This document shows positions 1 through 64,000 of a stretch of 64,000 bases of DNA, piece by piece. The stretch comes from Patescibacteria group bacterium (GTDB taxonomy: Bacteria > Patescibacteriota > Gracilibacteria > UBA1369): assembly GCA_963169655.1 (NCBI GenBank), contig CAUJCM010000003.1:95741-159740 (forward strand). Reading direction: 5' to 3'. The notes under the pieces were generated by a model that saw only the letters and a program-made list of their open reading frames with translations, was not told the origin of the DNA and made no database searches. The position numbers and the translations under genes are program-made. The stretch's first letter is position 1; each line of letters starts with the position of its first letter.

Positions 1-200
1 GTAGTTAACTCTTGAATAATTGTTTCTCTGTCAAAAACTTCTTCATTTTCCATCCTTGTAATAATGGAAATTATTGCTGAATTTAACATAGGACTGGAAT
101 CATCAAGCATTAGCAAAATGGGAAGTACCCAATGGCTATTTGGAGATTTTTCTTCAACAACCACCTCAGTATCTTTATATTCAGATTTATTGTCTGTCAT
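1..200 (-). CDS. Partial hypothetical protein, runs off the window start
   Basis: Minus-strand ATG at 200 opens an uninterrupted frame to base 1 (MTDNKSEYKDTEVVVEEKSPNSHWVLPILLMLDDSSPMLNSAIISIITRMENEEVFDRETIIQELT...). Confidence 0.6.
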   Translation of the reverse strand, partial: MTDNKSEYKDTEVVVEEKSPNSHWVLPILLMLDDSSPMLNSAIISIITRMENEEVFDRETIIQELT

Positions 201-390
201 ATATTTAAAATTACTAAACGGTATTATAATTAAAATTCTGAATAAGTCAAGTAAAAGCTAATTTAAATCAATCTATACCACTATTTAAAAGTTTTATATT
301 TATTCTAAGTATTTGGAAGTACTTTTATTACAAAAATATTGGTAAAAAATATTTTATATGTATAATTGAGCCAGTTTTTATTTTAACAAT

Positions 391-930
391 ATGAAAAATA
401 ATTATATTTCTAAATTAATTGCAGGTTTTTTCTTACTAACTCTTGTTGGTTGTGGAGGCCCAGCAGAACCGTCCAAATATGCAGAAGTTGCTAAATGTTT
501 AACAGATAAAGGTGTTATTATGTATGGAGCATATTGGTGTCCACATTGTGCAAATCAAAAGAAAATTTTTGGTAGTGATTTCCAATTTATTAAATATCAA
601 GAATGTGATCCTCAAGGAGTTGGAGGTGATAAAGCTGCTTGTCTTGAAGCAGGGGTTACTCAATATCCAACATGGAAATTCCCAGGACAAGGTAATGTAA
701 TTGGTGAACAGCAAGTAAGAGATTTAGCAAAACTCGCTAACTGTTCTGAATACTTACCTGAAGAGGATTTGAAATTAATTGAATCTGAGAAATCTACTTT
801 AAATGAAGTTAATCAACCTACAGCTACTGAAGCAGTTGTGTCTCAAGATAAAAATACTGAAAGCACAGAAAGTTCTGCAAGCAATACTCAAACTACAGTG
901 ACAGCAACAGAAGTTCCTTTAGAAAATTAA
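391..930 (+). CDS. Exported lipoprotein with thioredoxin-like domain (YWCPHC; VKOR-C-terminal-domain-like)
   Basis: Lipobox LVGC; GAYWCPHCANQKKIFG...YPTW motifs of thioredoxin-fold proteins. Confidence 0.8.
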   Translation: MKNNYISKLIAGFFLLTLVGCGGPAEPSKYAEVAKCLTDKGVIMYGAYWCPHCANQKKIFGSDFQFIKYQECDPQGVGGDKAACLEAGVTQYPTWKFPGQGNVIGEQQVRDLAKLANCSEYLPEEDLKLIESEKSTLNEVNQPTATEAVVSQDKNTESTESSASNTQTTVTATEVPLEN

Positions 931-931
931 G

Positions 932-1378
932 ATGCTTAATTGGATACTTATTATTGAATTGATTTTTAATACGGTTATATTCAATTTCAGTAATCCACCA
1001 GTTTCTAGTATTACAGATAGCCCTGATATTAATAGTTCTCAACAACAAATAGTTGATGATAATAATTCAAACAATCAAATAATATCAATAAATCTATTTT
1101 CTCAATCATTAGCTAAATGCTTAACTGACAAAGGTGCTGTAATGTATGGAGCATATTGGTGTCCACATTGTGCTAAGCAAAAAGAATTATTTGGTGAAGA
1201 TTTTCAGTTTATTAAATATCAAGAATGTGATCCAAGTGGAGAAAATGGTGATCCTCAGTTGTGCCAAGATGCAGGAGTAGGGGCATATCCAACTTGGATT
1301 GATGCTCAAGGAAATAAATTAAGTGGTACTCAGCCATTGGAAATTTTAGCTAATTGGAGTAATTGTAATATTAATTAA
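932..1378 (+). CDS. Exported thioredoxin-like protein, tandem paralogue of the previous gene
   Basis: N-terminal hydrophobic segment; GAYWCPHCAKQKELFG...YPTW; near-identical DNA blocks with 391..930. Confidence 0.8.
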   Translation: MLNWILIIELIFNTVIFNFSNPPVSSITDSPDINSSQQQIVDDNNSNNQIISINLFSQSLAKCLTDKGAVMYGAYWCPHCAKQKELFGEDFQFIKYQECDPSGENGDPQLCQDAGVGAYPTWIDAQGNKLSGTQPLEILANWSNCNIN

Positions 1379-1389
1379 CTTTATTAATT

Positions 1390-1617
1390 ATGAAAAAATT
1401 CTTATTTATAACTTTATTTATTGGAGCATTGACATTAAGTGGATGTCAAAATAATGAAAAACAAGATATTGATAAAGGAGAAGTTGAAGAAAAGGCTACT
1501 AGTTCAAGCCAAATTAACTTAAAAATTGTTGATTCATCTAATTCTCAAGATACAAATTCTTCATCAACAGAAGCTTCATCTAATATTCAAGAAGCTGGAG
1601 AAAATGTTCAACAATAA
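1390..1617 (+). CDS. Small lipoprotein
   Basis: Signal peptide with lipobox LSGC, Ser/Glu-rich tail. Confidence 0.65.
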   Translation: MKKFLFITLFIGALTLSGCQNNEKQDIDKGEVEEKATSSSQINLKIVDSSNSQDTNSSSTEASSNIQEAGENVQQ

Positions 1618-1627
1618 TTTTTAAATT

Positions 1628-2725
1628 TTGAATAATTTAGAGTTAAATGCCAGTCAGCAAATTAAAGATTTTGCTTTAAAAGAGTTAGGTGTCAGCTTAA
1701 TTGGTATTTGTGAAGCAGAACCTTTAATTCAAGCAAAAGCTAATTTTGATCAGTTTTTAAAAGCCAATTTGTATGGTGATATGGACTATTTAGCTAAATA
1801 TGAAAGTAGGGCAAACCCTTCATTTCTACTGCCAAATGCTAAGTCGGTAATTGTAATTGGTATTAATTATTATAGAGAAAAACCAGATACTCCAATTGAT
1901 CATGGTAGAATTGCCAGATATGCCTGGGGAAGAGATTATCATCGAGTAATCAGAAAAACTTTAAAAAAACTTCAATCATTCCTTGATCAGAATTGGCCTG
2001 ATCATCAGCATAGAGCTTGTACTGACTCAGCACCTTTAATGGAAAAATCTTTTGCAGAAAAAGCAGGTTTAGGATTTTATGGAAAGCATTCTATTATTAT
2101 CAATCAACAAATAGGTACTTTCTTTTTACTTGGTGAATTAATTACTACTCTAGAACTTCCATATGATGAGCCAAAGCCTGGGACTTGTGGAAATTGTACA
2201 AGATGCATTGATGCTTGCCCAACAAAAGCAATTCAAGAACCTCTGAACGGTATGCCAAGATTAGATGCTTCAAAATGTATTAGTTATTTAACTATTGAAA
2301 CTAAAAAGGAAATTCCAAAAGAACTTTCAAAACAGGTTGGTAATCAAATTTTTGGTTGTGATATTTGTCAGCAGGTTTGTCCATACAATAATTCTTTCGC
2401 AAAGCCCCTTAATTTTGAACCATTAATGCAAGTTAGAATTGCAGGAGATAGTATTCCTCTTACTGATATTTTATCAATTCAAACATCAGAAGAGTACTTA
2501 GAAAAATTTGCAGGATCTCCTTTGATGAGAGCTAAAAGGGAAGGTTTAATTAAAAATGCTTTAAATTCTTCTCTCAATGCAATCCGCCAAAATCCTCAAG
2601 AATTTTTATCTAAATTTTTACCAATTATTGAAACTATTGCAAAAGCTGACCAGTCTGAACAATTAAGGGAAATTGCCTTAAATATTATTTCGCAGTTGAA
2701 GGAGGAACGACTGTTGGTAAGTTAG
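1628..2725 (+). CDS. queG: Epoxyqueuosine reductase QueG
   Basis: Two 4Fe-4S motifs (CGNCTRCIDACPTKAI, CDICQQVCPYN), RYAWGRDYH, ACTDSAPLMEKSFAEKAGLGFYGKH; TTG start. Confidence 0.9.
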   Translation: MNNLELNASQQIKDFALKELGVSLIGICEAEPLIQAKANFDQFLKANLYGDMDYLAKYESRANPSFLLPNAKSVIVIGINYYREKPDTPIDHGRIARYAWGRDYHRVIRKTLKKLQSFLDQNWPDHQHRACTDSAPLMEKSFAEKAGLGFYGKHSIIINQQIGTFFLLGELITTLELPYDEPKPGTCGNCTRCIDACPTKAIQEPLNGMPRLDASKCISYLTIETKKEIPKELSKQVGNQIFGCDICQQVCPYNNSFAKPLNFEPLMQVRIAGDSIPLTDILSIQTSEEYLEKFAGSPLMRAKREGLIKNALNSSLNAIRQNPQEFLSKFLPIIETIAKADQSEQLREIALNIISQLKEERLLVS

Positions 2726-5039
2726 TTTTTGAATTACCTGAATCAGGATTTACTTTAAAAATCCAATTTAATATTTCACTTCTTGAAATAGGCATATCCG
2801 GATAGAAAAATCCTTGAGAATCTGCACTAATAATTTTTTTATCCCAAAGTGGTCTCAAATATTGACCTTGCCAATTCTTAACTATATCTTTGAAAAAGTT
2901 ATCTGGATGTCCAGCTCCACAATTTGCAGTATAACACCCAACAAATGGAGGAATCTTAAAGGATTTTAAAATTAAAGCAGCGGCTTCACCTTTAGTAATA
3001 TTTAAATTAGGTGCAAATTTATCCTTCCCTACCCCACTCACAAAATTTTTATCCCAAGCAGCTCGCACCCATGGACCTTGCCACATATCTAAATCCATAA
3101 AGGGACTTCCACAATCTTCATCATAACAACCTTGCTTTGCAACATTTCCAGTAGCAAGTACAATAATTTTAGTTGCTTCTGCTCTAGTCAAACCTTGTGC
3201 AGGTCTAAAGCTTCCATCTTCATATCCTTTGACTAAACATCTATCATAAGCTTTTTTAATAATATCTTCTAGGGGATGTCCGGCTATATCTTTTGGATAA
3301 AAAATATTAGGACATTGACTTAATATTTTATCTTTTTGTTTATCTTTGTTCTCCTCGTCAATAATATTTAGTTGCTCTCCTTCATTAATTACTTCTTTCT
3401 TGTTTTCTGATGGATGTAAATTTTCATTGCTATCTGGAGTGCTATCTTCCTTCTCTGGGATATTTTCAATTTTAAAATTTTGAATAGAAATGTCTGGTTT
3501 AAATCCATCACCTAATTTTGCATAAACAACAAATTTATAATTCCCTAATTCTACTTCCTGGTCAAAATCATCATAACCACCCCAAGTTGCAGAAAATTTT
3601 GATTTATCAAAATATACTGGTGATTTTACAACTTTCACAAGACTTCCAGAATGATCATCAGTTTTTGGATCAAAAGAACTATTATGAATTTCCGCATAAA
3701 TAATGGCTCCTTGAGTTAAATTACAATCTACTGAAAAATAATCATAAGCCGGTTTATCATTCTCAAAAAACAAAATATCAGCCCTTTTCTTACAATTCAT
3801 AATATCAGGACTAGGAGCTAACTCAGGTTTATCATTTGTCGTATTAGTATTTACAGAGTTGTTTGGACTTTGATTATTTTGATTAGAATTTCCATTATTA
3901 GAATTTTGATTATTGTTGTTATTGTTATTTCCATTAGCTCCTCCTTGTCCATTATCAATAATAATAAATTTACTTAACATCATTGCTTTTCCAGATTTAT
4001 TATTCTTAGATAAAGTAATAGAACAATTAGAATAAGTACCAGCAGTTAAATTATTAAATTTAATTGTATAAACATTAGATTGAGAAGATTTTTTCAAATC
4101 TCCATTTCCACAAGCACCACTATAAGACAAATCCCCATCTGATTTTGTAAGAATCTTAACACTTGGAGATTTTTCATTACTTTGAAAAGGTACAGGTTCA
4201 ATTTCTACAAGATCTAAATTAGGGTCAGAACCTGAAGATAAGATTTCAAATGGTTTAATCATCAAACTTGCTCCTTCTTGATTTCCGTTTTTTAAAGTAA
4301 TAGTACAATTATTATAAATTTTTGGTATTAAGTTTTGATATTTAATTGAATGAATGCCTGCTCCACTTACGCTTGTTTTATCTCCATTACCACAATCTCC
4401 ACCATAAGTTAAAGTTCCGGATGAAAAAGACTTAATACTAAAACTAGGTGATGTTTCATAAGTTGGAGTTGCTATGAAATCGTCTTGTTCTAATTTGAGT
4501 AGGTCAGTATTTTGTTGGGGAGTTGAAGATGATTGCTGAGCTGGAATAGTGATTTTACATAACTCATTGAAAGGATAAAAATTATCACTTTGAGAATCAC
4601 CAGCTTTTACTACTAATGATACTGGAAAAGATACATCCAATGGTAATTGACTATCTTGATAAGAAATATATGTATAATCTGTTTGAGGAGAAGTTGAAGC
4701 AAAATAGTTTTGTCCTTTAGTCCAACTCCATATTTTATCTTTAAAGGTTACTTTCCAACTAGAAACCTGTTTATTTGGGATATTGTAATTCCACTTTATT
4801 GTCCAGACTATTTTTGAAGTATAGGTTTTAATTCCATTAAATGTAGTGTTATCTATTTTTCCTTGGCAGGCAACTCCTGGTGACAGCAAAGGTAAATCTA
4901 GAAAATTTTGATTTATCGGCATAATTTGTGCCTCAGCATATTTAATTTGTCCAATAGAAAATAGGCTTAATATTCCAATAATTAAGCTAGTTCCAAATCC
5001 TTTAAAATATAGATATTTTTTTAAAAATTTTATGTTCAT
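2685..5039 (-). CDS. Surface protein with Cys-containing Ig-like modules, Asn-rich linker and C-terminal SLH domains
   Basis: Signal peptide; repeated GTLTYGGDCGNGD...YNNCTITL modules; SLH-type GYEDGSFRPAQGLTRAEATKIIVLA and following repeats. Confidence 0.8.
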   Translation of the reverse strand: MNIKFLKKYLYFKGFGTSLIIGILSLFSIGQIKYAEAQIMPINQNFLDLPLLSPGVACQGKIDNTTFNGIKTYTSKIVWTIKWNYNIPNKQVSSWKVTFKDKIWSWTKGQNYFASTSPQTDYTYISYQDSQLPLDVSFPVSLVVKAGDSQSDNFYPFNELCKITIPAQQSSSTPQQNTDLLKLEQDDFIATPTYETSPSFSIKSFSSGTLTYGGDCGNGDKTSVSGAGIHSIKYQNLIPKIYNNCTITLKNGNQEGASLMIKPFEILSSGSDPNLDLVEIEPVPFQSNEKSPSVKILTKSDGDLSYSGACGNGDLKKSSQSNVYTIKFNNLTAGTYSNCSITLSKNNKSGKAMMLSKFIIIDNGQGGANGNNNNNNNQNSNNGNSNQNNQSPNNSVNTNTTNDKPELAPSPDIMNCKKRADILFFENDKPAYDYFSVDCNLTQGAIIYAEIHNSSFDPKTDDHSGSLVKVVKSPVYFDKSKFSATWGGYDDFDQEVELGNYKFVVYAKLGDGFKPDISIQNFKIENIPEKEDSTPDSNENLHPSENKKEVINEGEQLNIIDEENKDKQKDKILSQCPNIFYPKDIAGHPLEDIIKKAYDRCLVKGYEDGSFRPAQGLTRAEATKIIVLATGNVAKQGCYDEDCGSPFMDLDMWQGPWVRAAWDKNFVSGVGKDKFAPNLNITKGEAAALILKSFKIPPFVGCYTANCGAGHPDNFFKDIVKNWQGQYLRPLWDKKIISADSQGFFYPDMPISRSEILNWIFKVNPDSGNSKTNLPTVVPPSTAK

Positions 5040-5116
5040 AATTTAAAATAAATCTCTAAATTATAGCATAATTCCAAGAGTTTTTCAAAGATAAGCTAGT
5101 TTTAGAAAAAGCTCAG

Positions 5117-5249
5117 CCCTCATTAATTCTACTCATGAGGGGTGCAAATTTACAGAATTTGACTAGGTAGATCATAGAACGATCAAAGGCAAGTTAGTAC
5201 TAACAATTTCCTTTGAGGAGGTATCTATCAGAAGTTTAACAGAGTAAAC
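5117..5249. repeat. Degenerate copies of the two-hairpin dispersed repeat (family B)
   Basis: CCCTCAT...ATGAGGG hairpin then CAAATTtacagAATTTG, aligning with 47321..47365; weaker second copy about 5206..5249. Confidence 0.5.
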
Positions 5250-5300
5250 AAAACTCTCCAGGGAAGTAGCATATCAAATTAAACCCTAAATTAAATTTTT

Positions 5301-5360
5301 ATAAATTTTTCTATTTTACCCATCCCTATCCCCCACCCACCGCAAGGGGCAGGGTAACAT
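5301..5360. repeat. Dispersed C-rich/G4-forming repeat (family A), copy 1
   Basis: ataaatttttctattttacCCATCCCTATCCCCCACCCACCgcAAGGGGCAGGGTAaCA; matches 42262..42300 and 47616..47655. Confidence 0.8.
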
Positions 5361-5469
5361 TTAAAATATAACGAAACCTTAAATTAACTTAAAATTTTTT
5401 ATAAAAAAATTTAAAGAATTTTAATATTTATTTTATTACAAAACCCAATAAAATAACTAGAAAAATAAA

Positions 5470-5790
5470 CTACTTTTCCATCAATTTATCTAGTTCTCCA
5501 CTTTCTTCTAATTCTCTCAATTTGTCACATCCACCAATAAATTCTCCGTCAATAAAAATTTGTGGAAAAGTTGGGTGATTTGTATAGTCTTTAATTGTTT
5601 GTTTCATTCCTTCTTCTTTGAGTATGTCAAAATACTGAAAATCGATTTTATGATTTTTAAATATTTGTATAGCTGTTGCAACAAATGGGCACATTGGAAA
5701 TTCTGGAGTTCCTTTAGTAAAAATAAAAAACTTCGAACTTTTTATCATTTCTTTTATTCTATCTTTATCATTTTTTTTATTGATTTCCAT
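5470..5790 (-). CDS. Monothiol glutaredoxin-like protein (Grx4 family) with CPFV active-site segment
   Basis: TKGTPEFPMCPFVATAIQIF...FQYFDIL...HPTFPQIFIDGEFIGGCDKLRELEESGEL. Confidence 0.85.
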   Translation of the reverse strand: MEINKKNDKDRIKEMIKSSKFFIFTKGTPEFPMCPFVATAIQIFKNHKIDFQYFDILKEEGMKQTIKDYTNHPTFPQIFIDGEFIGGCDKLRELEESGELDKLMEK

Positions 5791-5962
5791 AATTTAATAT
5801 TAATAACTAGTGTTTCTATTGTACCATTTTTTATTTGTGACAAATAAACACAAATAATTATTTAAAATGTCTTTAAAATTATAATATTTTATCAAGTGGC
5901 TTGACTTTTAATAAATATATATTAAAGTAATTCAATAATGGTATTTGTCATTAGTAATTTTT

Positions 5963-6847
5963 ATGGGAAAAGATACAATTAATCAATTTAATGATAAAAA
6001 AAAGGAAATTTTCGTTTTAAAAGAACAATTTACAAGAATATTTTTTAATAAGGAAAATAGACTTTTAGATTTAATAAAAAGAAATACAAGATTAGAAATA
6101 TATGAAATATTAGAAATTTTTAACGATACTTTTATTGAAGATTGGGAAACAGATAATTATCAAGATTTTAATCAAAATATAAACACAGACAATGTTGATT
6201 ACCTAACCAATTCTTTCAAATTTATTTTAAATGCTATATTTACATCTCCAGCTTATTTAAAGGCTAAAGAAGCTTATGATAATCAACAATACGGTAATCT
6301 ATCAGAGGAGGAGAAATATTATTTATATTATTTTTTAGAACATTATTATAATAATAGTGACCGCCAATTTAGTAATTTTTATCATGGAATCCAGCTATTT
6401 AAGAATGAAGACAACTCCAGATTAGGTAAAAAATTAATAATGAAAGATACTACACAATATATTGATACTATAAAAAATATTTATAATTATGGAATAAAAG
6501 CCCATACAGCATATGAGAATTTCCCGGGATTAGAATCAATATTTTGTGCTAAATCACCAGAATATTCATATGGTATTGCTGGGGTTAAATTTTCAACAGA
6601 TGAAAATGATATTTATTGGCAACACTCCAATGGATTTACAGAAGGTATACAATTTGTTAAGCCTTTAATTAATAAAAATTTTATAGTTTATATAAAAACT
6701 TTAAAGTATCTTATTGACACTACTAAAAACCAAGACTCAACTTCTAGCTTTATTCTTAAGCAGTTAGATATAGATAAATACCAAAATTATACAAACACAT
6801 TAATGCAACTATTAGACCAGAATAATATTCCCTTTGTTACTTTATGA
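5963..6847 (+). CDS. Hypothetical protein
   Basis: ORF of about 295 aa from ATG 5963 (track uses TTG 5945); ends in TGA; no recognised family. Confidence 0.6.
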   Translation: MGKDTINQFNDKKKEIFVLKEQFTRIFFNKENRLLDLIKRNTRLEIYEILEIFNDTFIEDWETDNYQDFNQNINTDNVDYLTNSFKFILNAIFTSPAYLKAKEAYDNQQYGNLSEEEKYYLYYFLEHYYNNSDRQFSNFYHGIQLFKNEDNSRLGKKLIMKDTTQYIDTIKNIYNYGIKAHTAYENFPGLESIFCAKSPEYSYGIAGVKFSTDENDIYWQHSNGFTEGIQFVKPLINKNFIVYIKTLKYLIDTTKNQDSTSSFILKQLDIDKYQNYTNTLMQLLDQNNIPFVTL

Positions 6848-7721
6848 TTTTTCTATATAGTAGCCAATTTCTTAAATCATTAGAACATTGATCTTTAATT
6901 TTTGCTTTACCAAGAATTTTTGAATTGAGTCTTTCTATAAAAAATATCCAATCGGCTTTTGTTGGGGTTATAGTTCCCAGTCGATTAATTAATTGTTGAG
7001 GTGTATAAATATTATTAGCCTCCAAAACATGCCTGATTTTTATTGTAGATCTAGAAAATTTAGGTAATCCCCAGCTTAAATTTGAATAATCAATTTCAGA
7101 ATTCATTGATTTTTCCAAGTTGTTTACAAATCTATCTATGGCCAGCACCATTTCATTTCTTTCTTTTGTTGGGGTAAATATATTATTTCTCAGAGATGGT
7201 GGCAGATAGTCTTGAATAGAATCTCTAGTCATATTATTTATATTTGTTACTTCACCTTCTAGTGTTTCAGACCCCTCTAAATTATTAGAAGAAGCTTGTT
7301 GTGGATTTCGCTGAGCTTCTGGGTTTCTCAAATATAAGTCAGGAACTAGTTTTTTGTTTCCATGTTCATAAGGATAGAGTTTGAATTCTAAAATTAAATC
7401 TTTGTTATCATAAATCCTTAACATATCAGCAATCAATTTTGTAATATTAGATTCAAAGAAATAATGGGTATTGTCAAATAACATAGTTGTATGTCCATAT
7501 ATTCTCATACCCAAAGGCCTTATAATAACTTTGTAGTCTGGTCTTGGTAATGGGTAATCACATTTATTAGCATTCAAAAATTCAATTTTTTGTGTTATTT
7601 CATTTTTTTTGCATTGAATTTCTGCACTATACAGATTATATATCTCTTCTATTTTGCTTTCAAAGCTTTGACGAGTTTTATTATCTTCTTCAGTAATTCC
7701 ATAAAATTTTAACTTTTCCAT
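6837..7721 (-). CDS. Hypothetical protein, C-terminal helix-hairpin-helix/alpha-CTD-like segment possible
   Basis: 294-aa ORF; C-terminal STIKIRHVLEANNIYTPQQLINRLGTI; convergent overlap of 11 bp with the previous gene. Confidence 0.6.
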   Translation of the reverse strand: MEKLKFYGITEEDNKTRQSFESKIEEIYNLYSAEIQCKKNEITQKIEFLNANKCDYPLPRPDYKVIIRPLGMRIYGHTTMLFDNTHYFFESNITKLIADMLRIYDNKDLILEFKLYPYEHGNKKLVPDLYLRNPEAQRNPQQASSNNLEGSETLEGEVTNINNMTRDSIQDYLPPSLRNNIFTPTKERNEMVLAIDRFVNNLEKSMNSEIDYSNLSWGLPKFSRSTIKIRHVLEANNIYTPQQLINRLGTITPTKADWIFFIERLNSKILGKAKIKDQCSNDLRNWLLYRKIIK

Positions 7722-7808
7722 ATTTCCAAAAATATTAAAAATATAATTTTCTCTTTAATGAGTGCATAACTTAAACTATTATGTGCATATAAGTCAAATT
7801 TATCATTT

Positions 7809-7899
7809 GGAGAGGTGGCTGAGTGGTCTAAAGCGCTGTTCTCGAAAAACAGTGAGGGTCAAAAGCCCTTCGAGAGTTCGAATCTCTCCCTCTCCGCCA
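7809..7899 (+). tRNA. tRNA-Ser(CGA)
   Basis: Acceptor GGAGAGG/CCTCTCC, anticodon loop CTCGAAA, long variable arm, GTTCGAATC T arm, encoded CCA. Confidence 0.95.
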
Positions 7900-8049
7900 A
7901 AGAAAAAAGAAAACTATTTAGTATTTTTTTATTAAATTAAATCGATTTAGGTAAAAATAATCAAATATTTGCAAAATCAATTCTATGCAATAAAATATTT
8001 ACTATTACAGTATAAATCCTAGCGAATTCATTAAATCATCTTCTAAAAT

Positions 8050-9264
8050 ATGAAAATAAATACTGATAAAAAATTAATTGAAGAAATACTCACTCGTTCA
8101 GTGGCAGAAATTTTACCTACCAAAAATTCTTTTAAAAAAGTTTTAGAATCTGGCAAACGCCTACGCATATATATAGGCACTGATGCAACAGGCACATCCT
8201 TACATATCGGTCATGCCACAAATTATATGATTTTAGAAAAATTACGCAGACTTGGTCATGAAGTGATTTTTCTTATTGGTGATTTCACTGCAAGAATCGG
8301 AGATCCCACAGATAAAAATGAGTCAGCAAGAAAGCAACTCACTCGCGAGCAGGTTGTTGCCAATGTACAAACTTGGATAGACCAAGTTAAACCAGTAATT
8401 GACGTCAATAATAAGGAAAATCCAGTCAGAGTACTTTACAATGATGATTGGCTATCCATTTTAACTTTTGAAGATATTATCAAACTCACATCTCATTTTA
8501 CTGTTCAGCAGATGATAGAAAGGGATATGTTTCAAGTGCGGTTAAAAAGTGGAAAACCTTTATATTTACATGAGATGTTTTACCCTTTAATGCAAGGGTA
8601 TGATTCTGTAGCGATGGATATTGATGTAGAAATGTGCGGTATGGATCAAAAATTCAATGCACTTGTCGGCCGTACTTTATTGAAAAAACTTAAAAATAAA
8701 GAAAAATTTATATTTATTACCAATCTCCTTGAAAATCCTAAAACAGGTGAAAAGATGATGTCTAAATCTTTAGGAACTGGTGTTTTCCTCGATTTTGACG
8801 CTGATCAAATGTATGGAGCATTGATGGCTCAACCAGATGAAAATATGAAACAATTATTTATCGATTGCACTTGGTTAGGCTTAAAAGAAATTGATCAACT
8901 CCTCAAAAATAAAAACCCTCGTGATACAAAAATGCGTCTAGCTTTTGAGATAACTCAAATTTATCATGGCGAAAAATTAGCTAAAAAAGCTGAAGATAAT
9001 TTCATACAAAAATTCCAGAAAAAAGAAATTCCAGATCAAATATCAAAGTTTAAAGTCCGTAAAAATTCCACGATTATCGATATTCTTGTAGAAAGTAAAC
9101 TGGTTGGGAGTAAAAGCGAAGCTCGTCGTGCCATCTTGCAAGGAAGTGTGAAAATAAATGGGGAAAAAGTTTCTCAGTCAGAAATAAATTCTCCAATAAT
9201 TATCTCCCAAAAAACTATACTTCAAAAAGGTAAAAGATATTTTTTAGAGTTAATTAATTATTAA
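8050..9264 (+). CDS. tyrS: Tyrosyl-tRNA synthetase
   Basis: Class I HIGH-like motif LHIGHATNYM, KMMSKSLGT (KMSKS), C-terminal S4-like domain. Confidence 0.9.
   Translation: MKINTDKKLIEEILTRSVAEILPTKNSFKKVLESGKRLRIYIGTDATGTSLHIGHATNYMILEKLRRLGHEVIFLIGDFTARIGDPTDKNESARKQLTREQVVANVQTWIDQVKPVIDVNNKENPVRVLYNDDWLSILTFEDIIKLTSHFTVQQMIERDMFQVRLKSGKPLYLHEMFYPLMQGYDSVAMDIDVEMCGMDQKFNALVGRTLLKKLKNKEKFIFITNLLENPKTGEKMMSKSLGTGVFLDFDADQMYGALMAQPDENMKQLFIDCTWLGLKEIDQLLKNKNPRDTKMRLAFEITQIYHGEKLAKKAEDNFIQKFQKKEIPDQISKFKVRKNSTIIDILVESKLVGSKSEARRAILQGSVKINGEKVSQSEINSPIIISQKTILQKGKRYFLELINY
9229..9259 (+). repeat. 31-bp direct repeat, left copy (in tyrS 3' end)
   Basis: GGTAAAAGATATTTTTTAGAGTTAATTAATT, identical to 13267..13297. 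Confidence 0.95.
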
Positions 9265-9469
9265 AAAGTTTTCTTACCTATTTAATTATTGAGTAAAGAC
9301 TTCCTTCTATTTATTGATCTGTAATTTTAATTAAATAAAAATTAGAGAAAGATTATTGATAAATCAAATTTATTAAGAAAATTTAATGATTTATTTAATT
9401 AAAAATGATATAAGTTATCTACTATTAAGGTTTAATAATCTTCTAAAATACTAATAAAAGTAAAAATAA

Positions 9470-11020
9470 ATGACTAAAGATTTAATTGAAATAAAAGATA
9501 ATTTAATTAGTGAATTAGATAAACGTTTAGCAGATAAAATAATAGAGAAGACAAATGCTGACTTACTTAAAAAGTTAATTAAACAAGCAGAAACTATTAA
9601 TGAGGCAATAATGATTGCTGAACTAGGTACAACTTATAAACGAACTGGTTTTCATTTTGACAAGCGTCTGGAGAAAATGACCGATACCATCAAATATTTC
9701 AAGAAAAATGAGAAATTGAGTTTTGTGCAAGACAAAAACGCCCTTACTCATAAACTCATCATCGGAGACAACTACGACGCATTGCTTAACCTACTTATTG
9801 AATACAGAAATAAAATTGATGTGATTTATATTGATCCACCTTATGGAAAAGACTCCATGGGTGAGTTTGCCAAAACAAATTATCAAAATGCTATAAATAG
9901 AGACAATCTCCTCTCTATGCTGTATCCACGCCTCGTTCTTGCAAGGCAACTTCTCTCTGATAATGGGGTGATTTTTTGCAGTATTGATGATAAGAATCAA
10001 GCTTATGTAAAAGGACTTTTTGATGAGGTATTTGGGGAGAGTAATTTTGTAGGAACTTTTATAAGAAAAACTAAATCAATGACTGGTGATGATGGAGCAG
10101 GTGTTAATATTCAGCATGATTATTTATTAAGTTACGCAAAAAATAAAATTAATTTATACCTACTTGGGGACAAAAAGACATTCAATTCTTATTCTAATGA
10201 TGATAATGATCAAAAAGGAGACTGGGTTTCAGGCGATCCAACAGCAAAAAGCGGAAGTAGTTCTACATATTTCCCGATTAAAAATCCATATACTTTGAAA
10301 GAAGATTTTCCTCCACAAGGTAGATATTGGGCATTTTCACAAAAAACATTAGAAAAATACATAAAGATCGGCAAGATTAAGTTTAAGAATAATTATTTAT
10401 CTAATCAAAGAGGGTTTATCTTTAAAAGATATAAGGTTGAACTAAAAAGCGAATTTAACCCATTAAGTACTCTTGACTTTATTCAAAACCATTTTATGAA
10501 TTCGGCTGGTACCGTTGAACTAATGAATATTTTAGAAGGCTCACTTTTTAATAATCCAAAGCCAAAAGATTTTATAAAGAAAATTTTACAGAGTTTATCT
10601 AGTGAAGCCGTTATCCTAGACTTCTTCGCAGGTAGTGGTACAACAGGTCAAGCAGTTCTAGAGCTCAATAAAGAAGATGGTGGAAAAAGACAATTTATAC
10701 TTGCTACTGCAAATGAGATTACTGATACCACCCCAAATGGTGTTGTGAATGATGTAACCAGTAAAAGACTAAAAAGAGTGATGACAGGAGAAGATTATGA
10801 CGGTACAAATAACTTCAAATGGTTAGAGAAGAATAAACCACTTGGAGATAATCTTGATGTTTATGATATTGAAGAAGTTTCTCCATATTCAATTGAGCCT
10901 TTTGAAAAAATAGATGAATCTCTCTATGGACAAGAAAAATTAAATGTCAATGACAAAATAAAATGGGTATGTGAAAATTTTGAAAAGACTCAAAAGAAAC
11001 TTGATAATAAACAATTATGA
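9470..11020 (+). CDS. mod: Type III-like restriction-modification system methyltransferase (Mod)
   Basis: IDPPYG (DPPY) followed by DFFAGSGTTGQAV (SAM motif) as in beta-class N6-adenine MTases; overlaps res by ATGA. Confidence 0.9.
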   Translation: MTKDLIEIKDNLISELDKRLADKIIEKTNADLLKKLIKQAETINEAIMIAELGTTYKRTGFHFDKRLEKMTDTIKYFKKNEKLSFVQDKNALTHKLIIGDNYDALLNLLIEYRNKIDVIYIDPPYGKDSMGEFAKTNYQNAINRDNLLSMLYPRLVLARQLLSDNGVIFCSIDDKNQAYVKGLFDEVFGESNFVGTFIRKTKSMTGDDGAGVNIQHDYLLSYAKNKINLYLLGDKKTFNSYSNDDNDQKGDWVSGDPTAKSGSSSTYFPIKNPYTLKEDFPPQGRYWAFSQKTLEKYIKIGKIKFKNNYLSNQRGFIFKRYKVELKSEFNPLSTLDFIQNHFMNSAGTVELMNILEGSLFNNPKPKDFIKKILQSLSSEAVILDFFAGSGTTGQAVLELNKEDGGKRQFILATANEITDTTPNGVVNDVTSKRLKRVMTGEDYDGTNNFKWLEKNKPLGDNLDVYDIEEVSPYSIEPFEKIDESLYGQEKLNVNDKIKWVCENFEKTQKKLDNKQL

Positions 11021-13161
11021 AACAAGAAGCTATTGATTTACAACAAAATGCAGTTTTATCTTTAATTGAATTAACATCACAAAGAAATGAAATAACTTTT
11101 AAAGCTCCAACTGGAAGTGGAAAGACCTATATGATGGCAGATATGATGAATAGAATTCTATCTGAAAATCCAAATGTTATTTTTCTTGTTTCAACCCTAT
11201 CAAAAGGTGATTTATCAACTCAAAATTACGAGAAATTTTTAGAATATTCTTCAAAGGGAAGCTTTAAATTATTAAACCCATATTTAATAAACAGCCAAAT
11301 AGCAGGTGAAGAAAGATTGTTTATACCAACTGATTATAATGTTTTTATTTTACCTCGTGATTTATATAAAAAAGGAGGGCGTTTAATGCAAGGTGCGATG
11401 GAAGGTTTCTTACAAAATATTACTGGTACTGAATTAGTTGGAGGATTAAATAAGAAGGTCTATTTAATAAAGGACGAATGCCATATTGCTACAAACAATT
11501 TAGATGGTTTATCAAATCTATTTTTTTCCAAAGTATATAATTTTTCTGCAACGCCAAAACTTTCTAGAGGACAACATCCTGATGTAGAAATTAAAAATGA
11601 TGACGCAGTTAATGCAAAGCTTATAAAGGATATTGAACTTATTGATGATCCTGAAAGTAGTGTAGCTGAGGCTATACTCAAATTTGAAGAAATTAAAAAA
11701 GACTATCGAAATCTACTAGGAGTAAATCCTTGTTTAATAATTCAAATTAGTAATAAAGATAAAGCTGATGCAGAAATTGAAGAGATAAAAAAGATCCTTA
11801 ATGAAGCAGATCATGTTGATTTAAAATGGATGTTAATTGTAAATAGTGAGAAAGAATGTGATACAAATGATACTTTTAAGGCAAAAAAGTTACCTATAAA
11901 TAAATGGAAAGATTATGCAAAAGAAAATTCAAGCACTATTGATATTATCATCTTTAAGATGGTGATTACCGAAGGTTGGGATATTCCAAGAGCTTGCATG
12001 CTATATCAAATAAGAGATAGTAAAAGTAAGCAATTAGATGAACAGGTAATGGGGAGAGTAAGAAGAAATCCACGACTTTTAGATTTTGAAAAATTATCAG
12101 AAGAAGCACAAAAACTAGCAATGACTTCTTGGATTTGGGGGATAGTTCCTCAAGAGTTACGTAAAAGTTTTAAGGTAAAATTAAATGGAAATGTAAACAA
12201 AAATTTAATTACTGATGACCTAAAAATAAAAATAACTCAATTAAAACCATTAACTAAAAGAAAAAGTTTTAATATTGAAGAAATTATTCAAACCCTACCT
12301 TCTGAACCAGTTCAAAATTCAATATTTACCTTGTGGTACAGTTTTATTAGAGCTGAAAATGAAATTAAAAATTTAGGAGAAGAATATTCAGCTACGTACC
12401 AAAAATGGATACAATTTACAGAAAATATTGACGAAATTAGATCTAAAACTAATCAATTCATAAATGATTATGACAAAAGTATGGAGGTGGTAAAAGATGA
12501 AGATGGGGAAGAAAAAGAGGTGTCTTTTGCTCCTTCTTCTCATTATCAAGATAATGAGAATTATTTAAATATTACAGATTGGGTCTGGAAGCGAATAGAT
12601 GGAAATGAAAAATTTTCTTTTGATAGTGAGTCAGAAAAAGAATGGGCAGAAATTCTAAAAGATTTAGTGAAAGAGGATACTTTGAGTGATGAAGGGGCCA
12701 GAGTAGGAAAAATAATAGCAGTTGGAGATACAAATAGAAGGGCGGGACAAATAGATATTGAAGGGGGAACATCACCAGAATTATTAAATTTAAAAAAGTT
12801 TTACCTTTGGGGTAAAAATTATTTACCAAATTCCCAAATTAAATTTGAATACTATCTTGGTGCAACATATTCTTCTTATCCTGATTTTGTTATGAAAGAT
12901 GCTTTCAATAGAATTCATATTTTTGAGGTGAAAAGTGTAAATAAATCTTCGAAGTTTTCTAGTATTATTGATGACAATAAATATCATCAAAAAATAAATG
13001 AATTAAAAAAAGCATATTTACATGCTTCAAAATTAACTCATCAGATTTTTTATTTACCAATCTTAAAAGATGATAGGTGGTATGTTTATCAATATTTAGA
13101 AGGTAAAGAAAATATATTGACCAAAGATCAATTTATTAACTTTTGTAAGATAAACACTTAA
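11017..13161 (+). CDS. res: Type III-like restriction enzyme Res subunit (DEAD/DEAH helicase plus PD-(D/E)XK nuclease)
   Basis: Walker A APTGSGKTYMMA, DECH box, VMGRVRRNPR motif VI, C-terminal YPDFVMKDAFNRIHIFEVKS. Confidence 0.9.
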   Translation: MKQEAIDLQQNAVLSLIELTSQRNEITFKAPTGSGKTYMMADMMNRILSENPNVIFLVSTLSKGDLSTQNYEKFLEYSSKGSFKLLNPYLINSQIAGEERLFIPTDYNVFILPRDLYKKGGRLMQGAMEGFLQNITGTELVGGLNKKVYLIKDECHIATNNLDGLSNLFFSKVYNFSATPKLSRGQHPDVEIKNDDAVNAKLIKDIELIDDPESSVAEAILKFEEIKKDYRNLLGVNPCLIIQISNKDKADAEIEEIKKILNEADHVDLKWMLIVNSEKECDTNDTFKAKKLPINKWKDYAKENSSTIDIIIFKMVITEGWDIPRACMLYQIRDSKSKQLDEQVMGRVRRNPRLLDFEKLSEEAQKLAMTSWIWGIVPQELRKSFKVKLNGNVNKNLITDDLKIKITQLKPLTKRKSFNIEEIIQTLPSEPVQNSIFTLWYSFIRAENEIKNLGEEYSATYQKWIQFTENIDEIRSKTNQFINDYDKSMEVVKDEDGEEKEVSFAPSSHYQDNENYLNITDWVWKRIDGNEKFSFDSESEKEWAEILKDLVKEDTLSDEGARVGKIIAVGDTNRRAGQIDIEGGTSPELLNLKKFYLWGKNYLPNSQIKFEYYLGATYSSYPDFVMKDAFNRIHIFEVKSVNKSSKFSSIIDDNKYHQKINELKKAYLHASKLTHQIFYLPILKDDRWYVYQYLEGKENILTKDQFINFCKINT

Positions 13162-13212
13162 TTATTTATCTCTTTAAATTCACGTCTTAGCCCCCTTCAT
13201 CTCCAAAAAGAG

Positions 13213-13302
13213 GGGGATTTTAAAGTATCCGAAAATATCGGACAGTTTAAAATGATCACTCCTGATGGTAAAAGATATTTTTTAGAGTTAATTAATTCAT
13301 AA
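13213..13302 (+). pseudogene. tyrS 3'-end remnant or duplicated tail
   Basis: Open frame ...GDFKVSENIGQFKMITPDGKRYFLELINS* whose GKRYFLELIN segment is identical in DNA to the tyrS end. Confidence 0.65.
13267..13297 (+). repeat. 31-bp direct repeat, right copy
   Basis: Identical to 9229..9259. Confidence 0.95.
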
Positions 13303-13337
13303 TAAAATAAATAAATCTCCTCCTTAAATCCCCTTCT

Positions 13338-16300
13338 TTATTCCCTATTCCTATATTTATAATATCCAACAGTTATAGCAATGATGATAAGAATTATCCA
13401 CCAACAATTTTTTAATATACTTAACCAAGAATTTGAACTTTGTCCTGACAAATTTCCCTTATTAGCAAAAATTTCAAAATCTGCATTTCCAGATTGATAG
13501 CTTTGATCTTGATTAGACGCATCTTCCAAAACATAGTCATCTTCATCCTCCAAACTAGCATCACCTTCATCACTCAAACTTCCTTCCCCCTCACCTATCA
13601 TCTCAAATCCTTGAGATGATCCATCTTCAAATTCATCAACGCCATTTGAAGCGTTATCAATATTATTTGTTGTACTAGGAATATAAATGGCTCCTTTGTC
13701 TGAATTAGACTCATTTGATACGGGTTTATCCAATAATTCTTCAACTGATTCTGGACTACCTCCAATATCACTTGGGATTTCTTTGTCATTTATTTCATTA
13801 GTAGCATCTGAAGAGTCACCAGCACCTTCTAAAGAACCTCCCTGACTACCAACATCTCCATTAGCATTACTCTCATTGTCACTATCTCCTGAATATCCTC
13901 CATTGCCACTTTGACTTGGAATTACAACCCCTCCTTCAGTAGCTGGATGTCCATAAGGACCACCTGCACCAACTCCACCGCCATTTCCACCACCATTTTG
14001 ATTAGGCGGATTAATTGGAGGAATGATTTCAAAAGTAGGAATATTTAAAGTATTACTTGTCATATCATCCGCGCTCATTAAGTAAAACTTACAATTATTG
14101 TAAACTCCTAAAGGTAAAGGGCCAAAATTAATAGTATTATTACCAATATTTGCTGTTAATGGGCTTGGTACAGGCGTTGCGCAACTTCCAGAAATATAAA
14201 TTGTTCCTGCTTTGTCAGTATTATAAACATAACTTGGGCTAGAATTTTCAGTTTGAGCAGGGATAGCAGTCATTTGAGTTAGATTAGGAATATCATAATC
14301 AGGATCAATATTAGAATCTCTTTCAATAGCTCCCGCATCAATTCCTCCTTCAAGCGGTTTCACTCTTCCAATTTGGTCGCTTACCACAAAACTTGTAATA
14401 TGAGCTATTGTATTTGATAACATTGGTTCAACCATAATTTGACTTAAAGCCCCCTGGACTAAGCTCATGGTCTGATTAATATTATTGGTTTTATTATAGG
14501 CAGGACTTTGTACTGAAATAGTATTGTAATAAGTTTTAGTAACATTATCAAAAGCTGTAGGAAGTAAAATTGCTAGTGTATTTTTAATGTCATCTGCACC
14601 CAAAGCGCATACTGAATTATCATCAAAAATATTAAAATTATTTTCATTAGTACTTAAAAGATTTAAGCTACAATTATTATCTAAATTGGCAGTATTTTTA
14701 GAAAAAATATTATTAATAATTATTGAAATATCAGTATTTTTAACATTAACAGCACCACTAGTTTCTGCTGTATTTTTAAAGAAAGTATTAAATAAAAGTA
14801 AAGCTTGGCCTGGGTATACCATTGGAGCATTAAATCCCTGATAATAAGCAGCTCCACCTTCCTTATTTAGAGCATCATTTTCAATAAAGGAATTTTGCAA
14901 TAAAGAAGTTGGTCCACCTAAAAAAACAGCTCCTCCTCCTGCATCTACATTAATACCATAAGCATTAGTAAAATTTGATATATCAGGCGCTGTTGGTGCT
15001 ATTAGCTTATTTTTGTAAAAAGAAGATTTACTAATTTGTCCTTGCATATAAAAAGTAGCTATTGCACCTCCTATACTAGCTTGATTATTTTCAAAATTAC
15101 TTTCATGAATAATAAAACCTTCTTCAAATAAAGAAGTGGCCATTGCTCCACCTACCGGAGATTTATTATTGTCAAAATGAGTATTTGCAATACTCATTCC
15201 TTTTGCTTGTGTAACTGCTAAAGCTCCTCCCACAATTTCTGCTTCATTATTTCTAAAAGTTGAATTTTCAATATTGATATTAGGATTAAATAAACCACCA
15301 TTAATACCAGAAGAACCAATTGCACCAGCAGAGCCTCGATAGATTGTATTTGGGTCCAGAAAATCAGCAAAAGTTGTATCATGATTTACTGACATAGCTT
15401 TATTATTTTCAAATAATGTATTATTGATATTCAAATCAACAGCAGTAAAATTAATGGCACCAGTATTGTGATAAGTTGAATTTCCATCAAAAACAGAATT
15501 AATCAAATTAAGTCGGCCGGTAGTTATAGGGCCATTTTCATAGCGATTAAAATCTATTGCCCCACCTGTATTAGTAGCTTGATTTCCAATAAAATCAGTA
15601 TTCATAATATTGACATCTCCACCTTTAAATTTAATTGCCCCTCCATCGGATTTTGTATTGATGATATTATCATTTTCATCAATTCCAGACCTGTTATTTT
15701 CAAAAATATAATTTGTAATTGTAAGATCGGTTGGATCATCATTACGCCAACTTTCATTTGCTAAATAAATAGCTCCCCCGTTTGAATTGATTAATGGATT
15801 AATATCATCAAATGCCATATTATTTAAAAATTGATTCCTATTACTATTATCACCAATTATTTTTAAAGATTTTCCATTGAAATAAATAGCTCCCCCATCA
15901 TTTCTAGCATGATTATTAATAAAGTCAGTATTGGAAATTATATAACTTCCTTCTGGTAAATTTGGATCATATACATTTGAAGAAAATATATAAATAGCCC
16001 CACCTAACATATCTGCTTGATTGTTTTCAAATAAACTATCAGAAATATCAGAACTATCAGTATAATCACCATAAATAGCCCCACCAACATATGCAGAATT
16101 ATTATCAAAACGGTCTTTAATAATATCTAAAACAGAACTATTACTTGCATAAATTCCCCCTCCATCTCCACCAGCAGTATTATTAATATATTCATTGTTC
16201 TCTGAGTAAATAGTTGTACTGGGATTTCCGATACCTGCAGTGTCTAAAAATATAGCTCCTCCATAGTAAGCTTGATTATTTTCATATTGGCTATTTAGTG

Positions 16301-16949
16301 TAGTTAAGGAAGAAGGTCCATAAAATCCTGTATCACCTTCAACATAAATTGCTCCACCAGATGAAAAACCAGGATTTCCAGCTACTGAATTAATAATTTT
16401 AACGGTATCAACAGTTAAATTACTTTGATTCGTTACTAAAATGGAACCTCCTGAACTTGCTTTAGTAGCTGAAAATTCTGCATTTCCATTTCTCAGTTCT
16501 AAATTTTTTATTTCATTACTTTTATTATTTTCAAAACTAAAAATTCTAAAATTAGATGATGCATCTAAAACAATATTTTTACCTTGAGGATTTCCATTAT
16601 CATCATTTAGAGTTCCATCAATTATTAAAACTCCAGTTATATCACTAACTTCTAATTCTTGATTAATATCAATAATAGCATCACCAACAGGGATTTCAGC
16701 TACTGGAATTTTAAAAATGATTTTATCACTTGAACCAGGATCTCCAGCTATACAATTAGTATTAGCAACTAGAGCATTAGTATTTGAAGCTTCAACTGCT
16801 TGATACAATTTACATTTCAATGGATCTGTTCCCAAAGTGTTGTCTAAAGTGTTTACAACTATTTCAGCCGCATAAAGTGGGCTAGCAGAAAAAGCAAATA
16901 AAATAGCTACAAAAACTATGCGAAATATATTTAATTTATTGGTCTTCAT
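13338..16949 (-). CDS. Large right-handed beta-helix surface protein (Pmp-like GGAI/FxxN repeats), C-terminal TM anchor
   Basis: Signal peptide; CSLREA-like N-terminus; many FENNxAxxxGGAIY repeats; C-terminal SWLSILKNCWWIILIIIAITVGYYKYRNRE. Confidence 0.85.
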   Translation of the reverse strand: MKTNKLNIFRIVFVAILFAFSASPLYAAEIVVNTLDNTLGTDPLKCKLYQAVEASNTNALVANTNCIAGDPGSSDKIIFKIPVAEIPVGDAIIDINQELEVSDITGVLIIDGTLNDDNGNPQGKNIVLDASSNFRIFSFENNKSNEIKNLELRNGNAEFSATKASSGGSILVTNQSNLTVDTVKIINSVAGNPGFSSGGAIYVEGDTGFYGPSSLTTLNSQYENNQAYYGGAIFLDTAGIGNPSTTIYSENNEYINNTAGGDGGGIYASNSSVLDIIKDRFDNNSAYVGGAIYGDYTDSSDISDSLFENNQADMLGGAIYIFSSNVYDPNLPEGSYIISNTDFINNHARNDGGAIYFNGKSLKIIGDNSNRNQFLNNMAFDDINPLINSNGGAIYLANESWRNDDPTDLTITNYIFENNRSGIDENDNIINTKSDGGAIKFKGGDVNIMNTDFIGNQATNTGGAIDFNRYENGPITTGRLNLINSVFDGNSTYHNTGAINFTAVDLNINNTLFENNKAMSVNHDTTFADFLDPNTIYRGSAGAIGSSGINGGLFNPNINIENSTFRNNEAEIVGGALAVTQAKGMSIANTHFDNNKSPVGGAMATSLFEEGFIIHESNFENNQASIGGAIATFYMQGQISKSSFYKNKLIAPTAPDISNFTNAYGINVDAGGGAVFLGGPTSLLQNSFIENDALNKEGGAAYYQGFNAPMVYPGQALLLFNTFFKNTAETSGAVNVKNTDISIIINNIFSKNTANLDNNCSLNLLSTNENNFNIFDDNSVCALGADDIKNTLAILLPTAFDNVTKTYYNTISVQSPAYNKTNNINQTMSLVQGALSQIMVEPMLSNTIAHITSFVVSDQIGRVKPLEGGIDAGAIERDSNIDPDYDIPNLTQMTAIPAQTENSSPSYVYNTDKAGTIYISGSCATPVPSPLTANIGNNTINFGPLPLGVYNNCKFYLMSADDMTSNTLNIPTFEIIPPINPPNQNGGGNGGGVGAGGPYGHPATEGGVVIPSQSGNGGYSGDSDNESNANGDVGSQGGSLEGAGDSSDATNEINDKEIPSDIGGSPESVEELLDKPVSNESNSDKGAIYIPSTTNNIDNASNGVDEFEDGSSQGFEMIGEGEGSLSDEGDASLEDEDDYVLEDASNQDQSYQSGNADFEIFANKGNLSGQSSNSWLSILKNCWWIILIIIAITVGYYKYRNRE

Positions 16950-17164
16950 ATTTTAAATTTTGTTTTTTGTATTTTTTTAAATCGTTTTATTTTACCATAA
17001 ATATCTCCTTAAATTAAAAATAAAGGCTTGAACAAGACGTTTTAACTTTACGCTGTTGGGAATTATGTTTTAATTATGGGGTTTGTGAATTATTTGTAAT
17101 ACATTTTATGTTTAGTTAATATAAATTCATCAATTAAAAAATATACATGGAAGAATTAATAAAT

Positions 17165-17282
17165 ATATCTGCTAACACTTGCTCATGATGCCAATATCGA
17201 CCTTATTCAGTCAGCACATAAAAAAATTAATATCAATGATAAAAGATTTCCTGTAGATAATTATAAGAAAAGAAGTACTTAG
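17165..17282 (+). pseudogene. Possible orphan 3' gene remnant
   Basis: Open frame without start: LTLAHDANIDLIQSAHKKININDKRFPVDNYKKRST*. Confidence 0.35.
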
Positions 17283-17313
17283 TATGATTTAATAATTAAT
17301 ATAAAAATAAATT

Positions 17314-19389
17314 ATGATAGATTCTCCTCAAAAAACAGCTTTATTTAATCCCCTAAATGGCCAACTTGAGCAGTTATTCAGTTATATAGATTTAGGTGAT
17401 TTAGGATTACCTGATATACAAAGACCTTTTGTTTGGAAAGACTCTAAAGTTCGTGATCTATTTGATTCACTTTATAGAGGATATCCTATTGGTTCTTATT
17501 TATTATGGCGTAACACTGCTAACGGCCGAACTCATCAAATAGGTATAAAAGATCATGAACTTAAAGATCCTAGTTTATTAATAATTGATGGGCAACAAAG
17601 GTTGACTGCTTTATACTCAGTATTCAGAGGTGTGAAAGTTAAAGATTTAAATTACGAAGATAGGACAATAAAAATTGCTTTTAATCCAATTACTGAAGAA
17701 TTTAAAGTTGCAGATGCTTCAACTCAAAGGAATCCAGAGTTTATTAATAATATTACTGATTTATTTTGTAAAGCAAGTACCCGAACTTTTGTAAATCAAT
17801 ATTTAGAGAAGTTATTAAAAGAAAAAAATAATCTTAAAATAAAGCACTCTTTAATTTTAGATAAAATAAATAAAAAAGAAGAATTAAATAAAGGAGATAT
17901 AGAATTATTTAAAAATAAAATTAAGAGCTTAATAGATTTTGAAGATAATAGAATTATTTGGGAAAAACTAGGTTTAACTAAAAAAGATCTGATTGAAAGT
18001 GATGAAGAAAATGAGGAATTTGATAATTCAGATGATAAAACAGAGGATTTAGAAATTATAAATAATGAATTATCATTATTAAATAATGAAGAATTACAAA
18101 CAGTTAGAGAGGTGTTAATCAGAGAAGAAGTTTATGATGAAGACTTGATTTCTAGTAGAGTGGAAAAATTATACAATCTTAAAAATTACCCTTTTAATGC
18201 GCTTGAAATTATTCCTGATTTAACAGAAGAGCAAGTAGCTGAAATTTTTACTAGAATAAATAGTAAAGGAACAGTGTTGAAGCAGGCTGATTTTATTCTT
18301 ACATTACTTTCTGTTTTTTGGCCTGATGGACGATCTCAAATTGATAACTTTTGTAAATCAGCAAAAACAGTTCCACACAAAGATGAAAAAGAATCACCTT
18401 ATAATTATATTTTTGAACCAACTCCTAAAGACCTAGTTCGAGTTTCAGTTGGATTAGGATTTAATAGAGGTAAGATGAAAGATGCTTATGCAATTTTAAC
18501 CGGTCGTGATTTTACAACTAAAAAGGTTTCATCAATTTTAAGAGAAGAACAATTTGATAAATTTAAGAAGACACAGGAAATAGTTTTAGACAATACAAAT
18601 TGGCATGGGTTTTTAAAAGTTATATTAGGCTTAGGATTTAAAAGTAAAGATCTCATAACTTCTTCAAATAATATTGCTAATGCTTATATTCTTTATCTAA
18701 TTGCTAAAATTAAATTTAGTTTAGATCATAAAGAACTTGATAAGTATATTGGCAAATGGTTTTTCTTTTCCTTGATTACAAGTCGATATTCATATTCTCC
18801 AGAAACACAAATGGAATCAGATTTAAATTACTTTAATGAAGCGAGAAATAAAGTCGAATTTATAACCATTCTCAATAATTTAATAGAAAGTGAATTAACT
18901 AATGACTTTTGGGAAATCACTGTTCCTAATAAATTATTAGTTTCATCTTCTAAAAAGAATACAATTAGAAACACATATATTGCAGGGCTTATTAGAAATG
19001 GGGTTAAAGTACTCTTTTCTGATAGAAAAATTAGTGATTTATTTGATCCAGCCTTAAAAAAGAGAAAAAAAGATTTAGAAAAGCATCATATTTTTCCTAA
19101 AAATTATCTTAAATCTCAATTTGAATTAGACCATCGACAAATAAATCAAGTTGCTAATTTTACTTATCTAGAATTTGAAGACAATATTGATATAAGTGAC
19201 AAAGCGCCAAGAGAATACTTTTTAGATATCAAAAATACATATTATAAGAATAAAGAGGATGAATTAATCAAAACCTTAGCTGATCATTGCTTACCTATTA
19301 ATTTTTATGATATGGAATATAAAAATTTCCTAAAAGAACGTAGAAAATTGATTGCTAAATATGTTAGATCAGTATTTAATAGTTTGTAA
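17314..19389 (+). CDS. GmrSD-like DUF262 plus DUF1524/HNH protein (putative Type IV restriction/defence)
   Basis: N-terminal LPDIQRPFVWK...LIIDGQQRLTALYSVF (DUF262 DGQQR motif), C-terminal LEKHHIFPKNYL HNH motif. Confidence 0.85.
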   Translation: MIDSPQKTALFNPLNGQLEQLFSYIDLGDLGLPDIQRPFVWKDSKVRDLFDSLYRGYPIGSYLLWRNTANGRTHQIGIKDHELKDPSLLIIDGQQRLTALYSVFRGVKVKDLNYEDRTIKIAFNPITEEFKVADASTQRNPEFINNITDLFCKASTRTFVNQYLEKLLKEKNNLKIKHSLILDKINKKEELNKGDIELFKNKIKSLIDFEDNRIIWEKLGLTKKDLIESDEENEEFDNSDDKTEDLEIINNELSLLNNEELQTVREVLIREEVYDEDLISSRVEKLYNLKNYPFNALEIIPDLTEEQVAEIFTRINSKGTVLKQADFILTLLSVFWPDGRSQIDNFCKSAKTVPHKDEKESPYNYIFEPTPKDLVRVSVGLGFNRGKMKDAYAILTGRDFTTKKVSSILREEQFDKFKKTQEIVLDNTNWHGFLKVILGLGFKSKDLITSSNNIANAYILYLIAKIKFSLDHKELDKYIGKWFFFSLITSRYSYSPETQMESDLNYFNEARNKVEFITILNNLIESELTNDFWEITVPNKLLVSSSKKNTIRNTYIAGLIRNGVKVLFSDRKISDLFDPALKKRKKDLEKHHIFPKNYLKSQFELDHRQINQVANFTYLEFEDNIDISDKAPREYFLDIKNTYYKNKEDELIKTLADHCLPINFYDMEYKNFLKERRKLIAKYVRSVFNSL

Positions 19390-19507
19390 TTGAATCTATA
19401 TCTTTTTTATTCGATTATTTATATTTGAGTTATTCTCACCATCCCCCTCATTGCTCATTCATCCCCTTCATGCTACTTTATTCTCAGAAAATCTATAGAT
19501 AATTTTT

Positions 19508-20716
19508 ATGAATAAACCCCACACCCTTGACTTTTTAATAAGAGATCAAGTACTTCAAATTGCCCAAAATACTCCCCTACCTTGTTATGTCGTATCTAAA
19601 AGTGTACTTCAAAAATCAGGTCAAATGATGGTCGATGCAGCAAAAAAATTACCTTATGGATGTGAAGTTTCTTTTGCAGTTAAAGCCAACCCCAGACCTG
19701 AAATCGTTAAAATTTTCAATCAAATGAATATTGGCATTGATGCCAGTTCTTACTTCGAAGTTCTCTTAGCACTTTCAAGTGGAGTTGAAGGCAAAAATAT
19801 TTCACTGACAGCTCAAGAGTTTCCAGAAAATGATCAAGACTTAATTGATATTGTAAATCAAGGTATCCATATCAATGCCACCTCCCTACATCAACTTGAA
19901 AGATTTTGCACTTTATTCCCTGGAAAAAATATTGGAGTTAGGATTAACCCAGGTATTGGAAGTGGCTACAATAAAAGACTCTCTACGGGCGGAGTAGCTG
20001 CTAGTTTCGGTATTTGGTATGAATATATTCAAGAAGCTCTCGATATTGCAAATAGCCATAATTGCAAAATTACTTGTGTACACACTCATATAGGAACTGG
20101 AACAGATCCTCAAGAATGGCGAAATGCTTTACTCATTACTTTAAAACTAGCTGAAAATTTTCCAGATATTGAAAAAGTAAATATTGGAGGAGGTTTCAAA
20201 GCAAAATATATGGAAGATGACAAAGATGCAGATATGGATAAAATTATGGAAATTTTAGCTCAAGAATTAGAACTTTTTTATCAACAAAATCATAAAAAAT
20301 TAATTTTAAGAATTGAGCCAGGGAGACTTTTATCAGTACATGCAGGAAGTATTATTTCTAAAATTATTGATATAGTTGATACAGGGAAAAATGGCTATAC
20401 ATTTCTAAGGCTCAATACTGGTATGACAGAAATTATTCGTCCAGCAATGTATGGAGCTCAGCACCCTTTAGTAGTTGTACCTATCAAAGAAAACAACAAT
20501 GAAACTCAAGATTATATTGTTGTTGGACATTGTTGTGAAAGTTCTGACTGTCTAACCACTGCTAAAGGAAATCCTGAAGAAATAGAGCCACGACTTCTTA
20601 ATAAAGCTCAAATTGGAGATTTATTAGTAATAGAAAAAACAGGTGCATATTGTTATGGCATGTCGACAGTCGGTTATAATAGCTTTCCAGAAGCATCAGT
20701 TATTTTTGTGGATTAA
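19508..20716 (+). CDS. PLP-dependent ornithine/diaminopimelate-type decarboxylase (fold III)
   Basis: SFAVKANPRPEIVK, HTHIGTGTDPQEW, VNIGGGFKAKY, EPGRLLSVHAG, CCESSDCL, GAYCYGMSTVGYNSFP. Confidence 0.8.
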   Translation: MNKPHTLDFLIRDQVLQIAQNTPLPCYVVSKSVLQKSGQMMVDAAKKLPYGCEVSFAVKANPRPEIVKIFNQMNIGIDASSYFEVLLALSSGVEGKNISLTAQEFPENDQDLIDIVNQGIHINATSLHQLERFCTLFPGKNIGVRINPGIGSGYNKRLSTGGVAASFGIWYEYIQEALDIANSHNCKITCVHTHIGTGTDPQEWRNALLITLKLAENFPDIEKVNIGGGFKAKYMEDDKDADMDKIMEILAQELELFYQQNHKKLILRIEPGRLLSVHAGSIISKIIDIVDTGKNGYTFLRLNTGMTEIIRPAMYGAQHPLVVVPIKENNNETQDYIVVGHCCESSDCLTTAKGNPEEIEPRLLNKAQIGDLLVIEKTGAYCYGMSTVGYNSFPEASVIFVD

Positions 20717-20786
20717 GAAATTTTTCCTCCACTTAACATTTCAATTACTAAAGAGTAATCTTTATACAAATTTATAAACTTAAATT

Positions 20787-21356
20787 ATGTCAGACAAATT
20801 AAATATTTTAGTTTTACCAGGTAGTATCCGCACCAATTCACTTTGTGAAAAGTTAATTAACGCTTTTCGCACTTTAGCGCCTGAAGAAATTGAATTTAAT
20901 GTAGCAGATTTAAGTAAAATACCACTTTACAATCAAGATCTTGAATTGCCCGAACCAGATTTTTTAATTGAATTTAAGTCACATATCAAGCCAGCAGATG
21001 GAATTTTGATGATTACCCCAGAATATAACCGTTCAATTCCACCTGTTTTAAAAAATGCACTTGATTGGGCTTCAAGACCTTGGGCTCCTTATGAAGAAAG
21101 ATCTATGTTTGGGAAGCCAGCAGGAATTGCAACTTATACTCCTTATTCACTTGGAGGTTTTGGTTGCAATCATCATTTAAGACAAGTTTTAACATTTTTA
21201 AATATGCCAACAATGCAACAACCTGAATTTTATTTAGGTTTTGCTACAGAAAAATTTGATCAAGAAGGAAAACTAATTGATGATAGTACTAAAGAACATA
21301 TCATAAAATTTTGGAATAATTTTATTCCATTTATTAAAAAATTTAAAAATAATTAA
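20787..21356 (+). CDS. NADPH-dependent FMN reductase family protein
   Basis: LPGSIRTNSLCEKLI, ITPEYNRSIPPVLKNALDWASRP. Confidence 0.88.
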   Translation: MSDKLNILVLPGSIRTNSLCEKLINAFRTLAPEEIEFNVADLSKIPLYNQDLELPEPDFLIEFKSHIKPADGILMITPEYNRSIPPVLKNALDWASRPWAPYEERSMFGKPAGIATYTPYSLGGFGCNHHLRQVLTFLNMPTMQQPEFYLGFATEKFDQEGKLIDDSTKEHIIKFWNNFIPFIKKFKNN

Positions 21357-21399
21357 ATTAATATTTTCTTTTTAAATTAAGTATTGTGTTGTATAGTAT

Positions 21400-22380
21400 T
21401 TGTGTTTAAAAAATAAAAATAAAACAATGGCTTCAAAACCAAAAAATTTTCAAGATTATTTGAATAATGCTCCTCAAAAAACTCAAGCAAAATTAAAATT
21501 AATCAGAGAAATTATTTTAAAAAATGTTCCTACAGCAAGTGAAATTATTGAAAAGAATATTCCAGTTTATCAATGTGAAGGAAAAAAAGTTTGTGTAAAA
21601 GCTAAAGCTAAATCAGTAAGTATTTCACCAGTTGATAAAAAATTTATTAAAGAAAATAATAAAGAACTTAACCAACTTAAATTTACCAGTACAGAAGAAT
21701 TAGATTTTCCAATTAATCAACAATTGCCTCTTTCATTAATTAAAAAATATTTAAAATCTCACATGCCAAAACAAAAAAATATCAAAAAAGCTAAAATTAT
21801 AGATATAGCCCCAGAAGAGATTACTCAAAAACAAGAGAAGATTAAAGTTACACCTAAAAAGGTAAGTCTCAAAAAAAACCTTTCTCCTAAAAAAGCAGTT
21901 TCTAAGAAAACAAGTTTATCTCAAAAGAAAAAGTCTACAAAAACTAAACCTCAAAAATCTAAATCAGTTGATTCAAAAACAATCACTAAAAAAACTTCAT
22001 TATCAAAAAAATCCATTTCAAAAACACTTTCAAAAAATAAAACAAAAGCTAAAAAAACTACTTCTAAAATTAAAACTCCTACAAAAAAAATTCTCTCTTC
22101 TAAAAAAGTAACTTCCAAAAAATCAAAACCTCAAAAGACAGTAGCTAAAACAATTTCTTTCAAAAAAGTGGGCACAACAAAAAAAAATACTAAAAAAGTA
22201 GTAGTAAAAAAGTCTCCTATTAAAATTCCTCCTAAAAAAACTCCAAAGATCGCAGTTAAAAAGGTATCACAGGAAGTATCTCAAAAAAATTCTCAACCAA
22301 ATTCAGACACTAAATCTAATTCACTATCAGGAGTAGTCAAAAAAATTAAAAATATTTTTACTAAATCAAAAAAGAAATAA
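21400..22380 (+). CDS. DUF1801-like domain fused to a Lys-rich histone H1-like tail
   Basis: N-terminal DYLNNAPQKTQAKLKLIREIILKNVPTASEIIEKNIPVYQ; roughly 200-residue K/S/T/P-rich tail; TTG or internal ATG start. Confidence 0.65.
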   Translation: MCLKNKNKTMASKPKNFQDYLNNAPQKTQAKLKLIREIILKNVPTASEIIEKNIPVYQCEGKKVCVKAKAKSVSISPVDKKFIKENNKELNQLKFTSTEELDFPINQQLPLSLIKKYLKSHMPKQKNIKKAKIIDIAPEEITQKQEKIKVTPKKVSLKKNLSPKKAVSKKTSLSQKKKSTKTKPQKSKSVDSKTITKKTSLSKKSISKTLSKNKTKAKKTTSKIKTPTKKILSSKKVTSKKSKPQKTVAKTISFKKVGTTKKNTKKVVVKKSPIKIPPKKTPKIAVKKVSQEVSQKNSQPNSDTKSNSLSGVVKKIKNIFTKSKKK

Positions 22381-22412
22381 TTTTAAGCTCCTTTGAAAAA
22401 AATCACAAAAAT

Positions 22413-22446
22413 AAAAAAGGACAATCACTTCGACTGTCCTTTTTTT
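22413..22446. terminator. Bidirectional intrinsic terminator
   Basis: AAAAAAGGACA...TGTCCTTTTTTT between convergent genes. Confidence 0.8.
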
Positions 22447-22459
22447 CATTAACTTAAAA

Positions 22460-22906
22460 TTATTTTAAATTTTCATTTACAATCTTGTTAATCATCCCCC
22501 CATCCGCTAAACCCTTCAACTCTTTCATCACAAGCCCCATAGCTTTTCCCATTTCAGCTTTAGAAGAAATATTATTACTACTTAAAATTTCATTAATTTT
22601 TTTTCTGGCTTCTTCCTCACTAAGTTGTTCAGGTAAATATTTATTTAAAACTTTCATCTCAGCTTCTTCTTTTTCTGCCATTTCAATTTTTCCTCCATCT
22701 CTAAAAGCTTGGGCAGAATCTTTTCTTTGTTTGACTTCTTTTTGAATAATTTGAAGAACTGCTTCATCATTTGCTTCCTTTTTTTCTCCATCCACTTCCC
22801 ACTTCATAATTGCAGCTTTAAGCATAGATAAAGTACCCTTTTTGATTTCTTCTCTAGCTTTCATTGCTTCAATAAAATCTTTTTGAATTTGTTCTTTTAA
22901 TGACAT
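22460..22906 (-). CDS. yqeY: GatB/YqeY domain protein
   Basis: MSLKEQIQKDFIEAMKAREEIKKGTLSMLKAAI...YLPEQLSEEE...GKAMGLVMKELKGLADG. Confidence 0.9.
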   Translation of the reverse strand: MSLKEQIQKDFIEAMKAREEIKKGTLSMLKAAIMKWEVDGEKKEANDEAVLQIIQKEVKQRKDSAQAFRDGGKIEMAEKEEAEMKVLNKYLPEQLSEEEARKKINEILSSNNISSKAEMGKAMGLVMKELKGLADGGMINKIVNENLK

Positions 22907-22964
22907 ATATAAATTTTAAATTTTAAGTATTTTAATACTGACCTTTCTTTTCAACAAGAAATAA

Positions 22965-22990
22965 AAAATCCTACAAATTTGTAGGATTTT
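22965..22990 (-). terminator. Perfect 26-bp palindrome, likely terminator
   Basis: AAAATCCTACAAATTTGTAGGATTTT just downstream of the 23018..25810 stop. Confidence 0.75.
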
Positions 22991-23017
22991 AAAATAATAT
23001 GCACACAATTTTTTATT

Positions 23018-25810
23018 TTATGCTAAATCCCAGCCAGCATCTATTTCCTCTAATTCTTTATCTAAATCTGATTTTTTAACCACTGTATTTAATTTATGAT
23101 TAATATCTTGTTGTGTTGAAATTAAATCCCAGCCAGCATCTATTTTTTCTAATTCTTTGTTAATTAACTGGCTTGAGAAAGTTTTTTCTAAATTTTGATG
23201 ATTTCTCTTGTTTTCGTATTCCACAAAAATATTATCCCAGTTAGCATTTATCTCATTTAATTCTTGATCGTTTTGGTATTTTTTAGCAAAGATACTATTC
23301 CATTCACTATCAATTTCACTTGTATCAACTATTGAAAATTGATTAGATTTTGCCCCCATTTGAACAGTATTCTTTTCAATTTGTCCAAGTCTATTATCTT
23401 GAGTTACAGAATCAGAGTCAGAGGGTACTATATTGTTATTCTGCAATACTGATTTATCCACACTAGCTAAAACTTTATCAAAATGATCATTAATATTTTT
23501 ATTTTCAAAAATATCAAAAACTAATTCTTGAATAATATGATATTTACCATTTTCTTTTTTAACTTTTACTTTATTACCAGTAAATTTAGCTTGGAACATA
23601 TTTCCATTTACAAAATTTTGGACTGATTCTTGCTGATTATCACTCATATCAATTCCAAGCTCACTACTATCTTCTAATATCTGTTTTGCAAATTGATAAG
23701 ACTTTGGATATTCACTTTTAGTAAGATTTTTATTTACCCAACCTTTTTGCTGAGCAATTTTTACTGTTCTATATAAATTTCTCATTTTTAAATCTTGCAT
23801 ACTTTCAGCCATTTTTTCAGGTGTACCAAAATGTTCATTATAAAATACAGATAATGCAAGATTTATTTGTCTTTGTAATTGATCTAATTGTTTAACTTGC
23901 TCTGCATTAGCGAGTCCTCTGAAAGAACCAATCATTGTGTCAATTACTGATTTATTACTTAAATTAAATTCTCCTTGATTAATGATTTTCTGAACTATTG
24001 GACTTTTAGAAGTTTTAATAACAGAAGCAAAATCTCTTTCTTCCTTTTTAGCTTCTTCAACTGGTACTCTGTCTTTATCATTTAACTCTTCAACTTCATC
24101 AGTATTTTTTCGAGTCTCTATATTTTTTTCTACAATCTTAGGCATATTTTTAACTTCTTTTTCATTATTTTTTACTGAATTTTCAGTAGTATCATCAGTA
24201 ATTTTTTGATTTTCTGTATTTTGACTAGCTCCATGTAAAGCAAGACCTCCAAGAAGAAGACTACCAGCCATGACTAACCCTTTCCAATGTTTTTTAGCTT
24301 TGGCTTTAGTTTTATCCCAAAAACTTACTTTTTGAGATTCAGTTTCAGTTTTCTCTATTAATTCTAAAGAAGAATCTTGTTTATATCGGTAGGCATTATT
24401 TTTTGAAATAATATCTACATTTGCTTTATTACTAATAACAATATTACCTAAATTTTCAGTTGTCCTTTTTATTAATTTCTCAGAAGGCATTAAAAATGTT
24501 CTAGAAATTTCTTGTTTTTCAACTGTCTGTTGTTGTCTACTGACATCAGTAGACATTTGGCTATCCACATCTGATTTTTCTGCTTGTTCTTCTATATTTT
24601 TAAATTGGATTTGAGTATCAGTCTTCTTAATTTCTTGTTGATTTAATTTTTCTGGGGTTTCTTCAGACACTAGTGATTCTACTAATTCTCTTGTTGGTAT
24701 TGTTAAGTTATTAATTTTTTCCTTAGAGGCTTCTTCATCATCTGATACACTGAATAAGCCTGTTAAATCAGGTAATTTAGCTTTTGGTAATATACTGATT
24801 TCTTGAGAAATTCTATCTGAGTTTTCTAATACTTCTTTTTCTTGTTCACTTAAATCTGAGGGAATAACACCACCAATCGGCTTTGGCATTACACCAGGAT
24901 ACATTAAAGTTGGTCTTTTTATAGTTTCTGCTACTGGAACAATTTCTTCTTTAAATTCTTGAAATGAAGGTAATTTATTATCTTTAAAATTTGATAAGCT
25001 AAACACATTTTCTGCGCCAGCTCTAATTTCTTCTTCTGATTGAGGAATAAAAGGTTTTGGAATAATAGTAGGAATTTTTGATTTTATTTCTCCTTCCTTT
25101 TCATTTTCTCCTTCCTCTTCACCCAATCCACTAATTGTTGGAACTCTTTTTCTTGGCTTCATATGCTCAAGATAAGGTCTACCGATAGTCAATACTTCAA
25201 CAATATTTTCAAAAACTTCCTTATTTTTTAAAACTGCCATTTCTCTAATTTTTGGAGCTAATTCTAGTTGAAGTGTCTTTCCCAATGCATACAAAGATTC
25301 ATAACTTTCAATATGTTCATATAACATTTTAGCAATATCTCTTTGAGTTATATCTATTTTTAACTCTTTTAATCTATGATCATCTAAATGATTAATTAAA
25401 AAACTGAAAGCCTCAGTAAAAGATTCTAAAAGGGATTTAGTTATAGTAGGCGAAATTTTATGCCTCTCTTCTTTAATAGCGATATCTAATGCTTGTATAG
25501 TATTTTTTAAATTATCAGCTTGTTTTTGATTATTATCTTTTTCAATATCTTCAATTTGAAGCTGTAAATCAGCTTTCCTTTTTAATAAATGTAAATAAAG
25601 ATGAGAAATCTTAGCTAATTTTTCTTCAATTTCTTCATCTAAATTAAATAAAACATTCTTAACCCCATAAACTAGATGAGAAGTATGTTTAAGTTTGAAT
25701 AAAGCTTTTTTAGTGTTTTCTAATTTTTCAAATGAATTAATTAGAGAGATTTGTTGGGATCTTTCACTTTTTGGGGCTTCAAAAGGTGTGTTCTTTGTAT
25801 CTTTTAACAT
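23018..25810 (-). CDS. Uncharacterised single-TM protein with repeated C-terminal EIDAGWD-type motifs
   Basis: Charged coiled-coil N-terminus, internal TM HWKGLVMAGSLLLGGLALHGA, four C-terminal motifs. Confidence 0.75.
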   Translation of the reverse strand: MLKDTKNTPFEAPKSERSQQISLINSFEKLENTKKALFKLKHTSHLVYGVKNVLFNLDEEIEEKLAKISHLYLHLLKRKADLQLQIEDIEKDNNQKQADNLKNTIQALDIAIKEERHKISPTITKSLLESFTEAFSFLINHLDDHRLKELKIDITQRDIAKMLYEHIESYESLYALGKTLQLELAPKIREMAVLKNKEVFENIVEVLTIGRPYLEHMKPRKRVPTISGLGEEEGENEKEGEIKSKIPTIIPKPFIPQSEEEIRAGAENVFSLSNFKDNKLPSFQEFKEEIVPVAETIKRPTLMYPGVMPKPIGGVIPSDLSEQEKEVLENSDRISQEISILPKAKLPDLTGLFSVSDDEEASKEKINNLTIPTRELVESLVSEETPEKLNQQEIKKTDTQIQFKNIEEQAEKSDVDSQMSTDVSRQQQTVEKQEISRTFLMPSEKLIKRTTENLGNIVISNKANVDIISKNNAYRYKQDSSLELIEKTETESQKVSFWDKTKAKAKKHWKGLVMAGSLLLGGLALHGASQNTENQKITDDTTENSVKNNEKEVKNMPKIVEKNIETRKNTDEVEELNDKDRVPVEEAKKEERDFASVIKTSKSPIVQKIINQGEFNLSNKSVIDTMIGSFRGLANAEQVKQLDQLQRQINLALSVFYNEHFGTPEKMAESMQDLKMRNLYRTVKIAQQKGWVNKNLTKSEYPKSYQFAKQILEDSSELGIDMSDNQQESVQNFVNGNMFQAKFTGNKVKVKKENGKYHIIQELVFDIFENKNINDHFDKVLASVDKSVLQNNNIVPSDSDSVTQDNRLGQIEKNTVQMGAKSNQFSIVDTSEIDSEWNSIFAKKYQNDQELNEINANWDNIFVEYENKRNHQNLEKTFSSQLINKELEKIDAGWDLISTQQDINHKLNTVVKKSDLDKELEEIDAGWDLA

Positions 25811-25964
25811 AAAAATTTAATTAATTTTTACTGAAAGATGTTATTAAAACACTTTTCTAATAAAAAATCAAGTCATTAATTCATTCACTAATATAATAGG
25901 AATTTACTTGATTCTATCAAGTGTAATTCTCCCATGAATAAAAAATTACTAAAAACTCTTAGAT

Positions 25965-26384
25965 TTATTTATCTTTTCTATATTTAGAAATTTCTGCCAG
26001 CCTCTCTCTCATCATCATCAATCTCAATTCTTCTTTAAATTTATCAGCAGAAACTTGATCAGTAGCATTCGCAAGGCTTTCTTTTGCTTTTTCTTTAGCA
26101 ACTTGAACTTGTTCTAAAGCAATCTCATCAATATTTTCAGCAGTATCTGCAAGTATTGTCACACGTCCATTTGGAGCAACTTCCAAAAATCCTCCAGCAA
26201 CAAAAATAACTTCTTCTTCATCTTTATCATTAGTTATTCTAAGACCTCCAATATCTAATTTAGTAATCATTTCTCTATGCCCAGTTAAAATACCCATTTC
26301 TCCATTAATAGTTGGGGCAACAAGAGATGATATATCTCCTTCAAAAATAGTTTTTTCGGCTGTGACAATACTTAATTTATACAT
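25965..26384 (-). CDS. atpC: ATP synthase epsilon subunit
   Basis: MYKLSIVTAEKTIFEGDISSLVAPTINGEMGILTGHREMIT; operon position. Confidence 0.93.
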   Translation of the reverse strand: MYKLSIVTAEKTIFEGDISSLVAPTINGEMGILTGHREMITKLDIGGLRITNDKDEEEVIFVAGGFLEVAPNGRVTILADTAENIDEIALEQVQVAKEKAKESLANATDQVSADKFKEELRLMMMRERLAEISKYRKDK

Positions 26385-26398
26385 GTATCAATAAATTA

Positions 26399-27817
<1,419 letters not shown>

Positions 27818-27840
27818 CTATTTAATTATTATTAATATAT

Positions 27841-28716
27841 TTATTGTGAAGATCCACCCACAATCTCTAAAATTTGTGTAGTAATCTTTCCTTGACGAGT
27901 CTTGTTATATTCAAGAGTTAAATTAGAAACAATTTCTTTAGCATTATCAGAAGCTTTGTGCATTGCCATCATTCTTGCAGAATGTTCTGAAGCAGCAGAT
28001 TCTAAAACTGCTTGATAAACTTTTGTATTAACTAGTCTTTCAAGCATCTCATTTAAAAGTAAATTTTTATCACCTTCAAAAATATAATCACCTTTCTTTT
28101 GGCTTTCCGCATTAATTTCTGCATCTACTGGTAACAGTTTTTTCATTACAGGTTTTTGTGTAGCAGTAGAATAAAAATAGTTATAAATCAAATATACTTC
28201 ATCTAAACCACCATTAATAAATTCTTCTTTAACTATTTTTGCTATACCTAAAATATCTGTAAAGCTTGTTGAGTTTCCCATCCCAGAAAATTCACCACTA
28301 ACTGCTAAATTTACTCTTTGAAAAGTTTGATTAATCCTTTTTCCAACAGCCACAACAGTCCTTTTTTCAACTTTGTCAGTAGAAAAAATTTCAAATGCCA
28401 TTTTTGCAATATTAGAATTAAAGGCTCCGCAAAGCCCTCTATCCGCACTAATTACAATATAACCAATTTTCTTTTCACTTTCCTTTTTATCACTATTTCG
28501 TAGATATATATTCTTCAGGCTTTGCTCTTCTGAATTAATTGCAATTAATAAATTAGAAATCATCTCATTTAGTTTGTCTAAATAAGGACGGCCAGCTAAG
28601 GCAGCTACTTGAGCCTTTTTCATTTTAGCTGCAGCCACCATTTCCATAGCTCTAGCAATTTTTTGCGTAGATTTAATAGACTTAATCCTTAATTTTAAAT
28701 CTCTAAGTGATGCCAT
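27841..28716 (-). CDS. atpG: ATP synthase gamma subunit
   Basis: MASLRDLKLRIKSIKSTQKIARAMEMVAAAKMKKAQ; SDRGLCGAFN. Confidence 0.97.
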   Translation of the reverse strand: MASLRDLKLRIKSIKSTQKIARAMEMVAAAKMKKAQVAALAGRPYLDKLNEMISNLLIAINSEEQSLKNIYLRNSDKKESEKKIGYIVISADRGLCGAFNSNIAKMAFEIFSTDKVEKRTVVAVGKRINQTFQRVNLAVSGEFSGMGNSTSFTDILGIAKIVKEEFINGGLDEVYLIYNYFYSTATQKPVMKKLLPVDAEINAESQKKGDYIFEGDKNLLLNEMLERLVNTKVYQAVLESAASEHSARMMAMHKASDNAKEIVSNLTLEYNKTRQGKITTQILEIVGGSSQ

Positions 28717-28719
28717 TTA

Positions 28720-30237
28720 TTAATTTTTAGCAGATAACCAAATAGTTTTATAATTTTCAATTGTCTCTTTTAATTCTTTTTCAATTTCTGGAGTAAATTT
28801 ATTTGCACTAGTTAAGACTTCTTGGAAGTCTTTTTTCTTATCATCCATATAAGTGTATAGTTTTTCTTCAAATTCACTAATATCTTTAATTTCAATATCA
28901 TCCAAAAGTCCAGTATTTAAAGCATATACAATAGCAATTTGTTTAGACACAGAAAGTGGTCGATATTGAGGTTGTTTTAACACTTCAACAGCTCTTTGTC
29001 CTCTTTCCAATTGAGCTTTTGTTTGAGCATCCAAATCAGATCCTACTTGTGCAAAAGCTTCAAGTTCACGAAACTTTGCCAAACTTAAACGCAAATTACC
29101 AGCTACCTTTTTCATCACTGGTACTTGAGCAGAACCGCCTACACGAGAAACTGAAATACCGGCATTTACAGCAGGTCTTTTACCAGCATAAAAAAGTTCT
29201 GATTCCAAGAAAATTTGTCCATCAGTGATAGAAATCACATTTGTTGGAATATAAGCAGAAACATCATTAGCTTGAGTTTCAATAACTGGTAATGCTGTAA
29301 TGGATCCACCTCCAATTGCATCTGAAAGTCTTGATGCTCTTTCAAGTAAACGAGAGTGTAAATAGAATACATCTCCAGGATAGGCTTCACGTCCAGGTGG
29401 TCTTCTAAGAAGTAATGAAACTTCACGATAAGCCCAAGCATGTTTTGATAAATCATCATACACAATCAAAGCATCTTTTCCTTCATACATAAAATATTCA
29501 GCCATAGCGCAACCAGTATAAGGAGCAATAAAATTCATAGCAGCAGGATCAGAAGCTCCAGCTACAACCACAGTTGTATAGTCCATTGCGCCAGCTTCTT
29601 TTAATTTATTTACTACTGTTGCAACTGTTGATTGTTTTTGTCCAATAGCAACATAAAAACAATGAACATTTTGTCCTTTTTGATTGATAATAGTATCAAC
29701 AGCAATAGCAGTTTTACCAATTTGTCTATCACCAATGATTAATTCTCTTTGTCCACGTCCAATAGGAATCATTGTATCAATGGCTTTAATTCCAGTTTGT
29801 AGAGGGGTAGAAACAGATTTTCTATTAATTACACCTTCAGCTTTATGCTCAATTGGCCTAAACTTATCAGTATTTATTGGTCCTTTTCCGTCAACTGGTT
29901 GACCAAGTGCATTTACAACTCTTCCAGTAAGTTCTGTCCCAACAGGAACTTCCATAATTCTACCAGTACTTTTAACTAAATCACCTTCTTTAATAGTTTT
30001 TCCATCTGAAAATAAAATACAACCAACAACACCTTGTTCTAAGTTAATAGCCATACCAAAACTTCCATCAGGCATTTCAACCATTTCTCCCATTTTAATC
30101 CCACTAAGTCCATTGACTTGAACAACTCCATCACCCACTAAAGCAACTCTACCAGTATCAATAGAATCTGGCTTAAAATTCAAATTTTCAAGTTGTTCCT
30201 GAAAATTACTAGTGATTTTTTTAACATCTAATTTCAT
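28720..30237 (-). CDS. atpA: ATP synthase subunit alpha
   Basis: [18 protein letters not shown], full-length alpha sequence. Confidence 0.98.
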
Positions 30238-30240
30238 AAT

Positions 30241-30780
30241 TTATTGATAACTAATTATTTCTTTTCTTAATTTATTTAGCTTAGCGCTAAGTGAGTGATC
30301 AGTTAGAATATCATTCTCAAAAATTTGCATACCTCCAATTAAAGAATTGTCAGTATTAAACTTAATATATATTTTTTGCTTCTTATTACTTTCAATCTTA
30401 GAAGTAATTTCCTTTATTAATTTTTCATCAAGTTTATTGGCTGTAATAATTTCAAAGTTAGCAATATTTTCTTCTTTAAAATAAATATATTGATAATACT
30501 TACTTATAACTGGTAACTCATTTAAACAGTTTGACGCAACCAACATTACCCACAGATTTTTTAAAATATTGTTTAAACTCTTACCAAAAGTATCTTCGGT
30601 TAATTTATCCAATTGGTCATTACTTAACGCTGATTGACTTGACCAGTTATTAATAAAACTTTGATCATTAAATAACTCTAGCAAACCATTTAATTGTTCA
30701 AAAACTTCTTCAGTTTGCTTGTTTTTTAAAGCTACTTGATATAGTGATTTAGCTAATTTTAATGATATTTTATGATTCAT
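30241..30780 (-). CDS. atpH: ATP synthase delta subunit
   Basis: KLAKSLYQVALKNKQTEEV...C-terminal IGGMQIFENDILTDHSLSAKLNKLRKEI; operon position. Confidence 0.9.
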   Translation of the reverse strand: MNHKISLKLAKSLYQVALKNKQTEEVFEQLNGLLELFNDQSFINNWSSQSALSNDQLDKLTEDTFGKSLNNILKNLWVMLVASNCLNELPVISKYYQYIYFKEENIANFEIITANKLDEKLIKEITSKIESNKKQKIYIKFNTDNSLIGGMQIFENDILTDHSLSAKLNKLRKEIISYQ

Positions 30781-30783
30781 TTA

Positions 30784-31401
30784 TTATTTTAAATAAGCCT
30801 CAATAGCTTCATTTACTAATTTTTCATCACGATCTTTATCCAATTTTTCCTTAAGTAATTTTTCAGTAACTTGAATAATCAAATTAGTAGCTTCATTTTT
30901 AAGTTCAGAGAAAGCTTTTGACCTTTCATTATCTAAAGCAACTTGTCCTGCATTAATAATTTGTTGAGCCTCACTTTGAGCTTTTTCAATTATTTCTCCT
31001 CTTACTTGTTCTCCACTACTTCGACTTTCTTCAATTAAAGCCTGCCCTTCAGCTCTAGCTTCTTTTAACATTTTAGTTCTTGTAGCTTCTGATTCTTGAA
31101 GTAAAACTTCAGCTTGTTCTGCATTGGCTACACCATCAGCAATTTTCTTTTGTCTTTCATCTAAAAGTTTTACTAAAGGTTTAAATAAAATTTGATTTAA
31201 AATTACTAAAAGAATTATAAAGTTTAAGATTTGAAAACCAATAACTCCATAGTCTAAAGTTAAACCTTCTGAATGTTCTTCAGTTTCAATAGTATGCTCA
31301 GTACTAGTAATTAATTCATTTTGACCTTCCAAACTATTTTCATCAATAGAAATCGTATTCACTTCCTGAGCTTGAGCTATTTTAATTAACTCTAAATTCA
31401 T
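30784..31401 (-). CDS. atpF: ATP synthase subunit b with extended N-terminus
   Basis: GFQILNFIILLVILNQILFKPLVKLLDERQKKIADGVANAEQA. Confidence 0.93.
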   Translation of the reverse strand: MNLELIKIAQAQEVNTISIDENSLEGQNELITSTEHTIETEEHSEGLTLDYGVIGFQILNFIILLVILNQILFKPLVKLLDERQKKIADGVANAEQAEVLLQESEATRTKMLKEARAEGQALIEESRSSGEQVRGEIIEKAQSEAQQIINAGQVALDNERSKAFSELKNEATNLIIQVTEKLLKEKLDKDRDEKLVNEAIEAYLK

Positions 31402-31408
31402 TTTTTAA

Positions 31409-31618
31409 TTATTTATTGATCATTATTAAGATTAATACGAAAGTCAAAACACCTAAACCTTCAGCAAAGGCAATAGCCAAAATCATATTTAACTGAAGTT
31501 TTGATGCAACTTCAGGTTGTCTGCTAATTGCGTCTAAACCTTTAGCACCGATTAAACCAATAGCGATAGCTGGAATAGCTAATCCAAGTGGTAATAAGAG
31601 AGATATATATGTACTCAT
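31409..31618 (-). CDS. atpE: ATP synthase subunit c
   Basis: Two-helix hairpin, GAKGLDAISRQPE loop, AFAEGLG carboxylate. Confidence 0.95.
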   Translation of the reverse strand: MSTYISLLLPLGLAIPAIAIGLIGAKGLDAISRQPEVASKLQLNMILAIAFAEGLGVLTFVLILIMINK

Positions 31619-31655
31619 AATTTTTGTTGTTAATAATTAATAAGTAAAAATGTAA

Positions 31656-32399
31656 TTAAGAGTGCTCCTCATGAGCAGTGTTCATAGATGTGAATGTCAA
31701 GAATAATGTTGTAAATACAAAAGCTTGAATCAGTCCAACAATTACTTCAAGCATCATAAAAGGAACAGGGACCAGTCCTTTTACCATTAAGAAAGCTACC
31801 ATTAAAACCATTTCTCCACCAAATATATTTCCAAAAAGACGGAGAGCTAAAGCAAGAGGTCTAACAATTTCTGAAATTATATGCAGAATTCCAACAAAAA
31901 ATTCAATAACTCCCATTGGCCCTTGTGTAAACAATGCTTTTAAATTGATAAAATGTCCTAAATATCCAAAAAATCCATGAGCTTTCATGCCTGCAACTTC
32001 AAAATAAATAAAAGCCACGATAGACAAAGCAGCAGTAGTATTAATATCTGATGTTGGAGCTCTCAAGTGAAACTCTTCTGCAATAGGTCCTAGTGCAAGT
32101 CCCAACCAGTTTGAAAATAAAATAAATAAAAAGAAGGTAATAAAAATAGTAAAATGTTTTTTAGCTTCAGTTCCACCAACATCAGACATAAAATTTCTCA
32201 TACCTCCTAAACTCCATTCAACAAAATTTTGGAAACCACTTGGTAGATATTTTAATCTCATACGAGCTATTAACGCTAATCCAATCAAAACAGCCATAAT
32301 TATCCACATCATTACAATAGTGTCAGTAATATTTACAAATCCTATGTGAAATAGGGTTTTTGGAGTTAAATGTACTTGTAATTGTGATAAATCTCCCAC
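31656..32399 (-). CDS. atpB: ATP synthase subunit a
   Basis: ALALRLFGNIFGGEMVL; operon position. Confidence 0.95.
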   Translation of the reverse strand: MGDLSQLQVHLTPKTLFHIGFVNITDTIVMMWIIMAVLIGLALIARMRLKYLPSGFQNFVEWSLGGMRNFMSDVGGTEAKKHFTIFITFFLFILFSNWLGLALGPIAEEFHLRAPTSDINTTAALSIVAFIYFEVAGMKAHGFFGYLGHFINLKALFTQGPMGVIEFFVGILHIISEIVRPLALALRLFGNIFGGEMVLMVAFLMVKGLVPVPFMMLEVIVGLIQAFVFTTLFLTFTSMNTAHEEHS

Positions 32400-32596
32400 G
32401 AATTATTTAGTTTTTATAGTCTTGTTTAATAATAAATAGCTTGTTATTGCTTAATAAATAACAAAAAATTATTAATTTTTATCAAGCAAAAATCTTACTT
32501 TGAAATTTATAAATGTCAATACTCTTTGTATTTTTTTAAAGAAACGCCTACAATTTAAAGATTTTTCAAAATATACTTTGTATATATTGTACAAAT

Positions 32597-32629
32597 AAAA
32601 AAAGGCTTTAATTTTTTAAAGCCTTTTTT
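32597..32629. terminator. Intrinsic terminator
   Basis: AAAAGGCTTTAA tttt TTAAAGCCTTTTTT downstream of 32648..32980 (-). Confidence 0.8.
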
Positions 32630-32647
32630 AAACTAATTTAAATATTA

Positions 32648-32980
32648 TTATTTAGAATCAGTAGCACTTTTTACTTCTGCTAAAGCAGCATCTGCTTGTG
32701 CTAAAGCATCTTGAGCTTGAGCATTTGCATCTTCTACAGCTTTATTTGCTTGGTCGATTAAAGCTTGAGCTTCATCTTCCACTTTTGAAGTACTATTACT
32801 TTCTTCAGTAATAGTCATTGAACCATTTGTTTCAGCTGAAGTTGGTCCATCTGTAATTGTGATTGAACCATTTGTTTCAGTTGAGGTTGTGTTTTCATCT
32901 GCTTTTTTAGGTCCGCATCCAGCAAGAATTAATCCAGCAGAAACGGTGATAATAAGCAGACTTAAAAGATTCTTATTCAT
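32648..32980 (-). CDS. Small Ala/Gln-rich lipoprotein
   Basis: Lipobox LAGC; internal repeat TNGSITIT/TNGSMTIT; Ala-rich helical tail. Confidence 0.7.
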   Translation of the reverse strand: MNKNLLSLLIITVSAGLILAGCGPKKADENTTSTETNGSITITDGPTSAETNGSMTITEESNSTSKVEDEAQALIDQANKAVEDANAQAQDALAQADAALAEVKSATDSK

Positions 32981-33183
32981 AATTTTGAATTTTAGAAATT
33001 AAGATATTGCGATATTAAGCGATGATTTTTAATTTTTAAAGTTTTATTACTAGCAATATATTAATTTAATGTTTTAATAAAACCCTCTAAAATAGCTATT
33101 TATTATAAGTAAGCCATAAAACACTATTAAGATATACTGATTTCAGTATAATTATTTTAATGTAAGATAGAAAAACATCTAAA

Positions 33184-33260
33184 TGGCGGAACGGAGGGGA
33201 CTCGAACCCCCGACCTCCACAGTGACAGTGTGGCGTTCTAGCCAGCTGAACTACCGCTCC
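33184..33260 (-). tRNA. tRNA-Asp(GTC)
   Basis: Reverse complement GGAGCGGTAGTTCAG...CCACACTGTCACTGTGG...GGTTCGAGTCCCCTCCGTTCCGCCA. Confidence 0.95.
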
Positions 33261-33445
33261 ACATTTGATATCCTTGCAAACAGGCAATTTCAATAAGTTT
33301 TTGCCAGCCAAATATAATAAAAGCTCTTTCTTTTTGCAAGTAAAAAGCAGAAATCGCTTTTATATGCCCAAAACCTCTTTTAGTAAAGTTTTAATTTTGT
33401 AATTTTAATGATATAATTAAAAGATAATTAATTTTTTAGACGCTT

Positions 33446-34036
33446 ATGACTATACAACTCAAAAATAATTTTTTTTTAATGAGGCATGGTATCGCGGTTA
33501 GTAATATAGAAAATAGGTATTCAACTAATTTAGAAAAAGGGTTAATTATTGATCCTTTAACATCTGAAGGTAAAGAAGGAGTTTTAAAAAATATACAATT
33601 AAAAGCTAAAGAATTTAATCTTGGAGTGGATACTATAATATATGCATCACCTTATCTAAGAACAAAACAAACAGCTGAAATAGTTCAGTCGTACTTAAAT
33701 TGTAATATAATTAATTTTGATGCTGATTTAAGAGAAAGGGAATGTGGTGATTTTGATGGGCTAATCATAAGAGAGGGGGAAAAAGCTCCTCATCGTGAAG
33801 CAGATACTACAATTGACAGTCATTATCGTAATGTAGAATCTCTTAAAGATATGTGGCAAAGAATGTTTAATGTTATTCAAAAAGTTGATCAACAATTTCA
33901 AGACAGAAATATTATTATAGTATCTCATGGAGATCCCCTTAATTGTTTATATTGTGGAATTAAAGGAGAAAATCTATTAAATTTTATGACAGCTTTTCCC
34001 AAATTTATTAATGCAGAAATAAGACCTGCAAATTAA
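33446..34036 (+). CDS. Histidine phosphatase family protein
   Basis: FLMRHGIAVSN, YASPYLRTKQTAEIV, LRERECGDFDG, IIVSHGDPL. Confidence 0.88.
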   Translation: MTIQLKNNFFLMRHGIAVSNIENRYSTNLEKGLIIDPLTSEGKEGVLKNIQLKAKEFNLGVDTIIYASPYLRTKQTAEIVQSYLNCNIINFDADLRERECGDFDGLIIREGEKAPHREADTTIDSHYRNVESLKDMWQRMFNVIQKVDQQFQDRNIIIVSHGDPLNCLYCGIKGENLLNFMTAFPKFINAEIRPAN

Positions 34037-34117
34037 AAAGTTTTTTTCATAATTATCTCTTTGAATTTTAAAGAAAGCTTATTATTGTATAAGCCTAGCT
34101 AAATTTAATAATATTTT

Positions 34118-35251
34118 ATGAAAATTGGCATTGATTGTCGGATGTATTCTTCACAATTTACTGGCATTGGAAGATATGTTTATGAGTTGGTGGAAAATTT
34201 AAAACTTATTGATAATGATAATGAGTATTATTTGTTTTTTAATCACCCTGAATTTGATAATTTTCAATCAGCTAATAAAAATTTCCATAAAGTTCTAGCT
34301 GACAGCAAGCATTATTCTTTCTCAGAGCAATTTAAATTTCTTAGAGTATTAAATAAATATCAATTAGATTTAATGCATTTTACCCACTTTAATGCACCAA
34401 TTCTTTATAATAGACCTTATATTGTAACTATTCACGATTTAACTTTACATTTTTATCCAGGCAAAAAAGTAAAATCATTTCTAGGAAGACTAGCCTATCA
34501 TATAGTTATTCGCACTGTAGTTAAAAGGGCGAAACAAATAATCGTAGTTTCAAGAGCTACAGGAAAAGATTTACAAAAATTATTAAAAGTAAGTTTAAAT
34601 AAAATGAAAGTAATTTATGAAGGAGTAAATCCTTCATTTAAAATAATTACTAATAAAAGTCGTCTCGAAAATACAAAGAGAAAATATAATATAGAAAAAC
34701 CATTTTTACTTTATACAGGTGTTTGGAGAGATCATAAAAATATTATTGGATTACTCAAAGCATTTAAATTAATTAGAGAAAAACATGATTTCCAATTAAT
34801 AATTACAGGCAGAAAAGATAGTATTTATGCTGAAGAAATTTTTAATTGTGCAAAATCTTTAGGGCTATTAAATCAGAATGGAGAGTCTTTGTCAGTTATT
34901 TTTCCTGGTTTAGTAAATGAAAATGAATTAATTGATTTGTTGAATTTAGCTTATATTTATGTTTTTCCTTCATTTTATGAAGGTTTTGGGCTGCCTCCAC
35001 TTGAAGCTATGCAAAGTGGTACGCCAGTAGCAGTATCAAATTCATCTTGTATACCAGAAATTTGCGGTAAAAATGCTGTTTATTTTAATCCACATTCCCC
35101 AAAAGATATGGCCAAAACTATTGAAGCGTTAATTAATGATCAGGAACTATATCAAAAATTAGCTAAAGATGGTATTGAATACACTAAAAAGTTTTCTTGG
35201 AGTAAAATGACAAAAGAAACTTTAGACTTATATAAAAACTTTCAATCTTAA
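34118..35251 (+). CDS. Glycosyltransferase family 4 (GT1-like)
   Basis: MKIGIDCRMYSSQFTGIGRYVYELV, VFPSFYEGFGLPPLEAMQSGTPVAVSN. Confidence 0.9.
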   Translation: MKIGIDCRMYSSQFTGIGRYVYELVENLKLIDNDNEYYLFFNHPEFDNFQSANKNFHKVLADSKHYSFSEQFKFLRVLNKYQLDLMHFTHFNAPILYNRPYIVTIHDLTLHFYPGKKVKSFLGRLAYHIVIRTVVKRAKQIIVVSRATGKDLQKLLKVSLNKMKVIYEGVNPSFKIITNKSRLENTKRKYNIEKPFLLYTGVWRDHKNIIGLLKAFKLIREKHDFQLIITGRKDSIYAEEIFNCAKSLGLLNQNGESLSVIFPGLVNENELIDLLNLAYIYVFPSFYEGFGLPPLEAMQSGTPVAVSNSSCIPEICGKNAVYFNPHSPKDMAKTIEALINDQELYQKLAKDGIEYTKKFSWSKMTKETLDLYKNFQS

Positions 35252-35604
35252 TGAAATTGCCAGAATATTCATCTCAAAGACATTCTCAAACCCATAATTC
35301 AGATAACTTTCAAAGTTTATTTGAATTTACAGCAAAAAAATTAGGAGTTGGTACAGAAATTCATGCTATTCGTGTTTGTCATCAAGCTACTAAAATAATA
35401 CAAGATTTGTTTAGGGGAAAAAATCAAAATTTTAAGGTTCAATCATACAAAAACAATATCTTAACTGTCTTTACTAATTCATCTGCAAGTTCTCAGCAAT
35501 TTTTAACTAAGAGTTATTTGTTACAAACAGAATTACAAAAGATTTTTGGTGAAAAGTCTATTCAGAAGATTGTAATAAAAAGTAATAGTGAGACTCTTAA
35601 TTAA
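35251..35604 (+). CDS. DUF721/DciA-like hypothetical protein
   Basis: Size and pattern LTVFTNSSASSQQFLTKSYLLQTELQKIFGEKSIQKIVIKS. Confidence 0.4.
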   Translation: MKLPEYSSQRHSQTHNSDNFQSLFEFTAKKLGVGTEIHAIRVCHQATKIIQDLFRGKNQNFKVQSYKNNILTVFTNSSASSQQFLTKSYLLQTELQKIFGEKSIQKIVIKSNSETLN

Positions 35605-35632
35605 GCCAAAAACGCTGTCTTAAACAATTGTC

Positions 35633-35661
35633 TTGACTTTCTAAAACACTCACCATATATT
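35633..35661 (+). promoter_or_regulatory. Sigma70-like promoter upstream of rpsP
   Basis: TTGACT - 17 nt - TATATT. Confidence 0.6.
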
Positions 35662-35700
35662 TAGTCAGCAAATTAGCAATTCTTTTAACCCAGTAAATTC

Positions 35701-36045
35701 GTGTTAGTAATCAGACTTACCCGCACCGGAAAGAGATCTCAAGAAAGCTTTAGAATGGTTGTTGCCGAAAAGGCTAAAGCTGTCAAAAGACAGTATATTG
35801 AGATGGTTGGACATTATAATCCAACTTCAAAAGAAAAGACTTTCCAATTTGATCAAGAGAGAATTAACTATTGGATTTCCAAAGGGGCACAACCTAGTGA
35901 AACAGTAGCATCTCTACTTAAATCAAAAGGTGTATCCAATATGGAAAAATTCATCAAATTCACTCCAAATAAAAAAGCAAAAAGGAAAAAAGGAGGTGAT
36001 GAACCGGAAGCAAGTGTCTCATCTGAAACACCTAGTGCTGAATAA
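35701..36045 (+). CDS. rpsP: 30S ribosomal protein S16
   Basis: MLVIRLTRTGKRSQESFRMVVAEKAKAVKRQYIEMVGHYNP; GTG start. Confidence 0.95.
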   Translation: MLVIRLTRTGKRSQESFRMVVAEKAKAVKRQYIEMVGHYNPTSKEKTFQFDQERINYWISKGAQPSETVASLLKSKGVSNMEKFIKFTPNKKAKRKKGGDEPEASVSSETPSAE

Positions 36046-36094
36046 TTTTAATTATAGTAGTAGTATTTCATTAATATCATAACCAACTACAACA

Positions 36095-36409
36095 ATGGAC
36101 AAAATGCAAGACAAAGACTTTGTTGAATATATAGTCAAACAGGTCGTAGATCACCCAGATCAAGTAGCAGTAGATCGTACTGTAGATGAAATGGGAGTAT
36201 TAATTACTTTAAAAGTAGCTAAAGAAGATATGGGAAAAGTAATTGGAAAAAGCGGACAAACTGCTAAATCAATCAGAATTTTACTCCGTGTTATTGGTTC
36301 AAAAAATAATGCTAGAGTAAACTTGAAGATTGTTGAACCAGATGGAACTGAAGTTTCAAGTGGTGATAATAATTCTACTTCAAGTATTGATGAAAGTTTA
36401 GGAATCTAA
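36095..36409 (+). CDS. khpA: KH-domain RNA-binding protein KhpA-like
   Basis: GKVIGKSGQTAKSIRILLR KH motif, downstream of rpsP. Confidence 0.88.
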   Translation: MDKMQDKDFVEYIVKQVVDHPDQVAVDRTVDEMGVLITLKVAKEDMGKVIGKSGQTAKSIRILLRVIGSKNNARVNLKIVEPDGTEVSSGDNNSTSSIDESLGI

Positions 36410-36432
36410 TTCTTAACTTAAATTAAAAATAT

Positions 36433-36465
36433 AAAGTCGGACACTAAAAAGTTCGACTTTTTTTA
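36433..36465 (+). terminator. Intrinsic terminator
   Basis: AAAGTCGgAC...GTTCGACTTTTTTT. Confidence 0.75.
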
Positions 36466-36528
36466 TTGATTAAAAAACCAATTACTAGTAACCTACTTCA
36501 GAATTATTACTTATTATTTTAATGATTT

Positions 36529-36906
36529 ATGGGAAATAGTGGAACAATAATCGATGCAGCAGCAAATAATACAATTCCAGATATTGTTAATAAAGGTTTA
36601 GCTTATGCTATCCTTTTTGCTGGATTACTTTCAGTTATTTTTATCATTGTTGGTGGTTTTTCATTTATTTTATCAGGTGGAGCAGAAGATAAAATTAAAC
36701 AAGCAGTTGGAACTATTAGATATGCAATTATTGGTTTAATAGTTACAATTTTATCAGTTGTATTAGTTCAAGCTGTTGGAAGTGTAATAGGTTTAAACGT
36801 AATTAAATACTTAGATTTTGGTGAAATTATCAGAAATGTCCAATCATTAGGTGAAAGTTTTGGAAAAGGAGGAAGTTCATCAAATACAATAAACTCACTA
36901 GATTAA
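36529..36906 (+). CDS. TrbC/VirB2-like two-TM pilin family protein
   Basis: Two TM helices AYAILFAGLLSVIFIIVGGFSFILSGG and AIIGLIVTILSVVLVQAVGSVIG. Confidence 0.65.
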   Translation: MGNSGTIIDAAANNTIPDIVNKGLAYAILFAGLLSVIFIIVGGFSFILSGGAEDKIKQAVGTIRYAIIGLIVTILSVVLVQAVGSVIGLNVIKYLDFGEIIRNVQSLGESFGKGGSSSNTINSLD

Positions 36907-36907
36907 A

Positions 36908-37684
36908 TTATTTAGAAATCCTTTTTACAATAAATTTCCAGTCATATGGAAATTTAAATGTTTCTAATGCTCTAATTACTGAAGCAAAAACACTCCATAA
37001 ATCTTTTTTATCAAATAAAAAGGCATTTCCTGTCTCTTCATTTGGCTTATAATTTTCTAATAAGTCTGATTTATTTTCACCTACAATAACTACTCCATAA
37101 GTCATTAAGAGTTTTACTAAGTTATGATGAGTATTAAATACGATTGCAATATCTGAAGCACTTAATAATCTATCAATTTCTTTAGTTTCCTTACTTCTGG
37201 GACTTTCATCTTGTTTTGGATTATACCAAACAATTCTTTTGTCTAAGTGATCACTTAATTCTCCAAGATGTAATAAATCTGATTTTTGATCTGCATCAAT
37301 AACTACTACTTTACAATTAACAACCATTAATGCTTCTAATAATTGAAATAATTTTTCTCGTGGGAATAATTCATTATCCCCACTTAAATCTGTAGCAAAA
37401 ACTAAAATTAGAGGAGTTTTTATATCCATCTTTTGACTTTTATCCTTATTAAAATGTCCAAAAATCTCTTTTTTAGCTTCTTTTTTACCAGTTAATAGAA
37501 AAGACAACATTTGTTGAGAATGTGTTTCTATTTCTTCTTCAAGCGTATCAATAAAATTAGTGTGTTCTTTAGTTTTTTTAAAAGAATCTTTAAGTTCAGA
37601 CTTGTTTATAATTTTATGTACTACTTTAACTTTTTTATTAGCTATAGGTTTTGCTTTGATCTTTTGAGTGGAGGTTTTAGACAT
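36908..37684 (-). CDS. Hypothetical protein with degenerate GT5/glycogen-synthase C-domain-like region
   Basis: DIAIVFNTHHNLVKLLMTYGVVIVGE...ETGNAFLFDKKDLWSVFASVIRALETFKFPYDW. Confidence 0.45.
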   Translation of the reverse strand: MSKTSTQKIKAKPIANKKVKVVHKIINKSELKDSFKKTKEHTNFIDTLEEEIETHSQQMLSFLLTGKKEAKKEIFGHFNKDKSQKMDIKTPLILVFATDLSGDNELFPREKLFQLLEALMVVNCKVVVIDADQKSDLLHLGELSDHLDKRIVWYNPKQDESPRSKETKEIDRLLSASDIAIVFNTHHNLVKLLMTYGVVIVGENKSDLLENYKPNEETGNAFLFDKKDLWSVFASVIRALETFKFPYDWKFIVKRISK

Positions 37685-37794
37685 TTGGGTAAATTATTTT
37701 TATTTTAATATTTAAATCTGAACTTACTTGCTACAAAATGTTTTAAATCTTATTATTTTAGCAAATTTTTAGAATTTATTAAAGACTAAACTTT

Positions 37795-38709
37795 ATGGAA
37801 AAAATACTTCTAGTTGACGGAAACGCAATCTTTCATCGAGCATTTCATGCACTGCCACTTTTAACTAATGATAAAGGTGAATATACTAATGCAATTTATG
37901 GCTTTACTAAAATGTTATTTGATATTTCTAAAAAAGAGGTGCCAGATTATTTAGTGATAGCCTTTGACCATAAAAGTAAAACTTTTAGACATCAAGAATT
38001 TACTGAGTATAAAGCTAATAGAGGAGAGCCACCTGCAGAATTATATCCTCAATTACCAAGACTTTTTTGGCTTTTAGAAATCATGCAAATCCCAATCTTT
38101 CAAGTAGAAGGATATGAAGCAGATGATATTATTGGAACTTTGGCTACTCAAGCGGATCAAAATTTTAATTTATTTAGTGAGATCTTAACTGGTGATAAAG
38201 ATTCTTTTCAATTAGTTAATGATAATATTAATGTAATTGTACCTAAAATGGGTATTTCTAATGTATTAATTTATAACCCAATAAAGGTTCAAGAAAAAAT
38301 GGGTATAACACCAGCTCAAATCATTGATTATAAGGCTCTTAGAGGCGATAGTTCAGATAATATTCCAGGGGTAAAAGGTATTGGTGATAAGCAAGCTGTA
38401 GAATTATTACAAAAATATGGAACATTAGATAATATTTATAAACATATTGAAGAATTATCTCCATCTCAACAAAATAAATTGATAGAAAATAAAGATATGG
38501 CTTATCTTAGTCAAAAAATGGCTACAATTATTAAAGATATGCCTATTAAACTTGATCTAAAAGCAAGTCATCTTCACTCTATTCCAGTAGAAGATACCAA
38601 AAAAGCATTAGAAGAATTAAATTTTGCTAGTTTAATGAGGTCAGTAGATGATTTACAAAAAGTTCTCGAAAAGCATATCCAAGCCGAAAAACAACAATCA
38701 CTTTTTTAA
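37795..38709 (+). CDS. Standalone 5'-3' exonuclease (Pol I N-terminal domain type)
   Basis: LLVDGNAIFHRAFHALP, VEGYEADDIIGTLA, LTGDKDSFQL, LRGDSSDNIPGVKGIGDKQAVELL. Confidence 0.92.
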   Translation: MEKILLVDGNAIFHRAFHALPLLTNDKGEYTNAIYGFTKMLFDISKKEVPDYLVIAFDHKSKTFRHQEFTEYKANRGEPPAELYPQLPRLFWLLEIMQIPIFQVEGYEADDIIGTLATQADQNFNLFSEILTGDKDSFQLVNDNINVIVPKMGISNVLIYNPIKVQEKMGITPAQIIDYKALRGDSSDNIPGVKGIGDKQAVELLQKYGTLDNIYKHIEELSPSQQNKLIENKDMAYLSQKMATIIKDMPIKLDLKASHLHSIPVEDTKKALEELNFASLMRSVDDLQKVLEKHIQAEKQQSLF

Positions 38710-38733
38710 AAAATTATAAAATAAATAAAAAAC

Positions 38734-38761
38734 TTGACAAGTATAGTTTTAATTCTATAAT
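38734..38761 (+). promoter_or_regulatory. Consensus sigma70-like promoter upstream of ftsA
   Basis: TTGACA - 16 nt - TATAAT. Confidence 0.65.
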
Positions 38762-38934
38762 TCAAAGCAGGGACTGCACTGTCCAAAATTCAAAGGTAAT
38801 TTAAATAATTGTAAAGTAATTATATATTGAAATTTATTTGATAATTTTCATTCTTTAATTTAGAATTTCCGACAGACAAGATGAATAAAACTAATTGTCC
38901 AAAAACAAAAATTGCATATTTTTAAATCAATCTA

Positions 38935-40173
38935 ATGGCCAAAGTAAGAGTAATTGCAAGTTTAGACATCGGCAGCGCCAAAATCAGAACAGTTGTCGGT
39001 ACACTTGAAGAAGGATCTCAGGTTCCTAATATTATCGGAGTTGGAATAGCTCCATCAACTGGTATGCGTAAAGGCGCAATTATTGATGTAGAAGAAACTA
39101 TTAATTCCATTGCCTCCTCACTTGAAGATGCTGAAAGAATGGCAGGTGAACCAATTAATCATGTATTTTTAGGAGTAGGTGGAAATAATATTGAATCAAT
39201 TAATTCTAAAGGGGTTATCGCAGTTTCACATTCTGGAAATGAAATTACAGAAGATGATGTTGATCGAGTTTTAGAAGCTGCTCAAGCAGTTTCTATTCCT
39301 TCAAATCGTAGAATACTTAGAATTATTCCAAAATCTTTTACTGTTGATGAGCAAAAAGGAATTAAATATCCGGTTGGTATGACTGGTATTCGTCTTGAAG
39401 TTGAAGCTCATATAATTACAGGTCTAGTACCTACTATTAAAAATATAGAGAAATGTGTTTTACAAGCTGGAGTTGATATTGATGATATTATTCCATCTTG
39501 TCTTGCTTCTGCAGAGGCTGTTTTATCTAAAAGACAAAAAGAGCTTGGAGTAGTCGTAATTGATATTGGTTCAGGAGGAACCGCTGTAAGTGTTTTTGAA
39601 GAAGGAACAACACTTCATACTGCTGTTATTCCAGTAGGTGGAGAAAATGTAACAAATGATATTGCTATTGGACTCAGAACTTCAATTGATACAGCTGAAA
39701 AAATTAAAATTGAATATGGTACTTGCTCCCCTGCTGATGTAAATGAAAGAGAAATTATTGATCTTTCATTAATGAGTAAGATTGATACTCAAAAAGTTGC
39801 AAAAAGACATATGGCAGAAATTATAGAAGCTCGTTATCATGAAATTTTCTTATTAGTCAGAGATGAATTAGCCAAAATTAATAGAGATGGAATGTTACCA
39901 GCAGGAGCTATTTTAACAGGTGCTTCTGTTAAAATTCCTGGAATTTTAGATTTAGCTAGAGAAACACTAAATTTACCTGTACAAATTGGGTTCCCACAGA
40001 ATTTTGATGGTGTAGTTGATAAAATTGACGATCCGGCGTATGCTACAGCTATTGGATTAATACTATGGGGATCAAGACTAGAAAATCGTTCTTATGGTTT
40101 TAATTTCAAAGGATTTAGCTTAAAGAAATCATTTGAAGGTATTAAAGACTGGTTTAAAAGCTTATTCCCTTAA
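38935..40173 (+). CDS. ftsA: Cell division protein FtsA
   Basis: SLDIGSAKIRTVVG, VVIDIGSGGTAVSVFEEG, adjacent to ftsZ. Confidence 0.93.
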   Translation: MAKVRVIASLDIGSAKIRTVVGTLEEGSQVPNIIGVGIAPSTGMRKGAIIDVEETINSIASSLEDAERMAGEPINHVFLGVGGNNIESINSKGVIAVSHSGNEITEDDVDRVLEAAQAVSIPSNRRILRIIPKSFTVDEQKGIKYPVGMTGIRLEVEAHIITGLVPTIKNIEKCVLQAGVDIDDIIPSCLASAEAVLSKRQKELGVVVIDIGSGGTAVSVFEEGTTLHTAVIPVGGENVTNDIAIGLRTSIDTAEKIKIEYGTCSPADVNEREIIDLSLMSKIDTQKVAKRHMAEIIEARYHEIFLLVRDELAKINRDGMLPAGAILTGASVKIPGILDLARETLNLPVQIGFPQNFDGVVDKIDDPAYATAIGLILWGSRLENRSYGFNFKGFSLKKSFEGIKDWFKSLFP

Positions 40174-40188
40174 AATTACACAATACTA

Positions 40189-40215
40189 TTGACAACTAAT
40201 CAAATTACATATAAT
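40189..40215 (+). promoter_or_regulatory. Sigma70-like promoter upstream of ftsZ
   Basis: TTGACA - 15 nt - TATAAT, 34 nt before the ATG. Confidence 0.5.
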
Positions 40216-40249
40216 AATACACTCTTGACTAATTAAAAAGTAACCATTT

Positions 40250-41464
40250 ATGGCAATTAGCAATCATCAAAAAGACTCACTTAGAAACCTATTTTCAGGT
40301 TCAAGTACACTCGGGAAAAAAACTATGGAAGTAGTACCCGATGGAATTACTCCAGTTGCACGCATCAAAGTTATTGGTGTTGGTGGAGGTGGTAACAATG
40401 CCCTTGAGAGAATGATTAAAACAAATCTCAATGGTATTGAATACATTGCAGTGAATACTGATTCACAGGCATTAATCCATTCAAATGCAAATTTAAAAAT
40501 TAATATTGGTAAGGCAACTACAAGAGGACTAGGAGCAGGTGCAAATCCAGATATTGGTCGTCAATCAGCAGAAGAAAGTGCTGAAGAATTAAGAGAAGCT
40601 TTAATGGGAACTGATATGGTTTTCATTACTTGTGGTATGGGTGGTGGAACTGGTACAGGCGCTTCACCAGTAATTGCTGAAGTTGCTAAAGAACTTGGAA
40701 TTTTAACAATCGCAGTTGTCACAAAACCTTTCTCTTTTGAAGGAAATAGAAGAAGACAACAGGCTGAAGATGGGTTAGAAAATTTGAGAAATAAAGTTGA
40801 TACTTTAATCACAATCCCAAATGATAAAATTTTATCAATAATTGATAAAAAAACTCCAATTACTGAAGCCTTTACTGTTGTTGATGATGTTTTAAGACAA
40901 GGTGTACAAGGTATTGCAGATTTAATTACAGTTCACGGAATGATTAATGTGGACTTTGCAGATGTTAAGGCAGTTATGGAAAATTCAGGTTCTGCTTTAA
41001 TGGGTATTGGATATGGAACAGGTGAAAATAGAGCTGTTGAAGCAGCAAAAGCTGCTATTGAATCTCCATTACTTGAACTTTCAATTGATGGTGCTAAAGG
41101 TGTATTATTCAATATTACTGGTGGAAACGATTTAAGTATGTTTGAAGTAGACGAAGCTGCTAGAATTATTACAGAAGCAGCTGATCAAGATGCTAATATT
41201 ATTTTTGGAGCAGTCATTAATGACTCTTATACTGGAGAAATAAAAATAACTGTTGTTGCAACTGGATTTGATGATAGTCCAAGAGAAAAACCAACTATTT
41301 TAAGACAGCATTTACCTTTAAATAATTCTCTTCGTTCAGTTCCAAATAATAATGATGCAATATCAGCTACTAGAAATGTAGAAACAACTAACCCTGTAAA
41401 TAATAAAAATATTGAAAGTGAGTTAGATGTTCCAGCATTCATTAGAAGAAAAATGGATAGATAA
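40250..41464 (+). CDS. ftsZ: Cell division protein FtsZ
   Basis: [39 protein letters not shown]-terminal [10 protein letters not shown]. Confidence 0.98.
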
Positions 41465-41485
41465 AGAACTATTGAAATAATAATT

Positions 41486-41517
41486 TAAAAAGAGGCTATA
41501 ATTAAGCCTCTTTTTTT
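41486..41517 (+). terminator. Intrinsic terminator after ftsZ
   Basis: AAAAAGAGGCTataattAAGCCTCTTTTTTT. Confidence 0.85.
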
Positions 41518-41671
41518 GTGATTAAGAAAGTCTAATCAAAAATATTTACTACCTATTATCTCTAATAAAAGAGGCAATATAGCATTAAAATTGCAAGGAA
41601 TTTTAATTTGACATAAGCTCCCCTTTCCCCTATCATCAGCCCGCAATCAGCTTTTTAATAAAGTTGTATTT

Positions 41672-41747
41672 GCCACTTTAGCTCAGTTGGTAGAGCAACT
41701 GTTTTGTAAACAGTAGGTCATCGGTTCAAGTCCGATAAGTGGCTCCA
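41672..41747 (+). tRNA. tRNA-Thr(TGT)
   Basis: GCCACTT...TTTGTAA loop...AAGTGGC T CCA. Confidence 0.95.
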
Positions 41748-41893
41748 GAGTAAATTAGAAAGGCTCAATTTAATTGGGTCTTTTTAATTTAAATAAGAAA
41801 ATTTCAATAAGAATAACAATAAAACAGATTTTAAAAATCTATTGCCAAAAAACTCTTCGACACTTATATTAAACAGGCCTTATTGGCATTTAT

Positions 41894-41980
<87 letters not shown>

Positions 41981-42261
41981 GTTAAAATACAAAAATTAAT
42001 GCTAGATCTGGCACAACCTCCCATACAAATCCATGCCAAAACTAATGGAGATTCTTTGTATAGTAATTTTCCAAAAGATTTCACTTTGAAGATAAAGTCA
42101 TCTAATTTTCTAGATTACTTAGCCATTAATTGCTTTTATTATTTCTCTTTTTAGAAAGAGATAATTATTATTTATATAATAAGAAATACACGCTCATTTA
42201 TTTTTCAATTTTTTATATAAGTACAAAGCTTACTTTTTATAAAAAATATTTTGTATTTTTT

Positions 42262-42300
42262 CCATCCCTATCCCCCACCCACCCAAGGGGCAGGGTAGCA
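42262..42300. repeat. Family A C-rich/G4 repeat, copy 2
   Basis: CCATCCCTATCCCCCACCCACCCAAGGGGCAGGGTAGCA. Confidence 0.9.
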
Positions 42301-42384
42301 GAGAAAATTAAACACTACATAAAATCTTTTTATTTGTATTTAACCTCATTTTTTTTATAAAAACATATTTTTATGGTATAATTA

Positions 42385-45300
42385 GTGGATTCCTATAATA
42401 AAAATAAAAATATGTTATCCAATATTCACAAAAATATTAAAAGGATCTCAACTTTAATGATTCCTTTACTTTTATTAAGTTCAGTTTCACAAACTCTTGC
42501 AGCAACTATCACAGTAGATACAAATTTAGATGATGGAAGTCTTGGAAATTGTGAGCTTAGAGATGCCATTTTATCGGCAAATAATAATGTGGCTCATGAT
42601 AATTGTAATGCAGGACAAGTAGCACCCATAACAGATAAGATAGAATTTGATCCAAGTTTATCGGGTCAGACTATTACTTTAAATGGAACTCAATTACCAC
42701 AAATTACTGAATTGGTTGAAATTAATGGTGATATTGATGGGGACAATAGTCCAGATATTACAATAGATGCTAATTCAATGAGCAGAGCTTTAGATATAAA
42801 TTCTGAAAATGTAAAAGTAAACGGACTAAGTTTTCTTAATGGTGCTCAAGCTGGAGGATTAGGAGGAACTATCGCAATAAGGCAAAATTCTGTGCTTAAT
42901 TTAGCAAATAGTTCAATAAATAATTCTACAGCTCAATTTGGAGGTTCAATCGGGGCAGAAGGAGATGCCTTTCTTTATTTAAATAATGTAAATATAAATA
43001 ATAGTACTGCTACGTCATCAGGAGGTGCTATTTTTGTAGATAAAGAAGCTACTAATGACAGTCCATTTGAATCTGTAGATCTTTTCGTTCAAAATTCTAA
43101 TATTTCCAACACAAGTGCAGATAATGGAGGTGCTATTTATGTAGATGAAAATAATGAATCTGCAATTTATGATACAGTAATTGATAATGCAGAAGCTAAT
43201 CAAGATGGTGGAGGTATTTATTTTGCTCAATCTTCCAACCCTCCTACTCCTCATGCACGAGACATAGATATGACTAATCTAACTATTACTAATTCAAAAG
43301 CCAATAAAGGTGGCGCTGGAGGTAGAGGTGGAGGAATTTATTTAGGTAAAGGGTTAAATACAGTTTCGAACAGTGGTTTACATTTATCAAATAATGAGGC
43401 TGAAGAAGGAGGAAGTATTTATCTTGATGGAGATAATGTAAATAGAAGCAGTTTAAGTCTTGGTATCAACGATTATATAGGGCATTCAACAGCGGATGCG
43501 GGTGGTGGTATTTATGTAAATGGTTTTAGTCAATTAAATACAATTGGTGTCAACGGTAGCCCTATTACTTTTGAAAGTAATACAGCTTTAACAAGAGGTG
43601 GAGGAGCTCTGTATTATGCAGTTAATAGTTTGAGTTCATCAATTATCTATGTAGATTTTTTAAATAATTTGGGTTTAACTTCGCATGGAGGTGCAATCAA
43701 GACGGAAGAAGGAAATAATATTACTATCAACAACTCTAATTTTTTTCAAAATTTTGCGGCAGCTGGTGGGGCTATTGGATTGCAATCAATCAATCCGTTA
43801 CTTATTCTTAATTTGATTATTAGTGATTCTAATTTTGCAGGTAATAAAGCTACTTCATCAGGAGGTGCTATTTATTTAGAAGACAATAGCAATGTTACTT
43901 TAAATAATGTTACTACTGAAGTAGCAAATTATATTACTCCCCCACTTCCTATTAACAGTAATACAGCAAATTATAGAGGAGGGTTTTTATTAGCTAACCA
44001 CTCATCTCCTAATAGTTCTTTGAATATAAATAACTCTCAAATAAATAATAATGAAGCAGCTTCTTGTGGTGCGTTATCATTAGAATATGCAAATAACTCT
44101 ATAGTTTATCCGGTTAATATAATTAGTTCTGTCTTTACTAATAATATTGCAATTAAAGATATTTTTGGATTGTATGGTGATGGAGGAGCAATTTGTTTTG
44201 ATGGAGGTGGAATAGTAATTGATGATACTAAATTTGAAAATAACTTAGCTGATAATTTTGGGGGTGCTATTTATTCTTCAAATATTGGATATGATGTCTT
44301 AATTAATATTCTTAATGGAGTAGAATTTATTAAAAATTCAATAACATCAAAGGGAGGATTTATGCAACCAACAAAAGGTGGGAATATATATTTACGATCA
44401 GCAGTCCCACAGTCTAGTATTTTAAATTTAACTGATAGCTTTTTTGATTTGTCAGACACAATTTCTTATTATGGAGGTGGAGTTTATGGAGAAGGTAGTT
44501 CAGTTGTTATTAATATTTTAAATAGTATTTTTGACAATACTTCAGGAGGGATGGATGTTGAGAATGCTGGAGGAGTTGCAGTATACGATGAAGCAAAGGC
44601 CAATATTGATAATTCTTTATTCCAAAATTTAATTAGTAGTGCAGCTGCAGCTATTGGTGGATGGAATAGTCTAATTAATTTAAGTAATTCTATAATTAAA
44701 GATAATAATGCTATTCAAGCTGGCGGAGTTGGTATTACAGGAGAAGATGGAGTTTTCAATATTGATAATTCTACTATAATTCAAAATACTTCTACGGCTT
44801 TTGCCGGAGGAATTGGAGCTCTTGATAAAGGTACCTTGAATATTACAAATTCTTATGTTGGAGAAAATCAATCTAATTTAGGAGGAGGAATTGGAGTTGC
44901 AACAGATGCTAAATTATCATTAATTAATTCTACTATTCATAATAATTTAGCTAATAATTTTGGTGGAGGGGTTTTTTTGATGATGGCAGATATTGTTGAC
45001 ATTATTTCCTCAACTATTGCCTTTAACCACAGCAATATGGATGGTGGTGGAATATCTTATATAGACGGATTAATTGCTCCCTTTACACCAGCATCTCCAA
45101 TTAATATGCAAAATACTATTTTAGAAGGCAATACAGCTAATGGGAATGGTCCAGATTGTAAAGGGGCAACCCCATTTTCTACTAAAGGTTATAATTTATA
45201 TAGTGATTCGACTGATTGTGGAGGAGTTTTTCAACCTACTGATATTAAAGATACTTCTGCTCAACTAGGAGCATTAGGGCTTCATGGAGGTGATACCTTA

Positions 45301-47199
45301 AACTTTCCACTTTTATCAAATAGTCCAGCAATTAATACTGGAAGTACTACTGAATTAACTGATCAAAGAGGGATAGCAAGACCTCAAGGGCCTAAAGCAG
45401 ATATGGGTTCTTATGAATATGAAGATCATACTGCTCCTATTATTGCAGAAATAACTCCAGTAACCAGTCCAACGAATGACTCTACTCCAGCTTATATATT
45501 TTCTAGTGATGAAGCTGGAACTATTACTTATGGAGGCTCTTGTTCATCAGCAACAATTAATGCTCTCAATGGAAATAATAATATTAATTTTAATAGTTTG
45601 GCTCCAGGGACTTATTCAAATTGTACAATTCAAGTCACTGATGTCTTTGGAAATATTAGTAATATTATTAATGTCACCCCGTTTATAATTGTCGATAATG
45701 GTTCAGGTGGAGGAAGTAGTGGAGGAGGAGGTGGATCTCCACAATTTGGACAAGGTCCATCAGAAGGAGGAGAGCCTTTTAATCCTGTAATTGGAACTCC
45801 GGAAAACCCCTCAAGTCCTGAGTTGATTCCAGAGCAACCACCATTTACTCCAGAAACACCAGCTCCAGTCCAGCCACAAGAACCTAGAACACCAACAGAT
45901 ATTGGTGGCCCTGATTACACAGATCAACCTGAAGTAGAGGATGATTTAGAGCCTCAAATAGAAACTTTAGAAACTGAAAATATTAGAGAAACTGAAAAGC
46001 CATTTGATCTATCTCAAATTCCGCAAATTATTGAAAAACCAGAAAGTTATCAAAACTCTAGATTTTCTAATTATGGAAGCAGTTGTAATTTTCAAGAATT
46101 TAAACAAAAATATAGACTCTCAATAGAAGCAATTTGGCAAGATAGTGATGGAGATGGGTTATCAGATTACTTAGAATGTGTAGTCAATACAGATCCAACT
46201 GTTCAAGATACGGATAAAGATGGAAAAAATGACAATTATGAGCTTTTAAATATTTTTACAAATCCACTTTTAGTAGATAATTTTGATTTAAGTAAATTAG
46301 GTAACTTTGTAGTAGTGACCTTACCAGAAGAAGATTTAATAACAGCAGATGAATCACCAGTATTTTTAGGTCTTTCAAGAGCAAACAAAAATGTAAAAGT
46401 CTATCTGTTTGATTCCAATGATTTTGATATCTACAGAAATTTAATCATGGAAGCTATTTCAAAGATTGAAGATTTAACAAAAGAAGAACAAGATGATTTG
46501 TATAGTCAAAAATTTTCAAACTTAGTAGCTTGGATTCTTCAAAAATACTTAAATAATTCTTTAGATTCGGAAAATCCAGAGGAAAGCAAGTTTAAAGATA
46601 AAGTTAAATATGTAGGCCAAGCTCAAACAGATCAAAATGGAGTATTTTTATTAGATTCAGATTTAGATTTGAGAGATAATAAATATTTAGTAATAGGGGT
46701 ATCTGTTGATAGCTATTCCGAACCAATAGAATTTACTGTTGATCAATCATTAGCCTTTATGACTCCACAAGCACAAAAACTTGGAGGTTATGAAATAACT
46801 GAAGATATTTTGTCTAGAAAATCTAAAATAGAATTAGAAGAAGAAAATAATAAGCCAGTACTTTCTGGAAAAGTTATAGTACCAAGTAAAGTAGTAGCTA
46901 TTTGGAAATCTAATATTACAGGATCTGCCTTACTTACAGACTCATTAGATCAAGAATTCCGTCTAACTCCTCCAGAAGCTTTAGAAACAGGAGAACATAC
47001 AGTTTATTTAACCGCTTACAGAAATAGTGATAATGCACAAAGTAAGACCCAAAAAATCTCATTTATAATTAAAGAAAAAGAAACTCCAAGTAATTTCCCA
47101 ATATGGCCATTTATAATAGTTGGAGCGGTTATAATTACAGGAGTTGCTTATTTTGTAATAAAAAGGAAAGATAAAAAAGAAGAGGTTATAAACCAATAA
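42385..47199 (+). CDS. Giant right-handed beta-helix surface protein (CSLREA-like N-terminus, Pmp-like repeats, choice-of-anchor Q-like segment, Ig-like Cys module, TSP3-like Ca motif, C-terminal TM)
   Basis: GTG start (ATG 42412 possible); GGAIY repeats; DSDGDGLSDYLECVVNTDPTVQDTDKDGKND; WPFIIVGAVIITGVAYFVIKRKDKK. Confidence 0.88.
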   Translation: MDSYNKNKNMLSNIHKNIKRISTLMIPLLLLSSVSQTLAATITVDTNLDDGSLGNCELRDAILSANNNVAHDNCNAGQVAPITDKIEFDPSLSGQTITLNGTQLPQITELVEINGDIDGDNSPDITIDANSMSRALDINSENVKVNGLSFLNGAQAGGLGGTIAIRQNSVLNLANSSINNSTAQFGGSIGAEGDAFLYLNNVNINNSTATSSGGAIFVDKEATNDSPFESVDLFVQNSNISNTSADNGGAIYVDENNESAIYDTVIDNAEANQDGGGIYFAQSSNPPTPHARDIDMTNLTITNSKANKGGAGGRGGGIYLGKGLNTVSNSGLHLSNNEAEEGGSIYLDGDNVNRSSLSLGINDYIGHSTADAGGGIYVNGFSQLNTIGVNGSPITFESNTALTRGGGALYYAVNSLSSSIIYVDFLNNLGLTSHGGAIKTEEGNNITINNSNFFQNFAAAGGAIGLQSINPLLILNLIISDSNFAGNKATSSGGAIYLEDNSNVTLNNVTTEVANYITPPLPINSNTANYRGGFLLANHSSPNSSLNINNSQINNNEAASCGALSLEYANNSIVYPVNIISSVFTNNIAIKDIFGLYGDGGAICFDGGGIVIDDTKFENNLADNFGGAIYSSNIGYDVLINILNGVEFIKNSITSKGGFMQPTKGGNIYLRSAVPQSSILNLTDSFFDLSDTISYYGGGVYGEGSSVVINILNSIFDNTSGGMDVENAGGVAVYDEAKANIDNSLFQNLISSAAAAIGGWNSLINLSNSIIKDNNAIQAGGVGITGEDGVFNIDNSTIIQNTSTAFAGGIGALDKGTLNITNSYVGENQSNLGGGIGVATDAKLSLINSTIHNNLANNFGGGVFLMMADIVDIISSTIAFNHSNMDGGGISYIDGLIAPFTPASPINMQNTILEGNTANGNGPDCKGATPFSTKGYNLYSDSTDCGGVFQPTDIKDTSAQLGALGLHGGDTLNFPLLSNSPAINTGSTTELTDQRGIARPQGPKADMGSYEYEDHTAPIIAEITPVTSPTNDSTPAYIFSSDEAGTITYGGSCSSATINALNGNNNINFNSLAPGTYSNCTIQVTDVFGNISNIINVTPFIIVDNGSGGGSSGGGGGSPQFGQGPSEGGEPFNPVIGTPENPSSPELIPEQPPFTPETPAPVQPQEPRTPTDIGGPDYTDQPEVEDDLEPQIETLETENIRETEKPFDLSQIPQIIEKPESYQNSRFSNYGSSCNFQEFKQKYRLSIEAIWQDSDGDGLSDYLECVVNTDPTVQDTDKDGKNDNYELLNIFTNPLLVDNFDLSKLGNFVVVTLPEEDLITADESPVFLGLSRANKNVKVYLFDSNDFDIYRNLIMEAISKIEDLTKEEQDDLYSQKFSNLVAWILQKYLNNSLDSENPEESKFKDKVKYVGQAQTDQNGVFLLDSDLDLRDNKYLVIGVSVDSYSEPIEFTVDQSLAFMTPQAQKLGGYEITEDILSRKSKIELEEENNKPVLSGKVIVPSKVVAIWKSNITGSALLTDSLDQEFRLTPPEALETGEHTVYLTAYRNSDNAQSKTQKISFIIKEKETPSNFPIWPFIIVGAVIITGVAYFVIKRKDKKEEVINQ

Positions 47200-47261
47200 A
47201 AGTTTAAATTTTATAGTTCCGAAGCCTATCAAAGCAATACTCCAATTATTTTTAAAATAAG

Positions 47262-47441
47262 TTTATCTATTCAAGAATGGGCGACATAGCTTCAGCTCCA
47301 GATCACAAAACTCCCCCTTTCCCCTCTTGAGGGGTGTCAAATTCAAAGAATTTGACGGGGTGGACAAGGGGTGTCAGCGTAAGCTGACGGGGTGGACTTT
47401 CCCCTCTTGAGGGGTGTCAGCCAAAGGCTGACAGAGTGAAC
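47262..47441. repeat. Family B dispersed repeat cluster (three hairpin units plus upstream composite region)
   Basis: CCCCTCTTGAGGGGTGTCAAATTCaaaGAATTTGACGGGGTGGAC, GTCAGCgtaaGCTGAC, GTCAGCCaaaGGCTGAC. Confidence 0.9.
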
Positions 47442-47615
47442 ATTTTCAAAAATATTAAAAAAATAAAGAATACGGTAAACAAATGCAAAAACAGATTATT
47501 TACTTCTGTTAACAATAATTAAGTGTTTTTTTATAAATAAAATATACCCACATGGGCAGAAGTAGATTATTAAACTAAATCAAATATTAGATTTCTATAA
47601 ATTTTGCTATTTTTT

Positions 47616-47655
47616 CCATCCCAAACCCCCACCCACCCAAGGGGCAGGGTAGCAC
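47616..47655. repeat. Family A C-rich/G4 repeat, copy 3
   Basis: CCATCCCAAACCCCCACCCACCCAAGGGGCAGGGTAGCA. Confidence 0.9.
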
Positions 47656-47766
47656 CCCAAATTAAACTCAAAATTAGATCTTTCTAAAATATCAAATTTA
47701 CTCGTCAAAACCTTTTAAAATCACAAACTTTCTATTATATTATTAACAAAATAACGCCAAAATAAA

Positions 47767-49110
47767 ATGAAAATAAAAAATATCATTCCACTAATTTTAA
47801 GTTTTACCTTAATTTCAACTGCTCAAGCTAGCATTTTTTCCGATGTAGTTAATAATCCAAATAAAGAAGCAATAGAATTTCTTTATCAAAATGGCATAAT
47901 TTCTGGATATGATGATGGTTCTTTCCAACCAGCCAAAAGTATTAATCGTGCAGAATTATTAAAGATTTTAGTTGAAGCTAAAACAGAAACTCCAAAAGTC
48001 GAAGATTACAATAATTGTTTCCCTGATGTTAAAAATGAATGGTTTGCACCTTATATTTGTTATGCTAAAAGTCAAAAGTGGATTGAAGGTTACCCAGATG
48101 GAAGTTTTAGACCTGGTCTTTTAGTGAATAAGGCTGAGGCTATAAAAATGTTAATTAATACTCAAAATATTCCAATAGATACAATCAATGGCTGGGTTTT
48201 TGATGATATTGATAATAATGAGTGGTACGCTCCATTTATTCAGACTGCAAAAAATAAAGGATTAATATCGACCTCTAATTTTATATATGGAATTGGAAAT
48301 TATATGTCGCGTGGAGAAATTAGTGAAAATTTATTCAGATCATTAATTATTAAAAGGGATAATTTATCATCATTTAGTGAGTTTCAACCATCGACTAATC
48401 ATAATGAGTCAAATACAGTTAATAATAATTTTAATGAAAGTACTTATCAAAATTCTAATATTCCTTCCCAACCAACATCTTCACCACAAAAAGAATATTA
48501 TTTTGTAGAAAAAGTTGTAGATGGAGATACTATTAAAGTCCAAAAAGATGGAATTACTCAAACAATTCGAATGATTGGAATAGACACTCCAGAAACAGTT
48601 TCACCTTCCAAACCAGTACAATGTTTTGGACAGGAAGCTTCTAATATGACTAAATCAAAATTATTAAATAAAAATGTATATTTAGAATCTGATCCAACAC
48701 AAGGAAATCTAGATAAATACAATAGACTACTGAGATATGTATTTTTAGAAGATCAAACTAATTTTAATCTATGGATGGTAGCCAATGGTTACGCTTTTGA
48801 ATATACATATAATATTCCCTATAAATACCAGTCAGAATTTAAAGCTGCACAAGCTAATGCTAGAGATCAAGGATTAGGCCTTTGGAATGAGAATAGTTGT
48901 AACGGAGTTAATTCACCAATAAATCAGTCTAATGATAATCAACAAAATACATCATATAAATTTTATGTAAGTAGCCAAGCTAAATCTAAATACTATTGTG
49001 AAACCGATAGTGCTTGGAAAAATTTATCTCCAAAAAATCTTTTAATTTATGATGATGAAGCAAGCTTATTAAAAGATTTTCCAAAATTAACTCTCAATAA
49101 ACCATGTTAA
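47767..49110 (+). CDS. Secreted SLH-domain protein fused to thermonuclease (SNase-like) domain
   Basis: SLH repeats (GYDDGSFQPAKSINRAELLKIL; GYPDGSFRPGLLVNKAEAIKML) then VVDGDTIKV...RMIGIDTPETV...YNRLLRYVFLE. Confidence 0.92.
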   Translation: MKIKNIIPLILSFTLISTAQASIFSDVVNNPNKEAIEFLYQNGIISGYDDGSFQPAKSINRAELLKILVEAKTETPKVEDYNNCFPDVKNEWFAPYICYAKSQKWIEGYPDGSFRPGLLVNKAEAIKMLINTQNIPIDTINGWVFDDIDNNEWYAPFIQTAKNKGLISTSNFIYGIGNYMSRGEISENLFRSLIIKRDNLSSFSEFQPSTNHNESNTVNNNFNESTYQNSNIPSQPTSSPQKEYYFVEKVVDGDTIKVQKDGITQTIRMIGIDTPETVSPSKPVQCFGQEASNMTKSKLLNKNVYLESDPTQGNLDKYNRLLRYVFLEDQTNFNLWMVANGYAFEYTYNIPYKYQSEFKAAQANARDQGLGLWNENSCNGVNSPINQSNDNQQNTSYKFYVSSQAKSKYYCETDSAWKNLSPKNLLIYDDEASLLKDFPKLTLNKPC

Positions 49111-50405
49111 GAAATTTTCTTTTTCTTTTGGTTAATTTCCTTTAATTTTTCTTTAATCTTTAGTTCTAGACCATGAGAAGTTGGAATATACAGCTTCTCA
49201 TTTTTAATTTCCTCAGGTAAATGCCTTTGAGTAACGATATTTTCAGGATAATCGTGAGCATATTGATAATTTTTACCATAACCCCACTCTTTCATTAATT
49301 TAGTACTAGCATTTCTTAAATGAAATGGTACTTCTAAATTACCCGTTTTATTAATTAAATCTTTACTTAAATTTACAGCTTTATATAAAGCATTTGACTT
49401 AGGAGCCATAGCCAAGTGAACAACAGCTTGTGCTAAATTCACACTACATTCTGGCATTCCATTAAATTGACAAGCTTCTTTAGTTGCAACAGCCACCAAC
49501 AAAGCATGAGGATCTGCCATACCCACATCTTCAGAAGCAAATCTAATTAATCTTCTAGCAATATATAAGGGATCCTCCCCTGCTTCTAACATTCTCATCA
49601 TCCAGTAAATAGCAGCATTAGGATCACTACTTCGCATACTTTTATGTAAAGCAGATATTATATTGTAATGTTCTTCACCTTTTTTATCATATCTTAAGTT
49701 TTTTCTTTGTAGGATTTGATAGATAGAATCAATCTCTAAGGGCCATTTATCATTTAATTTTAAAATTATTTCAAAAGTATTAAGCAAATTTCTTGCATCT
49801 CCATTTGCAAATTTAATTAAAAAATTTAAAGCATCTTTTTTTATTTCTAAATCAAGATTTATCAAATATTGAACTTGAGAAATAGCTCTAAGTAAAATTT
49901 GTTTTAAAGCTTTATCATTTAATTTTTTAAAAACAAAAACTTGAGATCTTGAAAGCAAAGCTGAATTAACTTCAAATGAAGGATTTTCCGTAGTTGCTCC
50001 AATCAAAATAATAGTGCCTTTTTCGGTATAAGGAAGCAAAAAGTCTTGTTGAGATTTATTAAATCTATGAATCTCATCAATGAATAAAATAGTTTTTGTA
50101 CCTAATCTTAAAAAATCTTCTGCCTCTTCAATTACCTTCCTTAATTCACTTACACCTGAAGTTACCGCACTTAAAGTAATAAATTTAGATTTAGTTTTTT
50201 CAGCAATAATTTGAGCTAAAGTAGTTTTACCAACTCCTGGTGGACCATAAAAAATCATTGAATGTAATTGATCATTTTCAATTAATTTTTTTAATATTTT
50301 ATTTTTACCAACTAATTCATCTTGTCCAAAAAATTCTTCTAAACTTTTAGGTCTTAATAAATTAGCTAAAGGTTCATTACTAATTTCATTGAAATTTATT
50401 TTCAT
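49107..50405 (-). CDS. rarA: Replication-associated recombination protein A (RarA/MgsA AAA ATPase)
   Basis: LANLLRPKSLEEFFGQDELVG, FYGPPGVGKTTLAQIIA, FIDEIHRFNKSQQD, GATTENPSFEVN. Confidence 0.95.
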   Translation of the reverse strand: MKINFNEISNEPLANLLRPKSLEEFFGQDELVGKNKILKKLIENDQLHSMIFYGPPGVGKTTLAQIIAEKTKSKFITLSAVTSGVSELRKVIEEAEDFLRLGTKTILFIDEIHRFNKSQQDFLLPYTEKGTIILIGATTENPSFEVNSALLSRSQVFVFKKLNDKALKQILLRAISQVQYLINLDLEIKKDALNFLIKFANGDARNLLNTFEIILKLNDKWPLEIDSIYQILQRKNLRYDKKGEEHYNIISALHKSMRSSDPNAAIYWMMRMLEAGEDPLYIARRLIRFASEDVGMADPHALLVAVATKEACQFNGMPECSVNLAQAVVHLAMAPKSNALYKAVNLSKDLINKTGNLEVPFHLRNASTKLMKEWGYGKNYQYAHDYPENIVTQRHLPEEIKNEKLYIPTSHGLELKIKEKLKEINQKKKKIS

Positions 50406-50472
50406 TCAGAAATATACTTATTTGAGTTAAAAATATAGTTGAAAATCAATAAATTAACAAGTTATGACAAAA

Positions 50473-50673
50473 AACTCCCCTCTTAATTGAAGTCAGTAGG
50501 TCCTTTCAGGCTAATCACTTCCCCTCTTGAGGGGTGTCAGTATAAGCTGACAGGATTGACTTTTTCAAAAAAGCAAAAAAGGATTATCTATCCAAAAGTG
50601 GGCGACATAACTTTAGCTCCGGAGCACCAAATTCCCCTCTTGAGGGGTGTCAGTATAAGCTGACAGGGTGGAC
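50473..50673. repeat. Family B dispersed repeat cluster (one degenerate and two good hairpin units)
   Basis: CCCCTCTTGAGGGGTGTCAGTataaGCTGACAGG at 50521 and 50634; upstream TTATCTATCCAAAAGTGGGCGACATAACTTTAGCTCC matches 47262 onward. Confidence 0.88.
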
Positions 50674-50689
50674 ACTATCAATAAATATC

Positions 50690-50723
50690 GAAAAAGCCCT
50701 CATCTTTTTAAGACAAGGGCTTT
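50690..50723 (-). terminator. Intrinsic terminator
   Basis: AAAGCCCT...AGGGCTTT hairpin downstream of 50746..52440. Confidence 0.7.
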
Positions 50724-50745
50724 AATTAATCTAACTTAATTCTAA

Positions 50746-52440
50746 TTAGATTTTTCCTAATTGATGTAATTTATAAATGGTTTGAGCAACTTCTCTTCTA
50801 GTTGTTGAAGCAGTTGGGAATAATTTAGATCCAGAGAATAAGTTATTATCTTTTGCATATTTTGCATATCCAGTGAACCATTGACCTAATTCAATATCAG
50901 AATATGAAGCAGAATTATTTGAAGGCATAGTATCACTTACATTTCTGAGCAATAAAGCTAAAAATTCAACTCTATTTACAGATCTTGAAGGCCTATAATA
51001 ACCAGCATCAGCACCAGCTTTATAACCAGTAATCATTCCTAATCCAACCCCTCTACAAATATATTGGTATGACCAATCTACACTTGTTACATCAGGGAAT
51101 GGATTTCCACTACAATAATTACTGCTTGAATTAAATTTGTTAAATGTTTCTAAAATAATTTTAGCTACTTGATCTCTTTGAAGTAAATCATTTGGTGCTA
51201 AAGTTCCATCTGGATTTCCAGTCATAGCGCCAAGCCCTTTTACATAAGTAAATGCATCACAATCAGCATCATTTTTATTTACATCTTTAAATCCAGCACA
51301 TTTTTCACTAGAATCATTTACAGTGCTTGTAATAACAAAACTAGTTTGGGCAGGAACAATATTAAACCCTCCATCGGATCCACTTACTTTAAAAATATAA
51401 GATCCATCTTCAGCTTTAATCATATCTTTTGTAATACCATCCCACATAATAGTATTACTTCCACTACTTTGATTATTAAATGTCCATGCTTTTACTGGAA
51501 TTGATGAGTCGCTACTTTTATATACGGAGGCATTAATTGTTGTATTTCCAGTTGAGCTTCCCAGTTTATATCCAAAAGTAATTTGTCCTTTGCTTGGATT
51601 AAAAGTAGTTGGATTTACAGTTACATCACTTACAACAGGATTTGGGACTGTGCTAGTACTTAAATTAAAACTACCAGTTAAAACATTACTTAATACATCA
51701 AATCCACTAATTTTACCTTCAGCAACTAAAGTGTAATTATATTTTCCAGCTTCTGCATCTACACCACCAATTTTCCCATCCCAAGATAAAGTATATTTGC
51801 CACTCGCATTTTTAATAGCAGAAATCACTTTTTCTTGTGGATTATTATTTTCTGGGCCAACAATTTTTAATTTAACATTAGCAGTAGAGGCAGCAGCTAA
51901 TTTTAAATCAAAATTAGCTTTATAATCACCAGATCCACTGTAATAATGTGCATTTGGTACACTTACCCACTGTAAATCAGGTAATTCAGCTTTTTTTACA
52001 TTAAATTCTTTTGTTTTTGTCGTATCAGTAGGAGTATCTACTTTAGAAAACACATAAAAAGTATAAGTTCCATCTGGTACATATTGTCCATTATAACTTC
52101 CTATATTTCCTTTACCATTCCATTCTAAATTAATATATTCATTAAGACCTGGAGTATTAGCTGTTCTTGTATTCTCTACTTGAGATGCCCCAAAATAATA
52201 TACTATATTTCCGCTACTATCTTTAACTTGCTCAGTGATTTTACCATCTGGATGTCCACCTGAATTCCAATCATAAGTAAGGCTAAGCTTAGCTTCATGA
52301 CCTGGAATTTGAGTATAAAATGGGTCTGGAGTAATAGAAATATTTTCCACTTTTGAATTTGCCGCAAAAGCAACAGGTATTGTTAGCCCTACCACTAAAG
52401 TAGTTGTTAACCATACCAAAAAAGATTTATTTTTTTGCAT
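50746..52440 (-). CDS. Surface protein with FlgD-like Ig domains and C-terminal SLH domains
   Basis: Signal peptide; VPDGTYTFYVFSKVD, EDGSYIFKVSG; SLH GNPDGTLAPNDLLQRDQVAKIILETF. Confidence 0.82.
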   Translation of the reverse strand: MQKNKSFLVWLTTTLVVGLTIPVAFAANSKVENISITPDPFYTQIPGHEAKLSLTYDWNSGGHPDGKITEQVKDSSGNIVYYFGASQVENTRTANTPGLNEYINLEWNGKGNIGSYNGQYVPDGTYTFYVFSKVDTPTDTTKTKEFNVKKAELPDLQWVSVPNAHYYSGSGDYKANFDLKLAAASTANVKLKIVGPENNNPQEKVISAIKNASGKYTLSWDGKIGGVDAEAGKYNYTLVAEGKISGFDVLSNVLTGSFNLSTSTVPNPVVSDVTVNPTTFNPSKGQITFGYKLGSSTGNTTINASVYKSSDSSIPVKAWTFNNQSSGSNTIMWDGITKDMIKAEDGSYIFKVSGSDGGFNIVPAQTSFVITSTVNDSSEKCAGFKDVNKNDADCDAFTYVKGLGAMTGNPDGTLAPNDLLQRDQVAKIILETFNKFNSSSNYCSGNPFPDVTSVDWSYQYICRGVGLGMITGYKAGADAGYYRPSRSVNRVEFLALLLRNVSDTMPSNNSASYSDIELGQWFTGYAKYAKDNNLFSGSKLFPTASTTRREVAQTIYKLHQLGKI

Positions 52441-52481
52441 AGTTTTTTAATTAAATAAACTTTGCGTATTATATAGATAAA

Positions 52482-53387
52482 TTATTTATCTGACCAGAAA
52501 TATCCAAAAATATGGCTAGTATTTTGATTGTCTGTCAAGTTCTTTATAATATTGCTACTCGAACTTCTCTCCCAAAATTGCCATTTAAATTGGTTATTAT
52601 TAAATAATTTAGTAGCAATATATAAACTTTCAACAGAGTCCAAAGATACTGCATTTTGATTATTTTTATCTTCAGAATTTGTTAATTTCTTTAAATATTC
52701 TAAATTTTTTTCATTATAATTCTCTGTTGATAAGAGTTTTATTATTTTTAAATCATTTTTTAATGCAAATTTTTCGCCAGAATAATGAGTAAAATCAATA
52801 CTAAAAATAAATAAAGTTTTTTGTTTTAAAAGTATTTGTAGATCTTTAATTAAATTATTTAATTTATCTTCTGGAGCATTATTTTTTATAATAATTGGTA
52901 TTACTTTTGCATTTGGCCAGTATTTTTTTATAAAACCATAATGAGTATAAATTGAGTGTTCCCTACTAAAAAACTGATTTTCAATAGCCATACTTTGTCC
53001 CGAACTTAGCAATTTTATTTCTTCTAGATTCAATAAAGGAGCATCTCTTAATAATTTAACTTCTTGATTAGTCAAAACCGGATCATCTAAATTTATTTGA
53101 TTAATTGTTTGTATATAATTAAACCCAAAATCATAATGATTAGGCCCAATAATCACTATATTTTCATAATCATTATTTTGAGAAATTTTTAAGTAAAACT
53201 GGTCTAATAAATTTGCTACTATTAAATGGTGCGGAACAATTATCCCTTTTATATTTATAGGTTTTTGATTTGACTTATAATTATCAAAATTAATTTCTTT
53301 ATTTTTAAAATATAAAACCAAAATTAATAAAATTAAAAAAAGACCAACAACAATTATTGATCTTTTTTTAAGAAAAAATTTTTTCAT
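52482..53387 (-). CDS. MEMO1/AmmeMemoRadiSam system protein B family, N-terminal TM anchored
   Basis: IKGIIVPHH, IVIIGPNHYD, FSREHSIYTHYGFIKK, FIFSIDFTHYSGEKFA. Confidence 0.85.
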   Translation of the reverse strand: MKKFFLKKRSIIVVGLFLILLILVLYFKNKEINFDNYKSNQKPINIKGIIVPHHLIVANLLDQFYLKISQNNDYENIVIIGPNHYDFGFNYIQTINQINLDDPVLTNQEVKLLRDAPLLNLEEIKLLSSGQSMAIENQFFSREHSIYTHYGFIKKYWPNAKVIPIIIKNNAPEDKLNNLIKDLQILLKQKTLFIFSIDFTHYSGEKFALKNDLKIIKLLSTENYNEKNLEYLKKLTNSEDKNNQNAVSLDSVESLYIATKLFNNNQFKWQFWERSSSSNIIKNLTDNQNTSHIFGYFWSDK

Positions 53388-53390
53388 ATT

Positions 53391-55145
53391 TTATTTATAC
53401 TGCCAACCATCAGATGAAGTTCCTCCCCATTCCACAACAGTAAACCCTTTTCTTTCAATCGCACTTAATTTTTGAGGAGCAATGGATATTTTTTCTTTTA
53501 ATGGTTGATAAAACATAAAAACTCTAATCAAACTATCAGGTTTTGGAGAAATAGTTAGAGGGGCGACCTTATTAAACTCTTGTGTTCCAACAAAACTAAC
53601 TCTCAAATAATCACCTTTTGAAGCCAGCATTTTAGGTATCCAAAATTCTTTAAAATCACTACTTTCTTTTTCATTTAATCCTAATTTAGCTAAATTATCA
53701 CTTAAAAATGAATTAACATCTTTCTTTTCGACCACAAAACCATTATTAATTGATACTTCTTTATCTGAATATCCTTCCCAAAATAAATAAGGATATACTT
53801 TATTATCTTCTAAATTAATTAATTCTCCATTTGGTTTAGCAATTACTTTCCACCCATTTTCACCATATTTTGGTTCTGTTTTTGTAAATTCTTTAATATC
53901 AACTTTAACTGAAACTTCGGTATTTTTTTCAGGATAAAGATAAATTACTGGCTTTCCACATTCAGCAGGTGGCACATATTCTTGTTTAATATAAGCTGTA
54001 AATCTACCAAATGGGTCTTCTCGATAAAATACTGGATGATCGGCTAAAAATTCTTCGAAAGTTTTTACTGGAGGTTTTTCAGTTTGAGTATCTTCAGGAG
54101 AATTAAACCAATAATCATATACTTCTGCATAAGCTTCATATGTATCTCTCAAACTTTCAGAGTTTTTATTTTCATATAAAACAATCCCTTTTGTAGATTT
54201 CCCATTTTCTTTTAAATCACTTTTTTTTATATCATCTACAAAATAACAATAATTACCAATGCCACAACCTCGAATATATGGAGCGTAGACTTCACTAATT
54301 AAAACAGGAGTTGAATTGTCATTCCAATATGCTTGTTCAAAAAATTTACTATTCATTAACCCATCATCATAAGTATAAGAGCTAATAACACTGTCCGGAG
54401 TTATAATAAATAAACATCCAACCTGTTGATCATCGGCAAAATATACATCTCCAACTTTAGCATCTTTAAATGCCACTTTGCCTAATTTAACAAAATAGTA
54501 ATCTTCCTTTCCTGCTATTTTTGGTCTTTTTAAATCTATTCCATTAATACTCAAGTTTAAAACATTTCTTCCATCAGGTGTCATAATAATTTGAGGAACC
54601 TCTAACTTTTTAATAGTGAAGTTATCATCTTTATTTTTCTTTAAAGCATTAAAACCAGCAGGTACATAGTCAAGATTTGAAAGTTTTGATAACCAAATTA
54701 AGTTTCCTGAATTTTGATCATAAGCAAAACGATGTACAGATGCAGAACCACAAGGACCATCACATCCCAAATCTAAAATTATTAATCTTTGCCCCTTATA
54801 AGGTTCAATTTTTATCTCACCAGCATCATAAAAATCATAATAATCTGCAATATCTGTTTTCCAATCTTCAACAGGTGCAAAATCTTTCTCTCTTTCTGCT
54901 ATCATTGCACTTTTATAGTTTTTTAAAATTTCATTTGTATCTAGATGTTTGAGAGCTTGAAATTCTACTTCTTTGAAAATCTTATTTTCAGTATTTTGGT
55001 CAGTATTTTCTTCATTCATCTCTAAATTAGTATTCTCATTGTTTGTATTTCCATTTTTATTTTCTAAATTTGATAAATCGCATGCCGTTAAAATAAAAAT
55101 ACTTAAAAATAATATTGGAATAATTCTATTTATTTTATAAATCAT
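53391..55145 (-). CDS. Large lipoprotein, uncharacterised
   Basis: Lipobox LTAC; ECGKPVIYLYPEKNTEVSVKVD segment. Confidence 0.7.
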   Translation of the reverse strand: MIYKINRIIPILFLSIFILTACDLSNLENKNGNTNNENTNLEMNEENTDQNTENKIFKEVEFQALKHLDTNEILKNYKSAMIAEREKDFAPVEDWKTDIADYYDFYDAGEIKIEPYKGQRLIILDLGCDGPCGSASVHRFAYDQNSGNLIWLSKLSNLDYVPAGFNALKKNKDDNFTIKKLEVPQIIMTPDGRNVLNLSINGIDLKRPKIAGKEDYYFVKLGKVAFKDAKVGDVYFADDQQVGCLFIITPDSVISSYTYDDGLMNSKFFEQAYWNDNSTPVLISEVYAPYIRGCGIGNYCYFVDDIKKSDLKENGKSTKGIVLYENKNSESLRDTYEAYAEVYDYWFNSPEDTQTEKPPVKTFEEFLADHPVFYREDPFGRFTAYIKQEYVPPAECGKPVIYLYPEKNTEVSVKVDIKEFTKTEPKYGENGWKVIAKPNGELINLEDNKVYPYLFWEGYSDKEVSINNGFVVEKKDVNSFLSDNLAKLGLNEKESSDFKEFWIPKMLASKGDYLRVSFVGTQEFNKVAPLTISPKPDSLIRVFMFYQPLKEKISIAPQKLSAIERKGFTVVEWGGTSSDGWQYK

Positions 55146-55268
55146 AAATTTAAATTTTAAATTAAATTAAATATATTTTAGATAAGTAATAAAAACAATT
55201 GCTCTTAGCTATTTATCATTCTAAAAAATATCATTTTATAGTATAATAATAAGATATAAATTATTTTT

Positions 55269-56741
55269 ATGTTGCAAGTCGCAGAAGAACAGAGAAGTAG
55301 TTCAATGGAAGACCTCAATATTCCATCAATTAGCATAGAAAGATCAGCTAAATCTTTGGCTCAAAGTAGGTTAGAAAATAAACAACAAAGAGAAAAACAA
55401 GAGTTAGAGTCTAATGCTAAAAGATCAAGAGAAAAAGTTACAGAAAGATCATCTACTAGTAGAGCAGAATTATTGACTAGTGACACTCCAACAAAAAACA
55501 CTCCTGGCGAGTGGCATTTAACAGAGCTTTATCAAAGATTAAGTAATTTATCTATTGCTCAAGATTTATCAAAAATATTACAAGAACAATTAAAAACAAC
55601 TTTCACCGGTAGTGGCAGTGAATTATTTAAAAATATTGGAGATTATATTTTTTCCAATATAAATTCAATCGATGCAGATTCTGCAAATAAATTAAAGAAT
55701 AATCAAATTAGTAGTTTTGATGCTTATTCAATTATTTTAGCAAAATTAATTGCTAAACAAGAAGCTAAAACAAAAGATCAACAAGAAAAAAATAAAGAAA
55801 TATCAGAACTATTCCGAAATACAGTTGAAACTGTCAGATCTCTAGAAGAACCCAAGACTAAATCTTCTTCTAATCAATCACCAGAAAAAGGTACTTCAAC
55901 ACATAGTACTTCAGCAAGCGAAACTACGGCAACACCAGAACCTAAAAAAAGCGCTTGGGCAAAATTTTCTGAAGGTATTAAAGAATTTTTTACTGGATTA
56001 ATGACCAAAATTACAGACTTTTTTGATTCTCTTTTTAAAGGGAAAAAAAATACTCAAGAAAGTAAGCCAAGTGAAACCCCACAATCTCCTGAATCAAGTG
56101 AATCTACTGAAAATTTAAACTCATCAGATTTAAGAAGTTTAGCGCAAATTGAAGCTGATAATTTAAATATTGATGTAAATTTTGTTTTAGCAATTATGAC
56201 TGTTGAGGCAGGGAAAAAACCCTTTGGACCCAATGGAATGCCAATTATGAGATTTGAACCTCATGTCTTTAATGGACAATTAAGGCAACAAGGTATTTCA
56301 GGATCTCCAGGAACTTGGGCTGATGGAAATAAATTAGTAGGTAGAAAAGTAGACGGAGTTTCTTGTGAAGGTGGGCAAGGAGGTGAGCAAGCTTGTTTGG
56401 CTAAAGCAATTTCTATCAATAAAGAAGCAGCTTATAGATCTATTAGTATGGGGATAGGACAAATTATGGGATTTAATTATAAATTAGCTAATTTTAATAA
56501 TGCAGAAGAGATGTTTCAGAGCTTTTCTCAATCTGGTGGAGGTCTTAAAGCTCAATTACATGGAATGTTTAATCTTATCAAATCAAACAATAATATCTTA
56601 AATGCAATTAGGTCAAAAAACTTTAGTGCATTTACTAGTGCTTACAACGGCTCTAAACCTGGTTCAGCATTACATGAACGATACACTCAGGCCTTACAAA
56701 ATGCCTATGCTAGTCATCAACGACAGAGCCGTGTTGCTTAG
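55269..56741 (+). CDS. Protein with C-terminal N-acetylmuramidase/endolysin-like domain (DUF3380-like), no signal peptide
   Basis: DVNFVLAIMTVEA...MRFEPHVFNGQL...SISMGIGQIMGFNYKLANFNNAEEMFQSFSQSGG...FTSAYNGSKPG. Confidence 0.65.
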   Translation: MLQVAEEQRSSSMEDLNIPSISIERSAKSLAQSRLENKQQREKQELESNAKRSREKVTERSSTSRAELLTSDTPTKNTPGEWHLTELYQRLSNLSIAQDLSKILQEQLKTTFTGSGSELFKNIGDYIFSNINSIDADSANKLKNNQISSFDAYSIILAKLIAKQEAKTKDQQEKNKEISELFRNTVETVRSLEEPKTKSSSNQSPEKGTSTHSTSASETTATPEPKKSAWAKFSEGIKEFFTGLMTKITDFFDSLFKGKKNTQESKPSETPQSPESSESTENLNSSDLRSLAQIEADNLNIDVNFVLAIMTVEAGKKPFGPNGMPIMRFEPHVFNGQLRQQGISGSPGTWADGNKLVGRKVDGVSCEGGQGGEQACLAKAISINKEAAYRSISMGIGQIMGFNYKLANFNNAEEMFQSFSQSGGGLKAQLHGMFNLIKSNNNILNAIRSKNFSAFTSAYNGSKPGSALHERYTQALQNAYASHQRQSRVA

Positions 56742-58816
56742 TCAATCAAAATAGGTAGTATCAATGGATGTCTATCTATTTTCCCAGTTACATACTGGTC
56801 AACACTTTCCCTAATATGAATTTTCATTTCCTCCTCATTAAAATCTGGATGGGCTTTACTAAAACTATTGTAAGCCTCCATGGCCCTTTGACTTACTCCA
56901 TTTACAATTTCTTGAGATTCCTCCATATAGATGAAGCCTCTTGTTAAAGCTTTGACATCACCTTTTAAGCTTTTTGTATTTCTATCCACTTTAAGAGTCA
57001 AAACTATAACGCCATTTTCTGCCAATATTTGTCTATCCATCATCACTTGTGATCCAATATCTCCACCTCCCATACCATCAATCAAGATATAATTAGTTTG
57101 AACTTTTTCTTGAGTAATCTTTACTTCACCATTTTTCATCTCTAATACATCTCCATTTTCTCCCATTAAGACTTTATCTGCTGAAAAACCTAATTCACTA
57201 ACCATTATTTCACCATGAGTTTTTCTCATAAAATATTCACCATGAATTGGAATAAAATATTTTGGTTTAACCAAGCTAAACATCAATTTAAGGTCTTCTT
57301 GTTGTCCATGTCCCGAAGCATGTACATCCATAATATGATTATGAATAATTTTAGCTCCAAGTCTTGTTAAATTATTGATTACCCTAACTACTGCCATTTC
57401 ATTTCCAGGAATTGGAGATGAACTTAAAATAACAGTATCCCCTTTCCCTACTTTAACATGAGCATGCTCATTTAAAGCCATTCTTGAAAGTGCTGCTACA
57501 GGCTCTCCTTGTGAGCCAGTAGTTAAAATAATAGTTTTATCAGCCGGATGTTTTTTAGCTTTTTTAATATCAGAAATCAAACCTTGTGGATATTTTAAAT
57601 AGCCTAATTCAGCAGACATTACTGAATTATCAATAAGGCTTCTACCACTTAAAAAAATCTTTTTATTGTGAGCTTTAGCTGCATCAATAATTTGCTGTAT
57701 TCTTCCAATTTGAGAAGAAAAGGTAGCTATAATAACTCTACCTTTTGCCTCTCCAATAATTTTATCTAAAGTTTGGCCAATTTTTTTCTCCGAAATAGTA
57801 TGTCCAGGTTTTGTTGCATTTGTTGAATCACTCATCAAAACTGTCACATTTTTATCTCCAAAACCAGCAATTTTAGAAAATTCAGGAGGTAGTTGAGCAC
57901 CAGCAGGTTTTAAATCAATTTTAAAATCTCCTGTATGCACTATTGATCCAGCTGGCGTTTCTATAAATAGACCACAAGAATCTGGAATTGAATGAGTCAC
58001 TCTAAAAAATGAAACCTTCATCTTTCCAAAAAATACATGATCTCTAGTAAAGTCTACTACTCTTAATTTGGCACTCTGAGCTAACCCTTTTTCTTCTAAT
58101 TGCTTTTTAATTAACCCAATTGTCAATTTACCAGCATAAATTGGTGGATTTCCTAATTTATCTAATAAATATGGTATTCCGCCAATATGATCCAAGTGGC
58201 CATGAGTAACAACAATACCTTTAATCTTATTAACTTTATCTTTAAGATAATTAATATCAGGAATAACATAATCTACACCAAGCATATCTGCCTCAGGAAA
58301 TTGAAAACCTAAATCTACCAAAAAAATATCATTTTCATATTCAAATATCATTGTGTTCTTTCCAACTTCATCCAGTCCCCCAATTGGAATTATGCGTAGT
58401 ACACCTTTATGATCACGATGCACAATTCGTTGAGATTTATTTTGATCTTGTCTTAAAGCTTTATAAAACTTATGTCTTTGATTAAATTTACTACTAGGTT
58501 TGCCACTCAAATTATGAGAATGAGTAGTGAATTTATCTTCAATTGGTTCACTTGAAAGTTGTTTTTGTTTATTCGATTGTGAATGAGTAAACTTTTTTTT
58601 CTGATGCCAATTCTTGAATTTTTTTTGATTATTCTGATTGCTGTTTTTGTCTAAATTCTTTGAATGTTGAATATTAGTCTTACTCTGATCAACATTTGGT
58701 TGAGGGTGTTGACCATTTTCCGCTTTCTCGTTTTTTCCTATATTTAAAGTTTGCTTTAGCCACTTATCTAGAATATCGAGCTTATTGGATTTATCCTCTT
58801 TTCTGAAATCGTCCAT
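56738..58816 (-). CDS. rnj: Ribonuclease J
   Basis: IPIGGLDEVGKNTMIFEYEND, VTHGHLDHIGGIPYLL, HASGHGQQEDLKLM; disordered N-terminal extension. Confidence 0.93.
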   Translation of the reverse strand: MDDFRKEDKSNKLDILDKWLKQTLNIGKNEKAENGQHPQPNVDQSKTNIQHSKNLDKNSNQNNQKKFKNWHQKKKFTHSQSNKQKQLSSEPIEDKFTTHSHNLSGKPSSKFNQRHKFYKALRQDQNKSQRIVHRDHKGVLRIIPIGGLDEVGKNTMIFEYENDIFLVDLGFQFPEADMLGVDYVIPDINYLKDKVNKIKGIVVTHGHLDHIGGIPYLLDKLGNPPIYAGKLTIGLIKKQLEEKGLAQSAKLRVVDFTRDHVFFGKMKVSFFRVTHSIPDSCGLFIETPAGSIVHTGDFKIDLKPAGAQLPPEFSKIAGFGDKNVTVLMSDSTNATKPGHTISEKKIGQTLDKIIGEAKGRVIIATFSSQIGRIQQIIDAAKAHNKKIFLSGRSLIDNSVMSAELGYLKYPQGLISDIKKAKKHPADKTIILTTGSQGEPVAALSRMALNEHAHVKVGKGDTVILSSSPIPGNEMAVVRVINNLTRLGAKIIHNHIMDVHASGHGQQEDLKLMFSLVKPKYFIPIHGEYFMRKTHGEIMVSELGFSADKVLMGENGDVLEMKNGEVKITQEKVQTNYILIDGMGGGDIGSQVMMDRQILAENGVIVLTLKVDRNTKSLKGDVKALTRGFIYMEESQEIVNGVSQRAMEAYNSFSKAHPDFNEEEMKIHIRESVDQYVTGKIDRHPLILPILID

Positions 58817-58989
58817 ATTTTCTTTTTATCTAATTATTTTGTGTTTTTATATGAAGTAACAATACTCTACTATTATAACACGAATTAAGAGTGTTATTTT
58901 ACATTACATTTACAATTTTGCAATTGGTTTTATAACTTTCAAGCTATTTACTAACTTGTAAATCCAATCCAGCACTATTTTAAGCCACT

Positions 58990-59802
58990 TTATCTTACAC
59001 TCAAAAATGGCAAACTAGCTTCAGGAATCATTTGTGTTGGTAATTTACCATCCCATTTTTCAATAGCAGCCATTTCAACATCTAATTGTTTCAAACTTAT
59101 ATACTTATCATTATTTGCCGCTTCTGATTGCACTCTAATTGCTTCAGCTTCAGCTTTAGCTTGAGTCACTCTTTGTTCAGCTTCAATAATAGTCTTTTTT
59201 AATTCATTTTCTGCTTTTTCAGCTTCTTGTTGAGCTATCTGTTTTCTTTCAATTGCCGCCTCATATTCAGTACTAAATGCTTCATCAATTAATGAGTAAC
59301 TTGAAACCATAATCACATTTGGTACAGCACTAGCAAATAATTCTTGAATTTTTAATTGAACTTCACTTCTCTTTTGCAGTAATTCTTCAGCAGTATATTG
59401 AGCCGTCACTTGCTTGATTGAAGCTTCCAATCTCGCAGTCAAAATCCCATCAATATTTGTTCCATATTCTTTATAAAATTCTCCAACCTTATCAGGCAAA
59501 ATATTGTAATTAGCCATAGAATTAATTTCAACTAGTTGTAGGTCTTTAGAATAAGCTTCAGAATGTTTTAATTCTAAAGTTTGAGTTCTTACATTTATTG
59601 GAATAACACTTTGTGCCAAAGGCATCTTGAAACTTAGTCCAGGCTCCAAAATTTCTCCTCTCCATGCACTCCAAGTCAAAAGTACCCCTCTTTCACCAGT
59701 TTCAATAAAAACAAATGGATTTAAGGAAAAAAACACAATTAAAAGTATAAATATTAATATTATTGTTCCCCAGATTGCAGAAAATTTTATATTTGTAACC
59801 AT
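58990..59802 (-). CDS. SPFH/prohibitin family protein
   Basis: N-terminal TM, ETGERGVLLTWSAWRGEILEPGLSFKMPLAQSVIPINVRTQ, EAEAIRVQSEAANND. Confidence 0.9.
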   Translation of the reverse strand: MVTNIKFSAIWGTIILIFILLIVFFSLNPFVFIETGERGVLLTWSAWRGEILEPGLSFKMPLAQSVIPINVRTQTLELKHSEAYSKDLQLVEINSMANYNILPDKVGEFYKEYGTNIDGILTARLEASIKQVTAQYTAEELLQKRSEVQLKIQELFASAVPNVIMVSSYSLIDEAFSTEYEAAIERKQIAQQEAEKAENELKKTIIEAEQRVTQAKAEAEAIRVQSEAANNDKYISLKQLDVEMAAIEKWDGKLPTQMIPEASLPFLSVR

Positions 59803-59817
59803 AGTTTAAAAATTAAA

Positions 59818-60633
59818 TTATTTTTTATTAATTTCTTTTAGATAACCTTCATTATAGAGATAAGATAAAACTCTACCTTCATTGCGATATTTCTCAAGTG
59901 CTTCCTGTAACGTAATTTCATTATTTTTTAACATTTTAATCACTTCTTCTGCTTGTCTAGTAGAATGTTTAAAAAGTTTTTCTCCTTTAACAACCAATCC
60001 CATTCCAATTACAAAAATCACACCTAACATCATCCAAAATACTCCCCTTTCAATATGCACACCCATTGGCTCAAAAGCGAGTTTTGTACCCACAAAAAAG
60101 ACTAATTGATAGGCTAAATCTTCTAGTTTTGGATACCTTTCCAAAACTTTCACAAAATATGTCGAAGCAAATCTCATTAAAATAATTCCTATAATTCCTC
60201 CAAACCACAAAACCCATAATTTTTCACTAAAAGCTACTGCGGTAGTAATACTATCAATTGAAAAGACAATATCAGTGAGTTCCACAGCTAAAATTACTTT
60301 CCAAAAATTTTTTAAAGATTTTTTATCTTCGGGAGTATGATCTGCAATACCAAAAAACATATGTTTTAAAGCAAGATAAATCAAATATGCTCCACCAAAT
60401 AATTTAAAAATTTCGTATTGAACCAAATAAATTGCAAAAGTAACAGCAACAATCCTAAATAAAAAAGCTCCCCAAATACCCAATGTTAAAGCTTTCTTTC
60501 TTAATTTTACTGGAAGATCTTTGACTAAAATTGCCAAAACTAAAGCATTATCGACAGATAATATTCCTTCAAGAAGTGCAAGAGTACCTACTGTAAAAAT
60601 ATCTTGAAACTCAAATGATCCAATACCAATCAT
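59818..60633 (-). CDS. TerC/Alx family integral membrane protein
   Basis: LEGILSVDNALVLAILVKDLP, VELTDIVFSIDSITTAVAFS. Confidence 0.92.
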   Translation of the reverse strand: MIGIGSFEFQDIFTVGTLALLEGILSVDNALVLAILVKDLPVKLRKKALTLGIWGAFLFRIVAVTFAIYLVQYEIFKLFGGAYLIYLALKHMFFGIADHTPEDKKSLKNFWKVILAVELTDIVFSIDSITTAVAFSEKLWVLWFGGIIGIILMRFASTYFVKVLERYPKLEDLAYQLVFFVGTKLAFEPMGVHIERGVFWMMLGVIFVIGMGLVVKGEKLFKHSTRQAEEVIKMLKNNEITLQEALEKYRNEGRVLSYLYNEGYLKEINKK

Positions 60634-60722
60634 AAATTTAGATTATAATACAAAGAGATTTTACTTGTTAATAAATAAAAGTAAAACTAAAAGAAGCTTA
60701 CCTTGGTTTAGTTTTACCTTTT

Positions 60723-62228
60723 TTAATCAAGTTCAGGATATAATTTAAAATTATTTAATAAAGCTTCAACTTGCTGTTTTACTTTAAATTTTACTTCTTC
60801 ATTCAGTACATACTTTGCTAAGCTTTTCACCCCATTCTTATCTAAACTAGCTTCACATTTACTTAGTATTTCATTAATTAAATTTGCAATTATTTTCATT
60901 TCCTCAATCCCCATTCCAAGAGTAGTTAAAGCGGCAGTCCCAAGCCTAAGTCCACTAGTATACCAAACACCATTTGGGTCAAAAGGTATGGAATTTCTAT
61001 TTAAAGTAAGTCCACATTCTCTTAGTGCATCTTCAGCTTGTCTTCCAGTTAAATTAAAACTTTTAGCCACATTAATTTGAAGCAAGTGATTGTCAGTTCC
61101 ATTAGTTAAAACAGTCATACCTAAATTCATACACTCTTCAGCCAAAGCTTTACTATTTTCTACAATCTTTTTTGCATATTCTTTAAATTCAGGTTTTAAA
61201 GCTTCTTTAAAAGCAATAGCTTTTGCAGCCATAACTTGTGGAAGAGGTCCTCCCAAAACCATTGGACATCCTTTATCAATAAATTCAGCTAACCAGCTTT
61301 TTGCAAGAATTATTCCGCCTCTTGGGCCTCTCAGAGTCTTATGAGTAGTCGATGTAACAATATCAGCGTAAGTTATTGGATTAAATTCACCTTCAAAAAC
61401 TTTACCCGCAACAAGTCCAGCAAAATGAGCCATATCCACCATTAAAACAGCTCCAACTTCATCGGCAATTTTACGCATTTTAGCAAAATCTATCTTTCTT
61501 GGATAAGCAGAAAATCCAGCAAGTAAAATCAAAGGTTTAACTTCTCTTGCCATCTCAGCAATTTGTTGATAGTCCAAAAGGCCAGTCTCTTTAGAAACAG
61601 AATATTGATAAGCATCAAACAAGGTAGCTGAAACATTCATTCTATAACCATGAGTCAAATGTCCACCGGAACCAATATCTAAAGCTAATAATTTTTGATT
61701 TAAAGTTAATTTTCTTAAATCATTCCAATCTTCAGCACTCAAACCTCTGACATCTTTAATGGCTTCTTTTCCTTGATTAATCAAATCTTGATTATATTTT
61801 TCTAAAAAATCCTTTTGAACTTTTGCATTTAAAATAGCTAAAAAAGCTACTAAATTTGCATCCGCACCAGAATGAGGTTGGACATAAGCATACTCTGCCC
61901 CAAACAGCTCACAAGCTAAATTTTTAGCTTCCATTTCAATATCATCAATATTTCCACACCCAGCATAAAATCTTGCTTTTGGCACTCCTTCTGCATATTT
62001 ATCTGTTAATAAATTTCCCATAGCTTGTTGAACAGCTAATGAGGAATAATTTTCTGAAGCAATTAATTTTAAATAACTTCTTTGATCTCTTAACTCATTT
62101 AAAATTGACTCTGCTATTTTAGGATTTTCTTCAGCAATATTATCTAAACCCGCATAAAAAGAAATTGCTGATTTTGATGCTTGTTGAATTTCTTTTCCTT
62201 CTAAAAATTTTACTAAATATTGAGACAT
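60723..62228 (-). CDS. glyA: Serine hydroxymethyltransferase, long form
   Basis: LIASENYSSLAVQQAMGNLLTDKYAEG, TTHKTLRGPRGG, VDMAHFAGLVAG, with N-terminal extension and insertion. Confidence 0.95.
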   Translation of the reverse strand: MSQYLVKFLEGKEIQQASKSAISFYAGLDNIAEENPKIAESILNELRDQRSYLKLIASENYSSLAVQQAMGNLLTDKYAEGVPKARFYAGCGNIDDIEMEAKNLACELFGAEYAYVQPHSGADANLVAFLAILNAKVQKDFLEKYNQDLINQGKEAIKDVRGLSAEDWNDLRKLTLNQKLLALDIGSGGHLTHGYRMNVSATLFDAYQYSVSKETGLLDYQQIAEMAREVKPLILLAGFSAYPRKIDFAKMRKIADEVGAVLMVDMAHFAGLVAGKVFEGEFNPITYADIVTSTTHKTLRGPRGGIILAKSWLAEFIDKGCPMVLGGPLPQVMAAKAIAFKEALKPEFKEYAKKIVENSKALAEECMNLGMTVLTNGTDNHLLQINVAKSFNLTGRQAEDALRECGLTLNRNSIPFDPNGVWYTSGLRLGTAALTTLGMGIEEMKIIANLINEILSKCEASLDKNGVKSLAKYVLNEEVKFKVKQQVEALLNNFKLYPELD

Positions 62229-62250
62229 TTATTTTGTTTTAATTTATAAA

Positions 62251-63873
62251 TTAATCATCAGTTTTAATATTATCTTGAATTTCAGCAGTAGTAATTGAAT
62301 CTTCACTTGTAACTATTTTTTTCTTTAATACCATTTTAATCATATCTTTCGTTAAAGCACCTGTTAGCATTAATAGTATTCCATACACTAAAGCTCCTAT
62401 TGGGATTAAAATAATAAAATTTTTATTTCCTAAATTAGCAAAATGAGAAGTAGGACCATTCAAGTAATAAATTACTACACCCATAATGAAAGAACTAAAA
62501 ATAATTTTCCAAAAACTATTTAATTTGATTGAAAAATTAATATATCTCTTTGCCAAAAGAAAACTGGCTACAAAAATATATAATTCAGTCAACACATTAG
62601 CATAAGCAGCACCTTTGACACCCCATTTTGGTATCCACCACCAAGTAAGCACAATAGTTAAAACAGCTCCAATTAAATTTCTAACAAGTAATTTTTCCTG
62701 ATGGTCAGAAGCAACTAAAACATATCCAAATAAACCACTTAAGAAGCTAAATAATAAAGCAACTATTAAAATTTGGAGAACAATATCAGATCCAATATAG
62801 CCTGTACTTAAATTTGTTAAAAATTCAGGGGTAGTAATGAAGTAGATAAATTGATACGAAAGTAATATTGTTCCAATTACTATCGGTAAAGCACTCATCA
62901 TCAAGAAATCGAATGATACTTGGATTATTTTTTTATGAGAACCATCTTTTTTAGTTAATGCAGTAGTTAAAAATGGAAGTATAGCATTCATAAAATATAA
63001 AGGAATAATTCCAGCAGCTTCTAGCATTGTTGAAGGTGCAGAATAAGTTGCCACAAAACTTGCTCCTTTCATATTTAAAAGTAAAATTGATCCAATTCTA
63101 AAGCAAATTTGATTGAGTATTAGGGCAATTCCATAAGGTAAAGCTTTCCATAATACATTTTTCCAAAAGTCCCAATTAAAATGTAATTTAATTTTTGTTA
63201 ATTTCTTGGAGAATTGTGCAGTAGAAAAATACATAGCTATATTTCCAATTACACCAGCAATAATAATCCACATAAAAGAACTATTAGAAACGGAACAAGC
63301 CCCTCCTTCTGTAAACATTTCAACAGCTTGAGGCTCACAATTATGAGGATAAATTAAATAAATAATTACTAGCATCCCTAGTACTCCAACAATTTTTCCT
63401 ATAATTGAACCCAATGAATTTTTTTCCATTTGTAAATGGACTTGCAAGGTAGTTGATACTGTCCCAGTCATTATTGCAAACACAGACCCAATTGAAGCAA
63501 CTGCAACTGCATAGGGTGCAATAGTTCCTTGAAATTCTTTAATTAAAAATGCACTGCCAAAAGCAATTAGTGAAACAAAAATAATTACAATTAATCTGGC
63601 AGTTAACATATTTCCCATCACCATTTCTTCTTTATCAGGATTTTTACTCATTTCCCGCACACCAATCGTATAAAGGCCCATATCTGCAATAATTGCAAAT
63701 AAAGCTAAAAATTCAAAAATAGACTTGTACATCCCATATCCTTCTTTCCCCATATATGTAGTCAAAACTTTCAAAACAACAATAGAAAGCACTCCAATCA
63801 ATACTTTAGCAATTACTTGAGAAACTGTATTAAGCATAATTTTCCTTGCAATTTGAGGCTGTGCAGCATTCAT
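62251..63873 (-). CDS. Polysaccharide/oligosaccharide flippase (MOP superfamily)
   Basis: Multi-TM; SQVIAKVLIGVLSIVVLKVLTTYMGKEGYGMYKSIFEFLALFAIIADMGLYTIGVREMSK. Confidence 0.88.
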   Translation of the reverse strand: MNAAQPQIARKIMLNTVSQVIAKVLIGVLSIVVLKVLTTYMGKEGYGMYKSIFEFLALFAIIADMGLYTIGVREMSKNPDKEEMVMGNMLTARLIVIIFVSLIAFGSAFLIKEFQGTIAPYAVAVASIGSVFAIMTGTVSTTLQVHLQMEKNSLGSIIGKIVGVLGMLVIIYLIYPHNCEPQAVEMFTEGGACSVSNSSFMWIIIAGVIGNIAMYFSTAQFSKKLTKIKLHFNWDFWKNVLWKALPYGIALILNQICFRIGSILLLNMKGASFVATYSAPSTMLEAAGIIPLYFMNAILPFLTTALTKKDGSHKKIIQVSFDFLMMSALPIVIGTILLSYQFIYFITTPEFLTNLSTGYIGSDIVLQILIVALLFSFLSGLFGYVLVASDHQEKLLVRNLIGAVLTIVLTWWWIPKWGVKGAAYANVLTELYIFVASFLLAKRYINFSIKLNSFWKIIFSSFIMGVVIYYLNGPTSHFANLGNKNFIILIPIGALVYGILLMLTGALTKDMIKMVLKKKIVTSEDSITTAEIQDNIKTDD

Positions 63874-64000
63874 TTAACAAACAGTTTTTATATTCTTTGC
63901 ATTTACTTTTACATCATTTTATCTATTTACTTCAAGCGTATTGAAATATTAAAAATTTTAAATATAATAGCTTCTACTTTTTAAAAAGAATTATTTTTTT

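Follow-up and report, generated by a model that had tools for sequence, protein, structure and literature searches.

The DNA analyzed here (hereafter the window) is a stretch of 64,000 nts from a Patescibacteria group bacterium, whose genome has 1,016,477 bases (1.02 Mb) in 6 contigs and is 98.7% complete. Five units of a short dispersed repeat, named family B, were found in the window, all read on the plus strand: an array of three at 47321-47441 and a pair at 50521-50673. Unit 1 consists of hairpin 1, CCCCTC TT GAGGGG (CCCCTCTTGAGGGG, 47321-47334), hairpin 2, GTCAAATTC-AAA-GAATTTGAC (47336-47356), and a second G-run, GGGGTGGAC (47357-47365), which was located by sequence, by the motif rule of PMC4666352 and by a motif finder. 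In this G-run, GGGGTG mirrors the GAGGGG arm with T opposite A, and it is a possible third strand of a triplex. Unit 2 reads AAGGGGTG-[GTCAGC GTAA GCTGAC]-GGGGTGGAC (47366-47397, hairpin 2 at 47373-47388) and has no hairpin 1; its hairpin 2 is flanked on either side by a GGGGTG run. Unit 3 has hairpin 1 (47401-47414), hairpin 2, GTCAGCC-AAA-GGCTGAC (47416-47432), and a degenerate second G-run, AGAGTGAAC (47433-47441). Units 4 and 5 share hairpin 2, GTCAGTATAAGCTGAC: unit 4 (50521-50560) has hairpin 1 at 50521-50534, hairpin 2 at 50536-50551 and a degenerate G-run, AGGATTGAC, and unit 5 (50634-50673) has hairpin 1 at 50634-50647, hairpin 2 at 50649-50664 and the G-run AGGGTGGAC. Hairpin 1 was assigned by exact match, hairpin 2 and the G-runs by sequence, and all the hairpins were reproduced when each unit was folded alone.

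An earlier sequence-only reading had placed three tandem units at 47262-47441, each with hairpin 1 followed by hairpin 2. The three-unit array stands, at 47321-47441, but the first ~48 bases (47262-47309) belong to a different palindrome; likewise, the two-hairpin layout holds for four of the five units in the window and fails for the middle tandem unit. This other dispersed palindrome is present at 47262-47309 (plus strand) as a truncated copy, TCTATTCAAGAATGGGCGACATAGCTTCAGCTCCAGATCAC, whose core recurs at 50600-50620 and beside other genomic copies of family B. Its complete form is approximately TTATCTATCCAAGAATGGGCGACATAGCTTTAGCTCCGGAGCAC-ATTCTTGGATAA (as in locus L301), and it often adjoins family B (47262-47309 and 50583-50628 in the window), usually truncated at the junction. 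A further short repeat, CCCCCACCCACC..CAAGGGG, has three copies in the window (5330-5349, 42272-42290 and 47626-47644) and may represent another palindrome family with G/C runs. Just before the array ends the gene of a 1604-aa protein (42385-47199, plus strand) with a signal-like start, many short N/G-rich repeats and a C-terminal membrane segment.

Four of the five window units have the same hairpin 1. When up to two mismatches were allowed, it matched the window eight times (four sites, both strands), compared with 0.05 matches expected in shuffled sequences. Folded as single-stranded DNA, the three-unit array is more stable (-32.9 kcal/mol) than its shuffled versions, which average -18.2 kcal/mol (z = -4.9; 0 of 200 shuffles as stable). 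Both clusters (47.3 kb and 50.6 kb) are intergenic. Their location, together with paired variation that is compatible with an RNA function, would agree with elements that serve the host as RNA or DNA structures (terminators, mRNA stabilizers or attenuation devices), are spread by recombination, and have only an incidental link to the nuclease described below. However, orientation to genes is inconsistent: family B lies on the same strand as both neighboring genes at 47.3 kb and on the strand opposite to both at 50.6 kb. No terminator-like tail was found at the array, and an Rfam search of the window returned tRNAs only, with no match to the array. Moreover, relatives of this repeat, the BoxC/PIT elements, show no promoter or terminator activity (PMC4666352). 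We regard a host structural role as quite improbable.

Throughout the genome, exact hairpin 1 occurs 23 times, whereas the reversed-pattern control has no occurrence. A covariance model built from genomic copies, as the sequence-only reading had suggested, was trained on 25 sequences and identified 45 copies of family B in the genome at E<=0.01. In the alignment of 25 copies from this genome, 85.3% of hairpin-2 cells are paired, compared with 77.4 +/- 1.0% after shuffling, and sliding one arm lowers pairing to 36-49%. Five pairs of hairpin 2 show changes on both sides, while at columns 23/41, 12 of the 25 copies lack a pair (G.A in most of these) and 10 have T-A. Two subtypes can be distinguished, one with the mismatch (GGCA..TGAC) and one perfectly paired (GTCA..TGAC), and all window copies belong to the latter. 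Across many phyla, 85% of positions are paired in 115 distinct hairpin-2 sequences, compared with 56 +/- 2% when halves are swapped (maximum 64% in 1000 rounds). Thus, unpaired substitutions are not as common as paired ones in either test. The view of family B as a REP-like dispersed element with structure-conserving variation is supported by its copies, the covariance model and the pairing tests, and the paired variation of hairpin 2 is real. Selection on structure is one reading of this variation. Quasi-palindromes undergo correction by template switching, which keeps their arms complementary without selection, and such mechanical correction at replication forks would equally account for a hairpin 2 that varies freely while remaining paired. 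If this were the whole explanation, the elements would be inert remnants. That is very unlikely, as it leaves unexplained the conserved GGGGTGKC/GACGGGG frame, the mirror relation between the second G-run and its arm, and the linkage to a nuclease; palindrome correction can nevertheless operate alongside the explanation that we prefer, in which the repeat is mobilized.

A scan of named genomes revealed the family B frame, ATTCCCCTCC..GGAGGGGTGKC-[hairpin 2]-GACGGGGTGGTT, across phyla. Among the matches listed, carriers include Chryseobacterium and other Bacteroidota, Chlorobi/Ignavibacteria, Planctomycetes, Acidobacteria, Propionibacteriaceae, Rickettsiales, Deltaproteobacteria, Nomurabacteria and others. 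Within its own class, the canonical pattern was found in this genome only; the 352 others lack it, except for one chance-like match (genome G325) whose inner part has no paired arms. At two contig ends of this genome (the start of C2 and the end of C5), the sequence downstream of a family B copy is shared and the sequence upstream differs, the switch between the two coinciding with the element's left end, indicating duplication or rearrangement at the repeat.

REP-like repeats are known for mobilization by a Y1 transposase of the RAYT type, for which the sequence-only reading had proposed to look elsewhere in the genome. A PF01797 (Y1) profile search of the 98.7% complete genome gave no match. 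A classical REP/RAYT system whose transposase has been lost here or acts from elsewhere could still be imagined from the REP-like anatomy of the repeat and from the Y1 genes present in 27 of 39 repeat-bearing genomes, which are flanked by inverted palindromes. But these palindromes are the Y1 genes' own and differ in sequence from family B; none of 30 Y1 loci in the repeat-bearing genomes has an exact family B element within 1 kb, none of 50 has the triplex-type motif described below, and 12 of the 39 genomes have no Y1 gene. Therefore, a RAYT/Y1 partner is not supported; this alternative is already contradicted, and we consider it highly improbable. In the aligned copies, the GTAG tetranucleotide is not conserved on either side of the hairpins. 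Y1 (RAYT-like) loci with inverted palindromes of their own (L193, L200, L203, L205, L217 and L218) provide a useful positive control for REP/RAYT anatomy.

A different nuclease gene lies between copies of the repeat. The only DUF559 gene of the genome is on the same contig, 34.5 kb before the window (domain at C3:60884-61207; gene at L022:2846-3361, minus strand, 171 aa). Family B copies bracket its domain as an inverted pair: the upstream copy, 60 bp away, points the same way as the gene, and the downstream copy, 61 bp away, points the other way. This is the REP/RAYT arrangement of a nuclease gene between inverted repeat copies, with DUF559 replacing Y1. The 171-aa reading frame passes through the upstream element, so that approximately 17 N-terminal residues (IPLLRGGKFEEFAGVACF) are repeat-encoded unless translation starts later; similar element-encoded extensions were observed at two other loci (L238 and L240).

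The association recurs in other genomes. DUF559 is present in 32 of the 39 repeat-bearing genomes; no DUF559 match was found in the other 7, and many of the 39 are incomplete MAGs. An exact element lies within 300 bp of 13 of the 30 DUF559 loci in these genomes, where 0.37 would be expected from each genome's own element density (P about 8e-21); this P value assumes uniform placement while elements cluster, and the Y1 loci are therefore the better control. Since the 39 genomes had been selected for holding the repeat, 21 further DUF559 loci were taken from a search of a plasmid collection with DUF559 only, and 11 of them have strong inverted flanking repeats, compared with 1 of 42 control positions. 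Roughly every second DUF559 locus in the repeat-bearing genomes adjoins another palindrome instead, or has none that was detected. Within the order, 3 of 89 genomes gave strong DUF559 matches, and a search of viral contigs gave no match. In a literature search that covered few subscription journals, no report linking DUF559 to palindromes, inverted repeats or transposition was found.

The partner protein matches the DUF559 profile (PF04480) with 94.5 bits against a cut-off of 20.6. Residues D98, F99, E109, D111, G112, H115 and D122 are invariant in 25 of 25 solo DUF559 proteins, and the catalytic-type residues among them (D98, E109, D111, H115 and D122; PD-(D/E)XK/EDxHD-type) are intact. In a structural model of a Chryseobacterium homolog (L182, pLDDT 78), the nearest folds are those of I-Bth0305I (3r3p) and 3hrl; matches below rank 3 were weak and were disregarded. 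Profile and modeled fold together predict a Vsr/EDxHD-like nuclease. Endonuclease activity is predicted by analogy with a Caulobacter homolog, the Vsr-like VsrA, which is responsible in vivo for an SOS/DNA-damage response (PMC12907096). V.NgoAXIII of N. gonorrhoeae, which cuts T:G in any context (PMC6116569), was not counted as evidence, its identity with the DUF559 protein being unconfirmed.

Repeat and nuclease also tend to be inherited together. In a tree of 51 DUF559 domains, the distribution of family B carriers requires 5 changes, compared with 15.6 after shuffling (0 of 500 as few). DUF559 from this genome falls in a clade of 10 members (support 100/98) that come from several phyla and all have family B. 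When the tree is restricted to repeat-bearing genomes, the signal is weaker (5 changes versus 8.6 shuffled; 3 of 500, or 12 of 500 without near-duplicates).

Signs of movement were sought at orthologous sites. No clean empty site was found, either at the E. coli ycjD site or in a cross-comparison of 158 elements among loci, which yielded shared sites and no bare insertion. E. coli strains without ycjD had been tried as an empty site, but an efflux operon occupies it, so this is not a clean one. At one orthologous intergenic site in two Chryseobacterium genomes (L076 and L085), one genome has family B and the other a Y1-type palindrome (AGTAGCCGTGGGTGAAACCCATGG). A DUF559 gene with its palindromes is found in three Deinococcus species in one catabolic gene region, at a different junction in each; these placements fit mobility of the cassette and do not amount to an exact empty site. 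They also suggest that the gene itself moves, which would agree with DUF559 being a guest, that is, a homing-endonuclease-like or Vsr-like gene that inserts by or in existing palindromes that spread otherwise; the nearest solved fold, a homing endonuclease catalytic domain, points the same way. Against it, the type of element tracks the DUF559 lineage across phyla and no other mobilizer was seen. In addition, the pattern is missing from the 352 relatives in the class, apart from the one chance-like match, so landing sites did not exist there beforehand. We therefore consider the guest explanation unlikely, though worth keeping in mind.

DUF559 loci without family B mostly hold other palindromes that follow one shared plan: a pyrimidine arm, a loop, a purine arm, a short spacer and a G-run mirroring the purine arm, with T allowed at A. 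Examples are GGGAGAGAG-CTA-GAGAGAGGG in Neisseria, GGGAGAGGGG-TT-GGGGAGAGGGG in Deinococcus and GGGGGAGAT..AGAGGGGG in Sinorhizobium. In rhizobia and Brucella, the RIME and Bru-RS repeats may follow the same plan. A simple motif finder detected this triplex-type motif at 37 of 46 DUF559 loci, at none of 50 Y1 loci and, among control positions, at 13 of 129. When the second G-run is compared with the mirrored arm of its own element, 5.86 of 7 positions agree; with swapped arms, 5.48 +/- 0.07 do (a difference of ~5.7 SD). A direct, non-mirror third strand shows a weak excess (5.56 for the own arm versus 5.44 +/- 0.06 swapped), and the mirror rule therefore describes the G-run better. Family B could form CCCCTC / GAGGGG / GGGGTG with six triads in the copies of this genome and CCCCTCC / GGAGGGG / GGGGTGG with seven in relatives, hairpin 2 lying in the second loop. 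The element can adopt a two-hairpin fold and possibly also that of an intrastrand triplex.

Taken together, we favor, with a probability of roughly 60%, the explanation that family B is a non-autonomous REP-like palindrome whose dedicated partner is a solo DUF559 nuclease, and that the two reached this lineage together by horizontal transfer. DUF559 rather than a RAYT/Y1 transposase probably disperses it; the association is observed, and from it we infer mobilization. This explanation builds on what was observed: a repeat whose hairpins pair, a second G-run that mirrors the purine arm, elements linked to the nuclease gene and inverted around it, a shared plan of the flanking palindromes, and an active site that is intact. 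The element would have the plan [pyrimidine arm - loop - purine arm] - [variable hairpin 2] - [second G-run mirroring the purine arm], and the DUF559 gene between inverted elements would be the autonomous copy. The nuclease may recognize the element once it has folded, as it might on the lagging-strand template, and cut at or near it; repair or copying of the cut DNA would then put new copies elsewhere. Several points weigh against this explanation: the lack of a clean empty site, the 7 of 39 repeat-bearing genomes with no DUF559 match, and the DUF559 loci without family B in repeat-bearing genomes (about half). Insertion of the nuclease gene next to such repeats could by itself also produce the co-location, and because DUF559 proteins are Vsr-like repair candidates as well, the gene need not be selfish.

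On a broader scale, solo DUF559 nucleases and their cognate triplex-capable palindromes, including ycjD/BoxC and family B, might form a large unrecognized class of mobile elements that is neither HUH/Y1 nor DDE, occurs in many phyla and unites orphan repeat families; we offer this tentatively, at slightly short of even odds. DUF559 is widespread and still a domain of unknown function in Pfam, and a role as mobilizer would supply a function. BoxC/PIT and CGTC repeats, though long known, have lacked a mobilizer, and none was found by the studies devoted to them (PMC4666352, PMC3733652). Since DUF559 genes occur next to repeats of this kind in many phyla, and ycjD of E. coli K-12 is one of them, the question can be tested directly in a laboratory strain.

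Among known systems, family B resembles REP/RAYT (TnpA_REP) in its short intergenic palindromes, tens of copies, tandem groups and inverted pair around a small nuclease gene. It differs in having no GTAG tag and in its nuclease, which is DUF559 (Vsr-like) and not a Y1 HUH enzyme, in a genome without Y1. By PF04480 profile and fold, the partner belongs to the same group as Vsr/EDxHD (I-Bth0305I), 3hrl (N. gonorrhoeae) and Caulobacter VsrA. Known roles in this group are mismatch repair and intron homing, and the searchable papers describe none of its proteins as linked to dispersed palindromes. CGTC-tagged REPs have no dedicated transposase and never flank RAYTs (PMC3733652). Family B may be related to them: its other strand has CGTC directly before the hairpin-2 stem and often CCA after it (CCCCGTC-AGCC..GGCT-GCCA). 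CGTC is found on the minus strand in most copies of this genome, and the GCCA tail in the GG subtype. The stems are not of the same length, and the A-T, A-T stem start is not shared throughout, two A-T pairs occurring only in the AAATTC/AAATCC subtypes, and the CGTC description includes neither hairpin 1 nor the G-runs. E. coli BoxC is the same as the PIT element and the intrastrand triplex motif TM_ECO (Holder et al. 2015, PMC4666352); that study found its contexts to contain no mobility gene, and a DUF559 link is absent from the text. The E. coli DUF559 gene, ycjD, has a matching motif, CCCCTCGCCCC TCTG GGGAGAGGG TTA GGGTGAGGGG, 167 bp downstream, and this downstream segment has a median of 13 matching places per genome. 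Family B shares with BoxC/PIT/TM_ECO the pyrimidine arm, loop, purine arm, second loop and mirror purine strand, as well as an intergenic, dispersed distribution in many bacteria, and its mirror third strand reaches the length of at least 6 bases that defines those motifs. The two part at the second loop, which is 3 nt in TM_ECO and at least 20 nt in family B, where it is itself a hairpin, while the motif definition requires both loops to be short (1-6 nt ITxF; 0-10 nt in an earlier search). As the search in PMC4666352 allowed second loops of 1-6 nt, family B would not be listed there. Family B, we conclude, represents a variant of the BoxC/PIT-type element class that bears an additional hairpin.
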